From positions 1 to 35,930 of the forward strand of contig CABXRG010000010.1 of assembly GCA_902514615.1 (NCBI GenBank): a stretch of DNA of 35,930 bases, read 5' to 3'. Source of the DNA: an uncultured Bacteroidota bacterium (lineage in GTDB: Bacteria; Bacteroidota; Bacteroidia; Flavobacteriales; Flavobacteriaceae). Positions within the stretch are counted from its first letter, which is position 1. The number at the start of each line of letters is the position of its first letter. Shown here in pieces: positions 1 to 35,930 of the stretch. The notes below the pieces were generated by a model. The model saw only the letters and a list, made by a program, of their open reading frames with translations, searched no databases and had not been told where the DNA came from. The translations under genes and the position numbers were made by a program.

Positions 1-249
1 AATATCCTCATCTTTAGAACCAATTATAGCAATTACGCTATCTACTGGAGCAGTAGAACCTTCATCAATTCCAATGTGAAGTAAAATACCATCATGAAAT
101 GATTCAAATTCCATCGTAGCTTTATCAGTTTCTATTTCAGCTAGAATTTCTCCTTCTTTAACTGTATCTCCAACTTTTTTAAACCATTTTGCAAGAGTTC
201 CCTCTTCCATGGTATCGCTTAATCTTGGCATGTTTATTACTTCAGCCAT
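1..249 (-). CDS. pdhC: Pyruvate dehydrogenase E2 (dihydrolipoamide acetyltransferase), N-terminal part, cut by window edge
   Basis: The minus strand from the ATG at 249 reads 83 codons of a lipoyl domain and runs off the window. The lipoyl-lysine motif ETDKATMEFES puts the modified lysine at residue 43, and the start MAEVINMPRLSDTMEEG is typical of E2. The swinging lipoyl arm carries the acetyl group from E1 to CoA in the cytoplasmic PDH complex. It starts one base after the pdhA stop, so the two genes are co-transcribed, as usual in Flavobacteriia. The peripheral-subunit-binding and catalytic domains are not on this side in the window. A matching C-terminal portion is found at 6349-7245 on the opposite strand, so this gene may be broken just left of position 1. 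Whether the left flank continues into a complete E2 cannot be seen. Confidence 0.93.
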   Translation of the reverse strand, partial: MAEVINMPRLSDTMEEGTLAKWFKKVGDTVKEGEILAEIETDKATMEFESFHDGILLHIGIDEGSTAPVDSVIAIIGSKDEDI

Positions 250-250
250 A

Positions 251-1252
251 TTAATCTATTTTATGTTTAATAAAAGGATAGTCTTTTTGTTCATATACTA
301 CATCATACATGACAGATTTATCAGGAAAAGGAGAAGATTCTGCAAATTCTTCACATTCTGTTATGACAGCTTTGACCTTCAAATCAATTTTTTCTAAATC
401 AGACTTAGTCCCATGTTTCTTTGAAATTATAATTTTTTCAACCTGAGAAATTGGATCAATTTTTTTATATTCTTCAACCTCTTCTTTGGTTCTATATTGT
501 TGAGCATCTGACATGGAGTGCCCACGATATCTGTATGTTTTAATATCAAGAAGTGATGGACCTTTTCCAGCTCTTGCATGCTTTACACATTTATCAATAA
601 CCTCAGCTACTTTTACAGGATCCATACCATCAACTGGCATGGATGGCATTTCATATGGTTCTCCCAATTTCCATAAGTCTTGCTGACTGGTTGTCCTTGC
701 CACTGAAGTACCCATTGCATATCCATTATTTTCAACAATATATATTACTGGAAGTTTCCATAAAGCAGCAAGATTTATAGATTCATGAAATGCACCTTGT
801 CTAATAGCCCCATCTCCTAAAAAACATAAAGTAACACTGTCTCTTTTAAAATATTTATCTCCAAATGCAATACCTGTACCTAAAGGAATTTGTCCACCAA
901 CAATTCCATGACCACCAAAGAAATTATGTTTTTTAGAAAAAATATGCATTGAACCACCTAGACCACCTGACGTTCCAGTTGATTTTCCAAATAATTCTGC
1001 CATTACAAACTTTGGATCTTCTCCAAGACCTATAGCGTGGACATGACTTCTGTATGAGCTTATCATTCTATCTTTCTTAGGATCCGTTGAGTGAAGACAC
1101 CCTGCCAATACTGCCTCTTGCCCATTATAAAGGTGAAGGAAACCTCGAATCTTTTGTTGAATATACTTAGCAGCAAGCTTATCCTCAAACTTTCTCCAAA
1201 GAAGCATGTTTTCATACCAATTTAAATAGGTCTTTCCAGTAATTTTTTTCAT
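251..1252 (-). CDS. pdhA: Pyruvate dehydrogenase E1 component, alpha subunit
   Basis: A 333-residue thiamine-diphosphate enzyme of the E1-alpha family, which with E1-beta decarboxylates pyruvate and acetylates the E2 lipoyl arm. The ThDP/Mg motif begins with GDG at residues 146-148 and ends with NN at 175-176. The loop with RYRGHSMSD near residue 250 corresponds to the phosphorylation-loop region of E1-alpha. I chose the ATG at 1252 (MKKITGKTYLNWYENM). A longer open frame up to 1381 would overlap murF and shows no family resemblance. A promoter-like pair at 1288-1318 lies just upstream and supports this start. E1-beta is not adjacent, which is normal in Flavobacteriia. The gene is divergent from murF and one base upstream of the E2 start. 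Confidence 0.95.
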   Translation of the reverse strand: MKKITGKTYLNWYENMLLWRKFEDKLAAKYIQQKIRGFLHLYNGQEAVLAGCLHSTDPKKDRMISSYRSHVHAIGLGEDPKFVMAELFGKSTGTSGGLGGSMHIFSKKHNFFGGHGIVGGQIPLGTGIAFGDKYFKRDSVTLCFLGDGAIRQGAFHESINLAALWKLPVIYIVENNGYAMGTSVARTTSQQDLWKLGEPYEMPSMPVDGMDPVKVAEVIDKCVKHARAGKGPSLLDIKTYRYRGHSMSDAQQYRTKEEVEEYKKIDPISQVEKIIISKKHGTKSDLEKIDLKVKAVITECEEFAESSPFPDKSVMYDVVYEQKDYPFIKHKID

Positions 1253-1287
1253 ACAAATTAATTGAAGTCTGTTATTATAAGACGAAG

Positions 1288-1318
1288 CAAAAATACTCAT
1301 TTCTTTAGTATATTGCAA
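1288..1318 (-). promoter_or_regulatory. Candidate pdhA promoter (Bacteroidota type)
   Basis: On the minus strand a TTG (1318-1316) is followed after 20 bases by TATTTTTG (1295-1288), fitting the TTG-N(17-23)-TAnnTTTG pattern known for Bacteroidota. Transcription would start near 1283, leaving a leader of about 30 bases before the pdhA ATG at 1252. Seen by pattern only. Confidence 0.5.
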
Positions 1319-1328
1319 TAAAATTAGA

Positions 1329-2609
1329 GTGGACACAAAAAAATTACATTCTTTATTCACTTCATCTACTGGAGTGTCCATAGATACTAGAAAAATTAGT
1401 AAAGATGAAATATTTTTTTCATTGAAGGGTGACAGTTTTGATGGAAATAAATTTGCCCTAGAAGCTATAAATAAAGGAGCTAAATTTTCTGTGGTTGACG
1501 ATGAAAAATTAAAAGATATAAATGAAAAAATTATTTATGTTAAAGATGCATTAAAGGCTCTTCAAGAATTAAGTAATTACCACAGATCTCTTTTTGATAC
1601 AAAAGTAATTGGAATAACTGGCAGCAACGGAAAAACTACAACTAAAAACTTAATTTACTCAATTCTTTCTCAAAGCTATACTGTTATCAAAACTGAAGGT
1701 AATCTTAATAACCATATAGGTGTTCCTATTTCACTTTTAGATATTAATAACGATGTTGAAATAGCAGTTATAGAAATGGGCGCTAATCATGTAGGAGAGA
1801 TTAAAACTCTATGTGAAATTGCAATGCCAGACTTTGGATTAATTACCAATTACGGACTAGCTCACCTAGAGGGATTTGGTGGGTTTAAAGGTGTAGTTAA
1901 AGGTAAAACTGAAATGTTTAACTATTTAACCCAAAATTACGGTCATATAATTCTGAATAATGATGATGATCTTCAAATTGAAAACTGTAAAGGAGATCTA
2001 GCTATAACTTTCGGACAAAAGGAAGATTCTGAATATATTTTTAAATATAAAAAAGATCCAAATTTTCTATCAATAGAAAATGATGGTGATAAATATAAAT
2101 GTGAAATCTATGGTGATTATAATTATGCAAATGTTGCTGCTAGCATAACTATTGGAAAATTTCTTGACTTATCTAGTTCTGAAATACAGAAAGGATTAAC
2201 CTTATTTAAAAATGATTCAAATAGATCAGAAATTATAAGTTTTGGAAATAATACGGTTTATTTAGATGCTTATAATGCAAATCCTACTAGCATGAAAGCT
2301 GCGATATCAAATTTTGAGAATAACACTCCGAATAATAAAATTCTAGTTCTTGGTGATATGTATGAACTAGGTGATTACTCTAAAATAGAACACCAAAAAA
2401 TTATTGATTTTATTGATAATAAAGATTATTTAAAAGTTTACTTAGTTGGAGAAAACTTTTATAATTGTAACACTCAAAGTAATTACTTTGAAACTTATAA
2501 GTCTTCAAAAGAAATGTCAAAGACAGTTAAATTAATAGATAATAATTCAACTAATATTTTAATCAAGGGTTCAAGAGGTTTGGAATTAGAAAGCTTAATT
2601 ATTAATTAG
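1329..2609 (+). CDS. murF: UDP-N-acetylmuramoyl-tripeptide--D-alanyl-D-alanine ligase
   Basis: A 426-residue Mur ligase that adds D-Ala-D-Ala to UDP-MurNAc-tripeptide in the cytoplasm, the last soluble step before MraY. The ATP-binding loop GSNGKTT is at residues 98-104, preceded by the MurF-like N-terminal stretch STGVSIDTRKIS; later the DAYNANPTSMKAA motif is typical of MurF. The start is a GTG at 1329 (MDTKKLHSLFTSSTGVS), which matches the expected N-terminus; there is no suitable ATG nearby. The gene is outside the dcw cluster, as usual in Bacteroidota. Its 3' end overlaps the acetyl-CoA synthetase stop by 8 bases in convergent orientation. From memory, in Flavobacteriia murF follows gldJ; here the upstream neighbour is pdhA directly. 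Confidence 0.95.
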   Translation: MDTKKLHSLFTSSTGVSIDTRKISKDEIFFSLKGDSFDGNKFALEAINKGAKFSVVDDEKLKDINEKIIYVKDALKALQELSNYHRSLFDTKVIGITGSNGKTTTKNLIYSILSQSYTVIKTEGNLNNHIGVPISLLDINNDVEIAVIEMGANHVGEIKTLCEIAMPDFGLITNYGLAHLEGFGGFKGVVKGKTEMFNYLTQNYGHIILNNDDDLQIENCKGDLAITFGQKEDSEYIFKYKKDPNFLSIENDGDKYKCEIYGDYNYANVAASITIGKFLDLSSSEIQKGLTLFKNDSNRSEIISFGNNTVYLDAYNANPTSMKAAISNFENNTPNNKILVLGDMYELGDYSKIEHQKIIDFIDNKDYLKVYLVGENFYNCNTQSNYFETYKSSKEMSKTVKLIDNNSTNILIKGSRGLELESLIIN

Positions 2610-4491
2610 CTCCATTGATGATTTCTTCAACCACATCTGGATTAAGAAGTGTAGAAGTATCGCCTAAATTTCCAAAATCATTACTAGCAACTTTTCGTAA
2701 AATTCTTCTCATAATTTTACCAGACCTTGTTTTTGGAAGACCACTTACAATTTGGATTTTATCTGGTTTTGCTATAGGCCCAATAACTCTTCTTACTACA
2801 TCCACAATTTCACCTTTAACCTTATCATCTGAAGATTGTGAATTTATGATAACATATGCATAAATTCCCTCCCCTTTTATATCATGAGGGTAACCTACTA
2901 CGGCAGACTCAATAACTTCCTCGTGTTCATTAATTGCATTTTCCACTTCAGCAGTTCCCATTCTATGTCCAGATACATTAATAACATCGTCGACTCTTCC
3001 AAGAATCCTCAGATAACCATCATGATCTCTTTTAACTCCATCTCCAGTAAAGTACATTCCTTTATAGTTTGAGAAGTAAGTATTTATACATCTTTGATGA
3101 TCACCATATGTTGTTCTTATAATGGATGGCCAAGGAAATTTTATACAAAGATTACCTTGAACATTGTTTCCAACTAGCTCGTTACCTTCTGGATCAACAA
3201 TAACAGGATGAATTCCAGGCAATGGGAGTGATGCATGTGCAGGTTTATTTGGAGTTATTCCTGCTAATGCTGATATCATAATTCCACCTGTCTCAGTTTG
3301 CCACCAAGTATCTACCAATGGGCAATTACCTTTTCCAATGTTATCATGATACCAATGCCACGCTTCCTCATTAATGGGTTCTCCAACAGATCCAATTACT
3401 TTCAATGATTCTAAAGAGTTGTTTTTTAAAGGCTCAAGTCCATGGGCTTGTAATGCTCTAATAGCAGTTGGAGCTGTATAAAACTGATTAATTTTAAATT
3501 TATCTACTATATCCCAAAATCTACTCACATTTGGAAATGTTGGCACACCTTCAAACATAACAGTTGTTGCTCCACAAAGTAAAGGACCATAAACTATATA
3601 TGAGTGTCCAGTGATCCAACCAACATCAGCAGTACACCAATAAATATCATTCTCATCATATTGGAATACATTTTGAAACGTATATGCAGAATAAACCATA
3701 TAACCTGCAGATGAATGAACTACACCTTTTGGTTTACCTGTTGAACCAGAGGTATAAAGTATAAATAGCATATCTTCAGAATCTAAAACTTCAGCATCAC
3801 AAATATTAGTTTCTTCACTTACACAATCATGCCACCAGAAATCTCTTCCCTCAAACATCTCAACAGCTTGTTTGGTTCTTTCTAGTACTATAACACTTTC
3901 TATTGTTGAACATTTCTCAAGAGCTTCATCCACTACTGACTTGACTGGAATAGTTTTACTTCCTCTAAAATTACCATCTGATGTTAAAACCATTTTTGCT
4001 TGGCAATCATTAATTCTATCGGCTAATGAGGTAGAAGAAAATCCTGCAAAGACCACAGAATGAACAGCACCTACTCTTGCACATGCTAACATCGCGATAG
4101 CAGCTTCTGGAACCATAGGCATATATATAATAACCCGATCCCCCTTCTTTATTCCTTTTGATCTTAATGCATTTGAGAATCTACAAGTTTCTTCATAAAG
4201 TTTTTTGTATGTTAAATGGATTGGAGATTCATTTGGGTCATTAGGTTCCCAAATAATTGCTGTTTTATCTCCTCTTTCTTTTAGATTTCTTTCAAAAATA
4301 TTTTCAGTAATATTCAGTTTAGCATTCTGAAACCAGTTAATACTTACATTTTCAAAATCCCAATCAAGTACCTTATCCCATTTTTTTTTCCAAGTGAAAG
4401 AATCAGCTATTTCTGACCAAAATGATTCTGGATTTTTCTCGCTTAATTCATATTTTTTAAAATATTCTGAGAGGGAATTAATTCTTTGCAT
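2602..4491 (-). CDS. acs: Acetyl-CoA synthetase (AMP-forming)
   Basis: A 629-residue ANL-family adenylating enzyme that makes acetyl-CoA from acetate, ATP and CoA. Visible motifs in order are the phosphate-binding loop YTSGSTGKPKG (residues 246-256), the acetate/AMP-site motif DTWWQTETGG, the hinge and C-domain region SGHRMGTAEVENA, and PKTRSGKIMRR near the C-terminus. The catalytic lysine of that last motif, about residue 592, is also the site of regulatory acetylation in this family. The length is slightly below the usual 640-650. The gene starts two bases after the stop of the acetate-type symporter at 4494-6161, so uptake and activation of acetate look co-transcribed. Its tail overlaps murF by 8 bases. 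Confidence 0.96.
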   Translation of the reverse strand: MQRINSLSEYFKKYELSEKNPESFWSEIADSFTWKKKWDKVLDWDFENVSINWFQNAKLNITENIFERNLKERGDKTAIIWEPNDPNESPIHLTYKKLYEETCRFSNALRSKGIKKGDRVIIYMPMVPEAAIAMLACARVGAVHSVVFAGFSSTSLADRINDCQAKMVLTSDGNFRGSKTIPVKSVVDEALEKCSTIESVIVLERTKQAVEMFEGRDFWWHDCVSEETNICDAEVLDSEDMLFILYTSGSTGKPKGVVHSSAGYMVYSAYTFQNVFQYDENDIYWCTADVGWITGHSYIVYGPLLCGATTVMFEGVPTFPNVSRFWDIVDKFKINQFYTAPTAIRALQAHGLEPLKNNSLESLKVIGSVGEPINEEAWHWYHDNIGKGNCPLVDTWWQTETGGIMISALAGITPNKPAHASLPLPGIHPVIVDPEGNELVGNNVQGNLCIKFPWPSIIRTTYGDHQRCINTYFSNYKGMYFTGDGVKRDHDGYLRILGRVDDVINVSGHRMGTAEVENAINEHEEVIESAVVGYPHDIKGEGIYAYVIINSQSSDDKVKGEIVDVVRRVIGPIAKPDKIQIVSGLPKTRSGKIMRRILRKVASNDFGNLGDTSTLLNPDVVEEIINGAN

Positions 4492-4493
4492 TT

Positions 4494-6161
4494 CTATTTT
4501 GGATATCTTATACTTTCAACTAAAGCTTTAATTTTTTCTGGTGTTGGTTTTGTTAATCTTGATACAACTAAAGATACAATAAAGTTAATAATCATTCCAA
4601 TCGTTCCGATACCTTCAGGAGATATTCCAAACAAATAGTTTTCAGGTAAACCACTACCTCCGAGCTGAGGTTTAAAATATAAAATATATAAAGCTGTAAA
4701 AATAATTCCGGTTAGCATTCCAGCTATTGCACCTTCTTTATTCATTTTCTTATCAAAAATCCCTAGAATAATTGCAGGAAAAAAAGATGAAGCAGCTAAA
4801 CCAAAAGCTAAGGCTACTACTTCAGCCACAAAACCTGGTGGGTTTAATCCAGCTAAACCTGCAGCTACTACAGCCACAGCAATTGAAATTCTTGCAGCCC
4901 AAAGTTCTCCTTTCTCTGATATGTTAGGGTTAATATTCTTTTTCAAAAGATCATGGGATATAGAAGTTGATATAACTAATAAAAGTCCTGCTGCGGTTGA
5001 TAACGCTGCTGCTAGCCCACCCGCTACAATCAATCCAATAACCCATGGAGGTAAATTAGCAATCTCTGGATTAGCCAGTACCATAATGTCATTGTCTATT
5101 GTTAGTTCATTAACTTGAGTGTCTGCAACGTATTGAATTACACCATCTCCATTCTTATCATCAAATTCTAATAAACCAGTATTTTCCCAATTTTTAAACC
5201 AATCTGGCATTTCAGCATACTCAGCATTTGAAACTGTGTTTATTAAATTAACTTTTGCAAAAGCTGCTACAGCAGGAGCAGTAGTATATAAAATTGATAT
5301 AAATAAAAGAGCCCATCCAGCAGAAATTCTTGCATCTCGTACTTTAGGAACTGTAAAGAATCTAACAATAACATGAGGCAGTCCTGCAGTTCCAAACATC
5401 AAAGCTCCAGTTATAAAAAAAACATTGATTAAAGTAGTTCTATTTATATCAGTGTATTTATCAAAACCTAAATCAACTGATAATAGATTAAGCTTTTCTA
5501 AAAGATATACACCATCTAAGGTCTTACTTCCAAATCCCACTTGAGGGATTGGATTACCTGTTGCTTGCAGAGATAAATAAATAGCAGGAACTGTAAAAGC
5601 AAAAATTAAGACACAATATTGTGCTACCTGGGTATATGTGATGCCCTTCATACCTCCAAGAACAGCATAGAAAAAAACTATTGCAATACCGATAATTACT
5701 CCACTATCATAGGGTATTTCAAGGAATCGTGAGAAAGCTACACCCACTCCTTTCATTTGACCAACTACATATGTAAATGAGACAAAAATTGCACAAATTA
5801 AAGCAATAGTTCGTGCATTTTGTGAGTAATATCTTTCTCCTATAAAATCAGGTACTGTGAATTTTCCAAATTTTCTAAGATATGGTGCAAGACAAAGTGC
5901 TAATAGCACATATCCTCCGGTCCAACCCATTAAATATTGAGATCCTCCATAACCTAAGAATGAAATTATACCTGCCATGGAAATAAAAGATGCTGCTGAC
6001 ATCCAATCTGCAGCAGTAGCCATTCCATTTAAAACAGGGTGAATTCCACCACCAGCTACATAAAACTCTTTAGTGCTTTTTGCTCTTGACCAAATTGCTA
6101 TTCCAATATAAAGTGTAAATGTAATACCTACTAAAAAATATGTCCAAAATTGTGCATCCAT
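4494..6161 (-). CDS. Sodium:solute symporter, acetate permease (ActP)-like large subunit
   Basis: A 555-residue inner-membrane protein of the sodium:solute symporter family with many hydrophobic helices, starting MDAQFWTYFLVGITFTLYIG. SSS-type patches include the early helix with ATAADWMSAASFISMAG and FYAVLGGMKGITYTQVAQY. The close link to a DUF4212 small subunit upstream (one base between its stop and this ATG) and to acetyl-CoA synthetase downstream points to the two-component acetate/monocarboxylate-type symporter subfamily. About residues 332-345, in a loop between helices, contain DDKNGDGVIQY, which resembles a calcium-binding DxNxDG loop; I recall the same loop in this subfamily, but it is not a full EF-hand. 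Substrate is inferred from context and is not proven. Confidence 0.9.
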   Translation of the reverse strand: MDAQFWTYFLVGITFTLYIGIAIWSRAKSTKEFYVAGGGIHPVLNGMATAADWMSAASFISMAGIISFLGYGGSQYLMGWTGGYVLLALCLAPYLRKFGKFTVPDFIGERYYSQNARTIALICAIFVSFTYVVGQMKGVGVAFSRFLEIPYDSGVIIGIAIVFFYAVLGGMKGITYTQVAQYCVLIFAFTVPAIYLSLQATGNPIPQVGFGSKTLDGVYLLEKLNLLSVDLGFDKYTDINRTTLINVFFITGALMFGTAGLPHVIVRFFTVPKVRDARISAGWALLFISILYTTAPAVAAFAKVNLINTVSNAEYAEMPDWFKNWENTGLLEFDDKNGDGVIQYVADTQVNELTIDNDIMVLANPEIANLPPWVIGLIVAGGLAAALSTAAGLLLVISTSISHDLLKKNINPNISEKGELWAARISIAVAVVAAGLAGLNPPGFVAEVVALAFGLAASSFFPAIILGIFDKKMNKEGAIAGMLTGIIFTALYILYFKPQLGGSGLPENYLFGISPEGIGTIGMIINFIVSLVVSRLTKPTPEKIKALVESIRYPK

Positions 6162-6162
6162 G

Positions 6163-6348
6163 TTATTCTTCTAAGTTGTGTTTTTTATCAAGTTTGTTCA
6201 TGAGATAAACATATATAAAAATCAATATGACGAATATGTAAATTGATCCTTGTTGAGCAAACCAAAAGCCTAAAGGAAATCCTCCTAAATAAAAATTATT
6301 TAAGCTTTCTGCAAAGATGATTCCAAAACCAAAAGAAGAAACAAACCA
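6163..6348 (-). pseudogene. DUF4212 small symporter subunit, N-terminus missing at a rearrangement junction
   Basis: Sixty-one codons on the minus strand end in TAA at 6165-6163, one base before the symporter ATG. They read WFVSSFGFGIIFAESLNN, then GGFPLGFWFAQQGSIY, then LMNKLDKKHNLEE, which is the conserved C-terminal two thirds of DUF4212, including the second membrane helix. The family is normally about 80-95 residues and partners the large sodium:solute symporter. Here the similarity stops at the tryptophan codon (6348-6346). Upstream of it, in this frame, the sequence no longer looks like DUF4212 but is the reverse complement of a PDH E2 linker. No start codon in a suitable place is seen, so the gene is broken here by inversion or misassembly. 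Confidence 0.8.
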
Positions 6349-7245
6349 GTTGTAAAAGAAGAGCCTAAATTTGTTTCAACAACAATAGGTCCAAATGATA
6401 GACTACTAATCTCCCCTTTGGCAAGAAAACTAGCTGAAGAAAAAGGTATAGATATATCTTTAGTTAAGGGTTCTGGTGATAATGGTAGAATAATAAAAAG
6501 AGATATTGATTCATTCAAGCCTTCAAATTATTCTCAATTTTCACAACCAAGAGCTCATTTGTCTGAGTCATCCTATGAGATTCAAAACTCAACGATGAGA
6601 AAAGCTATAGCCAAAAGACTAGCTGACTCTAAATTTTCTGCACCTCATTATTACCTTAATATTGAACTAGAAATGGATAATATGATTTCATTTAGAAAGC
6701 AATTTATTCAAACTCAAAATATTAAAATTTCCTTTAATGATATTATTGCTAAAGCCGTGTCGTTATCTCTAGCTAAACATCCTAAAGTTAATTCAAGATG
6801 GTATGATGATAAAATAATTTTTAATGAACATGTTCACCTTGGAGTAGCTGTAGCTGTAGAAGATGGTTTAATTGTCCCTGTTGTTAAATTTGCTAACTCA
6901 AAAGATTTACCTAAAATTAATTCTGAAATTAAAGATTTTGCTGAACGCGCAAAGAATAAAAAGTTAACTCCTGCAGAGATTGAAGGAAGCACATTTACTA
7001 TTTCGAACCTTGGAATGTTTGGAATCGAAAGTTTTACTTCAATTATCAATCAACCTAATTCTGCTATACTTTCTATAGGAGCAATAGTTCAGAAGCCGGT
7101 CATAAAAAACAATGAAATAGTAATTGGAAATACTATGAAACTAACTTTAGCTTGTGATCATAGAACAGTAGATGGTGCTACTGGATCATTATTTTTAAAG
7201 ACTTTGAAAGAATATGTTGAAAATCCAGTTTCAATACTTGTTTAA
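6349..7245 (+). pseudogene. pdhC: Pyruvate dehydrogenase E2, C-terminal part without lipoyl domain (5' truncated)
   Basis: The plus strand reads about 298 codons of E2. A linker (VVKEEPKFVSTTIG) is followed by the peripheral-subunit-binding domain (LLISPLARKLAEEKGI, then GSGDNGRIIKRDID), a second linker, and the catalytic acyltransferase domain with the active-site motif DHRTVDGA close to the C-terminus. FSAPHYYLNIE, SNLGMFGIESFTSIINQP and NTMKLTLACDHR match flavobacterial PDH E2 rather than the oxoglutarate E2. There is no lipoyl domain in front. The frame is open back to 6304, but that part is the reverse complement of DUF4212. A TTG at 6418 is the first start-like codon and would cut into the binding domain. 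The stop overlaps the next gene (TAATG). It probably belongs with the N-terminal piece at 1-249. Confidence 0.85.
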
Positions 7246-7916
7246 TGAAAACTATAGTAATAACAGGAACTAGTTCAGGAATTGGTTATGAAATATGTGT
7301 TCAAGCTGCAAAACTTAATTATAGAGTAATTTCCATTTCGAGAAATATTGAACCTCTCAAAGAAATAGATGAAATTGAGTCTTATTCAGTTGACATTACA
7401 AATAGAACAAGCATTAATGATTTTGTTGATGATTTAAAAGTTAGAAACATAAAAATTGATATTCTCATAAATAATGCTGGTTTCTTAAGCAATGAATTAT
7501 TTACTAATACTTCTTATGAATCTTTTAAAGATACATTCGATGTTAATGTTTTTGGCCTTGCAGATATTACAAGAGCACTTATACCGATTATAAATAAAAC
7601 AGGTCATGTAGTAAATATAAGTAGTATTGGAGGAGTAAATGGTTCGAAGAAATTTCCTGGTCTTTCAGTTTATTCAAGTAGTAAGGCAGCTGTCATAGCT
7701 CTTACAGAAGTTCTTGCAGAAGAATATTTAGATGGACCATCATTTAATGTGTTAGCCTTAGGGGCAGTTCAAACCAAGATGCTGAGAGAGGCTTTTCCTG
7801 ATTATAATGCGGAGACAAAACCTAATGAAATGGCAAAATATATTATTGATTTTGCTGTAAATGGAAGTAAGTTATTTAATGGTAAACTTATTTCAGTTTC
7901 AAATTCAAATCCTTAG
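7245..7916 (+). CDS. Short-chain dehydrogenase/reductase
   Basis: A 223-residue classical SDR with a Rossmann fold. It shows the nucleotide-binding TGxxxGxG motif (T7 to G14), the structural NNAG motif in the middle, a serine in NISSIGG and the catalytic YSSSK with Tyr143 and Lys147. Substrate and preferred cofactor cannot be read from the sequence. The ATG shares one base with the E2 stop (TAATG), so the pair is translationally coupled and the right-hand side of the junction at 6349 appears native. Its stop overlaps the stop of the ABC ATPase gene by 4 bases in convergent orientation. Confidence 0.88.
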   Translation: MKTIVITGTSSGIGYEICVQAAKLNYRVISISRNIEPLKEIDEIESYSVDITNRTSINDFVDDLKVRNIKIDILINNAGFLSNELFTNTSYESFKDTFDVNVFGLADITRALIPIINKTGHVVNISSIGGVNGSKKFPGLSVYSSSKAAVIALTEVLAEEYLDGPSFNVLALGAVQTKMLREAFPDYNAETKPNEMAKYIIDFAVNGSKLFNGKLISVSNSNP

Positions 7917-8674
7917 TTTTTTTGCTGAGTTAGCTTAACTTTTTTGAATAATTCAGAGGAGTAGACAAAGTCATTAATCATTTTATCATCTGTATTTAAT
8001 ATCTGCTGGTTAGTACCTTCCCATATTTTTTTTCCTTCTACTAAAAAAATAATTTTATCACCAATTTCCATTACTGAATTCATATCATGAGTATTAATAA
8101 CAGTAGTAATATTATATTCAACAGTAATTTCTTTAATTAGTTTGTCAATTATAATTGCAGTTTTTGGATCAAGACCAGAATTAGGTTCATCACAAAATAA
8201 GTATCTAGGATTTAATACAATGGCTCTAGCAATCGCAACTCTTTTCTGCATTCCTCCAGAAATTTCAGAAGGAAACTTGTTGTCTACATCTCTAAGATCA
8301 ACTCGTTTAATTACCTCTTTAGCTCTTGTAATCATTTTTGAATCTGTTTTATCTGAAAACATTCTTAGAGGAAATAAAATATTATTTAAAACAGTCATTG
8401 AATCAAACAGTGCACTTCCTTGAAAAACCATTCCTATTTGTTTTCTTAAATTTGATATTATTGAAATATTATCTTTATCAAATTTTTTACCATCATATAG
8501 AATTTCACCACTATCGATATCTAACAAACCTAACAGGCATTTCATCAAAACAGTCTTACCTGAACCACTTTGACCAATAATTAAGTTGGTTTTACCTTTT
8601 TCAAATACAGCAGATATTTTATCAATTGTCTTAATATTATCGAATGATTTTGATATTTTATTTATGGTAATCAT
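7913..8674 (-). CDS. ABC transporter ATP-binding protein, MlaF-like
   Basis: A 253-residue ABC ATPase. The Walker A motif GQSGSGKT is at residues 34-41, the signature is SGGMQKRVAIARA, and Walker B with the following residues is YLFCDEPNSGLDP; a switch histidine follows in INTHDM. The upstream partner is an MlaE-family permease whose stop overlaps this ATG by one base (TAATG), which together indicates the Mla/Ttg2-type system for phospholipid or sterol-like lipid traffic between the membranes. No MCE (MlaD-like) substrate-binding gene is next to it in the window. Assignment to lipid transport is by family and partner; the exact substrate is unknown. Confidence 0.88.
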   Translation of the reverse strand: MITINKISKSFDNIKTIDKISAVFEKGKTNLIIGQSGSGKTVLMKCLLGLLDIDSGEILYDGKKFDKDNISIISNLRKQIGMVFQGSALFDSMTVLNNILFPLRMFSDKTDSKMITRAKEVIKRVDLRDVDNKFPSEISGGMQKRVAIARAIVLNPRYLFCDEPNSGLDPKTAIIIDKLIKEITVEYNITTVINTHDMNSVMEIGDKIIFLVEGKKIWEGTNQQILNTDDKMINDFVYSSELFKKVKLTQQKN

Positions 8675-9411
8675 TAAGCTAATAAAAGTTGTGTCACAAT
8701 AAAATTAATAATGATAATCACACTACTAGTCCAAACAAAAGAAATATTACTTGCTTTACCAACCTCCAATGCACCACCCTTCATAAAGAACCCATGATAT
8801 GATGGAATAGTAGCCAAAACAAATGCAAATAACATTGTTTTTATATAAGTGTAAATTATATGAAATACTTTAAAGTCAAGTTGAATCCCTTGAATAAAGT
8901 CAAAACTTGTTGAAAATCCAGCATAAACACTAGCCATATAGCCGCCTAGTATTCCTAGAAACATAGCAAAAGTTATTAAAAAAGGATATAGAAGTAATGA
9001 TATAATTTTTGGAAAAATTAAATAGTTATAAGAATTTATTCCCATAACTTCAAGAGCATCAATTTGTTCGGTAACCCTCATTGTTCCGATACTTGAAGTT
9101 ATAAATGATCCTACTTTACCAGCCATAATTATAGATATTAAAGTTGGTGCAAATTCAAGAACAACAGATTGCCTTGTAGCAAAACCAATTAGATTACCAG
9201 GTAGTAATGGATTGTCTATAGCCAGAGCTGTTTGAATTGCTACAACTCCTCCAATAAGAAACGACATAAATGCCACTATTCCGATTGAGCCAATTATTAA
9301 ATCATCAATTTCTTGAAAAATTAATTTTTTAAGAACACTCCACTTAGTAAACTTTGTGAAAGTATATTTTATCATCAAAAAATATCTTCCAATATGAAAA
9401 AAAAACTTCAT
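8674..9411 (-). CDS. MlaE-family ABC transporter permease
   Basis: A 245-residue inner-membrane protein of the MlaE family (DUF140). Five or so hydrophobic segments are visible, with the family's conserved central region reading EFAPTLISIIMAGKVGS, then GTMRVTEQIDALEVMGI, and a later Y-HGFFMKGGALEVGKA region. With the ATPase encoded immediately downstream it would form the membrane core of an Mla-type lipid transporter. It starts at the ATG at 9411, six bases after the KAS III-like gene's end, so it is likely in one transcript with gcvP and that gene. Confidence 0.9.
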   Translation of the reverse strand: MKFFFHIGRYFLMIKYTFTKFTKWSVLKKLIFQEIDDLIIGSIGIVAFMSFLIGGVVAIQTALAIDNPLLPGNLIGFATRQSVVLEFAPTLISIIMAGKVGSFITSSIGTMRVTEQIDALEVMGINSYNYLIFPKIISLLLYPFLITFAMFLGILGGYMASVYAGFSTSFDFIQGIQLDFKVFHIIYTYIKTMLFAFVLATIPSYHGFFMKGGALEVGKASNISFVWTSSVIIIINFIVTQLLLA

Positions 9412-9416
9412 GATAA

Positions 9417-10487
9417 TTAAACCTTGTAAGTTATAGCATTGATATTCATTCCTGCTCCAACACTAGCAAACATGATTAGATCACCTTTGTTGAGCTTGTG
9501 ACCTTGATATTCACTTTTTTTAACCAGGTCATAAAGAGTAGGGATTGTAGCTACTGAACTATTTCCATATTCTTCTATATTCATAGGGAGTACATCTTCA
9601 GGTGGAGAAATTTTATATAATCTAAAAAACCTTTTAACAATAGCTTCATCCATTTTTTTATTAGCTTGATGGATGAATATTTTTTTAAGATTTTCAATTT
9701 TACAATTAGCTTGATCAAAGCAATCTTTCATTGCTGCAGGTACATTAGTTAATGCAAATTCATAAACCTTTCTCCCTTGCATTTTGATATATTTTTGATT
9801 AGAGTTTTTATTTATTTCAGGATGATAAGATGATCCGTAGTAAATAAATTCATTTTCTCCTTCAAATGTGTAGGTAGCAGAATTATGTGATAATATTCCA
9901 CAATCATCAGAGTTTTCAGACTCTAGAATAACTGCTCCTGATCCGTCAGCATATATCATTGAGTCTCTGTCATTTTCATCACACACTCTCGATAATGTAT
10001 CACTGCCAATAATTAGGCACTTATTAGCCATTCCAGATTTAATAAAAGATTTTGCTTGTATTACTCCTTCTACCCATCCTGGGCAGCCACAAATAATGTC
10101 GTATGCAACACATTTTGGATTTTTAATTTTAAGTAAAGTTTTAACTTTAGATGCTAGTGAGGGTAGGGTATCAATTTGACTACTATTACATGAAATATCC
10201 CCAAAATTATGAGCAACAATTATATAATCTAATGATTCTTGATTGATCTTTGAGTCTTCGATTGCTCGCTTAGCAGCTATTGCAGCTAAGTCAGATGATT
10301 TAATCTCACCAGAAACATACTTTCTTTCATTAATTCCTGTTATTGATTCAAATTTTTCAATAATATTAGGATTTGAACTTTCAATCTGATTTCCTTCATC
10401 ATCATAAAAACTATTATTAAGAAATTCGGTATTTTTTTTTGTTATATCCGGAATACAACTACCTGTTCCAGTGATTTTATAGTTCAT
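9417..10487 (-). CDS. 3-oxoacyl-ACP synthase III family protein (KAS III-like)
   Basis: A 356-residue thiolase-fold condensing enzyme. The nucleophile is Cys135 in the motif IICGCPGWVEG; the active-site histidine lies in IFIHQANKKM and the asparagine in EYGNSSVAT, so the Cys-His-Asn triad of KAS III is complete. The protein is longer than a typical FabH (about 320-330), with an N-terminal insertion around residues 25-45, and belongs to the Bacteroidota-type KAS III subgroup as far as I remember it. It could start fatty-acid synthesis or act on a special acyl chain; this cannot be decided here. It lies between gcvP (18-base gap) and the MlaE/MlaF pair (5-base gap), so a link to membrane lipids is plausible. 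Confidence 0.87.
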   Translation of the reverse strand: MNYKITGTGSCIPDITKKNTEFLNNSFYDDEGNQIESSNPNIIEKFESITGINERKYVSGEIKSSDLAAIAAKRAIEDSKINQESLDYIIVAHNFGDISCNSSQIDTLPSLASKVKTLLKIKNPKCVAYDIICGCPGWVEGVIQAKSFIKSGMANKCLIIGSDTLSRVCDENDRDSMIYADGSGAVILESENSDDCGILSHNSATYTFEGENEFIYYGSSYHPEINKNSNQKYIKMQGRKVYEFALTNVPAAMKDCFDQANCKIENLKKIFIHQANKKMDEAIVKRFFRLYKISPPEDVLPMNIEEYGNSSVATIPTLYDLVKKSEYQGHKLNKGDLIMFASVGAGMNINAITYKV

Positions 10488-10505
10488 TTTGTAAAATTAC
10501 TTAAA

Positions 10506-13331
10506 TTATTCATAAGAGTCTATAGGTGGACAGCTACAAATTAAATTTCTATCTCCGTATGCTTCATCTACTCTTCTAACTGATGGCCAAAATTTATTAG
10601 TTTTCAAGTAACTTTTTGGAAAAGATGCTTTTTCTCTTGAGTAGTTGTAATTCCAATTTGTAGAGGTTACCATCTTAAGAGTATGAGGTGAATTTCTTAG
10701 CATTTCTCTATCCGAGTCATCATTAGATATAATTTCCAAATAGATTGAATTAAGTGCATCACAGAATCTGTCTAATTCAGTTAAATTTTCACTCTCAGTT
10801 GGCTCTATCATCATCGTTCCGGGAACAGGGAATGATACTGTTGGTGCATGAAATCCATAATCAATTAATCTCTTTGCAATATCAATAACTTCGATATTAT
10901 ATTTCTTAAATCCCCTACAATCAATTATAAATTCGTGAGCTGATCTTCCATTTTCACCACTGAATAAAATAGTATAATTTTTTTCTAGCCTAGCCTTCAT
11001 ATAGTTTGCATTGACTATTGCAATTTCTGTGGATTTTTTAATTCCAGATCTCCCTAGCATTCTTATGTATCCATAAGAAATTAAACAAACTAACGATGAA
11101 CCCCATGGTGCTGAAGAAATAGCTTTTATATGATGCTCACCTCCAGTTTGAATTATTGGATTTGAGGGAAGAAATTCTTTTAGATGTTCAGCAACACAAA
11201 TCGGTCCTACACCTGGACCACCACCTCCATGAGGAATGGAAAATGTTTTATGTAAATTTAGATGACATACATCTGCGCCAATTATACTTGGACTGGTAAG
11301 GCCAACTTGAGCATTCATATTTGCTCCATCCATGTATACTTGTCCACCATTTTTATGAATAAGATCATTTATATATTGAATTTCAGATTCAAATACACCA
11401 TGTGTAGAAGGGTAGGTTATCATTAGTGCAGCTAAGTTTTCCTTATGCTCTTCAACCTTTATTTTTAGGTTTTCAATATCTATATTCCCTTTTTCATCAG
11501 TTCCAATAACTACAACTTTTAAGCCAGCCATAATTGCTGATGCAGGGTTTGTTCCATGTGCTGAAGAAGGAATTAAACAAATATTACGATGATTCTCTCC
11601 GATATTATTCAAATACGATTTTATAACCATCAGTCCGCTGTATTCTCCTTGTGCACCAGAATTAGGTTGTAATGATGTGGCTGAAAAACCAGTTATTTCA
11701 GATAAAAATCCTTCAAGTTTATTTATAATTTGGTGGTACCCTTCAGCTTGATCTTTAGGAACAAATGGATGAATGCTATTCCATTCAGACCAACTAAGTG
11801 GAATCATTTCAGAAGCAGCATTAAGTTTCATTGTACATGATCCAAGCGAAATCATAGATTGTGTGAGTGATAAATCTTTATTTTCAAGAGATTTTATGTA
11901 TCTCATTAAAGCTGTTTCAGAATGGTAAGAATTGAAAACAGGATGAGTTAAAATTTCAGATTTCCTTAAACTGTCTATCATCAAATTATTAGAAAAATTA
12001 ATTTCATTTGATTTTTGATTTGAATATTCTTCAAATATTGATACTATTTGATCTAAATCTTTAAGGTCTGTTTTTTCATTGACCGATATTGATATTTGAT
12101 TTTCTATAAAATCACAAAAATTTATTTTTTTTGATATTGCAATTTTGCTAAGTTTTTTAGAATCACATTCTAAAGTTATAGTGTCAAAGAACTTTGAGTA
12201 TTTAATTTTAATTCCTAGACTAGAAATCTTTTCAAATAAATAAACTGCTTTTAAATGTATCGATTTTGAAATAGTTTTTAAGCCAATTGGACCATGATAA
12301 ACAGCATACATTCCAGCCATAACGGCAAGGAGAACCTGAGCCGTACATATGTTTGAAGTTGCTCTGTCTCTTTTAATGTGTTGCTCCCTAGTTTGTAATG
12401 CCATTCTTAATGAATGGTCTCCATCAACATCTTTTGTAACGCCTATAATTCTTCCTGGAATACTCCTTTTATATTTTTCTTTTGTTGCAAAAAAAGCAGC
12501 ATGAGGTCCGCCATATCCTAAAGGAATTCCAAATCTTTGAGTTGTACCAACAACAACATCTATTTTATCTGGTGAGGGAGGTTCTATAATTAACATAGAC
12601 ATTAAATCTACTGCCAATATTACTTTTAAATCATTGTGAATATTAGACAGAAGCTTTTCAACGTCAATTAGGTTACCTTCTTTTCCAGGATATTGAATTA
12701 TACATCCAAAAAAATCATTTTTAGGGATAGCCTCTATATTACCTACTATTATTTTAATATTAAGAGGGTAAGCTCTAGTTTCAAGAACTGACAGTGTTTG
12801 TGGTAGAATATTAGAATCTACAAAAAACTTATTTTCATCAACAGATTTTTGTTCTTTGGATCTATTATTAAACATCATTATCATAGCTTCGGCAGCAGCA
12901 GTCCCCTCATCTAATAATGAAGCATTTGCTATCTCCATCTTAGTTAGATCGCAAACCATTGTTTGAAAATTTAATAATGCTTCAAGTCTGCCCTGAGCAA
13001 TTTCAGGTTGATATGGAGTATAAGCAGTATACCAACCAGGGTTTTCAAGAATGTTTCTTTGAATTACAGAAGGAGTGAAAGTGTCATGATATCCAAGACC
13101 AATGTAAGTTTTAAAATCTTTGTTTAAATATGAAAGTTTTTTTATTTCCTTTAAAAACTCCATTTCACTAATTCCTTCAGGAATATTTAGATCTTTCTTT
13201 AAACGAATTTTGTCTGGAATCGTTTGATTTAAAAGCTCTTCAATAGAATCTACTCCAATTGTTTTAAGTATAACATTTAACTCGGAAATATTTGGACCTA
13301 TGTGTCTTTGAGAAAAATTTTCTTTGAACAT
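10506..13331 (-). CDS. gcvP: Glycine dehydrogenase (decarboxylating), glycine cleavage P protein
   Basis: A full-length single-chain P protein of 941 residues (usual about 950). It decarboxylates glycine with pyridoxal phosphate and passes the aminomethyl group to the lipoyl H protein. The PLP lysine is Lys695 in HLNLHKTFSIPHGGGGPG. The N-terminal part shows the P-protein stretches FKTYIGLGYHDT and TPYQPEIAQGRLEALLNFQT, and the C-terminal half begins around LTHPVFNSYHSETALMRY, typical of the two fused halves. The ATG at 13331 is supported by the start MFKENFSQRHIGP and a promoter box upstream. It leads a probable operon with the KAS III-like gene and mlaE/mlaF-like genes. Confidence 0.97.
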   Translation of the reverse strand: MFKENFSQRHIGPNISELNVILKTIGVDSIEELLNQTIPDKIRLKKDLNIPEGISEMEFLKEIKKLSYLNKDFKTYIGLGYHDTFTPSVIQRNILENPGWYTAYTPYQPEIAQGRLEALLNFQTMVCDLTKMEIANASLLDEGTAAAEAMIMMFNNRSKEQKSVDENKFFVDSNILPQTLSVLETRAYPLNIKIIVGNIEAIPKNDFFGCIIQYPGKEGNLIDVEKLLSNIHNDLKVILAVDLMSMLIIEPPSPDKIDVVVGTTQRFGIPLGYGGPHAAFFATKEKYKRSIPGRIIGVTKDVDGDHSLRMALQTREQHIKRDRATSNICTAQVLLAVMAGMYAVYHGPIGLKTISKSIHLKAVYLFEKISSLGIKIKYSKFFDTITLECDSKKLSKIAISKKINFCDFIENQISISVNEKTDLKDLDQIVSIFEEYSNQKSNEINFSNNLMIDSLRKSEILTHPVFNSYHSETALMRYIKSLENKDLSLTQSMISLGSCTMKLNAASEMIPLSWSEWNSIHPFVPKDQAEGYHQIINKLEGFLSEITGFSATSLQPNSGAQGEYSGLMVIKSYLNNIGENHRNICLIPSSAHGTNPASAIMAGLKVVVIGTDEKGNIDIENLKIKVEEHKENLAALMITYPSTHGVFESEIQYINDLIHKNGGQVYMDGANMNAQVGLTSPSIIGADVCHLNLHKTFSIPHGGGGPGVGPICVAEHLKEFLPSNPIIQTGGEHHIKAISSAPWGSSLVCLISYGYIRMLGRSGIKKSTEIAIVNANYMKARLEKNYTILFSGENGRSAHEFIIDCRGFKKYNIEVIDIAKRLIDYGFHAPTVSFPVPGTMMIEPTESENLTELDRFCDALNSIYLEIISNDDSDREMLRNSPHTLKMVTSTNWNYNYSREKASFPKSYLKTNKFWPSVRRVDEAYGDRNLICSCPPIDSYE

Positions 13332-13362
13332 TGATAGTTTTTAGCAAAAATATGTAATATTG
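13331..13362 (+). promoter_or_regulatory. Weak candidate promoter for the rhodanese gene
   Basis: TTG at 13331-13333 and TAATATTG at 13355-13362 are 21 bases apart; the second box deviates from TAnnTTTG at one position. It overlaps the gcvP promoter box on the other strand, so the two genes may compete for polymerase in this 57-base gap. Weak evidence. Confidence 0.28.
13345..13352 (-). promoter_or_regulatory. Candidate gcvP -7 box
   Basis: The minus strand reads TATTTTTG (13352-13345), matching TAnnTTTG, 14 bases before the gcvP ATG. No clear TTG is found at the expected upstream distance, so this rests on one box. The leader would be short, about 8-10 bases. Confidence 0.4.
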
Positions 13363-13388
13363 AAAATAATAATAATAATGTTCATTAA

Positions 13389-13733
13389 ATGTTAAAACTT
13401 TTTTTTTATACGCTATTAGTTTTTTTTCAATCTTTTGTAATTCAGGATGTTAATAAACAAGAGGTTAAAGATTTATTAAATAGTCAAATAACGGTAATTG
13501 ATTTGAGAACAAACAAAGAGTTTGATGAAGGAAATATTCAAACCTCTTCTAATTTGGACTTTCAAAAAAGAGAATTTATTGACAATCTAGAAAAGCTTGA
13601 TAAGAATAAAGAGTATCTTATCTATTGTGCCTCCGGAAATAAAAGTCGTAAGGCTAGTCACATAATGAAATCTTTAGGATTTAAGGTTATATATCACTAT
13701 AAGAAAGGATATAAAGATTGGATTAAGGATTAA
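13389..13733 (+). CDS. Small exported rhodanese-domain protein
   Basis: A 114-residue protein with a hydrophobic N-terminal segment (about residues 2-18, no lipobox cysteine), consistent with a signal peptide or membrane anchor, and a single rhodanese domain. The start of the domain shows VIDLRTNKEFDEGNI and the active-site loop is CASGNKSR with Cys80 and Arg87. The rest of the fold ends in GYKDWIKD, like other single-domain rhodaneses (GG-x-x-x-W region). Periplasmic sulfur transfer is possible but the donor and acceptor are unknown. Its stop overlaps purE's stop by 4 bases in convergent orientation. Confidence 0.85.
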   Translation: MLKLFFYTLLVFFQSFVIQDVNKQEVKDLLNSQITVIDLRTNKEFDEGNIQTSSNLDFQKREFIDNLEKLDKNKEYLIYCASGNKSRKASHIMKSLGFKVIYHYKKGYKDWIKD

Positions 13734-14221
13734 GATTTATTTTTTAAGTCTTTACCGCTTTTTAATACTTGATTTTCAAGATCCTTTTTATATTCTTTTA
13801 CCTTTTTTGAAATTTTTGAATCAAAAGATCCTATAATTTGTGCTGCAAGAATTCCTGCATTTTTTGCACCATTTAATGCTACCGTAGCTACTGGAACTCC
13901 TCCTGGCATTTGAAGAATCGAAAGAATTGAGTCCCATCCATCAATTGAATTTCTTGACTTTATGGGCACCCCAATAACCGGTAGACTTGTGATTGAAGCA
14001 ACCATTCCTGGTAAATGTGCTGCGCCTCCAGCTCCTGCTATAATAACCTTGATTCCATTAGATTCAGCATTAGTTGCATATTCAATCATTTTTCTAGGAG
14101 TTCGATGTGCTGAAACTATGTCATAATCTGTTTTAAGTCCAAAATATTTTAAAATTTCTATTGCCTCGCTCATTATTTCAAAGTCAGATTTACTACCCAT
14201 TATAATTGCAACTTGCTTCAT
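13730..14221 (-). CDS. purE: N5-carboxyaminoimidazole ribonucleotide mutase
   Basis: A 163-residue class I PurE, which converts N5-CAIR to CAIR in purine biosynthesis. The N-terminus has the MGSKSD motif (residues 8-13) that binds substrate, followed by SAHRTP, which carries the catalytic histidine, and IIAGAGGAAHLPGMVAS. The ATG at 14221 overlaps the purK TGA by 4 bases (ATGA), so the pair is translationally coupled. The stop is shared in part with the convergent rhodanese gene. Confidence 0.96.
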   Translation of the reverse strand: MKQVAIIMGSKSDFEIMSEAIEILKYFGLKTDYDIVSAHRTPRKMIEYATNAESNGIKVIIAGAGGAAHLPGMVASITSLPVIGVPIKSRNSIDGWDSILSILQMPGGVPVATVALNGAKNAGILAAQIIGSFDSKISKKVKEYKKDLENQVLKSGKDLKNKS

Positions 14222-15366
14222 TTCTTTGTTATTATTATTGTTTCTTTAATTTCTCCAGCTAGTTTTTTAGCTTTATCTATATCTTGATTAATTACTGTAA
14301 CATGTCCCATTTTTCTGTTGGGTTTAGTTTCAAATTTACCGTAAATATGTGGATTAACTCCTTCTATGCCAATAATTTGATCAAAATTTTTATAAACCAC
14401 AGTACCATTTGAGTTCTTCTCTCCGACCAGATTAACCATTACAGAGTTTGTAAGAATTTTAGTACTTCCCAATGGAAGATCTAATATTGCTCTTAGAAAT
14501 TGTTCAAACTGACTAGTGTATGATCCTTCAATCGAAAAATGATAACTATTATGAGGCCTAGGAGCAACTTCATTAACTAACAGCTCATCCTCTGCAGTTA
14601 AAAACATTTCTACAGCAATTATTCCAGTAATTTGAAATTTTTTAGTTACATCACATGCTAATTTTTCAGCTTTCATCTTTAGTTCATTACTAATTTGAGC
14701 AGGAGATATAATATATTCTACTTGATTAGAAACTTTGTTGAATTCCATTTCAACTACAGGATAATTTACTATTTCTCCTGATTTTCTTGAACCTACCATA
14801 ACTGAGAGTTCTTTTTTTATAGATATTAACTCTTCAATAATACAATGACAATCAATTATTTTTTCTAGATCTTTATTACTATGTACTTTGTTAACACCAT
14901 AACCATCGTAACCCATTTTTGATGCTTTCCAAATAAATGGAAAAGATATCTCTCCTCTACTAATTAAAATTTTTAGATCCTCAATTCCTTTACAGATTCT
15001 AAAGGATGATGTGGGTATATCTTTTTCCTCATAAAATTCTTTTTGCTTTGATTTGTCTTGTATAATTTCAATTACCCTAGGTTGAGGATATACTTTTTTT
15101 CCTTGAGATTTAAGAAATTTTAATGCCTCAACATTTACGTTTTCAATTTCAATTGTAACTATATCTACATTTTTTCCAAATTCAACTACGGTGTCATAAT
15201 CCATTAAATCACCGATAAAGAATTTTGAACATAGTTTACTAGACGGGCAATTTTTATTAGGGTCAAGCACAAAAACATTAAGATCCCATCTGTTAGAAAT
15301 ATCGAGAATCATCTTGCCTAGTTGTCCTCCACCTAATATTCCAATTGTGCTATTTTTTCTAAACAT
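14218..15366 (-). CDS. purK: 5-(carboxyamino)imidazole ribonucleotide synthase
   Basis: A 382-residue ATP-grasp enzyme that makes N5-CAIR from AIR, ATP and bicarbonate, the step before PurE. The start FRKNSTIGILGGGQLGKM is the N-terminal nucleotide-binding-like loop, followed by the ATP-grasp region (FIWKASKMGYDGYGV) and the conserved EVAPRPHNSYHFSIEG in the active site. A TATTTTTG box ends four bases upstream of the ATG, so the mRNA may have almost no leader. It is divergent from adk across 67 bases. Confidence 0.96.
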   Translation of the reverse strand: MFRKNSTIGILGGGQLGKMILDISNRWDLNVFVLDPNKNCPSSKLCSKFFIGDLMDYDTVVEFGKNVDIVTIEIENVNVEALKFLKSQGKKVYPQPRVIEIIQDKSKQKEFYEEKDIPTSSFRICKGIEDLKILISRGEISFPFIWKASKMGYDGYGVNKVHSNKDLEKIIDCHCIIEELISIKKELSVMVGSRKSGEIVNYPVVEMEFNKVSNQVEYIISPAQISNELKMKAEKLACDVTKKFQITGIIAVEMFLTAEDELLVNEVAPRPHNSYHFSIEGSYTSQFEQFLRAILDLPLGSTKILTNSVMVNLVGEKNSNGTVVYKNFDQIIGIEGVNPHIYGKFETKPNRKMGHVTVINQDIDKAKKLAGEIKETIIITKK

Positions 15367-15370
15367 TGAT

Positions 15371-15397
15371 CAAAAATAAGGATTACTTTAAAGACAA
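15371..15397 (-). promoter_or_regulatory. Candidate purK promoter, close to leaderless
   Basis: On the minus strand TTG (15397-15395) is followed after 16 bases by TATTTTTG (15378-15371). The box ends four bases before the purK ATG at 15366, so transcription would begin at or next to the start codon. The 16-base spacer is at the short edge of the known range. Confidence 0.38.
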
Positions 15398-15420
15398 TAA
15401 AAAATACTCAACATTTTAAA

Positions 15421-15428
15421 TATCTTTG
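15421..15428 (+). promoter_or_regulatory. Candidate adk -7 box, close to leaderless
   Basis: TATCTTTG matches TAnnTTTG and ends five bases before the ATG at 15434. It argues that translation starts at that ATG and not at the GTG at 15428, which is part of the box itself. No good TTG is seen about 20 bases upstream, so the call rests on one box. Confidence 0.42.
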
Positions 15429-15433
15429 TGCCT

Positions 15434-16009
15434 ATGTTTAATATTGTAATTTTTGGAAAACCTGGTTCAGGTAAAGGAACTCAAGCTGTTTTTTTAAAGA
15501 ACAAATATGAACTATACCATATTTCTACAGGTGATTTATTCAGAAAAAACATTACTAATGAAACTAAACTAGGTTTAGAGGCTAAATCTTATTTAGATAA
15601 AGGAGATTTAGTCCCTGATATTGTTACGATTAAAATGCTAGAGAATGAGGTTTTATCCAACAAAGATGCTAAGGGTTATATTTTTGATGGCTTTCCAAGA
15701 ACTTTACATCAAGCTGAATCTCTTGATTTATTTTTAGACACAATAGATCTTAAAATCAATGCAACAATTGCACTTGAGGTTAATGAAGATGAATTAATAT
15801 CAAGACTGCTTGAAAGAGGTAAGGTTACAAACAGGTCTGATGATCAAGATATAGATAAAATAAAAAATAGATTTAACGAGTATAATAACAAAACCTCAAT
15901 ACTTATTAATTACTATAAAAACCAAAGCAAATTCTTTTCTGTTGATGGTAAGGGTTCTGTTGATGATATCACTTCAAGATTGTTTGATCTTGTAGATAGT
16001 CTAAAATAA
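15434..16009 (+). CDS. adk: Adenylate kinase
   Basis: A 191-residue adenylate kinase balancing AMP, ADP and ATP in the cytoplasm. The P-loop GKPGSGKGTQ lies at residues 8-17. YHISTGDLFR and FDGFPRTLHQAE are the AMP-binding and central motifs, and the LID segment LLERGKVTNRSDDQ is the short form without zinc cysteines. I use the ATG at 15434 (MFNIVIFGKPG); the GTG at 15428, two codons upstream, falls inside the promoter box. It is the first gene of a plus-strand run, with obg six bases downstream. Confidence 0.95.
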   Translation: MFNIVIFGKPGSGKGTQAVFLKNKYELYHISTGDLFRKNITNETKLGLEAKSYLDKGDLVPDIVTIKMLENEVLSNKDAKGYIFDGFPRTLHQAESLDLFLDTIDLKINATIALEVNEDELISRLLERGKVTNRSDDQDIDKIKNRFNEYNNKTSILINYYKNQSKFFSVDGKGSVDDITSRLFDLVDSLK

Positions 16010-16015
16010 GATTTC

Positions 16016-17023
16016 ATGATAGTTGATAATTTTGTTGATTATGTAAAACTTACTGTTCGTTCAGGAAAAGGTGGTAGGGGTTCCACTCACCTTAGAAGGG
16101 AAAAGTATGTTCCTAAAGGTGGTCCAGATGGTGGCGATGGCGGCGATGGTGGAAATATAATTATAAAAGGAAATTCTAACCTTTGGACACTTCAGAGTTT
16201 CAGATTTAAAAAACATTTTAAGGCTGGAAGTGGTGGAGATGGAGGAGGTTCAAGAAAATCAGGAATTAGTGGCGAAGATATTATTATTGATGTCCCTCTG
16301 GGTACTATTATTAGAGATACAAATACCGACAATGTATTTTTTGAAATTAATGAAGATGAATCTGAAATAATTCTATTAATGGGTGGAAAAGGTGGACGTG
16401 GTAATTTCCATTTTAAATCTCCCACAAATCAGACGCCAAGATATTCTCAAACTGGTCTTCCAGGTCAAGAGCTTCAAATAACTCTAGAATTAAAAGTATT
16501 AGCTGATGTTGGTCTTGTTGGTTATCCAAATGCTGGAAAATCAACTCTATTATCTGTTTTATCTGATGCAAAACCAAAAATTGCAGATTATGAATTTACA
16601 ACTCTAAAACCAAATTTGGGAATTGTAGCTATGTCAGATTATAGATCATTTGTGATGGCAGATATTCCTGGAATAATTGAAGGTGCAAGTGAGGGACGTG
16701 GTCTTGGTCATTATTTTCTTAGACATATTGAAAGAAATTCTATCTTATTATATATAATCCCTGTAGATACTAAAAATGTTAAAGAAGATTTCAATGTTTT
16801 ACAAAAAGAATTAATTAAATATAATCCGCTGCTTGCAGATAAAGATTTTATGATTGCTTTTAGTAAGTCTGATCTAATGGATAATGAATTACTCGAAGAA
16901 TTTAAATTAATTTTAGAAAAAGAATTTAAATCAACTCCGTGTATTATAATATCGTCTATAAACACGTATGGTTTATCAGAACTAAAAGAAGAATTATGGA
17001 AAATGCTTAATCAAATTAACTAA
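16016..17023 (+). CDS. obg: Obg-family GTPase
   Basis: A 335-residue ribosome-associated GTPase. The glycine-rich Obg domain occupies roughly residues 1-160, with the patches [17 protein letters not shown] and [14 protein letters not shown]. The G domain begins with G1 at GYPNAGKST (from residue 169), then G3 in [16 protein letters not shown]. There is no C-terminal OCT extension, as is common in Bacteroidota. Its role is in large-subunit assembly and growth control. It follows adk by 6 bases and precedes the MazG-like gene by 2. Confidence 0.96.
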
Positions 17024-17025
17024 TT

Positions 17026-17352
17026 ATGGATTTAAAAAATGTACAAAATAAAGTTGACGAATGGATTAATCTTCATGGTGTAAGATATTTTAATGAGCTG
17101 ACTAATATGGCTATTCTGACTGAAGAAGTTGGAGAAGTAGCAAAAATAATTGCAAGAAAATATGGTGAACAAAGTTCTAAAAAAAATGACACTACTGATA
17201 ATCTTGCTGATGAATTATCTGATGTTCTCTTTGTACTTATTTGTCTAGCAAATCAAACTGGAATAGATCTTGAAAAATCATTTCAACAAAATCTTGATAA
17301 AAAAACTAAAAGAGACAAGAATAGACATAAGTCAAATATTAAACTTAAATAG
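17026..17352 (+). CDS. MazG-like nucleotide pyrophosphohydrolase
   Basis: A 108-residue all-alpha protein of the MazG/dUTPase-like superfamily. The metal-binding motif EExxE is seen in LTEEVGEVAKI and the second half, ExxD, in LADELSDVLFVLICLAN, so both metal-ligand sets are present. These enzymes remove pyrophosphate from (often damaged) nucleoside triphosphates; the substrate here cannot be told. The TAG stop shares its last base with the GTG start of aroA. Confidence 0.85.
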   Translation: MDLKNVQNKVDEWINLHGVRYFNELTNMAILTEEVGEVAKIIARKYGEQSSKKNDTTDNLADELSDVLFVLICLANQTGIDLEKSFQQNLDKKTKRDKNRHKSNIKLK

Positions 17353-18575
17353 TGTATCTAATATCAAAAAAAGGAGGAAATCTTCAAGGTGAAATTAAAA
17401 TTAGTGGTTCTAAAAGTGAGTCAAATAGACTTTTAATTTTAAGAGCATATACCTCTTTTTTTAAAATTATTAATCTCTCTGATTCAGATGACACTAATAC
17501 AATGACTTCAGCATTAAAATTAGATGATAAGGAAATAAATATTGGTCATGCTGGAACTGCTATGAGGTTTTTAACTTCATATTATTCTTCAATCCCAAAT
17601 TCTATAAAAATTTTAACTGGTTCCGAAAGAATGAAACAAAGACCTATTTCAATCCTAGTAGATGCTTTAAATTATTTGGGCGCTAATATAGAGTACCTAA
17701 ACAATGAAGGATATCCTCCTATTAAGATTAATGGAGAATTAATATCTAATAAAACAGTTAGTTTAAAAGCTAATGTAAGTTCTCAATATATCTCTTCCTT
17801 AATGATGTTGGGCATTTCTCTTGAAGAAGGTTTAATAATAAATTTATCCTCAAAGATTACATCCATGCCCTATATCAATATGACAAAAAAAATAATTGAA
17901 AGAGTAGGAGGTGAAATAGAAATCCTATCAGATAAAATTATTATTGGGCCATTTAAATCAAAAATTATTCCTGATCAAACTGTTGAATCTGATTGGAGTT
18001 CAGTATCATATTTTTTTAGTTTGGTTGCATTATCAGATAACTCAGATATAACCCTTTCAACTTTTTTTAATAAAAGTATTCAAGGTGATTTCAGGATTGT
18101 TGATATATACAAACAGTTTGGTGTTGAAACTAGCTTTATTGATAATAAAATTCATTTAAAAAAGAATAACATTGAGCTTCCAAATAATATTTCTATTAAT
18201 CTTGAGGATAATCCAGATCTAGCTCAAACTATTATAGTAACCTGCCTTGGATTGGGTGTGGATTGTGAATTAAATGGTCTTCATACATTGAAAATAAAAG
18301 AAACTGACAGATTATTAGCACTTAAAAAAGAGATAGAAAAATTTGATGTAGATAGTATAGCTATAACGGATCAATCTATTATCTTAAAAAATGATTTCAA
18401 ATTGAAATCAGGTGTTTGCATAGATACTTACAATGATCATAGAATGGCTATGTCTTTTGCTCCCCTAGCTTTAATTTGTCCCATAATGATTAATAATCCA
18501 GAGGTTGTTTCTAAGTCATATTCAAACTTTTGGAAAGATCTTGAATCTGTTGGGTTTAACATTTCTAAAAAATAA
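17352..18575 (+). CDS. aroA: 3-phosphoshikimate 1-carboxyvinyltransferase (EPSP synthase)
   Basis: A 407-residue EPSP synthase, sixth step of the shikimate pathway. Visible motifs are the substrate-binding GSKSESNRLLIL near the N-terminus, GHAGTAMRF (PEP-binding loop), MKQRPISILVDAL, and KETDRLLAL and NDHRMAMSFAP in the C-terminal half. In the PEP loop a phenylalanine stands where the E. coli enzyme has Pro101. The start is a GTG at 17352 overlapping the previous stop (TAGTG), and the first residues YLISKKGGNLQGEIKISGSK fit the family; no ATG is available nearby. It is shorter than the E. coli enzyme (about 427). Confidence 0.93.
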   Translation: MYLISKKGGNLQGEIKISGSKSESNRLLILRAYTSFFKIINLSDSDDTNTMTSALKLDDKEINIGHAGTAMRFLTSYYSSIPNSIKILTGSERMKQRPISILVDALNYLGANIEYLNNEGYPPIKINGELISNKTVSLKANVSSQYISSLMMLGISLEEGLIINLSSKITSMPYINMTKKIIERVGGEIEILSDKIIIGPFKSKIIPDQTVESDWSSVSYFFSLVALSDNSDITLSTFFNKSIQGDFRIVDIYKQFGVETSFIDNKIHLKKNNIELPNNISINLEDNPDLAQTIIVTCLGLGVDCELNGLHTLKIKETDRLLALKKEIEKFDVDSIAITDQSIILKNDFKLKSGVCIDTYNDHRMAMSFAPLALICPIMINNPEVVSKSYSNFWKDLESVGFNISKK

Positions 18576-18586
18576 TTAGCTAATTA
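18573..18586. repeat. 14-base perfect palindrome between aroA and queA
   Basis: TAATTAGCTAATTA reads the same on both strands. It begins at the aroA stop codon and ends one base before the TTG of the queA promoter (18588). It has no loop and no T-run, so it is not a good terminator. It might be an operator, or just AT-rich chance. Confidence 0.35.
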
Positions 18587-18587
18587 C

Positions 18588-18619
18588 TTGACTTTGGGTC
18601 TTTCAGAAGGTTATATTTG
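18588..18619 (+). promoter_or_regulatory. Candidate queA promoter (Bacteroidota type)
   Basis: TTG at 18588-18590 and TATATTTG at 18612-18619 are separated by 21 bases, a good fit to TTG-N(17-23)-TAnnTTTG. Transcription would begin near 18624, leaving about 14 leader bases before the queA ATG at 18638. Confidence 0.55.
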
Positions 18620-18637
18620 CCCTGCTAACAATATACT

Positions 18638-19687
18638 ATGAAATTATCCAATTTTGACTATAAATTGCCTGATAAATACCTTGCACAACATCCCTCTGTA
18701 GAAAGAGATGAATGTAAACTAATGCTTCTTAATAGAAAAGAACAAACCATTGAACATTTAGTTTTTAAAGATATTATAGATTTTTATGATGAGGGAGATG
18801 TTTTTGTTCTTAATAACACCAAGGTTTTTCCAGCTAGATTATTTGGAAACAAAGAAAAAACTGGTGCTAGAATTGAGGTTTTTCTTTTGCGAGAACTTAA
18901 TCAAGATCAAAGGCTTTGGGATGTTCTAGTTGATCCTGCTAGAAAGATTAGAATAGGTAATAAGCTCTATTTTGGTGAAGATGAAAGTTTAGTGGCTGAG
19001 GTAATAGATAATACAACTTCAAGAGGAAGAACCTTAAGATTTCTTTTTGATGGTCCTTATGATGAGTTTAGAAATAAACTTCAGGAACTAGGTGAAACAC
19101 CATTGCCAAAGTATATTGATCGTCCAGTTGAACCTCAAGATAAAGAAAGATTTCAAACCATTTATGCAAAAAATGAGGGTGCTGTTGCGCCTCCGACTGC
19201 TGGTCTGCATTTCTCAAAACACTTATTGAAAAAACTAGAAATCAAAGGCATATTACTACCTGAAATTACTCTACATATTGGTCTTGGTACATTTAGCCCG
19301 GTTGACGTCGAAGATCTCTCTAAGCATAAAATGGATTCAGAAGAATTAAAAATCAATCAAAATTCAGTCGATATAATTAACAATGCGCTAAAAAATAATA
19401 AAAAAATATGTGCTGTTGGTACTACTGTAATGCGTGGATTGGAAAGTTCTGTTTCTTCATTTGGAACTTTAAATCCTTATAATGGATGGACACATAAATT
19501 TATTTACCCACCATTTGATTTCTCTATTGCAAATTCAATGATCTCAAATTTTCATACTCCAAAATCAACTCTCCTTATGATGGTTTCTGCTTTTGGTGGT
19601 AAAGATTTTATCTTAAAAGCATACAAGGAAGCTATGAAAAAGAAGTATAAGTTTTCGTCTTATGGTGATGCAATGATGATTATCTAG
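18638..19687 (+). CDS. queA: tRNA preQ1(34) S-adenosylmethionine ribosyltransferase-isomerase
   Basis: A 349-residue QueA, which transfers and rearranges the ribosyl part of SAM onto preQ1 in tRNA, giving epoxyqueuosine. The family shows here as [19 protein letters not shown] at the start, [16 protein letters not shown], the central [13 protein letters not shown] and [11 protein letters not shown], and a C-terminal [18 protein letters not shown]. All are conserved QueA stretches and the length is normal. It has its own promoter candidate and is the first gene after the 62-base gap following aroA; the prenyl synthase gene starts six bases after it. Confidence 0.96.
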
Positions 19688-19693
19688 TTTGGT

Positions 19694-20665
19694 TTGAAAA
19701 TAACTGAGAAAATAAAGAAGCCAATTACTCAAGAATTAAAAATTTTTGAAAAACAGTTCTACAGCTCGGTTTCTTCAAAAGTTAAACTTTTAGATCTTAT
19801 TTTAATTTATGTTCTAAACAGAAAAGGCAAGCAAATTAGGCCAATACTAGTATTGCTTTTTGCAAAAATGTATTCAAGTGGAAACTTAACCGAAAAATCC
19901 TATAGGGCTGCTAATCTTGTTGAATTGATTCATACTGCTTCATTGATTCATGATGATATTGTTGACGATAGTAATGTAAGACGTAATTTTTTGACAATAA
20001 ATGCCTTGTGGAAAAATAAAATCTCAGTTTTAGTTGGAGATTTTTTTCTGTCAAAAGCACTTCTTCTGTCTACTGAGAATAAAGATTATGATTTATTAAA
20101 CGAAGTTTCAAAAGCAGTCAAAGAAATTTCAGAAGGTGAATTGTTTCAGATTCAAAAATCTAAAAACTTTAATTTGTCCGAAGAAGATTATATCATTTTA
20201 ATTTCAAAAAAAACTGCTTCGCTTTTTTCATGCTGCTGTATGTTAGGATCAATTGCATCTGAAAAAAAAGACTTAAATGATATAGAAATTTTTGGAAAAT
20301 ATTTAGGAATAATTTTTCAAATTAAGGATGACTTGTTTGACTTCACAACAAAAAAGATTGGTAAACCAAATAAGTCAGATTTAAAATCTCAGAAGATTAC
20401 TCTTCCATTAATTTATTCAATCAAAAATTCAACATATCAGGATAAAATAAAAATTAAATCTGTTCTAAAAAAGAAAAAGTATACATTGGAAAACAAAAAA
20501 TCAGTTAATGAATTTATTCTTAAATATAAGGGGTTTGAGTATGCTAATAAAAAAATGCTTGACTATAAAAATAAGGCTATGAATATACTTACAAGTTTTC
20601 CTGATAATGAGTCAAGAAAATCTATTAAAATTCTATTAGATTATATAATTGAACGAAAGTATTAA
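19694..20665 (+). CDS. Polyprenyl diphosphate synthase (long-chain trans type)
   Basis: A 323-residue all-alpha prenyltransferase that extends isoprenoid chains for a quinone or related lipid. The first aspartate-rich motif is DDIVD at residues 87-91 and the second DDLFD at 212-216, with GKQIRP preceding the first. The start is a TTG at 19694 (MKITEKIKKPITQELKIFEK), which agrees with the typical N-terminus of flavobacterial homologues; no nearby ATG fits. Product length cannot be read; an octaprenyl-type synthase (IspB-like) is the nearest guess. It sits between queA and dnaG. Confidence 0.88.
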   Translation: MKITEKIKKPITQELKIFEKQFYSSVSSKVKLLDLILIYVLNRKGKQIRPILVLLFAKMYSSGNLTEKSYRAANLVELIHTASLIHDDIVDDSNVRRNFLTINALWKNKISVLVGDFFLSKALLLSTENKDYDLLNEVSKAVKEISEGELFQIQKSKNFNLSEEDYIILISKKTASLFSCCCMLGSIASEKKDLNDIEIFGKYLGIIFQIKDDLFDFTTKKIGKPNKSDLKSQKITLPLIYSIKNSTYQDKIKIKSVLKKKKYTLENKKSVNEFILKYKGFEYANKKMLDYKNKAMNILTSFPDNESRKSIKILLDYIIERKY

Positions 20666-20693
20666 TTCATTATATTAACATTAAATTTTTAAG

Positions 20694-22625
20694 TTGATTA
20701 GCAAGGACACAATAGATAAAGTTTTTGAGTTTTCTAGAGTTGAAGAAGTGATTTCTGATTTTATTGCTTTGAAAAAAACTGGTGCAAATTTTAAAGGACT
20801 TAGCCCGTTTACAAATGAAAAGACTCCAAGCTTTATAGTTTCCCCATCAAAGCAAATTTGGAAAGACTTTAGCTCTGGTAAAGGAGGTAATGTCATTGCA
20901 TTTTTAATGGAGCATGAACAGTTTAATTATCCTGAATCAATAAGATATCTTGCAAATAAATATAATATTGAAATAATAGAGACTGCTGAAAGTGTAGAAA
21001 ATGTTCAAGAAAGAAATGAGAGAGAGTCTTTATTTATAATTAATAGTTATGCATTAACTTATTTTGAGGAAACGTTATCAAATAACGAAAAAATTAATAA
21101 ATATTTAAGCGACAGAGGGCTTTCTAAATCTTCAATTCGAAATTTCAGTTTAGGATATAGCAACGATTTACAAAATGAATTTTACAAGAGTGCTTTTGAT
21201 AAAGGCTACTCTGATAATTTTCTTGAAGAAACAGGCTTAGTAATATCTTCTGATAATAAAAAAATTGACAGGTTTAGAGGGAGGATAATTTTTCCAATTA
21301 AAAGTATAGCTGGAAGAATTGTTGGTTTTGGTGGAAGAATTGTTGATTCAACTAAAAAGATTGCAAAGTATATTAATTCTCCCGAAAGTAAAATTTACAA
21401 CAAGAGTAAAACTTTATATGGAATATATGAATCAAAACAATTTATAGTAAGAGATGATGTTTGTCTATTAGTTGAAGGATACATGGATGTAATTCAGCTT
21501 CATGAACATGGTATAAAAAATGTATTAGCTTCTTCAGGAACCTCCTTAACAAAGGATCAGATAATTTTAATTAAGAGGCTTTCTTCTAATATTGTAATAT
21601 TATTCGATGGTGATCAGGCTGGACTTTCTGCTTCATTAAGAAGTATTGACCTTATTTTAGAGGAAGGTTTAAATGTTAAAATTTGTTCTTTTCCTGATGG
21701 AGAAGATCCTGATAGTTTTGTGAAAAAAAAGAAAAAAGATTTTATGTTAGACTATATAGAAAAAGAATCTAAAGATTTTGTTGATTTCAAACTAAGCATA
21801 AACTCAGACTTTCATACTGATGAAGATAAAAAAGTAGCTTTAATCAAAAATATTCTTAAATCAATTTCACTGATTCCAGATTCTCTTAAACAGGAAATTT
21901 ATGTAAAAAAATTATCATCTGTTTTAGAGATCGATGAATCTTCACTTTTCAGGTCATTTGCTAATATTGAAACTAGTAATTCACTAAAAAAATCATCTAG
22001 AAAATTATATAAAAGTAAAATTGTCAAAGTTCAAACCTCTGAAAAGGAAAACTTTTCGAGTTACATTTATCAGCTAGAAAGACAAATTATTAGCATTTTA
22101 TTAAAATATGGTGCTGAAGAGATTATTTTTGAAGATACTCGTCTTAGCAAGAATGACGATGGTAAAGTAATTGAAACTAAAAAGGAAATAAGATCTAAAG
22201 TATTTGAAAAAATTTACTTAGATCTACAACAAGATGAAATAGAATTTACCCACTCACCTTTCAAGGATATTTACAATAAACTGATACATGGGTTTCATCA
22301 TGAAAAATCGATATCAATAGAAAATTTTATAAATGATTTAGATTCAAGTTCGAGCAAAATTGTGTCTGATATCCTTATCAATGATGAAAAATATCAACTA
22401 CATGATTGGGAAAGAAAGAATATTTACGTTAAAAAGATAGGAAGTGAGTTAAGTCAGCTTGTTAACGAAACAATTCTAAATATGAGAAGATTTCTAATAG
22501 ATAAGAAGATTATAGAACTTCAGGAATTTCAAAAGGAAGGTACTAATAAAGATATTTTGGAACAAGTAATGAGTTATTATAGACTTAAAAAAGTACTTTC
22601 TGCTAAACTCAATAGGGTTGTTTAA
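20694..22625 (+). CDS. dnaG: DNA primase
   Basis: A 643-residue DnaG primase, which makes RNA primers at the replication fork with DnaB helicase. The N-terminal CHC2 zinc-finger fold is recognisable (NEKTPSFIVSPSKQIWKDFS), but the positions of the four zinc ligands (Cys, His, Cys, Cys in E. coli) are Ser37, Thr40, Asp58 and Ser61, so no zinc site remains. The TOPRIM domain has Glu261 in VEGYMDVIQL and Asp305/Asp307 in DGDQAG, so its catalytic acidic residues are intact. The C-terminal third is the poorly conserved helicase-binding part. The start is a TTG at 20694 (MISKDTIDKVFEFSRVEEV). The last 17 bases overlap the convergent regulator gene. Confidence 0.95.
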   Translation: MISKDTIDKVFEFSRVEEVISDFIALKKTGANFKGLSPFTNEKTPSFIVSPSKQIWKDFSSGKGGNVIAFLMEHEQFNYPESIRYLANKYNIEIIETAESVENVQERNERESLFIINSYALTYFEETLSNNEKINKYLSDRGLSKSSIRNFSLGYSNDLQNEFYKSAFDKGYSDNFLEETGLVISSDNKKIDRFRGRIIFPIKSIAGRIVGFGGRIVDSTKKIAKYINSPESKIYNKSKTLYGIYESKQFIVRDDVCLLVEGYMDVIQLHEHGIKNVLASSGTSLTKDQIILIKRLSSNIVILFDGDQAGLSASLRSIDLILEEGLNVKICSFPDGEDPDSFVKKKKKDFMLDYIEKESKDFVDFKLSINSDFHTDEDKKVALIKNILKSISLIPDSLKQEIYVKKLSSVLEIDESSLFRSFANIETSNSLKKSSRKLYKSKIVKVQTSEKENFSSYIYQLERQIISILLKYGAEEIIFEDTRLSKNDDGKVIETKKEIRSKVFEKIYLDLQQDEIEFTHSPFKDIYNKLIHGFHHEKSISIENFINDLDSSSSKIVSDILINDEKYQLHDWERKNIYVKKIGSELSQLVNETILNMRRFLIDKKIIELQEFQKEGTNKDILEQVMSYYRLKKVLSAKLNRVV

Positions 22626-23253
22626 TATGTTTTCTAGCTAATAGGTACAAATCAGTTTTGGAATTAACCTCAAGTTTTTTCATTATTCTTGTAATGTATG
22701 TATTCACTGTCTTCTGATTAATACTAAGTTTATCAGAAATTTCAATATTTCTTTTTCCTCTAAAGAATAATTTCAAAACCTCTAATTCTCGTTTTGAAAG
22801 ACTATTCAATTTTTCTGTATTATAATCAAAGCTGAATCTATTTTTTAATCTTGTAAACTTGTTTGATTCAATTGTTCCATACGTTGTAAAAGCAATATCT
22901 TGAAGAATTCTTTTTATTGATTTTTTTCTTAAATTTTTTGTAATAAACCCTGAAGCACCAGACTTTAATAGATTTATTGATTTGCTTTCATTTAACTCAG
23001 AAGTAAATACAACTAGAGGAATATCAATTTCATTTTTCTTCAATAATTTTAAAACATCTTTTACGTTTCCATCTTTAAAAATAATTTCAGATATGATTAA
23101 ATCAATTTCTTGTTCGTTTATAATATCAGTTATATTTCTTTTTTTATTTGTATTTGCTGCTATTTCAAATATTATAGAATTTTTAAATATAGACTTAAAC
23201 CCAATATTAATAATTGGATTCGTATCAATAATTAAGACTTTTAATTTTTTCAC
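22609..23253 (-). CDS. Response-regulator-like protein, REC plus LuxR-type HTH, without a phospho-acceptor Asp
   Basis: A 214-residue protein with a receiver domain (about residues 5-120) and a LuxR/NarL-type helix-turn-helix near 145-210 (LSKRELEVLKLFFRGK, then ISDKLSINQKTVNTYITR). The receiver has degenerate active-site residues: the acidic pair is only D10 with T11, and the phospho-acceptor aspartate is replaced by Glu56 in DLIISEI. The conserved lysine Lys106 (SGFITKN) and the Thr84/Ser85 region are kept. Glutamate can mimic phospho-aspartate, so constitutive activity is possible. No histidine kinase is adjacent. The start is a GTG one base after the nadE stop, so it is co-transcribed with nadE. 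Confidence 0.85.
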   Translation of the reverse strand: MKKLKVLIIDTNPIINIGFKSIFKNSIIFEIAANTNKKRNITDIINEQEIDLIISEIIFKDGNVKDVLKLLKKNEIDIPLVVFTSELNESKSINLLKSGASGFITKNLRKKSIKRILQDIAFTTYGTIESNKFTRLKNRFSFDYNTEKLNSLSKRELEVLKLFFRGKRNIEISDKLSINQKTVNTYITRIMKKLEVNSKTDLYLLARKHIKQPY

Positions 23254-23254
23254 T

Positions 23255-24043
23255 TTATCTAAGATAACCTTTTGGAATTTTACAAACAGGTATTGGGAGC
23301 ATTTTATGTCTGTTAGATGAGTTAAATGTTTTGTATATGTTTAATACTTCTTTTTCTCTCTCAGATAAATCTTGATCAATTTTATCAGCAATACTCATTG
23401 CTTTTTCTAGTTCTTTATAAGAAGCTCCAATTTGGTCTTCATCATTTCTATTATCATCCCAGAGTCCATCTGTAGGCTCAGCTTTTATTATTTCATCATT
23501 GATTTTATGAAATTTAGCAAGTTTATATACATCTGATTTTAAGAGATCTGCTATAGGACTTATATCAACTCCTCCATCTCCATACTTAGTATAAAAACCT
23601 ATGCCAAAGTCTTCAACTTTATTACCTGTCCCCGCAACTACAAATTTATTTAAACTTGAAAAATAATATAATGTGACCATCCTCAATCGAGACCTTGTAT
23701 TAGCAAGACTAAGCTCATTTTCAGGAGATTCTATTTTAGGGATAGATTCAATAAATGAATTATATGTATTATCTAAATTAATTATCATTGAACTTACATT
23801 AGAGTATTTTTTCTTTAACCAATCTATATGTTTTTTAGATCTAGATACTTGATCTTTATTTTGATAGATAGGCATTTCAATGCAAGTAACATCTCTTCCA
23901 GTTTCAGCACATAATGTCGAAGTTAATGCTGAGTCAATTCCTCCCGAGACTCCCACTACTAAACCTTTCATTCCACTTCTATTTAGATATTCATCTATCC
24001 AATTTATTATGTGTTTCGAAACTTTTTCAGGATATTTCATCAA
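23255..24043 (-). CDS. nadE: NAD(+) synthase (ammonia-dependent type)
   Basis: A 262-residue NadE, which amidates nicotinic acid adenine dinucleotide to NAD in the cytoplasm. The PP-loop SGGIDSAL is at residues 33-40. GTGNKVEDFGIGFYTKYGDG in the middle is the NadE substrate and ATP region and AEPTDGLWDDN follows. There is no glutaminase domain, so ammonia is the likely nitrogen donor. Two ATGs lie next to each other at 24043 and 24040; either could be the start. It is divergent from gldC across 49 bases. Confidence 0.94.
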   Translation of the reverse strand: MMKYPEKVSKHIINWIDEYLNRSGMKGLVVGVSGGIDSALTSTLCAETGRDVTCIEMPIYQNKDQVSRSKKHIDWLKKKYSNVSSMIINLDNTYNSFIESIPKIESPENELSLANTRSRLRMVTLYYFSSLNKFVVAGTGNKVEDFGIGFYTKYGDGGVDISPIADLLKSDVYKLAKFHKINDEIIKAEPTDGLWDDNRNDEDQIGASYKELEKAMSIADKIDQDLSEREKEVLNIYKTFNSSNRHKMLPIPVCKIPKGYLR

Positions 24044-24057
24044 CGAAGATTAAATTA

Positions 24058-24065
24058 TATATTTG
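24058..24065 (+). promoter_or_regulatory. Candidate gldC -7 box
   Basis: TATATTTG fits TAnnTTTG and lies about 27 bases before the gldC ATG. No clear TTG is found at the usual upstream position. It is one arm of a near-palindrome (24058-24075) that also holds a box for nadE. Confidence 0.4.
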
Positions 24066-24067
24066 TG

Positions 24068-24075
24068 CAAATCTA
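24068..24075 (-). promoter_or_regulatory. Candidate nadE -7 box, interlocked with the gldC box
   Basis: The minus strand reads TAGATTTG (24075-24068), about 24 bases before the nadE ATG. It is two bases from the gldC box and symmetrical to it, so polymerase cannot use both at once. An upstream TTG at a suitable spacing was not seen. Confidence 0.35.
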
Positions 24076-24092
24076 GTGTATAAAAAAATCAA

Positions 24093-24422
24093 ATGAAAGA
24101 AACAGAAATAACAATTAAAGTAAAGTTGGATGATAATAATATTCCTGAACATATTTCCTGGTCAGCTCCTGACGGTGGTATGTTAGATGAATCCTCCAAA
24201 GCTATGTTGCTTTCATTTTGGGATAGTCAAAAAAAAGAGACTTTAAAAATGGATCTTTGGACTAAAGAAATGCCTGTTGATGAGATGAAAACATTTGTTC
24301 TTCAAACCTTTTTATCTATGAAACAGTTGATTTTAAAATCAACTAGTGAAGAAGATTTAGTAAACTTAACTGAAGATTTTTGTGTTGAATTTGAAAAAAG
24401 AATATCAAGTAAACCTAAGTAG
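24093..24422 (+). CDS. gldC: GldC family protein (gliding-associated)
   Basis: A 109-residue soluble protein with the GldC pattern: an N-terminal beta-rich part (EITIKVKLDDNNIPEHISWSA), ESSKAMLLSFWDSQ in the middle and MKLWTKEMP-like DLWTKEMPVDEMKTF. GldC was found with GldB in gliding flavobacteria and is dispensable or supportive in function; a biochemical activity is not known. From memory gldB lies between nadE and gldC in Flavobacteriia. Here only 49 bases separate those two genes, so gldB is absent from this place. The stop overlaps engB's stop by 8 bases. Confidence 0.85.
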   Translation: MKETEITIKVKLDDNNIPEHISWSAPDGGMLDESSKAMLLSFWDSQKKETLKMDLWTKEMPVDEMKTFVLQTFLSMKQLILKSTSEEDLVNLTEDFCVEFEKRISSKPK

Positions 24423-25017
24423 TATATTCTTTCAGAGAGGATTCAATGAAACTATGAATTTCTTCAACTCCGTTTTTGGTTTTTGAAGAAGTAATAAATA
24501 TTTTTGGAAGATCTTCCCAGTAATCTGAAAGCTGTTTTTTTAAATCTTTTACCTGATCATTTAATTGATTAATTTTTAATTTATCAGACTTTGTAAAAAT
24601 TATAACAAAAGGACAAAAATTATTATTTAAGAATTCCATAAACTCAATATCATTTTTCTGAATCTCGTGTCTAATATCTATAAGAAGTAATGTGTAGAGT
24701 AATTCTTTTCTTGATTTAAAATAACTTTTATGCATAGCTCGAATATCTTCTTTAATTTTCTTTGAAATAGATGCATACCCATAGCCAGGAAGATCAACAA
24801 TATAAAGTATATCATTGATTCTAAAATGATTTATCAGTAAAGTCTTTCCAGGTTTAGAAGAAATTTTAGCAATTGATTTATTATTTAGTAATGTGTTTAT
24901 AAGTGATGACTTTCCTACATTTGATCTTCCAACTAATGCAAATTCAGGAAGGTTATTATTGGGGCATTGGCTAATAGTTTTGCTGCTTTTTTCAAATACT
25001 GAATTAATAATTTTCAC
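24415..25017 (-). CDS. engB: Ribosome biogenesis GTPase YihA/YsxC (EngB)
   Basis: A GTPase of about 200 residues needed for large ribosomal subunit assembly. G1 is GRSNVGKSS, G3 lies in VDLPGYGYA, and the NKXD-type motif appears as FTKSDKL. KISSKPGKTLLINHF between G1 and G3 is typical of EngB. I chose the GTG at 25017 (MKIINSVFEK), which fits the family start; a TTG at 25023 adds two codons. It lies 11 bases after the hydrolase stop on the same strand, so the two are probably co-transcribed. Confidence 0.93.
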   Translation of the reverse strand: MKIINSVFEKSSKTISQCPNNNLPEFALVGRSNVGKSSLINTLLNNKSIAKISSKPGKTLLINHFRINDILYIVDLPGYGYASISKKIKEDIRAMHKSYFKSRKELLYTLLLIDIRHEIQKNDIEFMEFLNNNFCPFVIIFTKSDKLKINQLNDQVKDLKKQLSDYWEDLPKIFITSSKTKNGVEEIHSFIESSLKEYTT

Positions 25018-25028
25018 AATCAAATTGA

Positions 25029-25796
25029 TTATAAGTTATTCTTTGAAAGCCATTTTTCCATTATTATGTTGAAATCAGCAGGGTGTTCCATCATTGGAGC
25101 GTGTCCACATTTATCTATCCATGATAAATCTGAATTAGGTAGCAAGGAATTAAAATCTTCTCCAACATTTGGTGGGGTTACTACATCTTGCTTTCCCCAG
25201 ATAATTAATGTTTTAGTTTCCATTTTTGGAAGATCATCAGCCATATTGTGTCTGATTGCACTTTTGGCTAATGATAATGTTTTAATTAGTTTTTCTCGAT
25301 CATTAACACTCGCAAAAACTTCATCAACTATTTCTTTAGTGGCAATTTTAGGATCGTAGAATACTTCTTCAGTTTTCATTTGGATGTAATCGTAATTACC
25401 TCTTTTTGGATATCCATCACTCATCATAGATCTTTCATACAAACCTGAACTCCCAGTAATTATTAGTCCACTGACTAATTCAGGATAATCTCTTGTAAAA
25501 AGAAGTCCTACATGACCACCCAATGAATTGCCTAATATAATTACGTCTTTTAAATTTTTAAAATCTATAAATTCTTTAACAAACTTTGAAAAAGTAGCAA
25601 CATTAGTTTTTAAAATAGGGGTGCTGTCAACTGGTAATTCGGGGATAATTACTTTATAGTTTTTTAATGGAAAATATTTAAAAACACCCTGGAAGTTACT
25701 TAAGCCACCCATCAATCCATGTAAAATAATTATAGGCCTTCCTTCTCCTTTTTCTATGTAATTAAAACCACCTTCTCTTATTATGTTTTTTTCCAT
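25029..25796 (-). CDS. Alpha/beta hydrolase
   Basis: A 255-residue alpha/beta-hydrolase fold protein. The oxyanion HG motif is ILHGLMGG, the nucleophile elbow is LGNSLGGHVG with the central serine, the acid is in IWGKQDVVTPP and the histidine in DKCGHAPMMEHP, so the catalytic triad is complete. Its substrate is unknown; in Flavobacteriia this gene is regularly found next to mraZ, as here. I use the ATG at 25796 (MEKNIIREGG). A second ATG at 25802 is only about six bases from the predicted transcription start and is therefore less likely. Confidence 0.85.
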   Translation of the reverse strand: MEKNIIREGGFNYIEKGEGRPIIILHGLMGGLSNFQGVFKYFPLKNYKVIIPELPVDSTPILKTNVATFSKFVKEFIDFKNLKDVIILGNSLGGHVGLLFTRDYPELVSGLIITGSSGLYERSMMSDGYPKRGNYDYIQMKTEEVFYDPKIATKEIVDEVFASVNDREKLIKTLSLAKSAIRHNMADDLPKMETKTLIIWGKQDVVTPPNVGEDFNSLLPNSDLSWIDKCGHAPMMEHPADFNIIMEKWLSKNNL

Positions 25797-25812
25797 AAAC
25801 ATTGAATTTGCA

Positions 25813-25820
25813 CAAATATA
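25813..25820 (-). promoter_or_regulatory. Candidate -7 box of the hydrolase-engB pair
   Basis: The minus strand reads TATATTTG (25820-25813). It lies in a 16-base stretch, ATATATTTGTGCAAAT, that is identical to the one at the gldC/nadE gap. No TTG is seen at the usual spacing. The predicted transcript start near 25808 favours the ATG at 25796. Confidence 0.42.
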
Positions 25821-25905
25821 TGCATAAAGAATAACCTAGTTTTTTTACAATCTAATTAGTTGATAATCAGATTTATAAAATGAAAATAAATAATTTATTA
25901 ACAAT

Positions 25906-25930
25906 GTGGTAAAAAGTGGTAAAAAGTGGT
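25906..25930 (+). promoter_or_regulatory. MraZ operator: three GTGGT repeats at 10-base spacing
   Basis: GTGGT occurs at 25906-25910, 25916-25920 and 25926-25930, each followed by AAAAA or AAATA, giving exactly one helical turn between repeats. Direct repeats of a TGG-containing half-site with 5-base spacers are the known binding pattern of MraZ, which represses its own dcw operon. The third repeat reaches to 11 bases before the -7 box, covering the place of the upstream promoter element, so binding should block initiation. Confidence 0.78.
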
Positions 25931-25940
25931 AAATAAATTT

Positions 25941-25948
25941 TATATTTG
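25941..25948 (+). promoter_or_regulatory. Candidate mraZ (dcw operon) -7 box
   Basis: TATATTTG fits TAnnTTTG, with the mraZ ATG 18 bases downstream at 25966. The expected upstream TTG is replaced by the GTGGT repeats of the MraZ operator at this distance. The leader would be about 13 bases. It would drive the dcw run up to murC and beyond the window. Confidence 0.48.
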
Positions 25949-25965
25949 AGTAAAGCAACCAATTA

Positions 25966-26433
25966 ATGCAACACTTCATAGGAACATACGAATGCAAAGC
26001 AGATGAAAAGGGTAGAATTATGCTTCCTATTTCTTTAAAGAAGCAGTTGTCTGATAAATTAAGAAGTGGTTTTGTTATCAAAAGAGCTGTATTTAGCTCA
26101 TGTTTAGAATTGTATCCAATCAAAGAGTGGGATGATCTAATGGTTAGAATCAATAATCTAAACAGATTTAATAAAAAAAATACAGACTTCATTAGAAGAT
26201 TTACTGCTGGAGTTAGACAAATTGATATTGACACATCAGGAAGAATTTTAATTCCAAAAGATTTAATTAGTCATGCTAAAATTTCTAAAAACATAGTAGT
26301 ATCATCAGCAGTTAATATTCTTGAAATCTGGGATAAAGAGTCATATGAAAATGCAATAGATGATGCAAAAGTTGATTTTGGAAACCTTGCTGAAGAGGTA
26401 ATGGGTGATAAAAATGACGAAGATGTATCATAA
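25966..26433 (+). CDS. mraZ: Transcriptional regulator MraZ
   Basis: A 155-residue MraZ made of two SpoVT-AbrB-like half-domains. The first is seen as IGTYECKADEKGRIMLP and the second as RQIDIDTSGRILIPKDL, both with the DxxGR-type core. It binds TGG-repeat DNA and represses its own operon, which also encodes RsmH. The start is at the ATG at 25966 (MQHFIGTYE), just downstream of the three-repeat operator. Its 3' end overlaps the rsmH frame by up to 20 bases, typical of this cluster. Confidence 0.95.
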   Translation: MQHFIGTYECKADEKGRIMLPISLKKQLSDKLRSGFVIKRAVFSSCLELYPIKEWDDLMVRINNLNRFNKKNTDFIRRFTAGVRQIDIDTSGRILIPKDLISHAKISKNIVVSSAVNILEIWDKESYENAIDDAKVDFGNLAEEVMGDKNDEDVS

Positions 26434-27316
26434 ACCAGTTCTTCTTAAAGAGTCAATAAATGGATTAAATATCAATCCAAATGGAATCTATGTTGATGCT
26501 ACTTATGGAGGAGGAGGTCATTCAAAAGAAATTTTAAATCATCTAAATTCTTCAGGAAAATTAATTGCTTTTGATCAAGATCAAGATGCAATCAAAAATA
26601 AATTATTAGACAAAAGATTAAATCTAGTCAAGTCTAATTTTAAATATTTAAATAATTATCTAAACTATTTTCAAATAAAGAAAATTGATGGGCTATTAGC
26701 TGACTTTGGAATCTCTTCTCATCAAATTGACAATGAGAAGAGGGGGTTTTCAACAAGATTTGACTCTGAATTAGATATGAGAATGAATAATTCTCAGAAA
26801 ATTGATGCTAAAGAAGTTGTTAATGATTTTAAGAAAGATCAACTAGAATATATTTTTAAAAATTTTGGAGAACTAAGAAATTATAAAAAAATTACACAAA
26901 CCATAATTTCTGAAAGAATTAAGAAGCAGATTAAATCTACTAAAGATCTAAAAAGAATCCTATTGTCCCTTACAAACTCCAAAGAAGAAAATAAATTTTT
27001 TGCAAAGATTTTTCAAGCTATTAGAATAGAGGTAAATGATGAGCTAGATGTTATAAATACGTTGTTAGATAAATCTTCTCAATATTTAAAAAAAGGAGGA
27101 AGACTGGTTTGTATTTCATATCACTCACTTGAAGATAGGTTAGTAAAAAAATTTATAAATAATGGAGGGTTTATGCATGAAACAACCTCTGATCTGTATG
27201 GAAATAAAAATTTGAATTTTATAAAAGTGGGTAAGATGATTACCCCTTCTGAAAATGAGATTTTAATTAATAATAGATCAAGAAGTGCAAAACTTAGAAT
27301 AGCAGAAAGAATATGA
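26414..27316 (+). CDS. rsmH: 16S rRNA (cytosine(1402)-N(4))-methyltransferase
   Basis: A 300-residue SAM-dependent methyltransferase for cytidine 1402 of 16S rRNA. The N-terminus has YHKPVLLKES, the SAM site is VDATYGGGGHS, and FGISSHQID, then GFSTRFDSELDMRMN and the C-terminal ISYHSLEDRLVKKF are diagnostic RsmH motifs. I give the ATG at 26414; the GTG at 26405 and the ATG at 26423 (MYHKPVLL) are alternatives. It overlaps mraZ and its TGA overlaps ftsL by 4 bases. Confidence 0.95.
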   Translation: MTKMYHKPVLLKESINGLNINPNGIYVDATYGGGGHSKEILNHLNSSGKLIAFDQDQDAIKNKLLDKRLNLVKSNFKYLNNYLNYFQIKKIDGLLADFGISSHQIDNEKRGFSTRFDSELDMRMNNSQKIDAKEVVNDFKKDQLEYIFKNFGELRNYKKITQTIISERIKKQIKSTKDLKRILLSLTNSKEENKFFAKIFQAIRIEVNDELDVINTLLDKSSQYLKKGGRLVCISYHSLEDRLVKKFINNGGFMHETTSDLYGNKNLNFIKVGKMITPSENEILINNRSRSAKLRIAERI

Positions 27317-27621
27317 AAAATTTTTTAAAAATTGTAAATATTGATTTTTTAGCTGGAAAAGATTCCTTAAAAAATTGGAGAATGTTATTGTACGTCTCAT
27401 TTCTTTTGATGGTCACAATCTACAGTAGCCATAGTGCTGATCAAAAAATATTTTTAATATCTAAACTTAATAAAGAAGTTAATACTCTAAATAGTATTTC
27501 AGTTTCCACAAAATTAGACTTAATGAATGTTAAAATAGAATCTAAGGTCACGTCTAGACTTATAAATAATGGTTTATCAGTATCAAAATATCCACCTGTT
27601 AAAGTAATAATTAAAGACTAA
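27313..27621 (+). CDS. ftsL: FtsL-like division protein
   Basis: A 102-residue single-pass membrane protein. The hydrophobic helix is about residues 24-38 (MLLYVSFLLMVTIY), preceded by a short cytoplasmic part with DFLAGKDSLKNWRM and followed by a heptad-like stretch that could form a coiled coil. Position between rsmH and ftsI and size match the Bacteroidota FtsL-like family. It would sit in the divisome with FtsI and FtsW. Sequence similarity is low in this family, so the call rests on topology and location. Confidence 0.8.
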   Translation: MKNFLKIVNIDFLAGKDSLKNWRMLLYVSFLLMVTIYSSHSADQKIFLISKLNKEVNTLNSISVSTKLDLMNVKIESKVTSRLINNGLSVSKYPPVKVIIKD

Positions 27622-27622
27622 A

Positions 27623-29407
27623 ATGAGTAAAACAAATAATAGAATAGCAAGTAGAATGAATATAATATTCTTTTTGTCCCTATTATTTTCATTTTTTTTA
27701 ATTGGTAAAATATTCTATCTGCAGAATATTGAAATTGAATCGATTACTAAATCTACAATTGAAGCAGTAAAAGACATTGAAGTTGAATCTCCAAGAGGAA
27801 ATATATACTCTGATAATGGAGATTTAATAGTTTCAACTGTTATAAAATACGAGCTTAGATGGGATTCTAAAATACCTTCTGCTTCTACATTTACAAATAA
27901 TATTAAAGATTTATCAAAAGAATTATCTCTTCATTTTAATCAAACAGATGAGTATTATTATAATTATCTAAATAATGCGAGATTAAATAATAATAGATAT
28001 TTATTGATTGGAAAAAACCTTTCAATTTCTGACATAAACAAGATTAAGTCATTTCCAATTTTTAATCAAGGTATTTACAAAGGAGGATTAATAACTAAAG
28101 AACAGTTTACAAGACAAAGTCATCTTGGAAAAGTTGCTGAAAGAACAATAGGTTATGAAAAAGTAAATAGAACAGGGGGATATATAAGAGTTGGATTAGA
28201 GGGTGCTTATACAGAATTTCTTTCTGGAAAAACTGGTATAAGATTAATGCAAAAAATAGCTGATGGACAGTGGAAGCCAATGACATTAAATTATAAGAGA
28301 AAACCTGTTCCAGGTTATGATATTCATACCACGATTGATACCCAAATTCAGGATATGGTTCATCATGAGTTATTATATCAATTAGAAAAATATGAAGCTG
28401 ATCATGGAACTATGATTCTAATGGAGTCCAACACAGGTAGTGTTAAAGCTATCTCTAATCTAGGTAGAACCTCTGAGGGTAAATACTATGAAAAAATAAA
28501 TTATGGTATTTGGGAAAGTCAAGAACCTGGTTCAACATTTAAATTAATGAGTATGATTGCTGCTCTAGAAGATGGCGTAGTTAAGCCAACAGATTCTGTT
28601 GATACTGAAAATGGAGTTCTAAAATTTTATAACAGTGAGGTAAAGGATTCTAATAGGAGAGGCTATGGTGTTATACCAGTATCAAAAGCATTTGAGGTTT
28701 CTTCAAATACTGGAATAGTAAAAATGATTTATGATAACTATAAAGATAATCCTCAAAGATTTGTAGATAGATTAATTAACATGAAAATTAATCAAAAAAT
28801 TAATTTAGATATTAAGGGTGAAGGTCAGCCTAAAATTCCTCATCCTTCAGATAAGGATTGGAATGGAATTTCTTTACCGTGGATGGCCTTTGGGTATGGA
28901 GTAAGTATGACTCCTTTACAAATTCTCACATTTTATAATGCTGTAGCAAACAATGGAGAAATGGTAAAACCTAATTTTATTAAAAGCATTGGTGCGTTTG
29001 GAGAAGAGCCAGTTTATAAAATTGATAAAGAGGTGATAATGCCATCAATATGCTCAGATGAAACTTTAATATCAGTTCAAAAAATGCTGAAAAATGTAGT
29101 TGAAAAACCATGGGGAACAGCAAATAATATATATGATGAAAATATTAGAATTGCAGGAAAAACTGGAACAAGTCAGATAGATTATACCTCAGATGAAACC
29201 CAGTATGTGTCAAGTTTTGTAGGATATTTTCCTTCAGACAATCCAAAGTATTCTGCGATAGTAGTTATTAATAAACCAAATAAATCCAAAGGATTTTATG
29301 GAAATTCAGTTGCAGCTCCAGTATTTAAAAGAGTAGCACAAAAGATTATAACAAAAATTCCAATAGAAATTGAAATAAGTAAAAAAGATATAGATATTTT
29401 ATTTTGA
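27623..29407 (+). CDS. ftsI: Septal peptidoglycan transpeptidase, PBP3 class B
   Basis: A 594-residue class B penicillin-binding protein. A membrane anchor at about residues 13-30 is followed by the N-terminal dimerisation domain with ESPRGNIYSDNGDL, and the transpeptidase domain with the SxxK serine Ser304 (STFK), the SxN motif at 360-362 (SSN) and the KTG motif at 513-515. It cross-links septal peptidoglycan. The C-terminus ends about 80 residues after KTG, so no PASTA domain follows; many flavobacterial homologues that I remember are about 650-670 residues with one. Its stop overlaps the TTG start of murE. Confidence 0.94.
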   Translation: MSKTNNRIASRMNIIFFLSLLFSFFLIGKIFYLQNIEIESITKSTIEAVKDIEVESPRGNIYSDNGDLIVSTVIKYELRWDSKIPSASTFTNNIKDLSKELSLHFNQTDEYYYNYLNNARLNNNRYLLIGKNLSISDINKIKSFPIFNQGIYKGGLITKEQFTRQSHLGKVAERTIGYEKVNRTGGYIRVGLEGAYTEFLSGKTGIRLMQKIADGQWKPMTLNYKRKPVPGYDIHTTIDTQIQDMVHHELLYQLEKYEADHGTMILMESNTGSVKAISNLGRTSEGKYYEKINYGIWESQEPGSTFKLMSMIAALEDGVVKPTDSVDTENGVLKFYNSEVKDSNRRGYGVIPVSKAFEVSSNTGIVKMIYDNYKDNPQRFVDRLINMKINQKINLDIKGEGQPKIPHPSDKDWNGISLPWMAFGYGVSMTPLQILTFYNAVANNGEMVKPNFIKSIGAFGEEPVYKIDKEVIMPSICSDETLISVQKMLKNVVEKPWGTANNIYDENIRIAGKTGTSQIDYTSDETQYVSSFVGYFPSDNPKYSAIVVINKPNKSKGFYGNSVAAPVFKRVAQKIITKIPIEIEISKKDIDILF

Positions 29408-30864
29408 AAAAGTTAAAAGAAATATTATTTAAGGTAAATATTAATTCTGTATATGGAAATACTGATATTGATATTTCTAAAATTACTTTTGATTCAAGAA
29501 AAGCAATAAAAAATTCACTTTTCGTAGCTATAAAAGGTCACAATTTTGATGGTCATGATTACATAAATAAATCTATAACAAATGGAGCTTCGGTTATTGT
29601 TTGTGAAAAATTACCTGATAATTTTCAAAAAAATAAATTAGTATATGTATGTGTTAATTGCTCAAAATCCGCACTGTCAGTAATTGCTTCAAATTTTTAT
29701 GATAACCCATCTTCAAAAATTGAGATTATAGGAGTTACCGGAACAAATGGTAAAACCACAATTTCATCTCTTTTATACAAGTTGTTTAATGAATTAGGTA
29801 TCAAATCAGGGTTAGTATCAACTATTAACATTGAATACGGTGATTTTCTTGAGATATCAAAGAATACAACTCCAGATCCAATAACTCTTAATCATCATTT
29901 ATCTGAAATGATAAATAAAGAAATTCAAATATGTTTCATTGAGGTTTCATCTCATGGAATTATTCAAAAAAGGGTTGATGGACTTGATTTTAAAGGCATG
30001 ATTTTTACAAATCTCACTCATGATCATCTTGATTATCATAAATCATTTAAAGATTACAGAGATACTAAAAAAGTTGTATTTGATTCCTTAAGGAAAAGAT
30101 CTTTTGCGCTTATTAATATAGACGACAAAAATGCTAAATATATGGTTCAAAACACCTCTGCTAAAGTATACTCTTACTCATTAAAGTCAAAATCAAATTT
30201 TTCTTCAAGAATAATCGAACAACAATTAAATGGCATGCTACTTACTATAGAGAGTAGTGAAATTTGGACAAAGCTTATTGGTAAGTTCAATGCATCTAAT
30301 TTATTAGCTATATACTCCGTGGGAAAACTTTACAATATTGATAAAATTAAATTATTAACCGCTATTAGTATGTTAGAAAGTGTAGTGGGTAGGCTACAAT
30401 CTTTTTTGTCAACTAATAAAGTTACAGTTATAATTGATTACGCTCATACTCCTGATGCAATTGAAAATGTAATATCAACTATAAATAAAATAAAAACTTC
30501 AAATCAAAATTTAATAACTGTAATTGGCTGCGGTGGAGACAGGGATAAAGATAAACGTTCAATGATGGGTAAAATCTGTTCTGATCTTAGTTCAAAAGTA
30601 ATATTTACGTCTGATAATCCTAGATCTGAAGATCCAACCTCTATAATTGAAGACATGATAGAGGGAGTTTCAAAATTTAATACTGATAAAGTTTTAATTG
30701 AAATAGAAAGGTTAAAAGCGATTAAAGAAGCTAAAGAGAATAGTTCACAAGGAGATATAGTTCTTATTGCAGGAAAAGGCCATGAAGATTATCAAGAGTT
30801 AAAAAATAATAAGAGAATTGAGTTTGATGATTTTAAAATTGCAAAACAAATTTTTAATAAATAA
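29404..30864 (+). CDS. murE: UDP-N-acetylmuramoyl-L-alanyl-D-glutamate--2,6-diaminopimelate ligase
   Basis: A 486-residue Mur ligase adding the third peptide residue to UDP-MurNAc-L-Ala-D-Glu. The ATP-binding loop GTNGKTT is at residues 113-119. The DNPR motif (404-407) identifies meso-diaminopimelate as the substrate, in place of lysine. STTPDPITL and [13 protein letters not shown] are further MurE signatures. The start is a TTG at 29404 overlapping the ftsI stop by 4 bases; no ATG is close, and the N-terminal [11 protein letters not shown] fits. Confidence 0.95.
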
Positions 30865-30866
30865 GT

Positions 30867-32081
30867 ATGCTTTACCATCTATTTGAAATATTAGAAAGTC
30901 AGTATAATTTTCCAGGGGCAAGTCTATTCAGCTATTTATCTTTTAGAGCTGCTGTATCCGTAATCATATCCCTTATTATATCAGTAATTTTTGGAAAAAA
31001 AATAATTAATTATTTAAAAAGAAAACAAATTGATGAAAATATTAGAGAGCTAGGACTAGACGGTGAGCATAAAAAAACAGGGACACCTACTATGGGTGGA
31101 TTGATAATTATTATAGCAACACTTATTCCTGTAATCTTAATGTCAAATCTTAAAAATATATATATTCAAATATTGATATTTTCAACACTAATCCTTGGAA
31201 TTATTGGCTTTATCGATGATTATATTAAAGTTTTCAAGAAAGATAAAAAAGGATTAAAGGGTAAGTTTAAAATTGCAGGTCAATCCTTATTAGGAATTTT
31301 TGTTGCATTAATCCTTTTATCAAATAATGATATTACAATAGTTGAATTTGATAAAAATTTAGATAACGAAAAAATTGAATTTTCAGAACTCAAAGAAATT
31401 AAATCATTTAAGACAACTGTTCCATTCTTTAAAGATAATGAGTTAGACTATAGTGAAATATCAAACGCTATATTTAAATATGGAGATAGATTTTTATGGA
31501 TAATATTAATTCCAGTTATAATATTTATTGTCTCAGCAGTTTCAAATTCAAATAATTTAACAGATGGATTAGACGGATTATCTGCAGGTTTGTCTGCTAT
31601 CATTGTATTTACACTTGGAGTTTTTGCATGGACTTCAGGAAATATAATTTTCTCAGAATATCTAAACATCATGTATATTCCTAGAGTTGGGGAGATAACA
31701 ATTTTTATCGCTGCATTATTAGGTTCATTAGTAGGCTTTCTTTGGTATAACACTTATCCAGCAACAGTATTTATGGGAGACACTGGAAGTTTGACTGTAG
31801 GTGGTTTAATTGCAGTCATTTCTATATTGATTAGAAAAGAATTATTAATACCAATCTTATGTGGAGTTTTTCTTCTTGAAGCATTATCTGTTATTCTTCA
31901 AGTCAGTTATTTCAAAATAACTAAAAGAAGAACAGGAACAGGTAAACGTATTTTTTTAATGTCTCCTATTCATCATCATTTTCAAAAAGTTGGATATCAT
32001 GAAAGTAAAATAGTGTCAAGATTATGGATCATTGGAATATTCTTAGCTCTCTTAACAATTTTAACATTAAAAATTAGATGA
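30867..32081 (+). CDS. mraY: Phospho-N-acetylmuramoyl-pentapeptide transferase
   Basis: A 404-residue polytopic inner-membrane enzyme that links phospho-MurNAc-pentapeptide to undecaprenyl phosphate, giving lipid I. Motifs include [10 protein letters not shown] near residue 70, [20 protein letters not shown] with the catalytic aspartates, FMGDTGSL and [11 protein letters not shown]. Multiple hydrophobic helices run along the protein. It is longer than proteobacterial MraY because of an insertion around residues 155-205, as is usual in Bacteroidota. Two bases separate it from murE and it overlaps murD by 4 bases. Confidence 0.96.
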
Positions 32082-33409
32082 TAAAAAATATAACTATTCT
32101 TGGAGCAGGGGAAAGCGGATATGGAGCAGCTATGTTGGCAAATCAGAAAGGTCATAATGTATTTGTTTCTGATAGTTCTAATATAAGAGAAGATATAAAA
32201 TCAATATTTCTTGAAAATTCAATCAGATTTGAAGAGAACAAACACTCTTTTGACAGAATTGAGTTTTCGGATTTAATAGTTAAAAGCCCAGGAATATCAA
32301 ATAATTCTGAAATCATTTCTAAAATTAGAGCGATTAATATCCCTATAATTTCTGAAATAGAATTTGCAAGTAGATATTCCAATTCATTTAAGATATGTGT
32401 AACTGGAACAAATGGGAAAACTACAACCACTAAGCTAATACATCATATACTTGAAAAATCAGGATTAGATGTTGGTCTTGCGGGAAATATTGGAGATAGC
32501 TTTTCAAAAATGCTTTTATCTGGAGATAAAGATATTTATGTATTAGAAATTAGCAGTTTTCAATTAGATGATATAAAAAAATTTAAACCAAATATTTCTA
32601 TCATAACAAATATAATTGAAGATCACTTGGATAGATATGAAAATGATTTCAGCAAATATGTAGATGCTAAAATGAAGATTACGAAAAATCAAGATGAATC
32701 TGACTATTTGATATATAATTCAGACGATAAAACTTTAATGAACTTTTTAAAGACAAAAAAATTATCTGTAAATCAAATTTCAATAGGGATAAAAAATAAT
32801 GATCACAACCAACTATTAATTGACAATAACATTCTTTCTAACAAAAAAAAAACTATTATGATAAATACTGAAGAGTTTGCGCTTAAAGGAAGACATAATT
32901 TACTTAATGCAATGGCTGCAATTACAGTTTCAGATTTGCTAAAAATTGATAATGAAGTAATTAGAGAAAGCTTATTAACATTTTCAGGCCTTCCACATCG
33001 ACTCGAAAATTTTTTAAAGATTCAAGGTGTAAATTATATCAATGATTCGAAAGCAACAAATGTTAATGCTGCATATTATGCACTAGACTCAATGAAATCG
33101 CCAACAGTATGGATTGCAGGAGGAGTTGATAAGGGAAATGATTACACTGAATTACTTCCAATAGTTAGAGAGAAGGTAAAAGCTATTATATGCTTAGGAA
33201 TTGATAATGCTAAAATTATTGAAACATTTAAGCCTGTAATTGAAATTATTGTTGAGACTGAATCAATTTCAGAAGCTGTGAAAGTTGCAAATAAAATTGC
33301 AGAAAAAAGAGATAATGTCCTTCTGTCTCCCGCTTGTGCTAGTTTTGATTTATTTGATAATTATGAAGACAGAGGAGATCAATTTAAAAAAGCTGTTAGA
33401 AATTTATAG
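32078..33409 (+). CDS. murD: UDP-N-acetylmuramoyl-L-alanine--D-glutamate ligase
   Basis: A 443-residue Mur ligase adding D-Glu to UDP-MurNAc-L-Ala. It begins with a Rossmann-like loop ([13 protein letters not shown]), and the ATP-binding GTNGKTT is at residues 110-116. [10 protein letters not shown] and [10 protein letters not shown] are typical of MurD. The ATG overlaps the mraY TGA by 4 bases (ATGA) and ftsW starts directly after its stop. Confidence 0.96.
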
Positions 33410-34561
33410 ATGAGTACTAAAAGTTTAATTTTTGGAGATAAAGTTTTATTAGTAATTATATTACTACTATCACTATTTTCATTTTTTCCTGTTTTTTCTT
33501 CTAGCTCATATCTTTCATATGTAGTAGATGGATCTTCGCCAACTTACTATTTAGTTAAACATCTTATAGTTCTACTTTTTGGTTTTATATTACTTCTATC
33601 GATTAAACTAGTTCCGTATAAATTATATAAAGGGATGTCAATAATTCTGCTTCCTGTAGGGTTAGGATTATTAGCTTATACCTTATCTCAAGGAACTATA
33701 ATAGGAGGCTCAACTGCTAGCAGGTGGATTGATATTCCTTTTGTTGGAATAAGTTTCCAAACCTCTTCACTAGCTGCTATTATAATTATAACTTATACAG
33801 CTAGATATCTCTCAAAAACTGAATTATCAAAAACTAAATTTTCTGAAACTTTATTACCTCTATGGCTTCCAATTTTTGCTTATGTTTTTTTAATTTTTCC
33901 AGCTAATTTTTCATCAGCTTTTTTAATTTTTTCAGCATTATTTATTACCATTTTAATTTCAGGATTTCCTTTAAGACATTTATTTAAAATGTTTTTAATA
34001 TTAACTCTTCTTTTAACAATCTTTTTTCTAACTGCTAAAGCTTTTCCAGAAAAATTTCCTAATAGAATAGATACTTGGATAAGTAGAGTTGAAAATTTCG
34101 GATCCAATAAAAATTTAGATGCAAGTTATCAAATAGAAAGAGCTAAAATGGCTATTAATAATGGAGGACTAATTGGTATAGGAGCAGGAAAAAGTATAAT
34201 GAAAAATCATTTGCCTCAGAGTAATTCAGATTTCATTTTTGCAATAATTGTCGAGGAATTTGGAATTATTGGTGGCTCCATAATAATAGTACTATATATA
34301 TTAATGTTATTTAGAATTTTAGTTATAACTCATAGAATAGATGATAGATTTGGAAAAATCTTAGTGTCCGGACTAGGAATATTTATTGTAATACAGGCAT
34401 TTACAAATATTTCAGTTGCTACTCAAATAATTCCAGTAACCGGACAAAATTTACCATTAATAAGTAGTGGAGGTTCCTCAGCATGGATGACTTGTATATC
34501 CTTGGGAATGATACTTAGCGTAAGTTCTTCAATAAAAAATAATAATAGTGAAAAAGAATAG
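33410..34561 (+). CDS. ftsW: SEDS-family peptidoglycan glycosyltransferase
   Basis: A 383-residue polytopic membrane protein of the FtsW/RodA family. In the dcw cluster beside ftsI it is FtsW, the septal peptidoglycan polymerase. Features are YLVKHLIVLL, GGSTASRWIDIPF, then the conserved FIFAIIVEEFGIIGG region and, near the C-terminus, PVTGQNLPLISSGGSS. It begins immediately after the murD stop (TAGATG). The end overlaps the GTG of murG by 14 bases. Confidence 0.94.
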   Translation: MSTKSLIFGDKVLLVIILLLSLFSFFPVFSSSSYLSYVVDGSSPTYYLVKHLIVLLFGFILLLSIKLVPYKLYKGMSIILLPVGLGLLAYTLSQGTIIGGSTASRWIDIPFVGISFQTSSLAAIIIITYTARYLSKTELSKTKFSETLLPLWLPIFAYVFLIFPANFSSAFLIFSALFITILISGFPLRHLFKMFLILTLLLTIFFLTAKAFPEKFPNRIDTWISRVENFGSNKNLDASYQIERAKMAINNGGLIGIGAGKSIMKNHLPQSNSDFIFAIIVEEFGIIGGSIIIVLYILMLFRILVITHRIDDRFGKILVSGLGIFIVIQAFTNISVATQIIPVTGQNLPLISSGGSSAWMTCISLGMILSVSSSIKNNNSEKE

Positions 34562-35639
34562 ATTTATAATTTCTGGGGGTGGAACAGGTGGGCATATTTA
34601 CCCTGCTTTATCATTAGCTAATAAAATTAATGAATCTTTCAATAATGCTGAAATAAAATTTGTCGGAGCCATTGGAAGAATGGAAATGAATATAGTACCA
34701 AAACATGGATATGATATTCAAGGGTTATGGATAAGTGGTCTTCAAAGATCTTTATCTTTTAAAAATATAGCTTTGCCTTTTAAACTAGTTGTAAGTTTAA
34801 TACAATCACTATTAATAATTGTAGAATATAAACCAAACTTTGTTATTGGAACTGGAGGTTTCGCCAGTTTCCCTATAGTTTTTATTTCATCTTTACTTAG
34901 GATACCAACCTTAATACAAGAGCAAAATTCATTTCCTGGAATTTCTAACAGATTCCTTTCAAGATATACTAATTATATATCTGTAGCATATGAAAAAATG
35001 GAAAAATACTTTCCTTCTAATAAGTTGTTTTTGACAGGTAACCCAATAAGAGAATCAATTTCTAGTTCAAATGCTAGATTAGATTTGAAAAAAGAACTCA
35101 AAATTGAAGACAATAAACTTGTAATTTCGATTCTTGGTGGAAGTTTAGGTTCAGAAAAAATAAATAGAACAATTGAGAAAAATATTGATTTTATTATTTC
35201 TCAAAATGTTTTTATAATTTGGCAATGTGGAAAAAATTACCTCAAAGATTTTAATAAATATAACTCAGAATCAGTTTTTGTCACTGACTTTATAGATGAT
35301 ATAGATTCTACATATTATTCATCTGATGTAATAATTGCTAGAAGTGGGGCATTAACTCTTTCAGAATTAGCAGTTGTCTCAAAACCAGCTATCTTAATTC
35401 CTTCTCCTAATGTAGCAGAGAATCATCAATTACAGAACGCAAAATCTATTGAAGATAAACATGCATGTATTTGTATTGAAGAGAAAGATTTAGATATAAT
35501 ATTTAAAAATAAACTCGATTTAATCTTAAAAGATAAAAATTTACGAGAAGAACTTTCTCATAATATTTCCTTATTAGCATTACCTAATGCTTCAAATGAT
35601 ATTATTGAACTCATAAAAAAACATTTGAATAATGACTAA
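34548..35639 (+). CDS. murG: Undecaprenyldiphospho-muramoylpentapeptide beta-N-acetylglucosaminyltransferase
   Basis: A 363-residue glycosyltransferase that adds GlcNAc to lipid I, giving lipid II at the inner face of the membrane. The N-terminal G-loop is SGGGTGGHIYPAL (residues 9-21), followed by GTGGFASFP, EQNSFPGISNR, the second G-loop ILGGSLGSEKIN, and ARSGALTLSELA with the UDP-GlcNAc site. The start is a GTG at 34548 inside the end of ftsW; no ATG is nearer. It overlaps murC by 8 bases. Confidence 0.95.
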   Translation: MKKNRFIISGGGTGGHIYPALSLANKINESFNNAEIKFVGAIGRMEMNIVPKHGYDIQGLWISGLQRSLSFKNIALPFKLVVSLIQSLLIIVEYKPNFVIGTGGFASFPIVFISSLLRIPTLIQEQNSFPGISNRFLSRYTNYISVAYEKMEKYFPSNKLFLTGNPIRESISSSNARLDLKKELKIEDNKLVISILGGSLGSEKINRTIEKNIDFIISQNVFIIWQCGKNYLKDFNKYNSESVFVTDFIDDIDSTYYSSDVIIARSGALTLSELAVVSKPAILIPSPNVAENHQLQNAKSIEDKHACICIEEKDLDIIFKNKLDLILKDKNLREELSHNISLLALPNASNDIIELIKKHLNND

Positions 35640-35930
35640 TAAAAAATATTTTTTTATTGGAATTGGAGGTATAGGAATGTCTTCTGTTGCTCAATTTCTT
35701 CACGATAAGGGAAATACTGTTTTTGGATATGATCAATCCAATAACAGTACAATTGAAATATTATCAATTAAAGGAATTCGTGTCACTAATAAATTAAATC
35801 TTGATGAAATTCCTGGAGATATGATGGGAGAGGATTTGGTAATTGTATATACTCCTGCAATTAAAAGTGATAATTATTACCTTGATTATTTTATTTCAAA
35901 TGGAAATAAAATTTATAAAAGATCAGAAAT
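35632..35930 (+). CDS. murC: UDP-N-acetylmuramate--L-alanine ligase, N-terminal part, cut by window edge
   Basis: The last 99 codons in the window start at the ATG at 35632 and read the MurC N-terminal domain. The nucleotide-binding stretch is FFIGIGGIGMSSVAQ (residues 7-21) and VYTPAIKSDNYY, with GYDQSNNST between, fits MurC. The enzyme attaches L-Ala to UDP-MurNAc, the first Mur ligase step. The ATP loop and the rest lie right of the window. It completes the order expected in a Bacteroidota dcw cluster. Confidence 0.93.
   Translation, partial: MTNKKYFFIGIGGIGMSSVAQFLHDKGNTVFGYDQSNNSTIEILSIKGIRVTNKLNLDEIPGDMMGEDLVIVYTPAIKSDNYYLDYFISNGNKIYKRSE

Follow-up and report, generated by a model that had tools for sequence, protein, structure and literature searches.

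The pyruvate dehydrogenase (PDH) E2 gene of the window, that is, of the whole stretch of 35,930 nucleotides that makes up contig 10 of the draft genome G000 (G000:C10:1-35930), is split into two pieces on opposite strands, and this split is very probably a strand-switch chimera of multiple displacement amplification (MDA) and not biology. That the split is no biological feature, whatever produced it, is almost certain. The split is likely an artefact because 20 relatives keep E2 intact and because a similar second break is found in the same draft. The draft comprises 1.03 Mb in 40 contigs, is 80.56% complete and was compared within a set of 60 genomes (G000 included), of which 24 others belong to the same genus. 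The DNA alignments used as reference G017, the record FRAM18_bin151, titled Cryomorphaceae bacterium MED-G11.

Pfam searches placed the lipoyl domain at the left end of the window on the minus strand and the E3-binding and catalytic domains more than 6 kb away on the plus strand, as the original prediction had claimed (Table 1), so that in the window these three domains of E2 do not lie on one chain. The E2 N-part was 86-98% identical to that of 20 same-genus genomes and the C-part 72-91% identical in 20 relatives. The DUF4212 gene, found at a single place in a search of the whole G000 genome, lacks its first codons; it carries an upstream methionine in all 18 relatives, among the 20 retrieved, whose stretch reaches it.

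Table 1. Features at positions 1-7916 of the window.
Feature	Position	Strand	Evidence and remarks
PDH E2 N-part, lipoyl domain, 83 aa	1..249	-	PF00364 (Biotin_lipoyl), E 2e-20; open at contig end
pdhA, PDH E1 alpha, 333 aa	251..1252	-	PF00676 (E1_dh), E 1.2e-82; ATG at 1252
Mur ligase (murF-like)	1329..2609	+	PF08245/PF02875/PF01225; between pdhA and acs-like gene
acs-like gene	2602..4491	-	Open reading frame; 82-95% identical, equal position in relatives
Sodium:solute symporter	4494..6161	-	PF00474, E 9.1e-53
DUF4212 gene without first codons	6163..6348	-	PF13937, profile 19-78 of 79
Inverted junction	6346..6348	.	CCA fits DUF4212 (reverse strand) and E2 linker repeat
PDH E2 C-part, 299 aa: linker end, E3-binding domain, catalytic domain	6346..7245	+	PF02817 (E3_binding), E 8e-16; PF00198 (2-oxoacid_dh), E 3.3e-83
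SDR gene	7245..7916	+	PF00106, E 5.8e-41; downstream of E2

Taken at its longest, the pdhA frame extends to 1381 and runs into the beginning of the divergent Mur ligase frame (overlap 1329-1381); translation of pdhA probably starts from the ATG at 1252. The position of the Mur ligase matches that in relatives. The acs-like frame was named by its resemblance to acetyl-CoA synthetase, and the block formed by the DUF4212, sodium:solute symporter and acs-like genes (2602-6348) is conserved beside pdhA in 18 of 20 relatives, those whose stretch reaches it; we take it to be a possible module for acetate uptake and activation. The other window frames assigned by Pfam are housekeeping genes and a cell-wall/division cluster, with nothing unusual among them, and the remainder presumably encodes, by resemblance, ABC transporter parts, a ketoacyl synthase and gcvP. 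A literature search, in which records were represented by titles and the first part of abstracts, returned no paper on the PDH E2 locus at that level.

The PDH locus was retrieved from 20 of the 24 same-genus genomes. Four were left aside: the contigs of G010 and G011 begin within E2, and those of G012 and G024 are uninformative on the order of the E2 parts because they end in the symporter or acs-like gene, before pdhA. The pdhA gene, the two E2 parts and the SDR gene are adjacent and in one direction in the 20 retrieved loci (20/24), with pdhA directly upstream of E2 and the SDR gene after it in every case (20/20 for each). E2 forms a single frame of 410-453 aa in 19 of the 20, and DUF4212 stands at the far end of the locus in 18, the contigs of the remaining two beginning further in. 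The comparison with related genomes called for by the original prediction thus gave E2 parts adjacent on one strand wherever the locus was retrieved. G017 has the only broken E2 frame among the 20 relatives, owing to an in-frame stop within its E2 linker repeat, and its Mur ligase match is likewise in two pieces; both are likely to be errors in the bases or the assembly of this MAG.

Given this uniform order, the window represents a flipped arrangement produced by one join. Alignment to G017 showed that window positions 2-6348 correspond to the minus strand of 806765-813112, while positions 6346-35930 correspond to the plus strand of 813255-842858. A flip of positions 1-6345 recreates the order of the relatives, with the E2 linker still absent. 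The proposal that a single event accounts for both broken genes is therefore borne out by one inverted join and by the unflipped order that the relatives display. The proposal that a flip would rejoin the genes held for their order and not for an unbroken E2, since a gap of about 140 bp is left (142 bp in G017; 69-228 bp between the matched E2 parts in 20 relatives). This gap remains because codon 83 of E2 is the one at the contig edge, and the lipoyl domain as defined by Pfam ends seven codons before it.

The breakpoint had been placed at about 6348/6349; the broken DUF4212 gene and the E2 C-part do meet there, and the exact join is three shared bases at 6346-6348. Of the 22 relatives with a match on the DUF4212 side, 17 have it ending at 6348 and five have it extending 5-10 bases further. 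The match on the E2 side starts at 6346 in G017 and at 6331 in G002, where the likeness is longer and looser (76% identity). The bases shared at the join are accordingly CCA (3 nt) against G017 and ACCA (4 nt) against G002, and could reach six if the linker unit ends in AAA, the linker of G000 itself being absent from the draft. In G017 the distance between the joined sites is 6.5 kb, and their orientation is inverted. A region of 201 bp across the junction was contiguous in G000 alone among the 25 genomes compared and was absent from all 24 other same-genus genomes, 22 of which match its DUF4212 side. The join thus has the traits of MDA inverted chimeras: it is inverted with respect to the relatives, which stand in for the true genome, it spans less than 10 kb and it shows complementarity within 2-21 nt.

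The ratios of pN/pS against five relatives were 0.025-0.065 for the E2 N-part, 0.082-0.150 for the E2 C-part and 0.050-0.132 for DUF4212, of the same order as those of six neighbouring genes (0.026-0.273). This lack of decay in the broken halves says only that the break, if real, would be young.

The E2 linkers of all 20 relatives contain a tandem repeat encoding an 8-residue unit (24 bp; 18 bp in G007 and G020), in about 3-7 copies, which starts about 10 codons beyond the counterpart of window position 1. The contig probably stops at position 1 because of this repeat, where a short-read assembler would be expected to halt; the suggestion that the assembler stopped at an ambiguity agrees with its position. 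The linker is a coding minisatellite in 20 of the 20 species examined, its unit sequence and copy number varying between species, and this is real variation in hinge length that may merit a study of its own. We also expected the pdhA-side contigs of G011 and G010 to end at the E2 linker, and this expectation was rejected: the contigs carrying DUF4212 end earlier, about 2.4 and 3.9 kb past DUF4212, respectively, and only the E2-side contig starts of these two genomes fit a stop at the linker repeat.

The intact E2 junction was not found in the G000 draft, from which the linker and the DUF4212 start are absent; no other contig of G000 holds the DUF4212 start. Contig 3 (1-1933) begins with the genes located upstream of DUF4212 in G017 and, by the spacing of G017, ends about 1.6 kb short of the DUF4212 start, this 1.6 kb also being absent from the draft.

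Comparison of the starts of 21 other contigs and the window (439,068 bases in all) with 1.1 Mb of G017 showed that 17 of the 22 sampled contigs align, for about 304 kb in total with overlaps counted, and that local strand flips are present on contigs 7, 10 and 16. Same-strand breaks were seen on contigs 12, 15 and 18. Contig 16 was rejected as a third inverted join: G019 and G010 agree with G000 there, and the odd one is therefore G017, in which a 9.6-kb segment (G017:C1:305672-315326) is inverted with respect to all three and has only short inverted matches near its ends (up to 27 nt, 89%). Contig 11, a candidate join of distant loci, proved to be a paralogue match, G010, G012, G013, G015 and G022 being colinear with G000. 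Two inverted joins particular to G000, those of contigs 7 and 10, were thus left among the 22 sampled contigs, both within the first 6.4 kb of their contigs.

On contig 7 (1-2693) the first 1.76 kb is reversed. Two genes, both named by resemblance, are found at the join (near 1761-1763): a metB-like gene, which is cut some 73 codons in by the numbering of G003, and a GMC-oxidoreductase-like gene, close to whose end the join falls. The two parts lie on one contig, on opposite strands, in all 21 relatives holding both, 3 of the 24 being without one or both, and the join was absent in all 21 testable relatives. The distance between its joined sites is 2.8 kb in G003 and 2.3 kb in G017. The overlap at the join is 3 nt against G003 only; with other relatives the alignments vary between a gap of some 8 nt and an overlap of some 10 nt. 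The 1 kb missing at this join was not found in G000.

The original prediction had allowed a real inversion, a reversible inversion or an assembly or amplification chimera. The last of these is favoured because the junction occurs in no other genome, the overlap is short, the joined sites are less than 10 kb apart and a second join is present in the draft; the reversible inversion found no support and the real inversion is unlikely. In the excerpted text of Lasken and Stockwell (2007; PMC1855051), 475 chimeras were mapped from one amplified E. coli cell, of which 406 were inverted; 337 of these 406 joined sites less than 10 kb apart, and complementary bases were present at 93.5% of the inverted joins below 10 kb. 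The mechanism given there is that displaced 3' ends prime on nearby displaced strands, and the joins of contigs 7 and 10 both agree with this picture. An excerpt of a second study likewise reports that MDA increases inverted pairs (PMC3842359). If the DNA of G000 was itself amplified by MDA, as we infer, the copied strand would have read back into the DUF4212 gene and then switched to the opposite strand inside PDH E2, which lies nearby; the resulting chimera would have been retained by the assembler. The living cell would then carry an intact E2 gene. Some findings count against an MDA chimera, namely the overlap on contig 7 that varies with the relative and the absence of the intact junctions from the draft. 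So does the excerpted finding of PMC3842359 that the main effect of MDA is to shorten contigs, misassemblies being small and located mostly near contig ends.

A misjoin of ordinary unamplified reads by the assembler, seeded by the E2 linker repeat without any amplification chimera, is unlikely. It would suit a join at a tandem repeat shared by the linkers of all 20 relatives and the contigs of G010 and G011 that likewise begin within E2. However, the exact overlap of the joined sites is only 3-6 nt, the k-mers usually employed by assemblers are far longer than this, and the printed sequences at the contig 7 join have no tandem repeat. A real and recent inversion in the cell or its lineage, which would have split E2 and DUF4212 and disabled pyruvate dehydrogenase and perhaps the symporter, is very unlikely. 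The sequence is consistent with one inversion, and a segment inverted with respect to G017 is also seen on contig 16, in a region for which G019 and G010 share the arrangement of G000; the lack of decay suits a recent event, and a very recent inversion would look identical. Against this, the arrangement is absent from 24 other genomes, G000 has no second PDH-type E2, the gene-breaking join of contig 7 would require a second independent event and the expected left junction is absent from the assembly. Two copying errors seem far more probable than two draft-only inversions that break genes, one of them in the sole PDH-type E2. Even less likely than the inversion as such is the fuller scenario in which an inversion at the E2 linker minisatellite cut the sole PDH-type E2 and DUF4212 and a small-genome flavobacterium lineage lives without pyruvate dehydrogenase. 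Phase variation, with a reversible inversion turning E2 off and on, has hardly any chance of being the explanation. The geometry would allow it, but it is unsupported because exact inverted matches between 1-300 and 6200-6500 do not exceed 9 nt, because no recombinase was found in the 27 window frames scanned with Pfam (the acs, ABC, MlaE-like, KAS and gcvP frames lay outside the scan) and because the 20 relatives, across species, show one orientation. No inverted repeats linking the two ends were present among the inverted pairs listed (25 of 52).

The plus-strand piece as a duplicate of a complete E2 gene elsewhere was rejected: the refuting case raised at the outset, a second complete E2, was sought across the genome, and no other PDH-type E2 C-part was found in G000. 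The two other E2 C-part matches of G000 were 36% identical and belong to open frames 399 and 440 aa long. Four further lipoyl/biotinyl matches, including these two other E2s, fall within open frames that span 383-451 aa.

Little is at stake as biology if the split is an MDA chimera, the E2 gene being expected to be intact. Automatic annotation of the draft would nevertheless record PDH E2 as missing or split, DUF4212 as lacking its start and a metB-like gene as cut, and claims of gene loss or synteny based on draft G000 would likely be wrong. Were the inversion real, a small-genome bacterium would have lost a central enzyme.

Comparison with known systems places the window as follows. The PDH locus of the genus (20 genomes) has the same genes, in the same order as the window once positions 1-6345 are flipped; its E2 parts are adjacent on the same strand and its DUF4212 gene has a start, whereas the window has a split E2 and a DUF4212 gene without one. 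Invertible DNA switches, which act by site-specific recombination, share with the window a segment in inverted orientation and differ from it in that no long inverted repeats, recombinase (among the scanned frames) or second orientation were seen. The inverted chimeras of MDA, as described in the excerpt of PMC1855051, resemble the join of the window in being inverted, less than 10 kb apart, marked by few shared bases and arbitrary in the genes that they cut; they are known from amplified DNA, whereas the join of the window is known from assembled sequence alone.
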